A DNA stretch of 64,000 nt from Cephalotus follicularis (Eukaryota > Streptophyta > Magnoliopsida > Oxalidales > Cephalotaceae): contig BDDD01000985.1 of the NCBI GenBank assembly GCA_001972305.1, forward strand, positions 99,692 to 163,691, read 5' to 3'. The notes beneath the pieces are model-generated. The model searched no databases. It was not told where the DNA came from and worked only from the letters and a program-made list of their open reading frames with translations. Below, one piece after another: positions 1-64,000 of this stretch. Position numbers and translations under genes: made by a program. Positions within the stretch are counted from its first letter, which is position 1. Each line of letters begins with the position of its first letter.

Positions 1-1697
1 AGTGTGCTGATTTGGTGAGTCTATCAACAATAACCCACACGGCATTATGGCGATGCCTAGTCAGTGGAAATCCAGAAACAAAGTCCATCGTAATATGTTC
101 CCATTTCCACTCTGCCACTGGTAAAGACTGTAACTGTCCCGCAGGTCTCTGGTGCTCGGCCTTGACCCTTTGGCAAGTTAAACACTTTGGGACATATTCT
201 GCAATCTCGCGCTTCATGCTGGGCCACCAGTAAATCTTCTTCATATCTTGGTACATCTTAGTGCCACCAAGATGGATACTGTACATGGATTTATGAGCCC
301 CGTGGAGTAGTTCATCCTTCACTCTTGGATCATTCGGAAGACATACACGTCCCCGATATCTCATAATACCATCATCATGTACTCTAAAATCAGACTCCGA
401 GTCCAGATTCTCTCGAATCCACCGCAGTTCAGGATCATGCGGTTGTGCATCTTTGATGTGATGCAGCAACACTGGTTCTACCCGTATGCGAGCCAGAAAA
501 ATCCCCGGTGACTGATTGAACGGAGACCATTCCCGGAAGTCTTCCAACATCTTCCATTGCGACACCATTGTACTAGCAACTATAGCCTTGCGGCTCAAGG
601 CATCAGCGACTACATTCGCTTTCCCTGGGTGGTACTGGATACTGTAGTCATAATCATTAAAGAACTCCACCCACCTGCGCTGTCTCATGTTCAGTGTGTC
701 CTGACAGAACAGGTATCTCAGACTCTTATGATCGGTGAAGATCTCAAACTGCGCCCCGTAAAGATAGTGTCTCCACTTCTGAAGGGCAAAGATAATAGCT
801 GCAAGCTCAAGGTCATGGGTCGGGTAGTTCTCCTCGTACGGTTTAAGCTTCCTTGAGGCATATGCAATCACTCTGCCTTGCTGCATCAATATTAAGCCCA
901 AGCCCTTTCCCGATGCGTCACTGTAGACTGCAAAGCCCTCATTACCCTCGGGTAATGCCAAGATAGGAGCGAAAACCAACCGATCCTTCAGTTCACGGAA
1001 AATAGCTTCGCAATCATCATCCCAGACAAACAAGGTCTTCTTCTGGGTCAGTCTTGTTAAAGGCTCAGCTATTCTTGAGAAATTCTGGATAAACCTCCGG
1101 TAATATCCTGCCAAACCAAGGAAACTCCGTACCTCCATTACATTCCTCGGCTGTGGCAAATCTTGTACCACCTCTGTCTTTGATGGATCCACCGCCAAAC
1201 CCTCACCAGATACTATGTGACCAAGAAAGATCACATGGTCAAGCCAAAATTCACACTTACTGAATTTGGCATACAGTTGGTGCTCTCGGAGAATCTGTAG
1301 AGCCAACCTCAGGTGGGAAGCATGCTCTTCTTCACTTTTTGAGTATACAAGTACGTCATCAATGAACACAACGACGAACTGGTCCAAGTACGGTCGGAAC
1401 ACATCATTCATTAATGACATGAACGCAGCCGGTGCATTGGTAACACCAAAAGGCATCACTAGGAATTCATAGTGACCGTATCTTGTCCGGAAGGCAGTTC
1501 TCTCAATATCTCCTTCCCTCACCCTCAACTGGTGATATCCTGTTCTCAGATCAAGCTTTGAGAACACCCTCACTCCTTGCAACTGGTCGAACAAATCCTC
1601 GATGTGGGGTAAAGGATACTTGTTCTTAATAGTTGCCTTGTTCAACATTCTGTAGTCAATACAGAGTCTCATCGACCCATCCTTCTTTAACAGATTC
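1..1697 (-). CDS. Ty3/gypsy chromovirus pol fragment (integrase, RNase H, reverse transcriptase)
   Basis: Read on the minus strand this stretch encodes, from right to left, reverse transcriptase with the catalytic [10 protein letters not shown] box (about 1320-1350), RNase H with the [10 protein letters not shown] region (about 905-940) and DALSRK tether (about 600), the HHCC zinc finger of integrase (about 150-300), and the start of the integrase core at [11 protein letters not shown] (1-35). These enzymes copy element RNA into DNA and insert it into the host genome. The frame looks open wherever I read it and continues off the left edge. On the right it stops abruptly at a partial LTR of family T, so the protease, gag and 5' end are not here. 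The domain order RT-RH-IN is diagnostic of Ty3/gypsy. Chromovirus affiliation is inferred from similarity to the copies near 36.5-39 kb and 63.2-64 kb, which have chromodomains. Confidence 0.88.
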
Positions 1698-2697
1698 ACG
1701 TATTCATGTAAACTTACATGCATGATCAACTCAGTGTATCACAGTAACACTACAACAAGTCCAGAATCTCAATCCAATCATTAACATGCGATTCACCATG
1801 CTATCCATTAACTTAGAACTCAAAATGCATATATAAATCCATCACTTTCCCCTACCTTGATGTTCCAAGTTAGGAACCAGAAAGTCCACCTCTTTAAGTT
1901 CCCAAGTTCTGGCTTCCAGCAGCTCCAAGGTCCCTCAGCAACTGCCACCCACGAGCTCCAATCTTTCAGCTTATTCCAAGCTCAACAATGGCACAGACAC
2001 ACACACTGTTTTATTCCCTCTCTTTCTTCTGGTGTTATAAAACGAGAGAGATAAGTGGGGAGGGTTGATTTTATGCAGATGGCTCCTACCTAACCTCCTT
2101 CTTCTGCCATATAACAGGCCCCCTCGTGCTCTCTCCTACTTCCAGGTTTTCTGTATTTCTCTTTTGTCTTCTTCTTTCTTCTTATATAGGTTGCATGCGA
2201 GGGTGGTAATCCCTTGCATGTTCCATGTGAGGCAGGTTTCGGAACATGTTAGGCAACACACCATTGTGATTAACACGTCACAATGCCCCGAAAAGGCGTC
2301 TGGTAAAGCCTTATAAAAATTCCCCTTGCATGTTACTCTGCCGACGAAGAACGTGATGGCCATTCATACAAAGGCGTCGACGTCTTTCCTTAGACGTTGA
2401 TGTCTTTTCTCTTTTCGTAAGAAGGTGTCGATGCCTTCTCCCAAGGTTGACGTGTATGCTCGTGCATTCACGTGTATCCTGGTTCACAAAGGCGTCGACG
2501 TCTTTTCCAAAGACGTCGATGTCTTTATCCCAAAACAACGCCGTTTCAAGCTTTGACATACACATTCCATTCTCAAGTCCATAAATAGGGTTTGCAAGCA
2601 TCCTTTGAGTTCAAAAACTCAACATTCTCATTAATTCAAGTTTAATGATTACATCATAAATCGAAACATTACATCAGGAAAAATACCGGGCATTACA
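1698..2697 (-). mobile_element. Partial LTR of chromovirus family T, minus orientation
   Basis: The right end reads, on the minus strand, TGTAATGCCCGG, a typical start for these long LTRs. The leader near 1815-1930 aligns with the LTR at 62345-62480 (shared segments around CTTTCCCCTACC and CCAAGTTAGGAA). Only the first kilobase of the LTR is present. It carries a cluster of GTCGAC-type motifs at about 2365-2540 and a TATA box at 2181-2190. It abuts a plus-oriented LTR of the same family at 2698, giving an inverted pair. Confidence 0.75.
2181..2190 (-). promoter_or_regulatory. TATA box of the partial T LTR
   Basis: The minus strand reads CCTATATAAG, followed by a purine-rich leader. This is where a retrotransposon U3 promoter is expected, upstream of the leader and the donor-like GGTAGGGG at about 1853. 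It is a motif match only. Confidence 0.55.
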
Positions 2698-5047
2698 AAA
2701 ACGCACGTTTAAATACAACACATAAGCGCCAACGCTTTCATGTGACTGTCGACGCTTTGTGGCTTGTTCTGCACATTCTTGACAGCAGAAGAACGTGTCA
2801 CAGGGAGGTTTTTGCTGGGCTTTTACCATGTGTTTTGGCAGACGTTTAAGGACGTGGCCTGCATGCAATTTGTTGCCAGATATACCTGCAACAGCAGGGC
2901 ATGGAGAAGGGAAAGAATCTCTGTCTGCATGGCCTGTATGGAGGGAGAAAGCAACACCTATTGCACTGGTCTGCATGAAAGGGAGGAGTTAATTTTGGTT
3001 GTGTTGACAGAAGAAACAAAGACGTTTTGGGCATAAAACACCTACTCCTCTGACCCTCCTTCCTGTTACAAAGAACCAGACACTTGATTGAAAGGCTCTG
3101 TGAGTGGTAAAAGAGAGCAAGAGAGCTTGGGAGAGGAGACAACCACCATTGTTGAGCAAGGAAGCTTGGAGCTTGCACACCAGCTTCTAGGACAAACCAG
3201 GGAGCTTCCAAGCCGTACCTGGGGACTCAAGTGACTTCGAGGAATACTAAAAGAGGTGGACTTTCGGCTTGTAACTTGAGGCCAGAGGTAGGGGAAGCCA
3301 TGATTGTAGTTTCATGTTCAATACTTAATGTTGTTCAGTGATGTTCTTGCATGAAATTCACGGTTTAATGATTTGTTTTTGGTCACTGAAATGATGCTAC
3401 CTTGTACTGGATGTGTAATATGTTATTGCATGTCATTTTCTGGGCTTATTACCTGTTGGAATGCATGTATTATGCTTGAAAATGTCACTGGTAAGCCATG
3501 TCGAGAGGTAGAAGACGATAACTGTTTTAAACCGTCGACGCCTAAGTAATGACCGTCGACGCTTTGTACTTTGAACTGGGTTTTGTATACTGAAATGCGC
3601 TTGAACGTCGACTCTTGAAAGAATATATATATCGACGCCCTGGCACTTAAAGCGCTGACGCTAAGGGACTAAACGGCGATGCTTAAGGCATTTAAGCGTC
3701 GACGCCTGAGGATTAAACGCCGACGCTTTAAAGTACTGTTTGGACAATTCCTACCGTTTTGATACCTAACGATCCCGATTTCGCTGAGGATGCATTAGAA
3801 GATTTGTATGCATCGCATACGTACTGTTTGACTGCCTGTTCTTGACTGTTTGAAATTGGTTTATGATTCCTAAGTTATCACTTCAGAAATGCATATAAAC
3901 TGCTGTGTTGAGTACGGAAATGTGAAACAAATGTTATTATATTTTCGAACATACTGAGGGAGTAATTTCCCACCTACTTGACTGTTTCAAAAGAGTATTT
4001 CCTACTGAAAATGTCTAGTTTCAAATGTTGTCACTTTTGGAAACATTTTGGAAAATGACTGCCTGTTGTCGATCTAAATGATCATAACTGTTTACTGTAC
4101 CGTTACCGCTTGAATTCACTGTTTGCTCTGTGAATTGCTATGTGTTTGTGTTTGAGCTACTAGTTGCATGGCGGAGGCTGCCAGCGCCGACTAGTGGTAG
4201 GGTTGTACCTATGGGACAGGAGCATGGCTAGGTGACTCACTGTACTATTGCCTCGCTCGGTTGCCTGAAGTGGGGACCGGAGTGGGAGTGTAGCATGGGG
4301 CCAGGAGTTGGCGGCGCTATACATGCTGTTTTTGTGGTCCTATGTGGACATACTGACTGTTGTCGTGGTCCTATGTGGTCATACTGTACTATTTATTGGT
4401 CCTTCTCGGACACCACTGTGTTTGTTGATGTAGCCCTGGTCGGGTTACTACTGTACTGTCACTGTATACGTATATTTCTTATATATGTAACACTGATATT
4501 TTACTGTACTATTATACGTAGATATATATTTTCATATATGTATAACTGGGTTTCCACTACACTGCATCATTTATGCATTCATATCATGACATGCATTATG
4601 TTGATCCCGAACTGCTTTTATGACTTAGCCGAGTGAGGACAAAGGCTAACCCCCTACTTTACAGATTGATGCAGTGGACCGGTTGGACCGACATGGATGA
4701 AGATCAACTTGTTATGATCTTGTTTTTACTTATTCTCCTGCTTTGTATTAAACCTATGTTGATTATGGGTTTCGGATGTACCGTTGTTATAGTTTTGTTC
4801 CTGAAGGATTTCATACTTGTACTGTAATTCACGCTCCGTTTTATGGGCGATTAACTATGATGACCTGTATTTGGGTAGCGTGCGGTATGGGACGCACGTT
4901 ACGAGTTACAGCTTATGAACTTGTTATGCTTCCGCAACTGACAGTTTGTTTAAAAGTTTTAAATTTTATGGATTTTGCATGAGCTGTACTTTATGTTAAT
5001 TGCCTTTACCGCTTTGATGTCTGCTTTCTCTTGAACGGGGTGTGACA
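2698..5047 (+). mobile_element. Partial LTR of chromovirus family T, plus orientation
   Basis: The 3' end is GGGGTGTGACA at 5047. Positions 4660-5040 match the reverse complement of 60490-60870 closely, so this is the same LTR family as element E. The extreme 5' end of the LTR is not present. Contents in order: GTCGACGC motifs at 2700-2760, a leader with possible splice donor GAG|GTAGGGG at 3288, a second motif cluster at 3525-3735, degenerate direct repeats of about 32-45 bp around 4325-4440, and an acceptor-like CTAAC plus TTTACAG ending at 4664. Confidence 0.8.
3525..3735. repeat. GTCGAC-centred motif cluster in the T LTR
   Basis: About eight imperfect copies of a short dyad of the type AAGCGTCGACGCTT occur here at irregular spacing of about 20-40 bp. 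Examples are ACCGTCGACGCC, GACCGTCGACGC and AAGCGTCGACGCC. The core GTCGAC and the symmetric GC flanks recur while the sequence between them does not. Confidence 0.8.
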
Positions 5048-5879
5048 GAACGAAGGAGAGAAGTTGAGTTAAAGGACTCTGGTGAATTCAAGGTCCCTGA
5101 GCCCTATATCAGCTGTGCATGAGCTAAGAGAGAGTGTTAGAAACACTGAAGATTGAGGAGAGTTGCTGGGATCATTGGAGCTTGCATTGAGGATTTGGAG
5201 TGGAACTCAAAGACTTGGAAGCTTTGGACTCTTGGTAAGTTTCCAAATTCGAGCTCACTGTTAATGTGATGATAGGGTTACTAGGAAGATGTTTAATACC
5301 TTCTGTTAACATGGTTAAAGATTATCATCTTCTAGGATTTAAATGGAAAGTGATAAATGGTTCAAAAATAAATGGAGATTATACCTCTAAATTGGATTAT
5401 TGTTGTTGTTAGTTTGTTGTTATAACTACTGATTCCCCCTAGTATACATATATACCTTTTGTCAACACATTAAGATCAAGGAATCCAAAATTGAATGATG
5501 TTTGACATAGAGTTCAAAAGGAAATTGTAAGATGAAAGTTCAAGACTTAAGGAATTGATAATAGGCTGCTGTTGGAATTATAGTTGTCCTAAAGTTACTG
5601 AAACCTACTGGTACTAATGCATGTGTCCATAAACATGCATGCATAGATTGATTCTGTTGGATTGAAAGATTGTTGGTTAAAAAGACTTGGAAACACAAAG
5701 AGAAAGATCATTCCAATTGATATTGGGATAAGCGTTTTAAGGTAGGGGTAGCGATATGTTTTGGAAGATATGAGCATACATATCATGTATGTTATTTTTC
5801 TGCATTGTTGCATGTTTGATTGGATTGATATTGGATTGTGAAATATACAAACTGCTATTGCCTGCATTTCTGGGCAGAA

Positions 5880-6000
5880 GCAATCGACTATTCTTCGTGA
5901 CAGTCGACTGCTCAACCTATCCAGTCGACTGCTAAGGCAAAGCAGTCGACTACTCAACCAAAACAGCCGGCTACTCTTGAAGGCAGCCGACTGTCCTGGA
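5880..6000. repeat. CAGTCGACTG motif cluster in X LTR copy 1
   Basis: Six or seven imperfect copies of GCAGTCGACTGC spaced about 18-22 bp apart, including CAGTCGACTGCT, GCAGTCGACTAC and GCAGCCGACTG. The matching place in the other X copy is 16995-17115. Confidence 0.85.
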
Positions 6001-6599
6001 TAAAAATTGCTAATATAGGTTCTGTTTGAACCTCAAACTTGAATGTAATCAACTTGGACTCCATTTGGGTGACTAGAACAGTTAATCCTGGCCTCATATA
6101 CAGTTACATTCCAAAACTAAACAACGTACGCACTCCTTGTGAGAGTTGCGTATGAATGACTTTGAAATGCTATTCTTGCGAATCTTTGAATTGCTACTAC
6201 CTTGATTATTGTTACTGAATATGCTACTGTCATATTAGTATATACTGTTTTGGTGTCATTAACACCATTACCACTTGTATTTCAATAATTGAAACCAACT
6301 ATGGGCTATATACCCAAATTATGATATCAACTATCATCTTCAAATGAAAACCAATTGTTTAAAGAAATTATTGATTTTCCTCCTATGAGAGGTACCATCT
6401 GTTTTGTTCTCCAAGCGAGAACCATTATTGTATTGATATCGTTTTCCTCCGAAGAGATGTACGATAAATGACTTGTTATATGTTTCTGTTGACTTTTAGT
6501 CTCAATCCTAAGTTTTAATGATTACAAATTTGCATTTAACTTTGTTACTTTCTGTGCAAGAAAAGAAATAAACAAAATTAAGAAGTGCAGAAACAGAGC

Positions 6600-6870
6600 A
6601 AAGCGCCGATGGTCACAATCAAAGCGCCAGCGCTTTATGTCAAAAAGTCGACGCCCAAGAAGCTTGTGTCTGCCGTTAAAACCAGTGAAGTGTAAAATCA
6701 GTTGAAGGACTCAAAGCGGCGACGCTTAGGATTAAAGCGTCAGCGCTTTATGGCGAAGAGTCGACACTGAGAACAAAGCGCCGACAGACAAAGCGAGAAA
6801 ATTCAAATTTAACTCATAACGGTAACCTAAGCGCCGACGCTTTAGGCAATACCGTCGACGCTTTGGATGG
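6600..6870. repeat. GCGCCGACGC/GTCGACGC motif cluster in the copia-type solo LTR
   Basis: About ten imperfect copies of AAAGCGCCGACGCTTT and AAGTCGACGC lie in the U3 part of this LTR, upstream of its TATA element. The motif resembles the one in the chromovirus LTRs although the element belongs to another superfamily. Confidence 0.8.
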
Positions 6871-6978
6871 CTGGAACAATGACAGAACTTGTTTTAAAGA
6901 GCCAACTTTGTAGCAACAACTTCCAAGAATTCTCCAACGGCTCTATTTCTTCACCAACGGCTAGAAACTAAATGAAGC

Positions 6979-6988
6979 TATATATAGA
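6979..6988 (+). promoter_or_regulatory. TATA box of the copia-type solo LTR
   Basis: TATATATAG lies about 490 bp into the LTR, shortly after the end of the motif cluster and before a purine-rich leader. Position and sequence fit a U3 promoter. Confidence 0.6.
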
Positions 6989-8396
6989 GGTCAAGATACA
7001 AGATTTAAGTGACTTGGAAGAGAATTTGATCATCTACACTCAAAAGCTAAACTTGCACATCTACAAGAGAAAGAAATCAAGATAGAGCTTTGCACTTTCA
7101 TAACCAAACCTTGTAACTAAGCTATAACTTTCATATCCAACCTTTGAGAGGTTACTTGTAAACACAAACTATCTTTACAAATCCTTATTTGTAAAAAGGG
7201 CGTTAAAACGCTTGGTGAGAATTTAGAGGGGAGTGAACCCTTGTAAGGTGTTTGATTGATTTGCACTCGGAACCCAAAATAAGGTGTAAGGTGGTTTGCT
7301 TTGATTTGCACCTGTAAGCCGAAAATCAAAGGTTGCTAGTGGTACCTAGTGGAATCTCAAAGGGTTCTTGAGAAAGTGGACGTAGGCACGGATTTTTCCG
7401 AACCACTATAAATCGTTTGCACACTCTCTATCCCTTATCTCTTTACTTACAAGTGTTTTATTTGTTCTTGTGATTGTTTAGTTTCATAGTCTTAATTTGT
7501 TAATTCCGCAAACAAATTTATCTCTTTAAAGGTTGCCATATAGGGTATTTCAACAGTTTCTAAAGAAAACCACTTTTATATTGCATATTGCTGATATATG
7601 TAATATTATTATTGAATGCTTGTATTGATTGTGCTTGTTTCCGATGGTCGAGTGATGGCTGTGGTCACTGACTACGGTAGGGATCCTGGGTGCCAGGAGT
7701 TGGCCAGGAGATCTCCAAAACTTATCTGCATTGCAGATCTTATTTGTTAAACTACCCGCCAACGCCGGTAGTAAATGTTACATGTTCTATCATCCTCGGA
7801 GCGCAGGAGATACTTAGGTAGTGCACAGTCGGAGCTAGGAGATAGCGGGATGTGACACCCAAACCATGGATGAATTTATTGTACCCTTGTGCGATATTAT
7901 TGCATATGTATTGTTTATGGCTGGCCACTTGGCATGATTGCTTATATATTGGCTCATTTAAAGGTTATTTTCATATAAACTGTCATACATGTTGCATTCA
8001 TATATTCCTTAGCATGCATTATCTTCCTACTTAGCCAAGTGAGGACAACGGCTAACCCCTACGATTTCAGATTAAGCGAAGACGTTGGTGTTGCTGCTGA
8101 AGCTTGGAGAGCTTCTTATTTTCGTTTTAAGGTTGTTCTTTTCTTGATACTGTATTGTTTTGTATTGAACGGTTCATACCTCGTTGATGTTGTACTTCCG
8201 CTTGTAAGGATAATTTATTTGAATTGTAACCGCACGTAGTATGGGATGCGTGCGGATGACTTATGTTATATTCTGGCTTATTGAATGCTTCCGCATATTA
8301 TTTTTTTATGATTTGTTAAATGAATGCAGGAATATATTCAATTACTGATATCACCACATATGGTTGTCTAACGTGATTGGAAAATGGGGTGTGACA

Positions 8397-11200
8397 ATCT
8401 GTATGCTAGCTTGGAAACTATTATTGTGGGAAAACTCAATCAGAGTGACATGCTGCTCCCAATTTCCTTGAAAATCTATAACACAAGCTCTTAGCATGTC
8501 TTCCAATATTTGGATAGTCCGTTCTGATTGCCCATCAGTCTGCGGGTGGTACGCCGTACTAAAATTCAACCTTATACCCAAAGCATTTCGTAGACTCTTC
8601 CAGAATCTTGACGTGAAACAGGGTCTGGATCTGAAACAATCGATACCGGTACGCCATGTAATTTGATAATCTCTTATTCATAAATCCTTACCAATTGACT
8701 CAATGAATGACTGTCCTTCATCGGTAGAAAATGAGCAGACTTCGTTAAACGATCCATAATTACGCATATTGCGTTATTAACCTTAGTTGTTCTCGGAAGT
8801 CCAGTTACGAAGTCCATGCTGATATGTTCCCAGTTCCATTCGGGTATGGGAAGCGATTGTAGAGTCCCTTTTTGTAACTAATGCTCAGCCTTAACCTATT
8901 GACAAACAAGGCATCTTGACACAAAGTTCGCAATTTCTCTTTTCATATTGTTCCACCAATATAAGTCTCGCAGATCCTTATACATCTTTGTACTTCCAGG
9001 GTGGACTGAAAAATTCGAACTATGTGCTTCTATCATCGCTTCATTTTTCAAATATGCATTTGATGGAACACACAATCTTGAATTGAATCTTAATACACCA
9101 TCGACTCCCAAGTTAAAACGTGTCGTGTTTCCATTCCTCACTCCCTCCACTATCTCCTTAAGCTCCAAATCATCAAACTGACATTGCTTTATTCTTTCAA
9201 CTGGAGATGGCTGAGCGATGACTTGAGATAGGGAAGCTCTTTTTCCTTGCCTTATAATTTCCAAGTTCAACTTTTGAAAATCTCTCACTAACTCCTCTTG
9301 TACGGTAATCGTCATTGCTAAGTCTCCAGTATTCTTTCGACTCAGGGCATCAGTTACAACATTTGCTTTTCCCGGATGGTACTGAATAGTGCAATCATAA
9401 TCTTTCAGTAGTTCCAAGTATCTTCTTTGTCTCATATTTATCTCTTTCTGAGTAAAGATATACTTTAGGCTTTTTTGATCGGTGAAAATTTTGCACCTCT
9501 CCCCATGAATATAGTGCCGCCAAATCTTTAGTGCAAAGATGACTGTAGCTAATTCGAGATCATGTGTGGGATAATTCTGTTCGTGCACTTTAAGCTACCT
9601 GGAAGCATAAGCGATTACCTTTCCCTGTTGCATCAATACGCAACTAAGTCCCTTACTAGATGCATCGCTATGCATTACAAAACCTTCTGATGCCGATGGA
9701 AAGGCTAATATTGGTACATTCATCAATCTTTCCTTTAACTCTAAGAAACTCTTTTCACATTGGTCGGACCATTAGAATTTAGCATCCTTCTGCGTCAATC
9801 TTATAAGGGTGGTTCGTAATGCGAGAGAAATTCTGTACAAACCTTCAATAGTAGCCGGCCAAACCCAAGAAGCTTTGTATCTCGGCTACCGTTGTTGGTC
9901 TCTGCCATTCTCTTATCACCTCTCTCTTAGAGGGATCTACTGATATACCTTCCCGTGTGATCACATGTCCCAAAAAGGATACTTCCTCCATGCAAAACTG
10001 ACATTTGCTGAACTTAGCATACAGTTGTTCCCTCCGCAGCGTTTGTAGCACACTTGTCAAATGTTCTTCATGCTCTTCTTGACTCTTTGAATATACTAGT
10101 ATATCATCAATGAAAACTATCACGAACTGATCCAAAAATTCACTGAATATCCTATTCTTCAAATCCATGAATACAATTGGAGCATTTGTCAGTCCAAACG
10201 ACATTAACAAAAACTTATAATGTCCATACCTTTTCCGGAATGCAGTTTTTGGTATATCATCTTTCTTAACCTTCGCTTGATGCTATCCTGATTGAAGATC
10301 AATCTTCAAGAAGTATCGAGCATTCTTGAGTTGATCGAATAGATCACCGATCCTTGGTAGTGGGTACTTATTCTTGATGGTAACTCGATTTAGTTCCCGA
10401 TAGTCTATGCAGAGCCTCATTGTCCCGTCTTTCTTCTTTACGAACAACACCGGTGCATCCCATGGTGAAACACTCGGTCGGATAAATCCTTTATCCAAAA
10501 GTGCTTGCAATTTATCCTTCAACTCTTTCAACTCGGTTGGCGCCATTCGGTAAGGACTCTTCAAGATTGCAGTCGTTCCATGTACCAAGTCAATTGCAAA
10601 TTCTACTTCTCGATCCGGTGGTATGCCAGGTAGATCTACAGGAAATACATCCATAAATTCTTTCACAATATGAACATCTTCGATCCTCATTTTCTCTTCC
10701 TTGGTGTCCACTACATATGCGAGGTAACCTTCGCAACTGCTTTTCAACAATTCCCTTAGCTTGCATCGATAATGTGATCCTTAGAGACCTACTAACTCCC
10801 GTGCTTCGAAAGATAAACTCGGGTTGGTCAGGTATAGCAAACCTAACTTCTTTCTTGAAACAGTCAACACTAGCATGATTCTCCGAAAGCCAATCCATGC
10901 CTTGGATGACGTCAAAATTTAGGATTGCTAGGGGTATTAGATTCACTAGCAACTTTCTATCACAAAGTTCTAGATCACATGACTTATGTACTTTATCTGC
11001 CACCAAAGTATTACCACTTGGTGTTTTAACGGCTAAACCTATTTCCAGTTCTTGTGGTGGGGTACTTAAACATTGTGCAAAAGATAAAGACACAAACGAA
11101 TGCATCGCTCCGGTATCAAACAATACATAATCAGCTTTGGAGCATAGGAGAAAAGTACCTGTCACCACATCGTTGGGATTTTCCACGTCATCAGCCGTCA
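8397..11200 (-). pseudogene. Element Y: Ty3/gypsy pol (protease, RT, RNase H, integrase)
   Basis: On the minus strand, right to left: a protease with the DTGA active-site motif (about 11090-11130), the RT region with [17 protein letters not shown] (about 10390-10450) and [10 protein letters not shown] (about 10090-10125), RNase H with a DALSRK tether (about 9330), the integrase HHCC finger (about 8895-9010), and part of the integrase core with [15 protein letters not shown] (about 8500-8550). Integrase stops at the border with the X LTR at 8396, so the 3' end of the element is not here. The coding region is broken in roughly five to eight places and is a fossil. Its gag (11300-12224), leader and LTR follow to the right in normal order. 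Confidence 0.85.
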
Positions 11201-11299
11201 TAGCATATGTTCTGGCCGGTGCTCTTTGTCACTGGACTTCGCTCCCTCCTTGTCCTCCTGTCTTTGGTCGGGTGCATTGGTTGGACATGTACCCTTCTT

Positions 11300-12224
11300 G
11301 ACCATAATTCTAACATCTTACTGGCCTTTGAATTTGAGCTATATCCTGTCCTTATGGACACTCTCTTGCTTGGTCTCCTTGCTTTCCACACTTACAGCAA
11401 GCTTTGGTCCCTTGCAGACACTTTCCGCGATGATTCTTCCCACATTGCTGACAAATTTTAGGGTCAGACTTCACTTTCTTATTCTTGCTGTTGGAGGATT
11501 CACCTGCCTTCCTTTTTCCTTGTTCTACCCTTTTTTGTTGGTACTTTTGATTATCCATCTGTATTCTCAATGCACATCTTAAAACTGCTTCATATGTTTG
11601 TAGGTCTTGTGCTATCAATAGTCTTCAAATATGAGGCTTCAGACCCTGGAAAAACCTATTTTCCCTTCTCTCTCTTTTTGATACTATGTGAGTCACGTAT
11701 CGAGACAGTCTCGCAAAGTTTACCCCTTACTGAGCCACAGTTTCAGACTCACCCTGTTCCAAACGAAGGAAATCTTCCTCCATTTTGTCCTTCATTACTT
11801 GCGGAAAATATTTATCCATAAATATTTTCTTAAACTCCTCCCATGTCATTGCTTCTATTTCTCGACGTGTCTTTGTCCTCTCAATCATATCCCACCATTA
11901 ATCAGCCTCTCCTTCTAATTTGTATATCAAAAATTCCGTCTTCTGACGATCTGTACAATCCAGCGCTTTGAAAATATTTTCAATTCCTTGGATCCATGCT
12001 TCGGCCTCCATAGGATTTGTCTCTCCCGAAAAGGCTTTCGGATTATGTCTTGCGAATTATTCCAGGGCTGGCCTAGCTGGCGAAGGTGCTTGATGGTTAT
12101 TATCGTTGTTATTGGCAATAACTTGAGCCAAACGCTTCAAAACCGCGTTTAGAGAATTATCTTCTCCCTCGTCGTGTGTGTTCCTATTTCTCCTTTGATC
12201 ACGATTTCTTCTTACGTTAGCCAT
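11300..12224 (-). pseudogene. Element Y: gag with zinc knuckle
   Basis: The likely start is an ATG at 12224 (minus strand) opening MANVRRNRDQRRNRN, a basic N-terminus followed by an Asn-rich stretch. The C-terminal part carries cysteine motifs of the nucleocapsid type, CQQCGKNHRGKC and CKCGKQGDQARECP (about 11352-11460), and a Lys/Ser-rich linker. Gag would form the virus-like particle and bind element RNA. The protease (about 11100) follows directly on the same strand. The reading frame is broken in several places. Assignment rests on the knuckle and on position between LTR and protease. Confidence 0.75.
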
Positions 12225-12861
12225 CTAGTTAGCATTCACAAGTTAGTTCTTAATCTTAGAAAATTCTACTCATACTAGGTAAAACAATTAAATTCCAATA
12301 CCCTAGATTTTTCATGAAACTAACACTTTTATTTATATTACACTTCACTTTCATACATATTTTACATATCATACATCAAGTTTCTTTCTTAACTTTCTAA
12401 TCTTCATCGGTAGAACCATCAGCATCAGGTAAGTCTTCTTGTATATGCCTTATCATCATTCTCAGGTTTTCTCTAACTCCTCTCATAATTAGTCTGTTAA
12501 TTCCACAAATACACCTTAAGAGGATTCTCAAACTTTACTTGATTTCGCTAAGGATTTCATCTTTTCTCGCTATCTCTTGATTATATTCTTCCTTCATCCG
12601 ATATAAGTGTGTGTAAAATTCCTCTCCATTATTTTCTATAATCTATCTTAAATTCCATTTTTCTTCTCAGGGCTCTTGGTTCTTAGCCATCAAAACTTGC
12701 ACTTGCCATTCTACTATTTCAGATAAGCCACAACGGGAGAATCTCGTACTGGCATCTGAATTGTAAGATTCACTCGTTGTCGACATCTGAACATCAGGTT
12801 GGCAAAAACACAATTTATATCCTCAAAATATAGCAATAAACAACTCTCTGATATCCTTCTT
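12225..12861 (-). other. Element Y: untranslated leader
   Basis: This AT-rich stretch lies between the 5' LTR and gag on the minus strand. I see no conserved coding in it. A weak tRNA-Met-like primer site sits next to the LTR at 12846-12855. Confidence 0.6.
12846..12855 (-). promoter_or_regulatory. Degenerate primer-binding site of element Y
   Basis: The minus strand reads GATATCAGAG six bases inside the LTR border, resembling TGGTATCAGAGC complementary to initiator Met-tRNA. The match is imperfect. Confidence 0.5.
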
Positions 12862-15607
12862 TGTAACGCCCCATATCAAGTTCACTTTATGCTCAAAGTG
12901 AGTATCGAGGGTCCGGTGCATTACGTGGGGGTGTAACCATTATCCATTTTAACCAGATAACTTATTACTAATATTTACCCTTAAATACTCATAATCTCAA
13001 TATGTCTCATCACGTTCAATACTAATTCCTAACATTACATCCCATATAAATCATTGTTAACATCTCACATATACACAGGATCTGTCATAAAGCATTACAC
13101 AGCGGAAAACATTAACTTTTAATGTCATAAACAGTTTATACAAAATTTTACTTCATAACATAAATTCTTTCCGAAACATCTTTTATGAGCTCCTTCTAAA
13201 GCTCGACTTTCCTCGTTCAATCATTACCTGAAAATTTATATGAAAACCAACAACACTGAAAGGAATGAGCATAAATAGCCCAATAAGGGTTTCAAAATAT
13301 CATACTTTATCACATTCCTTATTCTGACCATATCTCATGAGTGAGAAACATTTCATAACAACTGAGGGGTTAAAAAAACATAAAGAACCCAAATTGAACC
13401 ATGCTTCACAGGGGCATTGTGCACTCCCCGATTACTATCCTTACATCACATGCATGCCCGTGAGTACTCTCCACTCATAACATTAATTATTATTGGATTA
13501 ATCCTCCTTGGATCACAATCCAAGAGTTTTTCATCCCAGTTCATCACATTTTCATATTTCATAAATTCTTTCTTAGCACCTTGAGTGATCAGCTCAAAGT
13601 ACTAAAAAAAAACAGTACTGTCCATCATTTCTAAAACTGGTATTTCATGTAGTAACGTTCATTTTCATGAAAAACTTGAAACATCAAAGTTAAATGAAAC
13701 ATCTCAATGAATTCAGGTGTATAAAATTCATAAATTTTAGTTGAGAAATAAAACTACAATAAATTTTTTAAGTTGCAGTTTCCAGGTAATAGCAAGGCAT
13801 GAGCAGTAATTTTAAACACATATTTGCATCAAGAAAATGACGGAATTCTGAAGTATACCAGACATAACAGTTTTAGAGGACATCTTAAGGTTTCCAAAAC
13901 ATTCAGCCATTCAAAATTTCATCAAGAAACGAACTAGTTATGAATACAACAAGCTGCTATAAAATATCACAAGAAAACAGGACATTTCAAGCTTTAGAAA
14001 ATGAGTAAGAATCCTTACTTTCCTTTAATTTCCTCCTCTCTTTCTTTATACGGAACTATTCTCAGTAGAAAGCTATTTCTCTTCTCCTTTCCCTTTACTC
14101 AGTTGAATATCCTAAGGCTCAGCAGAAAACAACCTTCCTCGGCTAAACCTACACATACATATATAAAGAAAAACTTGGGGCACAAGCTTCTCTCTCTCGT
14201 GATGATTTACCATGGTAGTCGCCCATGTGCCTAATTTCCTTCCTTCCATCAGATGACACTTGTCCTTTATTATTATTTTAATCTTTTCATTAGGCTAAAT
14301 ATCTGCAGTTCTCCTTCCCTAGCTTGACACGTGTCCCCTAATTAATATAATTAACCTACAAAACGACAAAAGCTAGATATGGTAACTGGTCTGCCGTCCA
14401 AACTTCACTTGCAGACTTGTTAAAGGTTCCTCAGCAGCTGCACAGGCTAAGCACTACTGCTTTCCACCATGCATATAGTATTTAGAGTGATTCATTTCTG
14501 CACTACTCTAGAAGACATACCCTGTGGGGATGGCGCACCACGACAACAACCCTCACTGCTCAAAACTGCCTGAGCAACCCACTAAGGATCGCACCATGAA
14601 TGCGTCGCACCAAAAGTCTGAGGAGAAAGCCTGGGCACAACATAACAGAAGTGGAGTTAAAAGGGCAGGGGACAAAGGGTCTGAGGACTCAAACTCCCCG
14701 TTTTACTCAAGTCACCAACACAACCTTCGTCCAAACACACTGCATTACTAAACGCCCGAGAAGAACACCCATGTGCTCCTCACATGCTCTAAGAAAAACG
14801 CCAAGGTTTGCATAACGCCGACCTGAACGCCAGGGTAGAGGACTCCAAAAGTAAATGCTGAGGAACCAAACTCACCGTTTCACTTAAACCTAGGATTCCC
14901 ACATGCTCCCTACATGTGCACACCACACACCCAGGTCTGCTCACACCCGAGGACACAGCTCCTCCACGGGCATTTCTCCTCTGGCTGCGCATCCGAGGAC
15001 TCGACATTTAGCCTCACACACCTAACTCCTTAGCCATCCGAGGACTCCTCCTCACATCGGAGTAAGACATCTCACCCTTAAAACATCACACAGCTATTTA
15101 TTCGAGGACTGCCTGCCTCCTCGGGTATAACTGTAAACATAAAACTTAGAACCTAAAACTATTAACATGTCACATCATAAAGCTACTCCTCTGGATAAAA
15201 ACATATATTGCTTCCACCAAGGTAATTTTACATGACATGCTAGTCCTCTGACCTCTTACTCTTGTCTCCTCTAACTTTAATGCGCGGACTCCATCTCGAT
15301 CCTTATATACTCATACAACCATCCGAGGACTCCCTGGATCCTCGGGTAAAACCCTTAAACACATACCAGCAATTCTCGCCATGCTCGGTCTTGTTATCCG
15401 AGGACCCCTTAGGTGCATGGCCGTATTTGACAACAGCAAACCCATAACACCAAACATTCAGCAGAATGAAAGAACAACATAAAATTTCTTTCTATACATT
15501 AAAAGAATAACAAGGAATCTCTTGTAACATAAGTTCTTTATCCTCAAATTTTCTTTAGAGTAAGCATATTCCATAAACAATAACTTTAACAAACTCTGGT
15601 TGTTACA
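12862..15607 (-). mobile_element. Element Y: 5' LTR (2,746 bp)
   Basis: On the minus strand the LTR runs from TGTAACAACCAGAG (15607) to ATGGGGCGTTACA (12862). The last 70 bp match the end of the solo LTR at 28511-31776, including TTTGAGCATAAAGTG, so both are one family. A donor-like GAAA|GTAAGG lies at 14018 and an acceptor-like TTTTCAG at 13228. A distinctive array of CCGAGGAC motifs occupies about 14680-15420. The LTR and the pol to its left form one element inserted in an older copia LTR. Confidence 0.85.
14680..15420. repeat. CCGAGGAC motif array in the Y LTR
   Basis: At least nine copies of a short motif of the form ATCCGAGGACTC recur at irregular spacing, for instance near 14990, 15035, 15098, 15320 and 15398. 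Variants lacking the CpG and the mirror form CCTCGG are also present. The array lies in U3, where other families here carry GTCGAC dyads. Confidence 0.75.
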
Positions 15608-15688
15608 AAAACTCTAGCGTGGCCAAAGACAAAAGGGAAAATATAAGAGGGAGGAGAAAGTTTCATTACCAAAGGTGATGGCTCCTTC
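15608..15688 (-). mobile_element. Copia family Q LTR, minus orientation, left piece
   Basis: This 81-bp piece lies between the Y LTR and the solo X LTR and ends with CCTTC, the target duplicated by X. It continues at 18448 on the other side of X. It belongs to the minus-strand Q LTR, although this short piece alone cannot be aligned. Confidence 0.6.
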
Positions 15689-15864
15689 TGTAATAACCGC
15701 AAATTCAATTAATGTATATTGATTTCCATGTTTAAAATAAATATACATTTTAATTGAATTATCTGTCCAATCATTATAAGATTTTGATTGGTAATTGCTT
15801 GGGATGAATGGAGATGCAATTTTGGTAAAGTATCAAACTTAAGAAACTCTAAAACAACCATTGA

Positions 15865-15945
15865 CAGCCGACTGCCACAGGGGGGCAGTCGACTGTCTAA
15901 ATGCGTGGTATGGCAGTCAACTGCCAAGTGAAGGCAGTCGACTGG
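15865..15945. repeat. CAGTCGACTG motif cluster 1 (U3) of the solo X LTR
   Basis: Four copies: CAGCCGACTGCC, GCAGTCGACTGT, GCAGTCAACTGCC and GCAGTCGACTGG, about 22-25 bp apart and about 180-255 bp from the LTR start. Confidence 0.85.
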
Positions 15946-16994
15946 ATCGGTACAGAACAGGTGTCTGTGCATGCTTGTGTGACTGAAACGAAAGGGAGTG
16001 CATGAAGGGAAGGTGTCTTGCGTGACAGGAGCTACCAGAGCATGCAAATTAGAGTGCTTGCATGCCCTCTATTCCATCTGCAAGTTGCAGAGCTGTAACC
16101 TGAAAAAATAGAAAGAAGAGAAGGTGGGAAAATATAGAAGGAAGAGAGAAAGAGAGGTGCATGTGACTGAGAGAAGGAATCTGACAAATTCAAGTCTTTG
16201 AGACCTCATATCAGCTGTTGTGTTGTGATGTGAGTGTTAGAAAACACTGAATTGAGGAGAATTGCTGGAATTGGTGAAGGCTTGCTTGGGAAGGATTTAG
16301 AGAGCTCAAAGGAGGAGACTTGGAAGCTTGGATTCTCCTGGTAAGTTTCAATTCAAACTCACTGCCATGTGATGATAATGTAACTAAGAGAATGTTGAAT
16401 AGCTTCTGTTAACATAATTAAGATTAGCAAACTCTTGAATGGGATTAGAAATGATATGAAAATGAGTAGGAATAATGGACATGAAGCTTAGTGGAGATTA
16501 TGACCTCTAATTCGAATTGTAATTAGTTGTCATGACACATGCCTACTGATTTCCTTAAGTATAGTCATACCTTCTGTCAACACATTAAGATTAAGGAATC
16601 CGAAATTGAATGGTGTTTGACATAGAGTTCAAAAGGGAATTGTAATATAAATGCTTGAGACTTAAAGGATTGGTAATAAACTACTGTTGAAGTAGTAATT
16701 GTAGCTGGATAATCTAGTGAAACCTACTGGTGCTAATGCATGTGTCCATAAACATGCATGATATAGATTGAACCTGCTGGAATTAAAAGATTGTTGGTGA
16801 AGGGCTTGGAAACACAAAGAGAAAGATCATTCCAAATGATCTTGGGATAAGCTATTGAGGTAGGGGTAACGATATGTTTTGAAAGATATGAGCATGTATA
16901 TCATGTATGTTTACTTTTCTACATTATTGTATGTTTGATTGGATTGGTATTATAGATTGAAAATTGCAAACTGCTACTGCCTGCATTTTCTGGG

Positions 16995-17115
16995 CAGAAG
17001 CAGTCGACTGTTCTTCATGGCAGTCGACTGCTCAACCCTATCCAGTCGACTGCTAAGGCAAAGCAGTCGACTACTCAACCAAGGCAGTCGGCTATTCTTG
17101 AAGGCAGCCGATTGT
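16995..17115. repeat. CAGTCGACTG motif cluster 2 of the solo X LTR
   Basis: Six imperfect copies of GCAGTCGACTGC spaced about 20 bp apart, inside the proposed LTR intron. They match the cluster at 5880-6000 in X copy 1. Confidence 0.85.
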
Positions 17116-18447
17116 CTTGGGTAAAATTACTGATATAAGTCCTGTTAAGGCCTCAATTTTGAATGTAATGAACCTGGCCTCCATTTGGATGACTAGAACA
17201 GTTAATCCTGGCCTCATATACAATTACATTCCAAAACTAAACAATGTTCGCACTCCTTGTGAGAGTTGCATATGACTTGACTATGTAATGCTATTCTTTG
17301 TGAATCCTTGCATTGCTACTGATTTGTGTTATTGCTACTGAATATGCTACTGTCATATTAGTATATACTGATTGGTGTCATTTAACACCAATACCACTTG
17401 TATTTCAATAATTGAAACCAACTATGGACTATGTACCCAAATTATGATATCAACTATCATTTTCAATGGAACCTATTGTTTAAAAGAAATTACTGATTTT
17501 CTCCTAAGAGAGATACCATCTGTTCTGTTTCCCATACTGGAAACCATTATTGTATTGATATCGTTTTCCTCCGAAGAGATGTACGATAAATGACTTGTTA
17601 TCTGTTTCTAAAGAAAACCACTTTTACATTGCATATTGCTGATATATGTAATATTATTATTGAATGCTTGTATTGTTTGTGCTTGTTGCCGGTAGTCGAG
17701 TGATGGCTGTGGTCACCGACTACGGTAGGGATCCTGGGAGCCAGGAGTTGGCTAGGAGATCTCCAAAACTTATCTGCATTGCAGATCTTATTTGTTAAAC
17801 TACCCGCCAACGCCGGTAGTAAATGTTACATGTTCTATCATCCTCAGAGCGCAGGAGATAGTTAGGTAGTGCACAGTCAGAGCTAGGAGATAGCGCCATG
17901 TGACACCCATTTGATGGATGAATTTATTGTACCCTTGTGCGGTATTCTTGCATATGGATTGTTTATGGCCACTTGGCATGATTGCTATATATTTTGCCAC
18001 ATTTAAATGATATTTAAAATATGAACTGTCATACATGTTGCATTCATACATTCCTTAGCATACATTATCTTCCTACTTAGCCAAGTGAGGACAACGGCTA
18101 ACCCCTACAATTTCATATTAAGCGAAGACGTTTGAAGATTGCTGCTGAAGCTTGGAGTGCTTCTACTTTCGTTTTAAGGTTGTTTTTCCTTTACGATGCT
18201 GTTATTTATTGTATTGAACGGTTCATACCTCGTTAATGTTGTACTTTCGCTTGTAAGGATAATTTATTTGAATTGTAACCGCACGTAGTATGGGATGCGT
18301 GCGGATGACTTATGTTATATTCTGGCTTATTGAAAGATTACGCATATTATTTTATGATTTGTTAAATGAATGCTGGAATATATTCAATTACTGATATCAC
18401 CACATATGCTTGTCTAACGTGATTGGAAAATGGGGTGTGACACCTTC

Positions 18448-20509
18448 CTTTAAGGTTGCTCCCTCTACACTTTGTGTTCCCAAGCTCCAAGTTTTGATCT
18501 CCAACTGACACTAAGTCACGGGTTCAAGGACTTTCCAAAAATCAAAAGTTTACTCAACACACAAAAATAAAATGGAACTAACAATCACTTGCCATGTAAG
18601 GTCTTAATGGTTATTGGTGTTCTCTAAAAGACCTACTTGTAAGGAGAGTTCCAAGTCTTAAATCTAGAGATCAAAATAGATAAAGTAATATTGAAATGAG
18701 CAATACAACTCCACCTATAATGATCAAAGGAGGGGTAGAGAGGAGAAGCGTATGTTGTTCTTTTTCTTCTTGAAGCTCTAAGCTTCTCTTCAATGACTAC
18801 AAAGCAAGATATAGAGGAAAGGAAGAAAAGAGAGACTAGAGAGCTCAGCCCTTTTCGAGAGAGAGATGTGTCTTGCAACTTATGAGAGTCTAGGTCTCAA
18901 TTGCCTTTCTTTTGTTCTGCCAAGGCCGGCTAGGATTGACACAAGGCAAGGGAGACCATTCCCTTGCCCTTGCTTTTGTCACTCTAACCCATACTCTCCT
19001 TACACAAGCCCATACTAAGGAATAGAGCTCGAGTGTTTAACACTCAAGCCTTTGACTAATTTAAATCCCCACTGGAGGACAAAAAAAGGGCATCTTTGAA
19101 GGGGAAAAAAGAGCATTGCCAAATTGTGCATCTAATGCACAAATTCGGCCACTTCATGCATGCACACTCAATGTGTATGCTTTGCCGCCTCCTTTTCTCT
19201 CTCTTAAACACAATCATGTGATAACTTGTAATACACTCAACCTTTGACTATAGTAAATAGATTATGGTGATGCCAAGTGTTCACCTCCTAAGGGTGACAA
19301 GTACCTAGCAAATCAAAATACTTATGCAAAGTAACATCTCCAAGATGTCATCCTCCCACCAAATGACACATTTCCAACATATGTCAACAAATCCAATAAT
19401 TAGGTGAGACCCTAAAGCTCAGTTTGAAATTCAGTGTGATGATAAATTACTAGAGCATCTTAGGGTTCTGGTACGCCCATCCAAATTGTCCCAGAATTAT
19501 ATCCAATAATTTTTCGGATCTATAGAATTAATTCCAAATTAATTTTCATGTTAATCGATCGATTCCGGTTAACCAATACTTTCTGCTATCATCAGTATAT
19601 GTGCAGTGTTTCCCTCGTCATCATTGGCTTTGACCACGGCCTAGGGCAAGGATATGTGTCAACCGTAGATGTAGTCGCGATAAGCATAAATCTTGAAATG
19701 CATTGCGACTATTGGCAGACCTCCCCAGAGACCTAGTCTCCAATCCACCGGCACCTGGCCAGGTTTTCAAAGTCTACAATGGACACAGATAGTATAGAGC
19801 TGATCACCCTCACTACGAGTGTGACGACCCCTTGTTGTGTGCTGGCTCACACTCGTACATAGATTCCATAAGTCCCAAAGATAACCCGTTTTGTAGTTCA
19901 TGGCTAGAACTTGGTAAGGGGAAAATCAAAGTCAGACTGTCACTACGCAATGTCAAGCCACAGCTCAGGTCTAAGGAACACCGCAGGTCACGTATGATGT
20001 ACTAGTCACCTAGTGACTATACACCACCAATACATATAAGAATCAATTATTGACACATGTAGGATTATCTAAATAGGATTCCTATGGTGGGTTACGTTCA
20101 TTGAACATACTCCTAGCATGCACCCCGTATTAGCCCTAGGTTCTAGGCAAATGGTAATGAGATACTTCATTTTCCACTATTAAGATGCGAGCATAATCAT
20201 GGCAAGTCTATCCGGTTCATGAATTTCCCTAAGAAAGTGAACCTAAGACTTGGAACATTTTTCAAAGGGATAAGGTAGTCGTTCGCATAGCCCTCTGCAC
20301 GACATCAACTCTTTTATGTGATGGACTCCATATGTGTATTCAGTTAATATATAAATTAAACTGATACAAATAAAAAATTAGGATAACATACATATGGCAT
20401 GCCATAAAAACTGAAATTTTGCACAATATAACATAAAAGGAATTCAGATTGTGTTTATAAAGTTATTTACATGTACAAACAGCCACCCAGTGGCTTGCAG
20501 GGTCACCCT
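18448..20509 (-). mobile_element. Copia family Q LTR, minus orientation, main piece
   Basis: The reverse complement of about 19540-20500 aligns with 20520-21560 of the Q 5' LTR. Shared landmarks are GCCAATGATGACGAGGGA, CCCACCATAGGAA and GACTTGCCATG. Identity is moderate, so this is an older or sibling copy. It meets the plus-oriented Q LTR head to head at 20509/20510. Both frames of the matching inverted segments are stop-rich, so the short open stretches here are not genes. Confidence 0.78.
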
Positions 20510-22067
20510 TGTTAGATAGGGGAGTCCCTGCATGCTACGAGAGGTGGTTGTATGCATGTATATGAACACTATTTATTTATACATTATTAATTCCATTATT
20601 GTTTTATGTGCATATTTTAGTAAAGATGGAATTTTTTTTAATGTATTATAAAACTATTTTAATGGATCAATCAATCGCCATGTTAATTGAATATACATAT
20701 AATGCCCTGTCGATAAAGGGTTGGATCTCATGCATGAGAGGCTATGAGAATGAGTTCCTTACTCTCTTCTAACAAAACATTCCAAGTTATAGGTTCACTT
20801 TTTCAGGGCAATTAAAGAACCGAAAAGACTTGCCATGTTATTCTTGCTCCTGATGTTGGGGAGGATGGATCATCTTGTTGCCATTTGGGTTTACCCTAAA
20901 GCTACTGCGTGGTGCATGCGAGGAGGCATGACACTTAACCGGCCCACCATAGGAAACCTATTTTGAATGCTCATACATTTTTCAATAGAATTCCTATAGC
21001 CTCGGTAGTGTATAGCTGTAGAGGACTAGTAGATCATACGTGATTTACGTTGTATCCTAAGACCTGAGCGGCTGGCATGCATTGTGCAGTAACCACTTGA
21101 CTTTGATTTTCGCCTTCCCCAGCACTAGCCACGTGTTTGCAAAAGGGTTGTCTTTGGGCCTTGCAGGAGATGCATTGAGATGTATGGGCGAGTGAGCATT
21201 ATGGAATCGTTACACCTGTATTGAGGGGTGACTAGAGGTATAGTATTTATGTCCGTTGAGACTTAAATCTTGGCCAGGTGTAGGCAGATTGGAATAAGAG
21301 ATTCCTCAAATGTCTGCCGATAGTCTCAGTGCGAACATGAATTTTATAGCTATCACAATTTCGCCTAGGGTGACATTAATCCAAACTCTAGTCCGCGATC
21401 GGAGCCAATGATGACGAGGGATACATGACGCATACACCAATAACTGAGGAAAGTACAGGTTATCCTGATAACGTATGATAGACGTGGTACTTTGCTCCGC
21501 GGATCTAGGGTGGTAATTATATGTCACACCGGGGCTACTTAGATAGTCGAAAGACTATTGGGATGGTCGTACTAGAAATTTGGGATGTATTGGAAATTAT
21601 ATCATTGTATCAGAATCCAACCTGGCTTTCGGGTCCCGCCTGGTTTTGGAATCAGTTGACGTGTGTGGGACACATGTCATGTAGTGAGAGGATGGCATCT
21701 GGGAGATGTTATTTTGATAGTGAACATTTATTTTACTGGACTTTATCATTTCTTGAAATGTGAGTTCATGCAGCACCATAAATAAGTTGTTCCGGGCTAA
21801 GGGGTATTTTTTGTCATTTATGAATTATTGCATAATTCATGGAAAGAGAGACCATTTGGGCCGAATCCTATGCCTTTGTGAGGCTAGGGTTGGGGGTGGC
21901 CCAAATCTCACCCTTATGTTGGTTTTATATGTAACTTGATTAGTTACATTTGTTGGATGATGACAAGTCTTGTTAGTTGACTTTTCAACTAAGTTGGATT
22001 ACCAAGTAACACATGCACAATTACTTGGTCCTTAATCATCCTTCTTGGACGGCCAAATGAGTGATGG

Positions 22068-22101
<34 letters not shown>

Positions 22102-22995
22102 GCTTTCTTCTTATTGGTTGAAATCATTTGTTATTGAGATATTTTGTTATCTCATTTTAAAGCACACGGCAAAACACACTTTTGGGATATAAGTTTTAAC
22201 TTAAGTCTTCACTTCATTCTCATGCTTTGCTCCAATTTTTTGGTCGTCTCTCTCTTTTCTCTCTTTGTCTCCTTCTCCAGCGAAGGTTAAGCTCTCCAGT
22301 AATGGAGTTTTAGAGCTTGGAAGCCTTGAAGATAGAATCAAAAATCCTCCTCCTCTCACCCTCCATAACTCTTAGTAGGTGGAGATTTCCTTTTATCTCT
22401 TCCTCCTTTGAGGTAGTTTTTTAAGTTTGAGCTTTAGACAAAACCACTTCCTAAAAGTTGCTGGCCGTGCTATTGGGAGTGCTTTTTGTGAAGGTGGTTT
22501 GCTTGGATATCAACTTGGAGATCACGCACTTTTGCGGTGAGGGAGTAAAGACTTGTTGTAAGACTTTCTTCCTTCTCTTTTTACCTCCTTTGTGATGTGG
22601 TGTGTGTGTGTTGGTTGCTACGGTTTTGCCAAACCCTAGCATGTTTTTGGCAGGCTGTATATATTTAAGTTTTATGGTTTTAAACCCTTAGGGTTAGGGT
22701 TTTAGGGTTTGGTTATGGTGGTGATTTGGTTGGGGTATGTGTGCAACCCTAATCGATTTTGGTATGTGACCAATTGCAAGGGTTAGAGTTCCCTTGCTCC
22801 ACCCAAACCCATACATGCTTGGAACCTACCATGGTTCCTTTTATTTGTCCAATTAGAGATCCTAGGATGCAATTGGGACATTTATGGACATTGGTTATGG
22901 GTGATTCCTTCACCGGAATCAAAATTTTAAAAGTAGTCACCCTAAACCCTAATGTGCATAAATGGTTTTCTTTCGCTGCTTTCCCAATTCTAACA
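20510..22995 (+). mobile_element. Copia element Q: 5' LTR (2,486 bp)
   Basis: The LTR starts TGTTAGAT and ends TTCTAACA, giving perfect 7-bp inverted ends TGTTAGA/TCTAACA. A tRNA-Met primer site follows two bases later. It contains a (GT)n run at 22071-22100 and telomere-like AGGGTTAGGGTTTTAGGG at about 22688. This is long for a Ty1/copia LTR. Confidence 0.88.
22071..22100 (+). repeat. (GT)15 microsatellite
   Basis: An uninterrupted GT dinucleotide run inside the U3/leader part of the Q LTR. Confidence 0.95.
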
Positions 22996-22997
22996 AA

Positions 22998-23010
22998 TGG
23001 TATCAGAGCT
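22998..23010 (+). promoter_or_regulatory. Primer-binding site of copia element Q
   Basis: TGGTATCAGAGCT begins two bases after the LTR end. It is complementary to the 3' end of initiator Met-tRNA, the usual primer of plant copia and gypsy elements. Confidence 0.9.
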
Positions 23011-24045
23011 ACTATTTGGCATTAATTGGACCTCAATTTGATGCTTGATGGATTGCTTTGATGTATGTATACCCAGGTCAAAAGTTTATCCCCAAACCCT
23101 AAAGCGAAATTGACAAAATGAGATCATTTGGAATGTTACTTTCATGCTGATTTTTTTTCAACGGTTAGAAATTGTGTAAATGTCTGTTTACATGGATTGA
23201 TTGATGATCCGAAGATTAATACGTTGGTTGTTGATGATGCATGGGCCATTCTAACATCCTTATGTATTATTTAGGATGTAACGCCCCAATCCTCAATGGT
23301 GGACCCCCCAAGCCTTGACGCGCCACAAACAGTACCATTCACTTACTAATATTCAGCGGAATAATTTAAAACAATTTATAACACAATAATGCATGTGAAA
23401 AATCCAATAAAAACATCACTTATGTGGATAAAACCCAATGTATACAATGTTGTTCATAACAAGCTCTGCCACAACCCGACATGTCATAATATAATATTTT
23501 ATTATAATACTCTTGGGTCATCGAACTGCAACTAGAAGGAGACTAACTTCAGCTGTTTAGTCCTTCGCTTGCTGTGGAGCACTGCCTGTACCTGACCCAT
23601 TACATAACAATGCAATGGGTCAGCAACCACTGGTTGTGTAGGAACTACTACCCATGCATATGTGAAGTGCAATGCAACATGGATGCTATGAGAGATGCAA
23701 ATGATAACAATACAGTCCATTCAATACAATTATTCATTCCATAATAGTCATTCATTCCATAACATTCCTTAACAGTCATTCACATTCATTAACAGTCACT
23801 AACAGTCATTAAAAATCCTTCCTTGGTATCCCATACATAAGGAGGAGTGGCAACGCACTCCAGACGTCAAGGCAGAGGATCTGAGATGGATAACATTACA
23901 TTTTAGGTAGACTGGTTTCTCGGGTTCCTCGGCTTTAGGAAGAGCAATATACGTGCTCTATGCGTTATAGGCAGAGGAGAGGAACATGCACACTTACATT
24001 ACCATTGGTCAGATATTACACATTACACTAAACATTAACATTTGT

Positions 24046-24245
24046 GGCTCATCTCAATCAGTGATCCATTAGGCTCATCTCAATCAGTGATCCATTGACT
24101 TATCTCAATTGGTGATCCATGGGCTATCTAAGTGACCCTCCTGGTTCATCTCGGGAATAGCCTTACTGGCTCATCTCGGCCGGTGATCCCCGTGGGGCTC
24201 ATCTCAGTAGTGACCCCTGTAGGGTTCATCTCGGCAGTGATCCAA
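24046..24245 (-). repeat. Tandem repeat of about 27 bp (GGCTCATCTCAATCAGTGAT type)
   Basis: About seven degenerate units share GGCTCATCTC followed by CAGTGATCC or GTGACCC. Divergence among units indicates an old array within LTR S. Confidence 0.85.
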
Positions 24246-24429
24246 TACATTACATTACACTACACTACATTAACACTACATTACATTAAGAGTACATTTC
24301 TCATTACAGTAACACTACATTTCTATTCCTCTCTGTGGTCTGCCTTCACTACATTACACTACATTTATTTATCACTCCCCAGTCTACATTTTCATTCATT
24401 CATTCACACTACTGTCTTGGATGCCTAGG

Positions 24430-25470
24430 TCGGGTACGGTTTAGGTACTCATGCATCAAGAGAACTCAGCGCATAGCATGCATGCTCGACGCATGGCATG
24501 CTTGAGCGCCTAACAGTGCATGCCCGAGATACATGTGGTGGACAGCTCAGGAGCCTTACATCGCATGCTCAGGACACATTATTGGCATGCATAGGGCGCA
24601 TGCCCACGATGGAGAGCTCGGCACTTGACGTTACTTATTGTGGCTTGCTCGGCGCAATGCCATGCTAGGGACATATGGCGGTGGGGAGCTCAGTGCTATG
24701 TCACGTCAGGATGTATGGCGTTAGGGAGCTCGGTGCTATGCCACATCGGGACGCATGGAGTTAGGGAGCTCGGCGCTATGCCACGTCGAGATGCATGCAT
24801 ACATTATGGAGAGCTTGGGCGCACACAGCATTGCATGCTCGGATGCATGCCTGGAAGGGCTTGGGTGCGCATAATCACATGCTTAGGATGCATACATGCT
24901 CGTACGCAGGCATGGTATGCTCAGATGCCATCTCAACATCTCGGATGCATGCATGGTCCCATAGATGCTCGGTGCATAGTTATGTATGCTCGGAGAGCTC
25001 GGACGCCTGACGTTGCATGCTCGGGCGCATCACTTAGCATGCATAGGATGCATGCTCGGGTGCAGGTATGATGTGCCTAGGTGCCATCTCGGCATGCTCA
25101 GGCTTATGCATGCTCGGACGCAGACAACAGGGAGCTCAGTCCATTGCCATGCTCGAGACGCTTGGCGTTGGGGTGCTCGGGTACTATGCCATGCCCAACA
25201 CTTTACATTGTATGCTCGGCACCTCGGACGCATGTCATGGAGCCCGGGATGGAGAGCTCGGCATACACCGTGCATGCTCGGAAAGGAGAGCTCGACACGT
25301 ACTATGCGTTCTCGGACGCATGCAGGACAACACTCGGCACCATGGCATGCTTGGGATGCATACAGTGGAGGACTCGACGTCATTGCATGCTTGGGATGCA
25401 CGCACCAAGGATTGCTCGGGCGCAAGGCATAGCGTGGCATCCTCAACGTATGGCAAGCTCAATGTACGGT
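24430..25470. repeat. TGCTCGG-GCATGC-GAGCTC motif array in LTR S
   Basis: Over about 1 kb the motifs ATGCTCGG, GCATGC, GAGCTCGG and CGCATG recur dozens of times at spacings of roughly 12-30 bp. The composition is much more GC-rich than the rest of the LTR. Long overlapping open frames in all directions (about 24625-25583) are a by-product of this periodic composition. Confidence 0.85.
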
Positions 25471-25808
25471 ACTGTATTAGATCCAGGAAACCAAATGCAC
25501 AGACCAATCATTCTACCATTCTACCATTATCTAACTCTAGCCTGGATCATCACAATTTCATAGCATTCAAACAATACACATAAAAGGGAAAACACTTAGT
25601 AGGAAGTAGATCCTACCTCAAATCCACTAGAGTCTGATTATTCTTTCCTTTGCTCTCTGGATCCTTCTTTCCATATTTCCTTCAAGGTTGGAAGTGAGGG
25701 GATTTAACGAGAGTAGAAGGGAGGAGACATGAATTCTCCAGAAAATTGCTATCTCATTGTCTCTTCTCTACAATTTTTCAACAACCGTCCCCACACTCTC
25801 TACATTCC

Positions 25809-25819
25809 TTTTTATAGCC
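25809..25819 (-). promoter_or_regulatory. TATA box of solo LTR S
   Basis: The minus strand reads GCTATAAAAAG, a strong TATA match about 290 bp into the LTR and followed by a purine-rich leader. Confidence 0.65.
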
Positions 25820-27560
25820 ATCAATGGAATTCTCTAGAATACCCTAAACATTTCCATCGTTTTCTTTAGTAAATTGGGCTGATCATATGGCGATGGTCGG
25901 CCCAGCACCCCATCCTTCATTATACCAAGTTTGGCCCAGCATCATTTCTTCCTTAAATCCAATTCCAACCCAATTAACAATATTAATACCATTTAAGCCC
26001 AATTTCTCCTTTATATGAATTCGGCCCAACATTCGGCCCAGCCCAAAGGAAATATTGCCATCCCAATAGGCATTATGTTATATTATAAAATTTGGGGTGT
26101 TACATAGGATCTCAAACGGATCTCGGAAAGTTCTTTCTAATAGTGCAATTCTTGTTTAAGAGGAATAATAAATATTAGTTTATTCTAATATAAATTGCAT
26201 TGTTTTCACTTGATTAAATCCATTTGTGGGATTAATCTTTGAATGTAGTGTTGAACTACATATGGGGTAGCTAGATATTAATTTATTTAGTGGGAGTGAA
26301 ATTCCATTTTGGCTGGTAGATAAATCGACAATCCATTGAATATTAAATTTCAACGTGTTTATTCATTAAATGTAATGAGTTATATTTTTTGAATTTCTTA
26401 TGAATGATGGTAGGCTTGGGACTAAACCTAGATGTTTTGGTTTCTTGTTTGTATGTTATTTAAATGCTTTATTACGATGGAATTCATTTGGTTTATAATA
26501 AGGCTGCCTGCGTGTGTCAATAATTTTTTTTATTCATTAAATTCTTAGAGTAGAATTTTCTCTTCTCCCTTTTAATTGTATTATTATTTTTTAATGCACA
26601 ATCTTTGTAATTTTTGAAATGGGAGCACAATGAAGTATGAAGATAGGATCAAGAAGAATGCAAGACCATATGAAGGTCATGTATGCATTGTACAATATTA
26701 TAATAAAGTAGATGTTAAATGATATCACATAAGAGACCCGGTGATCACGTTTGGCTCACGTGATCACCATAATAGATAAGTCCCAAGTTAGGCCATTTTC
26801 TAGGTTGCATGAGATGGATGATTTTTCATTTTATCCAAACACATCCAAGCATGTAAGCTGTCCAAATGGGATTGGAAGATAATAGCAGTTTTGGTAATAA
26901 CCTAAAAATGTGAGACCTAAATTCCTCCAAAATTGTGAAAATAATAAGTCCATAAGCGGTGGGGCACATGTGGTGTCCCATTGTTGGCCTTCCACGATCA
27001 TCATTGAATAGTGTGGACATATTAGGGATAGCATAGCCAAACCTGAGGTCCTCTATATGACCATTTCTATGGAATTTCAGTGTGAGGTGCATTGGAAGGA
27101 AATGACCATGTTTTCGCACTCCGAGAAGCAAACTTGTGGGTATCAAAATGGGTTCATTTCTTAGAGGGCTATGGGTTTGACTTATACCGGGATCTTATGG
27201 TCATTGTCATGCCAAAGCTGAGACCATAAGGGCTGAGAGGCCGAATCTAGTATCGGATCTTACATGAAGGGCAAGAGGTCCTTATGTAAACTGACACTCG
27301 TGTCTACCTATTTTGCTTATTATGGTTATTGTCATGCCAAAGTTGAGGCCATGATAAGCAAGATAGATTCCGATCCCCACTAGGAAGCAATGGGCTTCCC
27401 GAATTCCACATGGAGGTGTGGGATACAATTAGAATAGTGGGAGGAGCCATATTTCTAAAGACCAAGAATTATGGTAATAACTTATAATGGAACGATTTGC
27501 TAATTTACTCTCTTGTTTCCTTTTATAGGTTGCTAGAAATATATATTCTGCATAATGTCT

Positions 27561-28505
27561 ATAAGTAGTGCAATATCATGAATACTTGGGACAAATAAGC
27601 TAGAGTGTCCAAACTTTTTGGATTGGCAGTGCAATCTGCACCTTGTACTCACGAGCATGAAGCTAGCTCATGTGATGACTGATACAACCCCGGTTTTGGG
27701 AGTTAACCCAACCGAAGAGCACAAGGCCAACGTGGCCAAATGATTTGATGAGGATGAGAAGGCTCGATGCTTAGCGTTTATGGGTATGGTCCAGAAATTT
27801 CAATGACAACATGAGAAACTTGAGACTCTTTGCGCCATACTTCTGAGGCTTCAGGAGTTATATGGTGCTAGATCTAGAACCCAGTGGTTCAACTTATCCC
27901 GTTAGCTCTTCTGGTTGAAAATGCCTGAGGGGGCATCAGTACATTCTCATGGGCTGAAGATGATTGATCTCATTGAGCAGCTGGCTCAGTTGGATCTAAT
28001 CATGGATGACAGTTATTACATTGACCTGATGTTATCATCCCCCCCTCGGACATTCTCCCAATTCATCACAAATTTTCACATGAACAAGGTGGAGTGTTCT
28101 AGATCTGAACTTGTGGAAATGCTTCATACTGTCGAAGCCCACATGGACCATGGGAAGTCCAAGTTGAATGTGATGATCCTTCCATCTTCTTCTACCGGGA
28201 CAGCCCCCAAAACGGGCGGATCCAAAAGATCCAAGTCCATGGGTAAGGGCAAGGCGCCCATGAAGAAGAAGGGGAATAAACCACTAAGAGCAATGGACGG
28301 GGATGAGATCCAAAATAGGATCTGATAGCTATCTGATAAGAAGGCTTGCTATTATTGTGGAAAGTAGGGCCACTAGAGATCAAAGTGTCCTGAACTCCGA
28401 AAGTTCAATCCAGGAGATGCCTCTGGTTCAGGTTATTGAATGATTGAATCATTTCTGGCTTGTAATGTTAGTTCAATTTGGGTAGTTGACTCTGGTTGTG
28501 GGACT
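27561..28505 (+). pseudogene. Copia element Q: gag and start of protease
   Basis: A UBN2-type copia gag is recognisable from FGLAVQSAPCTHEHEA (about 27615-27660) through SVHSHGLKMIDLIEQLAQL (about 27938-27995) to a basic Ser/Lys-rich tail. A CCHC zinc knuckle of the form CYYCGK...RSKCPEL follows (about 28345-28400). The protease active site WVVDSGCGTN follows at about 28480-28510, where a solo LTR splits the reading region. Gag would form the particle and protease would mature it. The frame is broken in several places. The order gag-protease-integrase-RT is that of Ty1/copia. Confidence 0.82.
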
Positions 28506-28510
28506 AACAT

Positions 28511-31500
28511 TGTAACACCCGAGTTTTTCGTAAAATGAAATCTTATTATGGAATTAATGATAATAGTGAAATTCTTGAATTTGATGATGTTTTTCCTTTT
28601 ATAAAGTCGAGTTTTGAAAGAGGAATGATAAGGAAATGTTCTAAGGCATTTCGTATTTGAAGCCGCAATTATGATGTTCAAAACGGCTAATAAAGTCTAC
28701 TTTAATGCGCGACAGTAAGGTCCTATATTCGCATTATTTTTACGATTATTTTGGTTGCCGTTTGGATAATTTCTGTCTCAATTTACGGAATAATCGGGAC
28801 CCAGGCTTTAGTATTTTGCCCGTAAATACTAAAGTAGAAGCAAAAATTATAAAGGGGAGAGAGAGGAACCACGGGCGCTCCATGCGCCTGTGTAAAGAAT
28901 GAATAGCGGGCACTAAGCGCCCGCAACAGAGAGAAATGAGAGAGGCCGGGAGAGACAGCGGGAGAGAGAGGGAGAGAGGGCGCCGGAGATGACGCCGGAG
29001 GTAGCCACGTGGCCGGGAAAGGACGACAGATCACCCAGGCGCACCGGCCGAAGGTAACTCCTCATTTCCTCTTCTCTTTTTCTTCTTTTCTTCTTCTTCC
29101 CCGCCACTGTCGCCGCCTCTTCCGTGTGTTTTCTGGCACCGTTGGCGTCGCGGATGGAGTGGGTTTTCATCTAGGAGGCCCGCTATATCCATTTCGATCA
29201 TCGTTGAGGTGTTTTGTCAGCCGGGATGTGTTGACTGAGTCGACTCAGCGAGTGGACTCACGGCTGCCTAAGACCGCACGTTTGGCACCGAGTCTTGGCG
29301 AGTCAAGGGCAGGGATATGTTGACCATGTGATTGTGTGACATTTTTGGTTGGTGATCAGACCTGTTGAGGTCTGGAGAGTTGACTCGGTGACACGGCGTT
29401 CGACGAGTTTTGAGCGATTTCGAGTAGACTGTTCAATGTGGAACCTGTTTATAGGTGTTGCACAAGCTGGGTAAGTCGGCCGGAAATGCCGAATTTAGCC
29501 GGCGCTCCGTTGACGGCAATGTTGATCTATGTGCGTTGATCGTAATGGAAATGTATTATGTGCAGTGAGCGAGTTGGTAATTTGGTTCGACTATGAAGGG
29601 AAGTGATGATCGATAATTGGCAACAACTTGAAAATGTTCGGAAGTGAAACTGCGGCTCAACTGTACAATTGCTATGGTTAATAGGTGAGTTGTATGACAT
29701 GTTTAGGAACATTTCGCATGCATTTTGTGTTTGATAAATGCTATATGTGTGTAGTTTTGGCTAAGAAGGGATTAGATTCTGCTAAGTTTTGGCTAGGATG
29801 AATCATAGGAGAGAAGGAGATTAAAGCAAAGTAAGGATTTCTGATCACCTTTCCAGAGTATCTTATGGTGGTAAGGAAAATGCTATTTTTTATGCAAAAG
29901 TAACATAAGGATTCTAAATCGCTTTTTCTAAAGTATTTTATGTTAGTAAGGATTCTGCTCTTTTCCTAAAGTATCAAATATTCTGTTTTATTCTGTTATG
30001 TTTTGTATGTTTTGAAATTCTGTCAACTTATTGACGAAAGACTATGTTCAAAATTATTTTTAAGTTTTCTCTGGAAATGATTATTTCTATATGAAATACC
30101 AGTTTTAGAAATGTCATGCAAAGCTGTTTTATGAATGCATTTGAGTTAACTACTCAAATGAAGAGAAATGTTTTATGAATGCATTTGAGTTAAGTACTCA
30201 AATGAAGAGAAATGTTTTATGAATGCATTTGAGTTAAGTACTCAAATGAAGAGAAATGTTTTATGAATGCATTTGAGTTAAGCACTCAAATGAAGAGAAA
30301 TGTTTTATGAATGCATTTGAGTTAAGCACTCAAATGAAGAGAAATGTTTTATGAATGCATTTGAGTTGAATACTCAAATGAAGAGAAATGTTTTATGAAT
30401 GCATTTGAGTTAAATACTCGAATGAAGAGAAATGTGTTATGAATGCTTTGAGCTGGTCACTCAAAGTATTAAGAAATGTTTTATGAAATGAATTTATGAC
30501 ATGAACAACTACTGGATTGCGATCCAGTGAGGATTAATCTCGTAAATATTAATGAATGAACCACCCTTTGATTGCGATCCAAGGGGAAAGAATCCGAGAT
30601 GGATTAATGTTAATGGAGCATAAAGTGCTCGCGGACATGCATGTGATGTAAGGATAGTAGTCGGGGAGTGCACAATGCCCCGGTGAAACGGTGTGAAAGG
30701 GTTCATTAAAGGTTCACGACCATTAAGTTTTATGAAATGTTATGTTTCATAAGATACGAACAGAAAAAGGGTTTTAAAGATGTTTTATTTATGAATGTGA
30801 AGAAAATGATTTTGCTGATGTTTTCAAATATGGCTGTGATACAAGCCAAAATAATGTATGATTGGAAAACGTTTTTGACTGTTTTCAAGTATGTCGGTGT
30901 TATACACCAGAAAATATATGATTTTAGAAATGTTCCAATTTTATGAAAGTTATCCGAAAAATGGATTTCGATAGTACAATGTTCTGGTTTTAAAAACTAG
31001 AAGAAGATTTTCAACGATGTTTTGAAATGTATGAACTGGAAATGTTTTTGATGAAGATTATCAAAAACAACGGATTTCGATAACGTTTTATAACTATGTT
31101 TCTTATTGAGCTCTTTAAAGCTCACTCCTTTCAATGTTTTGTTTTTAAATAAATTTCTAGGAAATGTCGAGCATGAAGATTGCGAGCTTTAAAGAAAGTT
31201 CTTAAACGAAGTATCGGAAAGGAAGTATGATATGCTGTGAAGTTATGTTTTAATGTCATGTATTAATGTTTTCCACCATGTAACATTTTATGATAAATGA
31301 TGTATAGATGTTAAGGTAAGGAAATGAATGCTATAAGTTATGATGTTTTTATGTAAGATAATGATATCAAAAGTTATTGAACATACTTGAGAGTATGAGA
31401 AGTTAATGGTAAAGGTGAGTAATGCATATGATTGTTTTATGATGTAATAAGTTTATGTTTTTCTGCTGTGTAAGGTTATATGCCAAGTGATGTACAAATG

Positions 31501-31776
31501 CAAAAGTATTAGAAATAATTATGATAATGAGAATATGATATCTTTGAAATTTGGAGATCAAAGATGCATGCATATTGTGATCCTGTGAAGTTATTGAATA
31601 CGATGTGATATTTCTATTGAGTAATGATGTTAGGTTTTAAATCTAAGTTAAAATTAAATGGTTAATGGATCGTTAAATGATTAAACGATTTGACGATCAA
31701 AGGTCACACCCACGTAACGCACCGATTCCTCGAGGCTCGCTTTGAGCATAAAGTGGACTCAGGTCGGGGCGTTACA
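28511..31776 (+). mobile_element. Solo Y-type LTR (3,266 bp) with perfect target duplication
   Basis: It begins TGTAACACCCGAG and ends TCGGGGCGTTACA, flanked by AACAT at 28506-28510 and 31777-31781. The last 70 bp match the end of the Y LTR at 12862. It has a GA-rich leader around 28860-29000, a donor-like AAG|GTAACTCC at 29054 followed by a pyrimidine tract, a 44-bp tandem array (30125-30490) and an acceptor-like TTTCTAG ending at 31160. The palindrome CTGAGTCGACTCAG lies near 29235. No internal coding remains. Confidence 0.93.
30125..30490 (+). repeat. 44-bp tandem repeat, about 8 copies
   Basis: Units of ATGTTTTATGAATGCATTTG followed by AGTTAAGTACTCAAATGAAGAGAA repeat head to tail. The first six or seven are nearly identical and the last ones are degenerate. 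Each unit contains the palindrome TTGAGTTAAGTACTCAA or a variant, and the palindrome ATGCAT. Confidence 0.95.
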
Positions 31777-34036
31777 AACATTTGCAACTCTTTATAGGGG
31801 ATAAGAGGGGTTAGACAGTTGGGAGCATCTAAAGCATTAGACTTACGCCTAGGTGATGGGTCTAGGATTCATACCAGCTATGTAGGTGATTTTGAGTTAT
31901 GTTTTGTAAATGGCCATGTATTAAAGCTAGACCAGTGTTATTTTGTAAAGAACCTTGTAAGGAATGCTATTTCTGTTTCTTATTTGTATCAGATTGGTTG
32001 GAGCTAACGTTTACTGCATATGGTTGCAGTCTTATACATGAAAAGGTTCTTATATGTGAAGGGCATATAGATAATAGGATATATGTTTTAAATACAAATG
32101 AACAAATGGCCTTAACAATACAACAAATGACAAATAAAAGACAAAGAGAGATCGATGATATAAACTCTTCATATATATGGCATTGCAGATTAGGTCATCT
32201 TAGTGAGGCTAGATTGACACGGTTGGTTAAGGATGGACTTTTGGACATCCAGGACATGGAGTCCTTTCCAACCTGTGAGCCATGTTTGATTGGGAAGATG
32301 ACAAAATCTCCCTTCTCTGGACAAGGAGAAAGGGCAATGGACATACTGGGACTTGTCCACACCAACGTTTGTGGTCCAATGTCGATCAATGCACATGGAG
32401 CTTTTCCCTACTTCGTTACCTTTACCGATGATATATCACAGTTTGGGTACGTGTTTCTAATGAAACACAAGTTTGAATCTTTTGAGAGATTTAAAGAATT
32501 CAAACAAGAGGTAGAGAAGCAAATAGGAAAGCCCATCAAAATGCTTCGGAGTGACCGAGGGGGCGAGTACCTATTTGCTGAATTCGAACGAAATTCTCTC
32601 TCAATGGACACCTCCTGGAACACCTCAACATAATTGTGTATCCGAACGGAGGAATCTAACCTTGATGAATATGGTCTGGTCCATAATGTCTTTTGCTGAT
32701 CTTCCTATCTTATTCTGGGGTTATGCACTGCAGTCGGCAATACACATCCTAAACCGAATTCCTTCAAAATCCATCCCCTCCACAACTTTCGAGGTTTATA
32801 TAGGAAGGAAACCCAGCCTAAGCTATTTTGAGAGTTTGGGACTGTCCAGCATATGTGAGAAGGCAGGAACCTTCTAAGCTGGAGACGCGCGCCGATCGCT
32901 ACCGGTTTGTTGGGAATCCTAAAAAAATAAAAGGATACTATTTTTACCATCCCAGCGAATGAAAGATATTCGTTTCACGCACTACTACATTCCTAAAGAA
33001 GGAATACCTACTTGCAGGGAGCAGTGGGAGTGTGGTGGGGCTAAGAGAGTTACCACATGGCGAAAACCCACAGGATGATGAGGAATTAGAGGTGGAACCC
33101 TCTAGAGACATAGTTGGGGAAGGATCCCAACCTGAGATGGCATCTCAGTTAGGCACTCTTCAAGTGAGGAGATCAGGCAGGGTTTCGACAGCTTCTGAGA
33201 GATATGGTTTTCTTGTGAAAAGGACTAACTAACCCAACGACATCGATGATGATGAGCCTGTCAGCTATGACGAAGTAGTGTAGAGCACTGGTTCTAGGGC
33301 ATGGCTAGAGGACACGAAATCCGAGATGGACTCCATCTACACCAACCAAGTGTGGAACTTGGTAGATGCACTCAAAGGGGCTAACCCTATTGGTTGCAAA
33401 TGGATCTTTAAGAGGAAGATCGGCGTTGATGGTAAGGTAGAGACTTATAAATCGCGATTGGTCATGAAAGGGTATAGGCAATGGCATGGGATCGACTATA
33501 TCGAAACTTTCTCACCAGTCAATATGCTTAAGTCCATCCAGATACTGCTTGCTATTACCACTCATTATGATTATGAGATATGAAAAATGGATGTCAAGAT
33601 GGCCTTTTTGAATGGCTATCTTGAAGAGGACATCTATATGTCCCAATCTGAGGGGTATACATCCGAAGAGCACCCGCATAGAGTGTGCAAGCTCTAAAGG
33701 TCTATCTACAGCCTTAAGCTAGCATCTCGTAGCTGGAACATCCATTTTGATGAGGCCATTAAATCCTTTGGCTTCATAAAAAATGTTGATGAGCCTTGTG
33801 TCTACCAGAAGCAGTGTGACCCAAGAATCACATACTTGGTACTATACATGGATGACATACTACTCATAGGGAATGATGTAGGTATGTTGCAGACCACTAA
33901 AGTATGGTTAACCAAGAACTTCTCCACGAAGGATTTGGGAGAAGCATCCTATATATTGGGTATACAGATCTATAGAGATAGATTTAATAAATTGCTCGGG
34001 CTCTTCCAAAGCCAGTAAATCAGCATGGTGCTGAAA
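31777..34036 (+). pseudogene. Copia element Q: integrase and reverse transcriptase
   Basis: After the solo LTR the copia polyprotein resumes with the GAG-pre-integrase region (WHCRLGHLSEARLTRL, about 32178-32225) and its Cys pair CEPC. The integrase core follows with TDDISQFGYVF (about 32425-32457) and SDRGGEY (about 32550-32570), then the C-terminal WGYALQSAIHILNRIPSKS segment (about 32716-32775). RT follows with NPIGCKWIFKRK (about 33384-33420) and the catalytic YMDDILLIGND (about 33845-33877). The region ends where element Z begins at 34037, so RNase H and the 3' LTR are not here. The frame is broken in perhaps five to eight places. Confidence 0.88.
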
Positions 34037-35319
34037 CTGTAACACCCCTATTGGTTGGGAGTGTCACAGGACATAGTTACAAAACTCATTAAGGCATAAA
34101 CTCACTTTTATTCAATAACGTGGTGGTTCAAAGCTGGAAATAACATAATACTTAACATAAATTCCAAAATCAAATACTGTTTATAACACCGGTCTACATA
34201 CGACCATAACAACAACTGAATTTCACAGGACCAAACTCCTAAGTGATCCTCAGACATAAGGGTAGATCTCTCATCACACTTTCCCTGGATGCTCCTGATA
34301 ACCTGCCGCATAGAAAGAAAAACGCGGCTGAGCAAACCTCAGTACGGATATATAATATAAAAGCGGTAAACGTTAATTTAAAAGATAGTAAGATTCCAAA
34401 AATCTAAAATAGAAATCTTATGCAATAAACGGTTTAAATGCTATTTTATAAAGTACATAAGAATTTTCATATAAAATCAATCCAGACCTTTCAAAACATA
34501 TCATTCCACACTGAGCATCAGAAATATATATATAGCTAAACATATCAGAAACGCATATGCAAGGGATTCACAACGTCCACATGCCAGATAGAATGATGTG
34601 TACGACACTACGCAATCAATTCCCATAACATAACATATCATAATTTTCCTAGCGCCGACCCATACGCCTCTATCATAAATGTCACACTCAGGTGACCACA
34701 TATCGGATCCATAATCCTCCACAAAGGATATCATAACATAAGAGACGTCGTGGACTAATCACACCACCACGGATAGTGTCATGCCTCCGTGCCAAAGGAC
34801 ATGCCTATGGAACCTCCCATAGGTGGGTACAAACTCAGTATGTCACAATTTCAAAATATTAATTTTATTCAAAAATTAATTAAAAACATATATATGGTTT
34901 GTAGAACAAATCCAAAATTGTTATCAAACGATAGTAGGAAATTCATATTTGCATAGACAAAAGTCAAACATAATTTCATAATCATAAATCAACTCATTTA
35001 ATTTCACAATTAATTAAAAGAGGTGATAATAATGAAATCAGTATTTATTTATACGAATCAAAATTGAATTCGTAAAGTCAGAAATATTCAACTTTATTCA
35101 TAAAAATAATAAAACTGACTTTATTCAAACCATATCAAAGGATGATAATCAAAGACGAAGAATCCCTACCTTAGCCGTTCAAACCTAAATAATCCCAAGA
35201 ATTACTCAAAGCACACACAGAATCACCCTAATCTCAACCATAGGTGTTATGGAACCCTAAACAGACAAACCAATCCGTGTTACAACTAAACAGACGCTAA
35301 ATAAAAATTCTAGGGGAAA

Positions 35320-35600
35320 GCGGCGACGTTCATGGCAAAAGCGTCGACGCTTAAGACACGACATTGACGTTTAAAACAAATTTTAGACAAAAGTGTAGAA
35401 TAAAGCGTCGAAGAAAAATATGACAATTTTTGACAAAAGCGTCGACGCTCATAGCAAAGCGTCGACGTTTTAGACATAAGTGTCTACAGGAAAAAAAACA
35501 GTCGATGCTTTAACACATGCAGGGCGATAAAAATAGTTTTTCTACGCACAGACATCGACGCATACGACATAGGCGTCGATGCTTTGGGTTAAAAACATGA
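35320..35600. repeat. GCGTCGACGC motif cluster 2 of the Z LTR (minus copy)
   Basis: About ten degenerate copies of AAAGCGTCGACGCTT, such as AAAGCGTCGACGCTTA and AAAGCGTCGACGCTC, inside the proposed LTR intron. Confidence 0.82.
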
Positions 35601-36194
35601 AAAAAGCGTCGATACAATAGTTGCAGTATGAATAAAAATCCATTTTCTTAAACGTAAATCAATAAAATAGTAGCAGGTAAGTACTAAAACATGATTCTCT
35701 AATTGAAAATATCAGTATATTACTCCAAACGCATCAATATACGGATTTACAGGTTGAATATAGCAACATACTTTTCAAAACAGGGTTTCTAATATTTCAT
35801 GATTTAAAACAGATTGCACAGACTATCAACAAAGTTTTTGAATAATCTATAAGCTTTTTAGTCAACGATAAGAGCAATATAAAAAAAACAAATTCAAAAC
35901 TATTATCATAACATACCTTAGATGATATGAAAATATGCTGAGAAGATGATGAAAGAATGTTGCTGGGCTGGTTTTGAAAGAATGCAGCGACAGAATTTTT
36001 AAAAGCATGAAAACCTATGTTTTGATGATTAAACGTGTGTTTTGATGATAAAACGTGTCGGATTAATGCTTACCTTATAGACAGATAAGGTGGCCAACAC
36101 AAAAGGGAAATAGATAAACGGATTATGGCAAGAATCACCCTTTCCTAACTAAGCCACCGACCCACCGTCCATTGACAAATAAGGAAAATTGGTT

Positions 36195-36350
36195 TAAAGC
36201 ATCGACGGTTAAGAATAAGCGTCAGCGCTTAACCCTTTTCAACAAAAAACGTTGACGTTCATTGCAAAATGCGTTGACGCATTTCACTACTAAAAGAATA
36301 CTGATAAAGGTGCTAAGGCATTGACGCTTACGGTAAGGGTGTCGACGCTT
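36195..36350. repeat. GCGTCGACGC motif cluster 1 (U3) of the Z LTR (minus copy)
   Basis: About six degenerate copies including AAGCATCGACGGTTAAG, AAGCGTCAGCGCTTAA and GGTGTCGACGCTTAA, 140-295 bp from the LTR start. The corresponding cluster in the plus copy is 39575-39735. Confidence 0.82.
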
Positions 36351-36489
36351 AACGCCCACAACATATAATGAAAGAGTTATCAAAAACAATTTCAAACGGT
36401 CCAATAAAATAACACATAACATATGACAATTCTCAACTTATAGACACGACAGATAGACAAACACATGCGCAATGAATCGGGATATTACA

Positions 36490-36503
36490 TCCACACCCCC
36501 TTA
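36490..36503 (-). promoter_or_regulatory. Polypurine tract of element Z (minus copy)
   Basis: The minus strand reads TAAGGGGGTGTGGA immediately before the LTR start. It would prime plus-strand DNA synthesis. Confidence 0.75.
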
Positions 36504-39066
36504 AAAAAAGATTATGTCCTGAAACCATAGATAAACGTATACCTTACTCAAACAACCGAGGGTATTCCTCCCAAATATGTTCTTCTAACTTCCACGTATC
36601 TTATCACTCTGGATGGTTCTTCCACAAAACTTTGACAAATGGAATGGTCTTACTTTGCGTAACCCATTCTTGTCGGTCCAAAATAGCTTCGGCCTCTTCT
36701 TCACAAGACAAATCCTCCCGAATCCTTTCCAAAGAATAGGGAACCACTTGCAAGGGATGGTATTGATAACCCCTCAGCATAGACACATGGAACACATCGT
36801 GGACATGAGATAACTGTGGAGGCAAAGCTAACCGATATGCAACTGTGCCAACCTTCTCCAAAACTTCAAAAGGCCCTATAAACCGAGGACTCAACTTCCC
36901 TTTCATACCAAACCAATGGACTCCTTTCCAAGGTGAAACATTCAGAAAAACTTGTTCACTTGCATTAAATTCAAAGTCCCTCTGATGCTTATCTACGTAA
37001 CTCTTTTGTAGGGATTCAGCTGCCTTCAATCTTTCCCTAGTTATTGTCACTTTCTCAGTAGTGATCTGGACTAGCTCAGGTCCTTTGATGATTCTTTCTC
37101 CTACCTCATCCCAACACGTCAGAGCACGACACTTCCTTCCATACAAAGCTTCAAAAGGCGCCATCCGAATGCTAGCATGCAAACTATTGTTGTAAGAAAA
37201 CTCCACAAGACTCAAATATTCATCCCAGTTTCTAGTCCACTCTAAAGCTCAGGACCTCAACATGTCCTCTAAAGTTTGGATGGTCCTCTCTAATTGTCCA
37301 TCCGTCTGTGGGTGGAAAGTTGTGCTGTAATTGAGCCGCGTACCCTACGCCTTCTGGAATCCTTTCCAGAACCTAGAAGTGAAACTGGGATCCCTATCCG
37401 ATACAATGAACACAGGTGTCCCATGAAGTCTGACTATCTCCTACTGAAAGACCTCTGCTAACCGGTCCACAGAAAAACTCTCTCGGATAGGTAGGAAGTG
37501 AGCCGATTTGGTCAGTCAGTCCACCACTACCCATATAGCATCATTCCTCCTGAACGTTTTTGGCAACCCTGTAACAAAATCCATAGCAATGCTCAACCAT
37601 TTCCACATAGGAATTTCTAAACATTGTAAAAGTCCACTAGCTCACTGATGTTGGATCTTAATTTGCTGACAAACCAAACATCTCCCAACAAAATCCGCTA
37701 CATCCCTCTTCATCCCATTCTACCAGAAATTTCTCTTCAAGTCTCTATACATTTTTGTAGAACCAGGATGTATAGAGAACAGAGAACTGTGTGTCTCAGA
37801 CATAACGGCCTCTCTGATTTTTGGATCAGCAGGCACACATAACCCTTTACCCAACCATATAACCCCATGATCATCCACACGAAATTCCAACTGTTTACCC
37901 TCATCCACATTCTGGGTCAGAGCCCGCAATTCACCATCCTCACTCTGAGCCTCTTCAATCTGAGATATAAGAGTGGGCTCTACATTCATACCAGCCATAA
38001 AACCTTTTGAACCCCAAACGAACAAATTCAACTCAAAATGCTCCATATCTGATATCGGCTGAGGTTGTGTAAACAAAGCCACCATACTCCCTAAACTCTT
38101 CCTACTAAGTGCATCAGCCACCAAATTTGCCTTACTTGGGTGGTACTGAATATTGACATCATAATCTTTTAGGAGCTCTAACGACCGCCTCCGCCGTAAA
38201 TTCAATTCTTTCTGGCTGAAAATATACTTAAGACTCTTGTGATCGATAAAAATGTCACAACTGTCTCCGTATAGATAATGTCTCTAGATTTTCAAAGCAA
38301 AAACCACAGTCGCTAACTCAAGGTCATGTGTAGGGTAATTCGTTTCATAGGGCATAAGCTATCTTGAAGCATAAGCTATAACATGAACATGCTACATCAA
38401 AACTCAACCCAATCCTTTCTTGGAAGCGTCACTAAAAAAATTGATATCCACTTGACCCAGAAGGTATCCTTAGAACTGGTGTCAATACAAGACCATTCTT
38501 CAAATTTTAAAAACTTTTCTCACGTTCCTCATTCCACACGAATTTAGCACCCTTCCTCATAAGCTGTGTCAATGGCAAGGCTATCGAGGAAAAGCCTTCC
38601 ACAAACCGTCTATATTAACCAGCCAACCATAGAAAACTTCTTACCTACATCACAGAAGTAGGTCTCAGCCATTTGGTAATAGCCTCAACCTGTACAGGAT
38701 CCACACTGATACCTTGAACCGAAACCACCTGACCGAAAAATGCCACTTGCTCTAACCAGAACTCACATTTAGAGAACTTCGCGTACAACTGATTCTTCCT
38801 CAAAATCCACAACACCGTGCAAAGCTTCTCTTCATGTTCTTCCCTTGTCTTCGAGTACACCAGAATATCATCAACAAACACAATCATGAACTTGTCTAGG
38901 TACTCATGGAAAACCTGATTCATCAAATCCATAAAGACTGCTGGCGCATTGGTAAGTCCGAAAGGCATCACTAGAAACTTGTAATGCCCATACTGTGTGC
39001 AAAAAGAGGTCTTAGGTACATCTTCATCTCTTATTTGCTGGTGATGATATCCGGATCTTAGATCTA
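36504..39066 (-). pseudogene. Element Z: pol (RT, RNase H, integrase with chromodomain)
   Basis: On the minus strand, right to left: RT with [13 protein letters not shown] (about 39030-39070) and [10 protein letters not shown] (about 38855-38885), an RNase H/tether region with DALSRK (about 38095-38115), the HHCC finger with [16 protein letters not shown] (about 37720-37770), and the integrase core. The GPFEVLEKVGTVAYRLALPP box follows (about 36830-36890). The C-terminal chromodomain has WVTQSKTIPFVKVLWKNH (about 36605-36660). The chromodomain marks a chromovirus and is thought to guide integration into heterochromatin. The coding region is broken in roughly six or more places. Protease and gag are not present because the sequence switches strand near 39066. 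Confidence 0.85.
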
Positions 39067-39440
39067 TTTTGCAGAAGGTTGGCACAGGTTCATATCGGGT
39101 AGCTTTGCCTCCACAGTTAGCTCCTGTTCACGATGTGTTCCATGTGTCTATGATGAGGGGTTATCAGTACCATCCCCTGTACGTGGTTCACTATTCTTTG
39201 GATATGATTCAGAAGGATTTCTCTTATGAAGAAGAGGCTGAAGCTATTTTGGATCGAAAGGAATGGGTTACACGAAGTAAGACCATTCCGTTTGTCAAAG
39301 TTTTATGGAAGAACCATCTAGAGAGAGAAGCTACGTGGGAGTTAGAAGAACATATTCAGGAAAAATACCCTCGCTTGTTTGAGTAAGGTATATGTTTATC
39401 TATGATTTTGGGATGAAATCCTTTTTCCAGGGGGTGTGCA
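39067..39440 (+). pseudogene. Element Z: integrase C-terminus and chromodomain, plus strand
   Basis: From 39069 the plus strand encodes the integrase tail [20 protein letters not shown] and the chromodomain KEWVTRSKTIPFVKVLWKNH, ending with KYPRLFE. This closely matches the minus-strand tail at 36550-36890, so the same pol end occurs twice in opposite directions. A purine tract (39428-39440) and an LTR start follow in normal order. Confidence 0.88.
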
Positions 39441-40194
39441 TGTAATATCCCGATTCATTGTGCATGTGTTTGTCCATTTGTGGTGTCTATATGTTGAGAA
39501 TGGTCATATGTTATGTGTTATTTCATTGGACCGTTTGAAATTGTTTTTGATAACTCTTTCATTATATGTTCTGGGCGTTAAGCGTCGATGCCCTTACCGT
39601 AAGCGTCGACGCCTTAGCACCTTTATCAGTATTCTTTTAGTAATGAAACACGTCGACACCTTTTGTAATGAACGCCGACATTTTTGTTGAAAATGGTTAA
39701 GCGTTGGTGCTTATTCTTCATCATCGACACTTTAAACCAATTTTCCTTATTTGTCAGTGGACGATGGGTTGGTGGCTTACTTAGGAAAAGGTGATTCTTG
39801 CCATAATCCATTTATTTGTTTTCCTATTTTGTTGGCCATGTTATCTGTCTGTAAGGTAAGCATTAACCCAACACATTTTATCATCAAAACACACATTTTC
39901 ATTCTTTTAAAAACTCAGTCCTTGCATTCTTTCAAAACCAACAACAACAACATTCTTTCATCATCTTCTCAGCATATTTTCATATCATCTAAGGTATGTT
40001 ATGATAATAGTTATGAATTTTGTTTTTTTTATATTGCTGTTATTGTTGACTAGAAAGCTTATAGATTGTTCAAAAACTCTGTTGATAATCTATGCAATCT
40101 GTTTTAAATCATGAAATATTTGAAACCATGTTTTGAAAAGTATTTTGCTATATTCAACCTGTAAATCCATATATTGATGCGTTTTGTGACGCCC
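39441..40194 (+). mobile_element. Element Z: LTR on the plus strand (first part)
   Basis: It starts TGTAATATCCCGATTC, like the minus copy at 36489, and stays alignable to about 40194 at roughly 90% identity by eye. It holds GTCGAC motifs at 39575-39735 and the donor-like AAG|GTATGTTA at 39993. At 40195 it is split by element W; the rest lies beyond the window. Confidence 0.88.
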
Positions 40195-40371
40195 CGTCAC
40201 ATTTACGAGGCTGAATTGCAAAACACGTGAGGGTGCAAAACACGCGAGTAGAATATTAGTGTTATTAATATTGTTATTATATATTATGTTATAAAAAAAA
40301 TGATGAAAGTGACTGGAAGGCGCTAGAAAGCGCCAAGCAAATATTAGAAACAGAAAGACCCGGGCGCATAG
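40195..40371 (+). mobile_element. Element W: 5' LTR, first piece
   Basis: It starts TGTGACGCCCCGTCACA and matches 57974-58125 of the 3' LTR. Element V splits it at 40371/40372, with CATAG on this side and TATAG at 51411-51415 on the other. W itself sits in the Z LTR after CGTTT. Confidence 0.88.
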
Positions 40372-40505
40372 TGTAAGGCCCCAAATTTTGTAAATAATTA
40401 TTTTAATGTTGGTATAGTGTATGGCCGTATTGAGCCGATGGAGCCCGAATTGATAAAAAGCATCACGTATTGGAGCCACAAATCATAAGGCCCAAAATGG
40501 CTAAT

Positions 40506-42840
40506 AAAGCCCATTTTTAATGCGCGACAATAAGGCTCTATGTTCGCATTTTTATTGCGATTATTTTGGTACCCGTTCGGATAATTAATATCGCAGATTT
40601 CAAATTAAACGGGACCTATGCCTTAGTATTTTGGCTGGTAAATACTAAAGACGATGCAAAAAAGTTAAAGAAAACAAAAAAGAGAACAGACGGGCGCATA
40701 AGCCACCCGTGCGTTAGAAACCAGAATGGACGCGTTAGAGAGAGGAAGCACGCCATACTAGAGAGAGCGGGAGAGAGATAGTGCGACAGAGAAGACGACG
40801 CCGAGAGAGGAGCTCGACGACCGGAAGCGTGCAGCGTAGGTCCATCACCCACGGTAACACCTCTCCTCATCTCTTTTCCTTCTTCTCTCTTCTCCTCGAC
40901 GCCATCACTGTCGCGAATTGCCATGCGTTCCACTGCCGGTTAGCATCGCGGGAAGGTCTGGTCCTCACCTAGGAGGCCGGCTACACCTATTTCAGAGACC
41001 GATTTGGCACCATTTGTCCGGAAATGGCCGGATTCGAACTAGTGAGTTGACTCAGTGGAGCCAACTCACTACCACCTTTGACCGCGCGTTTGGCGCCGAG
41101 TCTCGGCGAGTTAAGGGCTTTGGTGTGTTTGTCTGATGATTGTGATGCGTTTTATGGTGGTGGACGGAGCTGTAGTTGACCGGCGAGTTAACTGAGAGAG
41201 TTGAACTCACTGGCCGGCCGTGACAGCACGTTTCACGGCGAGTCTCTGGCAGTGACCCATAGAATTGATGATTGTGAGGCGATTTTGGGTGGTGACCGAA
41301 GTTGTGGTTGACCGGCGAGTTGACTCACTGGCCGGCCATGACAGCGAGTTTCACGACAACTCACAGTAAGCCTCCGATGGTTTTGAACATATATTGTGCA
41401 ATGTGGAACCTGTTTTTGGGTTTCGCTGGAGCTGAGTGAGTTGGTCGAAAATTGGCCGAAGCTCTGATGACGGCTGTGCTTGGTTTCCATGCGTAGAGTG
41501 TAACAAAAATGTGTTGTACATGCAGGATAAACGAAACGATCAAGGATAAACGAAACGATCAAGGATAGGATTTCCGAGCTTTACGAGCTCAGTTGCTACG
41601 AGGTAGGTTATACTATTGCTTGCATTACATTCATGCATTCTAAACATTTATATGGATTGATGTGTACGAATTGTATTTGTATGGATGCAAAAGCCCATTT
41701 TTAATGCGCGACAATAAGGCTCTATGTTCGCATTTTTATTGCGATTATTTTGGTACCCGTTCGGATAATTAATATCGCAGATTTCGGATTAAACAGGACC
41801 CATGCCTTAGTATTTTGGCTGGTAAATACTAAAGAAGATGCAAAAAAGTTAAAGAAAACAAAAAGGAGAACACACGGGCGCATAAGGCACCCATGCGTTA
41901 GAAACCAGAATGGACGCGTTAGAGAGCGGGAGCACGCCAGACCAGAGAGAGCGGGAGAGAGATAGTGCGCCGGAGAAGACGACGCCGGGCGAGGAGCTCG
42001 ATGGTCGGAAGCATGCTGCGCAGGTCCATCACCCACGGTAACCCCTCCCCTCATCTCTTTTCCTTTCTTCTCTCTTCTCCCCGATGCCATCACTGTCGCG
42101 CGTTACCATGCGTTACACCGCCGGTTAGCGTCGTGGGAAGGTCTGGTCTTCACCTAGGAGGCCGGCTACACCTATTTCAGTGACCGATTTGGCGCCATTC
42201 GGCCGGAAACGGGCGGATTCAAACCGGCGAGTTGACTCAGTGGAGCCAACTCACTACCGCCTTTGACCGCGCGTTTGGCGGCGAGTCTCGACGAGTTAAG
42301 GGCTTTGGTATGTTTGTCTGATGATTTTGATGAGTTTTATGGTGGTGGCTGGAGCTGTAGTTGACCGGCGAGTCAACTCGGTGAGTAGAACTCACTGGCC
42401 GGCCGTGATAGCGCATTTCACGGCGAGTCTCTGGCAGTGAGGCATAGAATTGATGATTGTGAGGCGATTTTGGGTGGTGACCGAAGCTGTGGTTGACCGG
42501 AGAGTTGACTCAGTGAGTTGACTCACTGGCCGGCCATGATAGCGCGTTTCACGGCAAGTCACGGTGAGCCTCCGATGGTTTTGAACATATCGTCCAATGT
42601 GGAACCTGTTTTTGGGTTTCGCTGGAGCTGAGTGAGTTGGCCGGAGACTGGCTGAAGCTCCGATGATGGCTGTGCTTGGTTTCCGTGCGTAGAGTGTGAC
42701 AGAAATGTGTTGTACATGCAGGATAAATGAAACGATCAAGGATAGAGGATTTCTGAGCTTTACGAGCTCAGTTGCTACGAGGTAGGTTATACTATTGCTT
42801 GCATTACATTCATGCATTCTAAATAATTATATGGATTGAT
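40506..42840 (+). repeat. Tandem duplication of about 1.18 kb inside the V 5' LTR
   Basis: Both halves start AAAGCCCATTTTTAATGCGC (about 40507 and 41693) and end in GTATTTGTATGGATGC (about 41685 and 42860). They carry the same GA-rich leader, the donor-like ACGGTAAC and the same GAGTTGACTCA motifs. They differ at several percent of sites, so the duplication is older than the insertion of V, or the copies come from different sources. Confidence 0.88.
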
Positions 42841-42872
42841 GTGTACGAATTGTATTTGTATGGATGCATGAT

Positions 42873-42895
42873 TGTGCATATATATATATATATAT
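42873..42895 (+). repeat. (TA)n microsatellite in the V 5' LTR
   Basis: An AT run of about 22 bp, matched by a shorter one at 48955-48974 in the 3' LTR. It marks the point where the two LTRs become alignable again. Confidence 0.9.
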
Positions 42896-43084
42896 ACGAG
42901 CATTCGGATGGATATATATACTGCATATGGCATATGATATGAGGGCGACGTTGAATTAAGAGAAGATGAATTCTTGCCTTCCCTCAATTCACGGGCTATG
43001 CGATGACTCTTAAAAAGGGCTTTGAACTATTTTGGACATAGTTTCATTGGTTTACGAACTCTTTCACAAACTGCATTTGCTACC

Positions 43085-43310
43085 AAAACCGTCGACGCTT
43101 TATGCTTTCAAAACCAAACCCGTCGACGCTTTCATGTCTTAAACTGAGTAGTCGATGTTTTATACTTATGCTTTCTAAACTTGTCGACGCTCTTATGAGT
43201 TAAACCAAACAGTCGATGCCGTATGCTTTAAAACAAACCATTGACGTTTTATACTTGTGCATTTTTAAAACTGTTAACGCCCGGGGCTAAGCATCGACGT
43301 TTAGTGCCCT
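43085..43310. repeat. GTCGACGC motif cluster in the V 5' LTR
   Basis: Eight or so copies of forms such as ACCGTCGACGCTTTATG, CCCGTCGACGCTTTCATG and CAGTCGATGCC, about 25-35 bp apart. The same cluster is at 49165-49385 in the 3' LTR with no difference that I could find. Confidence 0.85.
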
Positions 43311-45379
43311 ATTCAGCCCAAACACACCGTTTTACATGGTTTTCCATCCAAAATGGTTGTATCTTCAACCGGATTCCATAGAAAGCCTCCCTAAGGCTAT
43401 GTAACATATGGAAAACCTTCTATATCACATTTGATTTCTAAATCGATGTTCAAAGTGAAGTTTTAAGGAAAGTACTCAATAAAAGAGTTTTACGCAAATG
43501 GTTTCTAAATGGTTTTCAAAATGGTCAGGATAGTTCCATTGGGATATCGAGAAACAGATATCTTATTTGGACTTCCTCTCCATTGTTTTATGGATTTTAG
43601 AATGGTCAGGTGCTTCCATTGGGACATCTGGGCGCGGATACTCCCATTCGGACTCCCTTTCCATTCGTTATAACTTAGATAGGGACCAACCAAATGATAT
43701 ATGAAAAAATAATTACAAAATGGATTATGGACACAAAAATGGCCATTGGATATGAAGAATGACTTATGATTATGAAATGATCTTTATATGATTTGACGGA
43801 TGTGGATCCTATGAAATCCTTTACAAAATGGTCCCTATTATTTAAAACACACATGATTTTGGGTCACAACTACGGGATGGATTATTAATTGTATTGTATG
43901 AGACAAACGAGATAAACCATTCCTGACTTTCATTTCAGTCGTGAATATCATGAAAGTTAGACCAAAGTTTATACCACATTATAATCGAGGACCATACAAA
44001 AGAGCTTACCTCACCTTGTGGTTGACTAATATGTACCCGGCTTACCTCACATTGTGATTGCGGACCATACAAAAGAGTTTACCTCACATTGTGATTGCAG
44101 ACCATTAGGTACAGGACTTATCTCACATCGTGGTACGGACAATACAAAAGAGCTTACCCCACATTGTTAGAAGACCAATATGAATTATGATACAACAAAG
44201 AGGTTAGTGTTATCTCATTCCTCACACCTCCAAGACACCAAAAGTGCGTCGAGGGTGGGATGGACCCTATGGACTGGTTGACCCTATGATTGATATAGAT
44301 TGTTATATGGAATGTATGCAGGCCTATGGCCTTTTATGTGATTAGGACCAGCCCAGTATACCACTGCTTAGAAACAGTTGGTATACTGACGCTGTCAGCA
44401 AATGTCATTTGTACACACGACATGCCATACATATATAAAATACCGTTGAAAGCATATCACTATTATGTTGATGCACTACATGACATACATTGATATAATG
44501 TAGCATGCATATCACTATTATGCTGATACACTACATGACATACATTGATATATTGTTACACGCATATCACTATAATACTGTTGCATGCATAGCATAGTAT
44601 ACCTACACGACATTATGTAGCAGACCCATTTCCCATATATGCGGAATGGGTCAGGCTCAGGAACAGGTGATGGACTGCAATGAGGTAAGCTGAGAACGAA
44701 AAGTTTTCTATAACAAATTTTGTTAGCCAATTGTATATGGAGTTGCTTGTATTTGGTTTTGCTTATATGAGTTGAATATAAGATTTGTATAAAAGGGGCC
44801 TCATGTTTATGATTAAAATGTTTTGAGATATAAGGCTTGTTATGTATAAGGATTGTGAAAAGGAACCCTATGTATTTGAGACAAACATAAAGATGTTATA
44901 GTTATGTTTTATTCAGCTATCGACCTGCCGGCATGTGGCAGTGCTTATGATATGTGTATTGATGTATTAAACAGGGACAAGCCCATCATTTGAGGCATTA
45001 GAATGATATGATATTGGTTTAGTTGTGATTGCTGAGGGCTGAGCCCGTATATATACATAAACTGCTGATTCCTCCTTCGGGAGTGTTGAGATATAAATTG
45101 AGTTTTTCTTTACAGGGGGTTTAGTCCTATAAACGAATATTTCATGCCGAATTTTTGGGAGATTTCAAGAGTTAGTTTTTATTGGATTTGATTATTCCGC
45201 TGATGTTATATAATGATTCTTCCGTTTATTTGACTTTGATTTAAAGTTTTAAATTTGTAGCACTTTTTGGAGCATGATTATATATGACATGATTACATAT
45301 GACATAAATGGACTGAAGAGAATGAATATCATGTGTCGGATCATGGGGGTTTACTCTCGTAGTTCGGGGCGTGACAACT

Positions 45380-45392
45380 TGGTATCAGAGCC
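45380..45392 (+). promoter_or_regulatory. Primer-binding site of element V
   Basis: TGGTATCAGAGCC begins three bases after the LTR end and matches initiator Met-tRNA perfectly over the usual 12 bases. Confidence 0.93.
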
Positions 45393-48300
45393 GGTCCTAT
45401 GCTGGATACGCCAGGATAGGGTCCTTGGCTATGGGAATTGAGAATGATTGGTGGAAATAAAGTGCTAATTGGAGTTACTTGGAATAGCAGAATGATAAGT
45501 GTTACATGGAGTTTCTTGGAATTATGAGTATAAGAAGTCAATAGCTGAATCTTTGTCTTTTAAACAAGTAGATATGGAACAGAAAAGGAAAGGAACTACC
45601 ATACCACATTTAGATTAGTCCCACTATCGGGAATTATCGAGGACATACAATTTGACCTAGTCTCACAGTTTTATGGTATGGGCTGGTTATAGAGTTATGG
45701 ATCATACGGTTGTGGACCGTACAACCATGAATCGTACGGCTAGGGATCGTGCAGTTATGGCTAAAAGATAAGGTATGGATACGGATATGATATGTTTGCG
45801 GATCATACCGTTACGGATCGTAATGGTCCGGATTATGATGTTATAGTTGGAAGACAGTCCGTGTGTTTATTTAACCCTCCTACGGATATCGGATGGATTG
45901 GTTAGCAACACATTGTACCCATGTGAATGGGTACGGGAAGGTTAAGACCTTCAATAAATCAAGATAGTCTCAATTCCACTTTATTGGGACTTTGGATCAT
46001 CAGCCAATTTAGATGATATCAGCCCTTCATGCTGATAGACTTATGGGACAAGGCTACAGTGGATATCTGGCATATGTGACCGATAACAGGAGACTGGTAC
46101 GGAGGTTTGAGGATGTTTTGGTTGTTTGTGAATACCTGGACATGGTTCCGGGTGAGTTAACATCCTTACCTCTAGAGAAGGGTTCAGAGTATTTGATTGA
46201 TTGCTTCTAGGGTTTGACACGAATTGTCCTCTGTTTGTCAACCCCTCTGTCGATCAACACGTCGACGCATTGGTTCATAGCGTCGGCGCCTATGAATGAA
46301 GAGTTGACACCCTAGAGGTGAGCTGTTGACCCGATGACCATTCTTTCGCGTTTCTATGCATTAACTAGTGTTATACGTCGACGCCTGGAGGATGGTGTTG
46401 ACGCCTAAATGTTCTGTTTCATATGAAGTTTCTAGTTTTGCTTGGGTTTTATCCTTAAAGGATTCCCTAGTCAGGCTAATACCTAAGGCTACCGAGTAGG
46501 TCGTTTCTAAGGCCGCCAAGTAGTCTAGACTTGCTAGGGAGGCCGACTTCAAAAAGGCAACCCCTCCGGAAACCCATGAGATATACCAATGGTGTGACAG
46601 TGAGGGCCATGACATGTGAAGCGAACAGGTCACTGACTGAGATGAACGTGGTAGATCTGTGTGGTACCGAGAGGATGGGTCGACGAGCCCTGACTACAGG
46701 ACGTATATTGTACAATTTATGGTATATGGTTATGGCATGGCAAAGATACGGTTATGGACCCGGATTCGCTCAGTTCATGTATTGCCTTGTGACTCATATG
46801 TCATGCTAATGTGAAACCAGAACCCTTATGGAATGTTATGTAAGTTAATACCCCAATGGGAGAATCTATTCACCCTGAAGGAGTATGAGTCGTGCGCTAT
46901 AACGATAGCCGACCCTATATGACGGCAATCCTCCTAGTATTGCCGATGGATGAGTTAGAAAGTGATTACTGAGATGGATCCATTTGGATATGTGTTATCA
47001 TCGACAATCTCTAAGTCACGATATGGACCTTGTGGGTGGATCCTAGTGTCGTTAAAAGGGATGATCAATTCCCCACTACATTCACAAACTTTATGGAAGG
47101 GGTGTGTAATCCATATCTTGACCATATCATCGTAGTCTCCTTCGATGATGTGTTAGTGCATTCCAAGCTTGCGGAATGCCATGGGAAGTGGTTGTACTAA
47201 ACACGGCAGGTCTTGCGAGATCGCCAATGGTATGCTAAGTTCAGCAAGTATGGAGTTTTTATTATTGGAGGTAGCTTCCTTGTTCACGTTGACCACAGTG
47301 TTGGTTCGTCTGTGGACCTAACAAGTGTAAGCAGTGAAGGATTGGGAATGGCCGATAAACGTGGCTATAGTCCGTGGTTTCTTAGGCTTAGCGGGTTACT
47401 ATCACCGCTTTGTCGAGGAATTTTTACGGATTACCACACATTTGACTCGATTGACGCAGAAAGATGGGATGTAAAAGATGACAGTGGTAAAGGGACCTTC
47501 CAGGAGTTAAAACATCGTCTGATATCTGCGCCGATCATGGTTTTAACTGAGAGCAATGATGGTTTCGTGGTATATAGTGATGCCTCAGGGAACGATGTGA
47601 ATTGTGTTTTGAGATTGTTTGGGGAATGAGCCCCTATGTCTTAAGGAAAGTTGGAACCTCAGGAGTAAGTTACTCTACTCATGACCTAGAAATTACAGCG
47701 TTAGCCGTGCGCTACACCAATGGAGACCCTGTCTATACGACACAAAGTTAGAGGTTTTCATATATCACAAAGGTCTGAAACATCCTTTCTCTTAGAAGGA
47801 TCTAAATATGAAATAGAGAAGGTAGATGGAGCTGCTCAATGGTTACATCTGTGAGATCCAATGTCAACCAGGCGATGCTAATATGCTTGCAGATGCCTTA
47901 GGTTGCTGATTAGCTTGCTTGATGATTTCCTAAGTTCAAGCACAACCATGGTTGATGGATAGAATTGAGAGGCCCAGGAATGGGTGGTGAATTGCTTAAG
48001 GCTGTATTACATGATCAAGATGAATCCAAACCAAAATTCTTGATTCGTGTTGATGAGTTGATAAAATCCCAAGGCAGAGTTGTGCCCTTTTCAACGAAAA
48101 GCCGAGAGAGGAGTTGTGGATTCAAGCTTATCGCTCCAGTTTCTCAGTACATCCAGCGATTAGCAAGACGTATCGAGATCTGTAACTCAATTTGGTGGAA
48201 TGACATGATGAAGGAGTGGGCACAGTATCCTATAGGCTTGCCTTGCCACTCAGCCTACGGGATCGGAACCTACCATATAAGGTAGTATATATGCCCTAGA

Positions 48301-48737
48301 TCAGGGTGGCATCACAGAAGCGTGATGGATAGAGATAACAGTTGGAATGGAATTCTGCCGTTAGCAGAAGTCACACAGAAGATCATGTATTTCATAAGGT
48401 GTTCATATATCAATACTCAGAATGTATTATCCAGATCCTTCTCACGTGCAACCACGTGAGCCGTTAGAACTAAGGACGGATACGAGTTTGAGGAGAACTC
48501 ATATATATGTATATACGTATATGTTCAAAGATGGTTTTCGAATGATATAGACGCCGAAGGACGATGAAACGGGTTATACGATCGTGGACCAAATGGTTAA
48601 AGGATGAGGACATTTCATGGGTGAAGTGTGATGATAATGCTATGAGCTTGAGAAAGTTTTATGAGACGCAAGAAACAAACGAAGACATTCTACCCTCACA
48701 TGTTTTAACCTAAGGAATCCCGAGGACGAGATTTTTC
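45393..48737 (+). pseudogene. Element V: eroded Ty3/gypsy internal region
   Basis: The internal region is 3.4 kb, short for a gypsy element, and holds only weak echoes of pol in normal order. These are the pre-RT segment VCEYLDMVPGELTSLP (about 46115-46165), an RT echo around VSFDDVLVHSKL (about 47135-47170), an RNase H echo VVYSDASGND (about 47565-47600) and a zinc-finger echo IWWNDMMKEW (about 48190-48220). I see no gag. A GTCGACGC motif cluster lies at about 46240-46410. The remnant has many breaks and could not make working enzymes, yet both LTRs, the primer site and the purine tract are in place. Confidence 0.8.
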
Positions 48738-48751
48738 TAAGGAGGGGAGGA
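48738..48751 (+). promoter_or_regulatory. Polypurine tract of element V
   Basis: AAGGAGGGGAGGA lies immediately upstream of the 3' LTR. Confidence 0.85.
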
Positions 48752-51410
48752 CGTAAGGCCCCAAATTTTGTAAATAATTATTTTAATGTTGGTACGGTGT
48801 ATAGCTGTATTGAGCCGATGGAGCCCGAATTGATAAAAAGCATCGCGTATTGGAGCCGCAAATCATAAGGCCCAAAATGGCTAATAAAGCCCATTTTTAA
48901 TGCGCGACAATAAGGCTCTATGTTCGCATTTTTATTGCGATTATTTTGGTACCCATATATATATATATATATACGAGCATTCGGATGGATATATATACTG
49001 CATATGGCATATGATATGAGGGCGACGTTGAATTAAGAGAAGATGAATTCTTGCCTTCCCTCAATTCACGGGCTATGCGATGACTCTTAAAAAGGGCTTT
49101 GAACTATTTTGGACATAGTTTCATTGGTTTACGAACTCTTTCACAAACTGCATTTGCTACCAAAACCGTCGACGCTTTATGCTTTCAAAACCAAACCCGT
49201 CGACGCTTTCATGTCTTAAACTGAGTAGTCGATGTTTTATACTTATGCTTTCTAAACTTGTCGACGCTCTTATGAGTTAAACCAAACAGTCGATGCCGTA
49301 TGCTTTAAAACAAACCATTGACGTTTTATACTTGTGCATTTTTAAAACTGTTAACGCCCGGGGCTAAGCATCGACGTTTAGTGCCCTATTCAGCCCAAAC
49401 ACACCGTTTTACATGGTTTTCCATCCAAAATGGTTGTATCTTCAACCGGATTCCATAGAAAGCCTCCCTAAGGCTATGTAACATATGGAAAACCTTCTAT
49501 ATCACATTTGATTTCTAAATCGATGTTCAAAGTGAAGTTTTAAGGAAAGTACTCAATAAAAGAGTTTTACGCAAATGGTTTCTAAATGGTTTTCAAAATG
49601 GTCAGGATAGTTCCATTGGGATATCGAGATACGGATATCTTATTTGGACTTCCTCTCCATTGTTTTATGGATTTTAGAATGGTCAGGTGCTTCCATTGGG
49701 ACATCTGGGCGCGGATACTCCCATTCGGGCTCCCTTTCCATTCGTTATAACTTCGATAGGGACCAACCAAATGATATATGAAAAATTAATTACAAAATGG
49801 ATTATGGACACAAAAATGGCCATTGGATATGAAGAATGACTTATGATTATGAAATGATCTTTATATGATTTGACGGATGTGGATCCTATGAGATCCTTTA
49901 CAAAATGGTCCCTATTATTTAAAACACACATGATTTTGGGTCACAACTACGGGATGGATTATTCATTGTATTGTATGAGACTAACGAGATAACCCATTCC
50001 TGACTTTCATTTCCGTCGTGAATGTCATGAAAGTTAGACCACAGTTTATACCACATTGTAATCGCGGACCATACAAAAGAGCTTACCTCACCTTGTGGTT
50101 GACTACTATGTACCCGGCTTACCTCACATTGTGATTGCGGACCATACAAAAGCGTTTACCTCACATTGTGATTGCAGACCATTAGGTACAGGACTTATCT
50201 CACATCGTGGTACGGACCATACAAAAGAGCTTACCCCACGTTGTTAGATGACCAATATGAATTATGATACGACATTGAGGTTAGTGTTATCTCATTCCTC
50301 ACACCTCCACGACACCAAAAGTGCGTCGAGGGTGGGATGGACCCTATGGACTGGTTGTCCCTATGATTGATATGGATTGTTATATGGACTGTTTGCAGGC
50401 CTATGGCCTTTTATGTGATTAGGACCAGCCCAGTATACCACTGCTTAGCTACAGTTGGTATACTGACGCTGTCCGCAAATGTCATTTGTGCACACGACAT
50501 GCCATACATATATATTATACCGTTGCATGCATATCACTATTATGTTGATGCACTACATGACATACATTGATATGTTGTCGCATGCATATCACTATTATGC
50601 TGATGCACTACATGACATACATTGATCTATTGTTACACGCATATCACTATCATACTGTTGCATGCATAGCATAGTATACCTACACGACATTATGTTGCGG
50701 ACCCATTTCCCTTGTGTGCGGAATGGGTCAGGCTCAGGCACAGGTGATGGACTGCCATGAGGTAAGCTGAGAACGACAGGTTTTCTATAACACATTTTGT
50801 TAGCCAATTGTATATGGAGTTGCTTGTATTTGGTTTTGCTTATATGAGTTGAATATAAGATTTGTATAAAAGGGGCCTCATGTTTATGATTAAAATGTTT
50901 TGAGATACAAGGCTTGTTATGTATAAGGATTGTGAAAAGGAACCCTATGTATTTGAGACAAATATAAAGATGTTATAGTTATGTTTTATTCAGCTATCGA
51001 CCTGCCGGCATGTGGCAGTGCTTATGATATGTGTATTGATGTATTAAATAGGGACAAGCCCATCATTTGAGGCATTAGAATGATATGATACTGGTTTAGT
51101 TGTGATTGCTGAGGGCTGAGCCCGTATATATACATAAACTGTTGATTCCTCCTTCGGGAGTGTTGAGATATAAATTCAGTTTTTCTTTACAGGGCGTTTA
51201 GTCCTATAAATGAATACTTCATGCCGAAATTTCGGGAGATTTCAAGAGTTAGTTTTTATTGGATTTGATTATTCCGCTGATGTTATATAATGATTCTTCC
51301 GCTGATGTTATATAATGATTCTTCCGCTTATTTGACTTTGATTTAAAGTTCTAAATTTGTAGCACTTTTTGGAGCATGATTATATATGACATAAAGTTCG
51401 GGGTGTGACA
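48752..51410 (+). mobile_element. Element V: 3' LTR (2,659 bp)
   Basis: It matches the 5' LTR at its first 200 bp and again from about 48955 to the end GGGGTGTGACA. It lacks the duplicated GA-rich leader block of the 5' LTR. It is followed by TATAG, the partner of CATAG before the 5' LTR. Outside the one-sided block the two LTRs differ at only about 1% of sites, so the insertion looks recent on a plant time scale (inference). Confidence 0.9.
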
Positions 51411-51415
51411 TATAG

Positions 51416-54400
51416 CGCCCGAGAATGAAGAAAACATGGGAGACGCAGAGAGGGATGCAGAGCACTGGAGAAGACGCTCGGCAAGGCGCCGGAGGCCGAG
51501 GATGATGACGGACGACGTGACCTCCACTCCTGGTATCCTTCTTCTCCCTCTTCCTTCTCCTGTCTTCTCATTATCTTCCTCTCTGCCGAAACTGCCGTTT
51601 CTCCTCCGCCGCCGTTTTCATCGTGGGTTGGGCCGGTCATGGCCTAGAAGACAACCTCGTTCCATTTCAGTGGTGGTTGAAGCGTGATTCGGCCAGATTT
51701 TGGCGGTTGAGACAACTGAATGAGTTGACTCGCTGTCGCCTTTACCGCCACTTTTTGCGTCGATTTTCGGTGAGTCTCGGTCACCAACGCGTAGACCGGA
51801 CCTTGTGGGGGCCAGTGGTGGTGTGACCGGAGCAATGGCGGCTCGAGCGGAGGTCTGGCCAGTCGATAGCTGTCAATTTATGGCGAATTATGGGCAGAGA
51901 CGCGTAGTATGGACCTCGTGGACACTTTTTTGTGAAGTGACCATAATTGTTGGATGACCGGCGAGTTGACTTAGTAAGTCAAACTCCCTGCCGGTGGTGG
52001 CTTCCCGTTCCTGGGCATGTCATAGTGAGTTCGATCAGTAATGTGAGTTGATCAATTGTTTTAGGGGTTGTTTTGGGTGTCATCGGAACTTTGGCAGGTT
52101 GACCGGAAATTGGCCAAAGCTCTGGTGACTCACAGTGTTTACTGCGTATGTGTAGAAAGTAACGGATATGTGTTGTTAATGCAGTGTGATGGTTGATAGA
52201 GTTTCGAAACGATGGCGAGAACCCAATAGTCAATTCAAAGCTTAACGGGGTTAGTCCGTGGTAGTATCGGCTCTGATATTGTGACTAGAACATCTCCTTC
52301 CTTTATCTTATTTGATTTTGAAATTCGTTGATGATTGAGATGTGCCTTTATTGTGATTCTTAACTATCATTTGATTTGTTGATAATCTGATTTGGAATTT
52401 ATTCCTATAAATGTTGATAGCCTTCGTTGTTTGCTTATATCAAAAGATATGGCTTGTTATATGATTCCATAACAGTTTCTTCAAATCCTTTATTGACATT
52501 CTCGATTGAACCGTTTATTGGCATTCGATTGAATGTTCATATTGATATGAGTTGTTGATAGTTGATTTGAAATCAATTCCTTAATCATTTGCTTTGAGCC
52601 CTCTATTGGTATTGCGATTGAACGTTCATGTTGATATGACACGTTAATTGATTATATACTCACCTTGTCTCCTTGATGTTATATCCGGATTTGCCCCTGT
52701 GGACATATATGTTTTTGTTGCTGTTGTATATCTGCTTGGCTCCTACGGAGATGTATTTTGTTTTGTTGCTATTGCTATTATATTCTTTCCGTCTCCGTAT
52801 CGTTATAGTTGAACCGTATTATGGGTATCGTTGGAAAATCTTTATCTAGTATGAGAGATTGTTGTTGTGAGAGCTATGTGTTTTTGAGTGGGAGATTCTC
52901 TTCCCTTACTCTCATTGTACTTGTTCTTTGATGATTTTTGTGCTCTTTCGTGGTTCTATTTTGAGATGGCTCTTGATAATCAGAATTGTTGATTTATATT
53001 GATTCCCGTATTCGATATGTTGATTCATTGTGATATTCACTTCTTCAGCGTTTGAGAGTCATATCATTCCATATGTGTCCTATTGCCTTGAGATTGTGAT
53101 ATTGGTTGGGATTTGTATCCCGGTTTATATTCATCATTGTGATATGATTCTGAGCAGTATATGCTCGTTGTTCTGGGTGACTTGGTCACCTTCTCACATT
53201 TGTGATATCGTGACTTGTTATATCATTATACTATGATATACTCTGATGCTGGGTACCAGGTTCTCTAATACGTATTACCGGTCCAAGGAGAGGTATATGT
53301 TAGGCGCTCAGCTCTACTTAGCAGGCCCGTTGGTCTATGATGGGGTGTTATGTGGAAACTGCCCCCGGGTTCCATACCTGGATCTGCGACATACTATTGT
53401 CTATGATGGTATGCTGAGTGTGAGTGCAGTAGAGCTGCTCCAGTACCCTCCTATTGGATTGTGTTTGGTTGTTGATATATATTGCACGCATGTCCCTCAG
53501 ATGAGGTTGAGTGTGCGTGCGGGTTTTCTCGGTGAGGGCTAGGGTCCGTGCGGTATATGCTGGCCACTCGTGCGAGGTTTGGATGTTATGCTTACCATAG
53601 GCACTCCGCACCGGTGTATGATGGATGATGATCACATCCTGTAGCCTATTGGCCTATATTATTGCTACAGCGGTTATGTTATGATGCCATGTGATTTGGC
53701 GGGGTTATGATGTGAGACAGTGATATGATTGGTACTAGCATCCTCTTATATGTTTATGATTCTTTGGGCACATATTACATTCTTGATATTGATATTGTCA
53801 TTTGAGTTATGATCATATCTTTAAACTTTGATATTCAGATACTTGATATTATTGTGACTCTCATGTATTTGATTGGTGTCTTGAGTATGATATTTGTTCA
53901 GTTGACTTCTTTGTTGAGTCACTGGTTATTTCATGGCGAGTCTATCGTATTGTAGGGTATTGACTTAATCATTGAGATTGTTTCATGGATTCTTGCATTA
54001 TTGCATTTGATGAGTTTGAGCGTTCTTTCATGGAGCCATGATAGTCTCTCATTTCTGTCACTTATTGGTTTTACCCAACATGAGTTTATATTCTCGATCA
54101 TATCCGTGATTATTGATATTTTATATACTATGATTTTATTGTACATGGAAAGTCTTGAGCTTGAGTTTGTTCAACGGAACTTTTATCGTTGACATCCGAG
54201 TTTCATTTATGGAGCCTTGTTAATGTCTAAGGTAATAATTGTGGATCTCTTTTGATAATCTTGTTTACCTTTTTGACTCATGCTATATTGTGGAGCCATT
54301 TGTTGAGTATCGAGATCCCTTTTCCTGATTTGTTTTACATTTGTGATTCTCATTTACATCGTGGACTTCATTTATATTGTGGATTTTGTTTACACATCGA

Positions 54401-55202
54401 GAATCTCGATATCCCTTTTTGATCTCGATATCCCCTATGGATCATGATTTGTTATGGATCTTGATATCTTCTATTGATTTTGACTATCCTCTTGGATCTT
54501 GATTTCATTTCTTGTTGTAGATTTACATTGCATTCTACTTTGAGCTTATATCATTTCTCTTTTTATTCGGTATATAGTTATGGGAGATGTATTTATTATT
54601 TCTATTCACTTAGTCATTTGGACTAACCCCCTCCTTTTTCTTTCCCTTCCAGATAAAGGCAAGATGATTGCTAGTTTGTTGTTGTAGATGTTTGACCACG
54701 GAGGCAGGGCATGCTACCAAGATTTCGACACATGCATATTATCATGACATTAACATTTAATTAAGCATTTACTTATGTTTTATATAAATGATTTCATTTT
54801 ATGGTTTTGCTTTTAAAGGGCCGAGCCCTATAGATTTACTTTTCTTGCTTTGATAATATGGTTGAGGCTGAGCCCAACCCATGTTTACTGTTTTAAATTG
54901 TGGTTTGCTGAGGGTTGAGCCCCATTATAAACTGTTGATTCCTCCTTCGGGAGTGTGATTATAAACTGTGTTTTTATTTACAGGGGGCATAGTCCGATAA
55001 ACAGATACTACATGCCCGATTTTCGTAAAATTTTAAGAGTTAGAAAAATTTTCAAGTTTTTGGAAAAATTTTAACTTCTTGATTTTCAAGTTTAAAGTGG
55101 TTTTATAACAATCATGTGGTGACTTCCGAAAGGAAGTTATCATGTGGAATGTCATATCCGTTCTTGGTAGGATACCGGTTTTTGTCGGGGACGGGTGTGA
55201 CA
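51416..55202 (+). mobile_element. Element W: 5' LTR, second piece
   Basis: The LTR resumes after element V with GCGCCCGAGAATGAAG and ends GACGGGTGTGACA. It aligns with 58131-60480 of the 3' LTR at about 95% identity by eye. It contains a GC-rich leader, a donor-like CTG|GTATCC at 51533, GAGTTGACTC motifs, and CTAACCCCCTCC plus a pyrimidine tract ending in CAG at 54652. Together with 40195-40371 the LTR is almost 4 kb long. Confidence 0.9.
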
Positions 55203-55206
55203 GTTT

Positions 55207-55219
55207 TGGTATCAGAGCT
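55207..55219 (+). promoter_or_regulatory. Primer-binding site of element W
   Basis: TGGTATCAGAGCT begins five bases after the LTR end and matches initiator Met-tRNA. Confidence 0.92.
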
Positions 55220-57973
55220 TTTTGTTTTAGATTCTCTAGACTTATTTCGTAAATTGTTTTTAAAAAGTGGTTTTAAGTTTTACAAACTCTTGCATATCAT
55301 GCATTGCATCAGTGTCATGTGTTCAGTAGCATGCCGCGCGGTCGGTAAGATGGTCCCGCTGTGGACATAAATAGTAAGACCTTTTAAGGTCACTAAATGG
55401 ATGGCTCATGTAGAGCCAGAGTAAGATGTAAGGCTAGAGATTTTAAGATCGGAGATATTTTAGGACGTTATCTTTGTTTTGGCTAGCGGTCGAGTTAGCC
55501 GCGAGGACGTTAGCTTCTCTATAGCCCTTTATTAATCGATATGTCTAAGTCAGAGTTCTAGCGGGCTATAGCGTAGCTACTCGAGACTTGGTAAGCTATT
55601 AAGGCGCGATGTACGCGACAGAACACCTTAAATGCATTGGCGAAACTACTCTATGGTTCTTGCATATGTTCCAGGGCAACATCATAGTGGCGAATTGTTG
55701 ACAGTGACAGATTGTCAGAAGAGGTTCAAGCAACTAGTATAGTACGTTTGCTTGAGTATTTGGTGGAAATGTTAGCAGAGTACAATAAAGGTTTTAGTCT
55801 AAAATGGCTATGTCTGGAAGACATTATCTATTGTGGACGAATGTCGGTCTTATGCAGATCTTTATAGACAGGGATTCGAACCTCGAGCAGAGCTGCGTGA
55901 AGACAATTAAAGAGTACGATTATGCTGACGAATCCCTCAGCGCAATGCAAACATGATTATAGATGCTTTGAGTAAGAAGTTTTGTACTTCTCTTGCTTAT
56001 CTTCGGATGAGTTTTCAGATCATTGCACGTGATCCTATCAGCCTTACGCATGAGAGCTCTATCGTCTACTCTTCGGGAGAGACCAATATTGCAGGACCAG
56101 ATCAGCGATGTTCGGTGATAGAATTGTAACCCCACTAACTACTCGCTTCGAAATGATGGAACGCTGATGTATGAGGACAGGTTATGTCCGTCACTTAATG
56201 AAGCCGTCAAATGTAAGTCCTAGTGAAGACCATAAATCATTTTTCCGTAATACAACCTAATAGTACCAAGTGTGTCATTGTTGGAGGGAGCACTTCTGGT
56301 AGAACAGCATGAAGAGGAATACCGCAGTTCTGATAATGAGATGTTCAACATACCAGCAGCTCAATGTGGTACAACCGCGAAACTTCAAGCTATTGCAGCT
56401 GCTTTATATTCTCAAGCGGAAGTGTATGTGACGATTGAAGTGTCCTTGTGCTATTGATGCTAATTGTTGTGCGCTGGGCTGTTGTACGTGCAACTTGATG
56501 TGCGCTCGTGTGCATTTTATGTAGACGATGCATTCGTTGTCCACACGACGAGTTTGTACGCATGCTATTCTATGCACTTTTTGCTGCTTGCTTGGTGATT
56601 TTGAACGCATAATGTGGTGCTTGCACGAGGTTTATCTGCGTAATTATGTGCACGTTCTTCTGCCTATGATTTACGTTTTGTACACATGATGAAATGAGTA
56701 TGTGCAACCTTCCTTCATGATGCTTTGAGCCTATGCATTTTGTATACGTGATATTTTGAGTGTCAGCCTTGATTGTCAGCACCAGGAGTTTTTACTCATT
56801 CTCATATCACGCCTAACGGTGCTAGCATAGGATTCTCTCGACATTTCCACACATTTGATGTTGACTATTCATCGTTTTGAATTGTGGTTCATTCAGATAA
56901 CTTCTTGCTTGTATACATATGGGCGCTTCAGCGGGATTCTGATTGCGTGGCTTGGCTGGCTTCATGACGATTCATCAATCGATCAATACGCACGCCTCTT
57001 CAGTTTTGTCTTCGGACATCCTTGCTATTGGTGGATTGCGCTTGAGATTCTGTGCTGCATACCTATAAAACGGAAATCTCGTTGTCCCTCGGAAGATTTT
57101 TGCCTGATGCGTTTTTAGGTGTGGCTGACCATGTTGTAGTTCGCGTGCTCCAAGCATAAGTTGTTCATTCGACGTGTTGTGGGCTACTGGACCTTTCTTG
57201 TGCAGTTGGATATGGAATATAAAATGGACATAGGACTTCGTTCCTTATTCACTGTTCAAGTGTTTGTTGCTCAACACGTATGATGATCATGTACCTTATT
57301 GACCCCACAAACTTGCATGTTGGCTTCAATGCGTGGCTCATGTAGTTTTTAACATCATCTGAGAGCGTGTCGTGATGGAGTTCATTATATGAATGACACG
57401 GACACTGCTAAGGTACGATGCGATATAAGTCATACTGAAATGACTTGCCTAAACGGCTCACATCTATTGATTCTGCGCCTATGATCTAGACCACCTTGAG
57501 GAGCGACCATATCAGCACTAATGCACGGGATTCCATCAGAGTGGCACAGCGGAAGCGTGATTGGGCGAGAATAGTTCTAAGATGGGCTTGTCTTATGACT
57601 TTCATAGATTCAGGCTAGTGGCTTGACACCTCCAAGAATGTTGTATGGTTGGCAACACGAGATACTCATGTTGGGATTATATCAGTGAGAGTAATATGTG
57701 AAGAGCCTACTGGTATCTCAAAGTAGGTTGAGGTGTTCGTAAACAGATGTCGCGAGAACAAGAAGTTTCAGCTGGATGAAAAAGTGTTCCTACAAGCATC
57801 ACACTACAACAGTAATTAAGTTAGAAAGCTGCGAAAGGCTCAGTTCCAACGGCATTAGATAGTTCGAAACCACTCTAAGTATTCATGATAGCTTTTTCAC
57901 GTATCAGTGCTGAAGAAATACTACTTGGGAGAGTATGGACGAAATGAGCAGACAGTACTCAGTTTTCTATGTT
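55220..57973 (+). pseudogene. Element W: eroded Ty3/gypsy internal region
   Basis: The internal region is only about 2.75 kb. Faint pol echoes lie in its last part: an integrase-core echo near 57515-57535 (HGIPS), a C-terminal segment near 57765-57795 (KKFQLDEKVFLQAS) and a final echo near 57890-57925. Nothing recognisable as gag or protease remains. A stretch at 56440-56780 is rich in GCATGC- and ACGCAT-like words. Many breaks are present; the element could not supply its own enzymes. Confidence 0.7.
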
Positions 57974-60480
57974 TGCAATACACGTGAGCGTGCAAAACAC
58001 GCGAGTAGAATATTAGTATTATTAATATTGTTATTATATATTATGTTATACAAAAAATGATGAAAGCATCTGGAATGCGCTAGAAAGCGCCAAGCAAATA
58101 TTAGAAAGAGAGAGACCTGGGCGCATAGCGCCCAGGAATGAAGAAAACAGGGGAGACGCAGTGAAGACGCTCGGCAAGGCGCCGGAGGCCGGGGAAGACG
58201 GCGAACGGCGTGATCTCCACTCCAGGTATCCTTCTTTTCCCTCTTCCTTCTCCTTTCTTCTCGTTCTCTTCCTCTCAGCCGACACTCTCGACTCTCCTCC
58301 GCCGCCGTTTTCATCGCAGGTTGGGCCGGTCATGGCCTAGAAGACCACCTCTTTCCATTTCAGTGGTGGTTGAAGCGTGATTCGGCCGAATTTTGGCGGT
58401 TGAGACAACTGAACGAGTTGACTCACTGTCGCCTCTGCCCCCACTTTTGGCACTGATTCCTGGCAAGTTTCGGTCACCAACGCGTAGACCAGACCTTGTG
58501 GAGGCCAGTGGGTGTGTGACTGGAGCAATGGCAGCTCGGCCGGAGGTCTGGCCAGGCGACAACAGTCGATTTCTGGTGAATTATGGGCGGAGACGCGTAG
58601 TATGGACCTCGTGGACACTTTTTTGTGAAGAGACCATAATTGTTGGATGACCGGCGAGTTGACTTAGTGAGTCAAACTAACTGCCGGTGGTGGCTGCCCG
58701 TTCCCAGGCATGTCACAGTGAGTTTGATCAGTAATGTGACTTGATCAGTTGTTTTAGGGGTTGTTTTGGGTGTCGTCGGAACTTTGGCAGGTTGACCGGA
58801 AATTGGCCAAAGCTCCGGTGACTCACAGTGTTAACTGCGTATGTGTAGAAAGTAACGGATATGTGTTGTTAATGCAATGTGACGGTTGATAGAGTTTCGA
58901 AGCGATGACGAGAACCCGATAGTGTATTCAAAGCTTAATGGGGTTAGTCCGTGGTAGTATCGGCTCTTATATTGTGAGTAGAACATCTCCTTCCTTTATC
59001 TTATTTGATTTTGAAATTCATTGATGATTGAGGTGTGCCTTTATTGTGATTCTTAACTATCATTTGATTTGTTGATAATATGATTTGTAATTTATTCCTA
59101 TAAATGTTGATAGCATTCGTTGTTTGCTTTTATCATAAGATATGGCTTGTTATATGACTCCATAATGGTTTCTTGAAATCCTTTATTGACATTCTCGATT
59201 GAACCGTTTATTGGTATTCGATTGAATGTTCATATTGATATGACTTGTTGATAGTTGATTTGAAATCGATTCCTTAATCGTTTGCTTTGAGCCCTCTCTT
59301 GGTATTCCGATTGAACGTTCATGTAGATATGACACGTTGATTGATTGTATACTCGCCTTGTCTCCTTGTTGTTATATCCGCATTGGCTCATATGGACATA
59401 TATGTTTTTGTTGCTGTTGTATATATGTATTGCTCCTACGGAGATGTATTTTGTTTTGTTGCTATTGCTATTATATTCTTTCCATCTCCATATCGTTATA
59501 GTTGAACCTTATTATGGGTATCGTTGGAAAATCTTTATCCAATTCGAGAGATTGTTGTTGTGAGAGCAATGTGTTTTTCAGTGGGAGATTCTCTTCCCTT
59601 ACTCTCATTGTACTTGTTCTTTGATGATTTTTGTGCTCTTTCGTGGTTCTATTTTGAGGTGGCTCTTGATAATCGGAATTGTTGATTTATATTAATTCCC
59701 ATATTTGATATGTTGATTCATTGTGATATTCACTTCTTCAGCGTTTGAGAGTCATATCATTCCATATGTTCCCTATTGCCTTGAGATTGTGATATTGGTT
59801 GGGATTTCTATCCCGGTTATCTTCTGTTGTTATATTCATCATTATGATATGATTCCGAGCGGTATATGTTCGATGTTCTCGGTGACTTGGTCACCTTCTC
59901 ACATTTGTGATATCGTGACTTGTTATATCGTTATACTATGATATAATCTGATGTTGGGTACCGGGTTCTTTGATATGTATTACTAGTCCAAGGAGAGGTA
60001 TATGTTCGATGCTCAACTCTACTTAGCAGGCCCATTGGTCTATGATGGGGTGTTATGTGGAAACTGCCCCCGGGTTCCATACCTGGATCTGCGGCATACT
60101 ATTGTCTATGATGGTATACTGAGTGTGAGTGCAATAGAGCTGCTCCATTACCCTCCTATTGGACTGTGTTTGGTTGTTGATATATATTGCACGCGGGTCC
60201 CTCGGATGAGGTTGAGTATGCGTGCGGGTTTTCTCGGCGAGGGCTAGGGTCAGTGCGGTATATGCCGGTCCTTCGTGCGAGGTTTGGATGTTATGCTTAC
60301 CATAGGCCCTCTGCACCGGTGTATGATGGATGATGATCACATCCTGTAGCCTATTGGCCTATATTATTGCTACAACGGTTATGTTATGACGCCATGTGAT
60401 TTGGCGGGGTTATGCTATGACGCCATGTGATTTGTCGGGGTTATGATGTGAGATAGTGATATGATTGGTACCAATATCCT
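57974..60480 (+). mobile_element. Element W: 3' LTR (partial)
   Basis: From CAATACACGTGAGCG the sequence follows the W 5' LTR. Element E interrupts it at 60480/60481, so the rest lies beyond the window. Divergence from the 5' LTR is about 4-5% in a sample of about 195 bp (52265-52460 against 58965-59160), older than V, which agrees with V lying inside W. Confidence 0.88.
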
Positions 60481-61794
60481 TGTCACACCCCATTTAAGAG
60501 AAACATAACATTAAAGCGGTAAAGGCAATTAACACAAACCACAGCTCATGCAAAAACCATAAAACTTAAAACTTTTCCAAAGTACAACAGTTGCGGAAGC
60601 ATAACAGAACATCAGCTGTAAACATGTAACGTGCGTCCCATACCGCACGCCACCCCAAATAATCCGACATTGTTAATAGCCCATAAACGGAGCGTGAATT
60701 GCAGTACAAGAATAAAATACTTCAGAAACAAAACTATAACAACGGTACATCCGAAAACCATAACCAACATAGGTTTAATACAAAGCAGGAGAATAAGCAA
60801 AAACAAGATCATAACAACTTGATCTTCATCCATGTCAGTCCAACGGGTCCACTGCATCAATCTGTAAAGTAGGGGGTTAGCCTTTATCCTTACTCGGCTA
60901 AGTCATAATAGCAGTTCGGGATTAACATTAAATGCATGTCATGATATGAATGCATAAATGATGTAGTGTAGGAAAACCAGTTCATATATATATGTGAAAT
61001 ATATATATTTTTAACAGTTCAGTAAAATAACAGTGGGTACATATATAAGAAAATACATGTATGCAGGATCAGTACAGTAGTAACCCGGCCAGGGCTACAT
61101 CAACAAACACAGGAATGTCCGTAAAGGACCAACAGGCAGTACAGGAAGTCCACACAGGACTACAACAGGCAGGATGTCCACATAGGACCACAACAGGCAG
61201 TATGTGTAGCGCCGCCAACTCCTGGCCCCACGCTACACTCCCACTACGACCCCTACATCAGGCAACCGAGCGAGGCAACAGTACAGTGAGTTACCCAGCC
61301 ATACTCCTGGCCCCTAGGTCAACCTTCCACTAGTCGGCGCTGGCAGTCTCCGCCATGCAACTAGTGGTTCAAGCACAAACACATAGCAATTCACAGAGCA
61401 AAACAGTGAATTCAAGCAGTAACAGCACAGTAAACAGTAGTGATCGATTTGATCCACAATGGACAGGTTATTTCCAAAATGTTTCCAAAAGTGACAACAT
61501 TTGAAATATATATTTTCAATAGAAAATACCTTTAAACAGTTTCAGTAGTGTGAATTTGTTTATCAGTTCATTCAAAAATACGTTATTAATCAATACATAT
61601 ATCCATACTCAAAATATCACATTTCGAGTACATATATGCATTTCTAAATATCAAAACCTTAGAAATCATAAACAATTCACAAACAGTATACAATCAGGCA
61701 GTAAACAGTGCATATGCAATGCATACAAATGCTCAAATGCACCGTAACAGGAATCGGGATCGTTTTGCATCGTTTTAGGCAAACAGCAGTACAA

Positions 61795-62060
61795 CCAGTC
61801 GGCTGGAATCCTCACCAGTCGACTATTCTGGGTCGAGTAATATGAGTAGTCGACTGGTTCCTTCTACCAGTCGACTGTCCATCAGGCAGTCGGCTGTTGT
61901 TGCTCAACAGTCGACTGTTCCAGTACTCATACACTAGAATTTTCCCAGATTTCCATCTTCTGGGCAGGAGGAAGTATGAGTAGTCGACTGCTTTCCATTG
62001 GTAGTCAACTGGTATCGATGAGAAGTCGACTGCCTTGCTTCGACAGTCGGCTGCTCTGCA
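61795..62060. repeat. CAGTCGACTG motif cluster 2 of the E LTR
   Basis: About ten copies of forms such as CCAGTCGACTATT, GTAGTCGACTGG, CCAGTCGACTGTCC and GTAGTCGACTGCTT, inside the proposed LTR intron. Confidence 0.87.
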
Positions 62061-62869
62061 ATCCAGTGGCATACAATCGTTCTAACTACTCCCACGGATC
62101 ATGTTAAGCAGATAAAATTAAGCTCGGAACAGGTAATACAACTTACAGGTTATCCTATCAACCATATAACAACTCATTAACACTCATTTCATCATGCAAG
62201 CCAAAGCCATAAGAGGTTCAACATGCATGCACAATAATGACATTGATTCTCAGTAACAAGCATAACAACTCCCAATAACAGTGGCAATTACGTCCTAAAA
62301 CCAGTGGCTATAAGTCACATAACTAGGCATTGCAATTCATGGAACATGCAGTAAATTTAAACTCAAAATGCCATTACAACTTTCCCCTACCTTTGATTCC
62401 AAGTTAGGAATCTATAAGTCCACTTCTTTTCGTTCCAATCAGTGGCTTTTCGAGCTCCCTAGAAGCTCCAGCTCCAAGCCCAACAGCTCCAAGAATAGCT
62501 CCCACCTTGAGCTCCAAGTTCCAACAATGGACAACACTCCTCTTCCCTCTTTTCTTTGTGGTTTCTCTCTACTGTCTCTGTGATTCTCAACCAAACAGTA
62601 CCAGGATGAGAGAGAGTGAGTGGGACGTTTTTATGCGGAGCTTTTCCTCTCTTTCTTCTTCCCCCCCCTCACATGGCACTAAATGCCATATTCTTCCCCT
62701 CACATGCAAGCACACACACACAAGGCCAATTTCTCTGCCCCATGAGGTCTTGCATGACTCACAAGTGTCCTTTCTCTCCATCCTCTCGGCTGCATGAAGC
62801 ACAGATGGCCTCCTCTTCCCATGTTAGTTGTAACATGTGATTCCTGTCACATGCAATAAACAGAGTATG

Positions 62870-63030
62870 ATCCAGTCGGCTGCCTTTCCCTGGCAATCGG
62901 TTGGTCGCCTGGCATTCTGTTGCCAAGTGTCACGACAGTTGGCCAATCGACTGGTTCATCCCACCAGTCGATTGCCCCCACATGCAGCCCTCCAGTCGGC
63001 TGGCCCTCCATACCAATCGACTGCCTCCAG
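62870..63030. repeat. CAGTCGACTG motif cluster 1 (U3) of the E LTR
   Basis: About seven degenerate copies such as CCAGTCGGCTGCC, CCAATCGACTGG, CCAGTCGATTGCC and CCAATCGACTGCC, 145-305 bp from the LTR start. Confidence 0.82.
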
Positions 63031-63176
63031 CATAATCACCAAGTAATCACACTTCTAAGTACATAAAAGATTTAAAACAACATCATCCAATTCGGAAACC
63101 CATCTTTTATTAATTCCACAATTCAAAGTACAATTACATTGTGAAATTATAATACATGAAAATCTCGGGCGTTACA

Positions 63177-63189
63177 TCCACCCCTCCTT
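63177..63189 (-). promoter_or_regulatory. Polypurine tract of element E
   Basis: The minus strand reads AAGGAGGGGTGGA directly before the LTR start. Confidence 0.85.
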
Positions 63190-63221
63190 CAAGGAATTTC
63201 GTCCTCGAAATTAAAACAAAT

Positions 63222-64000
63222 CTAGAACAAGTGCGGGTAGCGTTCTCGGATGTCCTCCTCACGCTCCCAAGTTGCTTCATCAGGTCGTTGGAACTGCCAT
63301 TGAACCTTGACCATGGAAATGGTTCGGTTCCTCAAAATATGCGTCTTCCGATCAAGAATCCGCGCAGGCAATTCCTCACAGGATAGATCATCTCGCATCG
63401 GAATAGTATCATGATCCAGGACATGTGACGGGTCCAGGATATATCTCCTCAACATAGATATATGAAAGACGTCATGCACGTTTGTCAGTGCAGGAGGTAA
63501 GGCAAGCTGATAAGCTACCTCCCTGACTCTTTCCAAAATCTCAAAAGGACCAATGTAGCGTGGAGCTAATTTGCCCTTTCTCCCAAACCGTCGCACGCCC
63601 GACCATGGTGAAACCTTCAAGAACACATGATCACCCACGCTGAACGTCCTCCCATACAGTGCCTCAAATGGTGCCATGCCGATACTGTAATGACAGCTGT
63701 TATTATAAGAAAACTCTATCAGAGGAATGTGATCCTCCCAAGTACCAGCAAAATCAATAATGCAAGCCCGTAGCATATCCTCCAAGGTCTGGATGGTACG
63801 CTCAGACTGCCCATCGGTCTGAGGGTGGAAGGCAGTACTCAGGTTCAGCTTCGTCCCGAAAGCTGTCTGGAATCTCTTCCAAAAGTTGGAAGTGAAGATA
63901 GCATCTCTATCACATACGATGCTTACTGGAACTCCATGTAGCCTCACTATCTCCTTCGCATACAACCGAGCAAGCTTGCTCGCAGAATCAGTAATGTGTG
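63222..64000 (-). CDS. Element E: integrase core and chromodomain of a chromovirus
   Basis: The minus strand encodes the integrase core with [12 protein letters not shown] and [15 protein letters not shown] (about 63800-63905), the IEFSYNNS segment (about 63700-63725), the [20 protein letters not shown] box (about 63500-63560), and a C-terminal chromodomain with [11 protein letters not shown] and [18 protein letters not shown] (about 63225-63330). It is the pol 3' end; a purine tract and LTR follow to the left in normal order. The frame looks open to the right edge, and the product seems short for the family, so at least one internal loss is likely. Integrase would insert element DNA and the chromodomain would bind modified histone tails. 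Confidence 0.88.

What the first reader, a model, noticed from the sequence alone, without database searches (positions are those of the whole stretch)
43550..44715. All 51 differences between the two V LTRs in this block have A in the 5' copy
I aligned this block by eye to its partner at about 49627-50790 in the 3' LTR. I counted 51 substitutions and no indels. In every one the 5' copy has A, where the 3' copy has C (21), G (15) or T (15). The 650 bp before the block are essentially identical and the 650 bp after it show about ten ordinary, mostly transition differences. The chance of 51 of 51 with unbiased mutation is negligible. Internal direct repeats, and a related segment of solo LTR S, mostly support the 3' copy as ancestral, so bases seem to have been replaced by A in the 5' copy; a few sites point the other way. 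Candidate causes: unknown bases written as A during assembly or polishing; strand-biased A insertion opposite lesions on single-stranded cDNA; or, read in reverse, adenine-specific mutagenesis of the kind known from diversity-generating retroelements. It does not fit cytidine deamination.
Basis: seen in the sequence. Interest (0 to 1): 0.75.

Follow-up and report, generated by a model that had tools for sequence, protein, structure and literature searches.

The report
Assembly artefact: ambiguous bases became A
A 1.2-kb stretch of a plant retrotransposon repeat looks as if bases had mutated one-sidedly to A, but it reads as two repeat copies merged during genome assembly with every disagreement written as A, so it is most likely a data artefact and not biology.

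Summary
Between the two LTRs of one element, which looks like a plant LTR retrotransposon, 51 of 51 substitutions in 43553-44716 have A in the 5' copy, without indels. Mutation does not explain it. With a third genomic copy, L009 (contig C4958), the rule is plain: the 3' copy and L009 differ at 58 sites of the block, and the 5' copy reads A at 58 of 58; at 34 of these neither of the other two has A. At all 786 columns where the 5' copy does not read A, the three agree. For the other 37 copies fetched, the same share is 44-58%; outside the block it is 3 of 40. So the block is a consensus of two repeat sequences with every disagreement written as A, as IUPAC codes turned into A would look. At least one gap closer, Sealer, writes such two-path consensuses (PMC4515008, passages); which program was used here is unknown. 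Three sites (44637, 44639, 44702) need a second path slightly unlike L009. Whether the A's stand in the deposited assembly or arose in the copy served here was not testable. No second such block appeared in 309 kb scanned. Interest is low.

The parts
43553..44716 (+). Merged block: two-sequence consensus in which every disagreement reads A (51 A differences to the 3' LTR; 58 of 58 sites where the 3' LTR and L009 differ). By informative sites the left edge lies between 43282 and 43553 (43415 and 43466 also obey the rule, 43281 does not) and the right edge between 44716 and 44755.
49630..50793 (+). Partner stretch in the 3' LTR, which matches one of the two merged sequences
42877..43552 (+). Stretch before the block, 0 differences to the 3' LTR in 676 bp although other parts of the LTR pair differ by 2-3%; possibly the same collapsed repeat sequence placed twice
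40372..45378 (+). 5' LTR as read by eye (followed by a TGGTATCAGAGC primer-binding-like stretch); longer than the 3' LTR by about 2.3 kb of tandem units 40506-42868
   Evidence: boundaries by eye
48752..51409 (+). 3' LTR, preceded by a purine-rich stretch; flanks CATAG/TATAG look like a 5-bp target duplication with one mismatch
   Evidence: boundaries by eye

Best explanation
The block is an assembly product. During assembly or gap closing, two alternative repeat sequences of equal length (one matching the 3' LTR, one nearly matching the copy on contig C4958) were merged into one consensus for the 5' LTR. At every position where they disagreed the consensus had an ambiguity code or no call, and that symbol was later written as A. 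Shown: the A positions are the disagreement positions of these two sequences, but for three. Inferred: that the symbol was an IUPAC code, that the step was a gap closer or path-consensus step, and that A came from a default value.
For: In 1164 columns the 3' LTR and L009 differ at 58, and the 5' copy has A at 58 of 58 (chance 2e-30 given its A content of 378 of 1164). At 34 of the 58 neither has A, at 14 L009 has it, at 10 the 3' copy has it. 48 of the 51 A differences fall on these 58 sites (chance 2e-71). At 786 of 786 columns where the 5' copy does not read A all three agree. Control: for the other 37 copies the A share is 44-58%. Outside the block it is 3 of 40, and two of these three (43415, 43466) adjoin the block and may belong to it. 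No indel in the block, as expected of equal-length paths. No letter other than A, C, G, T, N in 309,193 bases. Sealer writes a consensus of multiple paths (default limit 2) with IUPAC codes for mismatched bases (PMC4515008, passages).
Against: Three A sites (44637, 44639, 44702) are not explained by L009, which has G there like the 3' copy; at 44637 all 36 copies with a base have G. So the second path differed slightly from L009, or there was a third. L009 was picked afterwards as the best of 38. No second block of this kind was found in 309 kb, so the conversion is not shown to be general. The organism and the assembler are unknown, and no reads were seen.
Confidence: 0.95

Rival explanations
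1. A variant of the best explanation: no IUPAC codes, but a consensus caller that wrote a no-call between two equally supported bases as the first letter, A.
For: Makes the same prediction.
Against: A plain tie-break between C and T would give C or T, not A; it needs a no-call default. Nothing here separates it from the IUPAC reading.
Confidence: 0.2
2. Another variant: the codes became A not in the deposited assembly but when the genome was packed for the collection behind this window.
For: No IUPAC letter in 309,193 bases of this genome; two-bit packing with A as code 0 is a common default (recalled).
Against: No direct evidence; ambiguity codes may simply be absent from the deposited assembly.
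Confidence: 0.4
3. Real strand-biased A insertion opposite lesions on single-stranded cDNA during reverse transcription.
For: One-sidedness.
Against: Lesion sites would not coincide with the differences between two other copies; 58 of 58 do. Only the three sites 44637, 44639 and 44702 would need no such coincidence.
Confidence: 0.01
4. Adenine-specific mutagenesis (DGR-like) of the 3' copy from an A-bearing template.
For: All differences have A on one side.
Against: A is the commonest family base at only 6 of 51 sites, and at 28 the family shares the 3' base. I ran no search for DGR parts.
Confidence: 0.005
5. Gene conversion or recombination between LTR copies made a mosaic.
For: The 5' copy agrees with both the 3' copy and L009 at every column where it does not read A.
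Against: A mosaic carries one parent's base at each site; 34 of 58 sites carry a third base.
Confidence: 0.01

Closest known systems
IUPAC-coded path consensus of short-read gap closers (Sealer/Konnector of the ABySS suite)
   Same: Alternative paths between fixed flanks are merged to one sequence with a code at each mismatch (PMC4515008, passages seen).
   Different: Here the disagreements read A; which program made this assembly is unknown.
Diversity-generating retroelements (recalled)
   Same: Differences concentrate on A on one side.
   Different: A is the commonest family base at only 6 of 51 sites; I did not search for reverse transcriptase or template-repeat parts.

Membership tests
Consensus-of-two-paths assembly artefact | Odd bases occur where two other genomic copies disagree | tested here: met
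   58 of 58 sites of disagreement read A; 48 of 51 A differences fall on them, 3 do not
Consensus-of-two-paths assembly artefact | Outside the odd positions the block equals both copies | tested here: met
   786 of 786 columns where the 5' copy does not read A agree in all three
Consensus-of-two-paths assembly artefact | Raw reads do not carry the odd bases | not testable with these tools
   No reads held
Consensus-of-two-paths assembly artefact | Original record bears ambiguity codes at these sites, or at others | not testable with these tools
   Only A, C, G, T, N in 309,193 bases held; original record not available
DGR-like adenine mutagenesis | A is the template (ancestral) base at variable sites | tested here: not met
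   A commonest in the family at 6 of 51 sites
Cytidine deamination (G-to-A or C-to-T) | One substitution class dominates | tested here: not met
   21 C, 15 G, 15 T opposite A

The most novel reading that the evidence does not exclude
A real process that reads mismatches in a heteroduplex of two retrotransposon cDNA strands and fills every mismatch with A.
Probability: 0.005. Interest if true: 0.9.

Novelty: not a real feature. Interest (0 to 1): 0.07.

Why it matters
It is a warning rather than a discovery. Disagreements silently written as A can mimic strand-biased hypermutation, inflate LTR divergence and age estimates, and create false A variants. Comparing with a third copy (does the odd base fall where two other copies disagree?) is a cheap and sharp diagnostic.

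Tried and rejected
Looked for other one-sided blocks. Among 40 aligned copies, and in 309,193 bases of window plus loci L009-L076 (69 sequences; 3667 alignments of at least 300 columns at 80% identity or more, both directions counted), the runs outside the block reached 14 differences at most. The row of 49 (window against L009, 43415-44716) is the same block reached from two sites before it. L001-L008 were left out because L009-L014 or the window cover the same copies; L047 and L048 are the window's own places. Of the seven other loci with runs of 9 or more, I printed six (L029, L037, L051, L060, L062, L064): their runs span about 20-53 bases; L051, L060, L062 and L064 lie in A/T-rich or simple-repeat sequence, L029 and L037 in ordinary sequence that the two share almost letter for letter on opposite strands. 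The run of L036 (span 138 bases) was not inspected.

The 38 copies are those that the first search scored (40 places scored of 5184 candidates, the two LTRs of the window among them), so only a part of the family was compared. In one search each copy was cut to the stretch that matched the 3' LTR, and BLAST pieces under 600 columns were dropped; 10 or more copies therefore lack the last part of the LTR, and L045 lacks part of the block (1033 of 1164 columns).

Thought of telling from T blocks against A blocks at which stage the letters changed; one block is too few. Looked for print on ambiguity codes turned into A (search listings only): nothing to the point seen in the rows shown; apart from PMC4515008 no paper was opened. 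Pfam on the element's interior, in one reading frame with X at stops: no family at E 0.001; the ORFs there are short and were not searched. Is C4958 the other allele of this place? The sequence after the LTR in L009 and L002 does not match the window next to either LTR, and the other side is N, so it is probably another locus.

Full report
The observation. Aligning 42877-45290 with 48954-51392 gives 64 substitutions and one 25-base indel. The 51 substitutions in 43553-44716 all have A in the 5' copy; opposite stand 21 C, 15 G and 15 T. The 676 bp before have none; the 574 aligned bases after have 13.

The setting. The genome has 1.577 Gb in 9746 contigs. The element has a TGGTATCAGAGC stretch after the 5' LTR, the usual plant primer-binding site for initiator methionine tRNA (recalled), so I take it for a plant LTR retrotransposon; the organism was not identified. 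By eye the 5' LTR runs 40372-45378 and the 3' LTR 48752-51409, with flanks CATAG and TATAG. The 5' LTR carries about 2.3 kb of tandem units that the 3' LTR lacks.

The test. I fetched the 38 further copies of this LTR that the search had scored (40 scored of 5184 candidates, the window's two included) and aligned them. Copy L009 (contig C4958) is the telling one. In the block's 1164 columns, the 3' LTR and L009 differ at 58; the 5' copy reads A at 58 of 58. At 34 neither has A, at 14 L009 has A, at 10 the 3' LTR has A. Three more sites (44637, 44639, 44702) have A in the 5' copy where both others have G. At the 786 columns where the 5' copy reads C, G or T, all three agree. L009 was picked as the best of 38, but the other 37 reach only 44-58% on the same count, and outside the block L009 itself gives 3 of 40. 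Given the A content of the block, 58 of 58 has a chance of 2e-30, and the overlap of 48 of 51 with the 58 a chance of 2e-71.

Direction. Over the 38 copies the commonest base at the 51 sites is the 3' base at 28, A at 6 and another base at 17; at the 17 and at the 6 it is always the base of L009, at 25 of the 28 it is not. So A appears both where the 3' LTR departs from the family and where L009 does. A mutation process acting on the 5' copy alone would not follow both.

Reading. The block is a consensus of two equal-length repeat sequences with each disagreement coded, and the code written as A. Sealer, for one, produces consensus sequences for multiple paths (default limit 2) with IUPAC codes for mismatched bases (PMC4515008, passages read). 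I do not know that Sealer was used here. The edges can be placed only between informative sites: 43282-43553 on the left (43415 and 43466 have A in the 5' copy and obey the rule, 43281 does not) and 44716-44755 on the right. The 0 of 676 differences before the block, against 13 of 574 after it (P 3e-5; the test was run with 567, the columns where L009 also has a base), suggest that the stretch before is also a repeat sequence placed twice, though recent gene conversion would look the same.

What is not settled. Whether the A's are in the deposited assembly or arose in packing the genome for this collection: 309,193 bases held no IUPAC letter, which fits both. The three extra sites need a second path slightly unlike L009, or a third. 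No second block was found in the same 309 kb, most of it one LTR family and one other repeat family, so how common the artefact is in this assembly is unknown. Some N runs near copies of this LTR may be gaps or withheld stretches.

Verdict. The pattern is real in the letters, and most likely an artefact as biology. Divergence of this LTR pair should be counted without the block.

Noticed in passing
42877-43552 and 48954-49629: 676 bp identical between the two LTRs although other parts differ by 2-3% (6 of 202 at 40373-40574, 13 of 574 after the block): repeat sequence placed twice, or recent gene conversion.
   Followed up: partly
40506-42868: Two tandem units of about 1.2 kb (90% alike) in the 5' LTR that the 3' LTR lacks; either a real size difference of the LTRs or a mis-joined pair.
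   Followed up: no
L016:2141-3201, L045:2216-3301, L009:1-311: N runs that begin or end in or beside copies of this LTR; that of L016 begins about 10 bases past the place matching the block's last A site. Gaps or withheld stretches, not decided.
   Followed up: no
45379-48751: Interior of the element has no ORF above 138 aa (bacterial starts) and no Pfam match in the one frame searched; it may be non-autonomous or decayed.
   Followed up: partly
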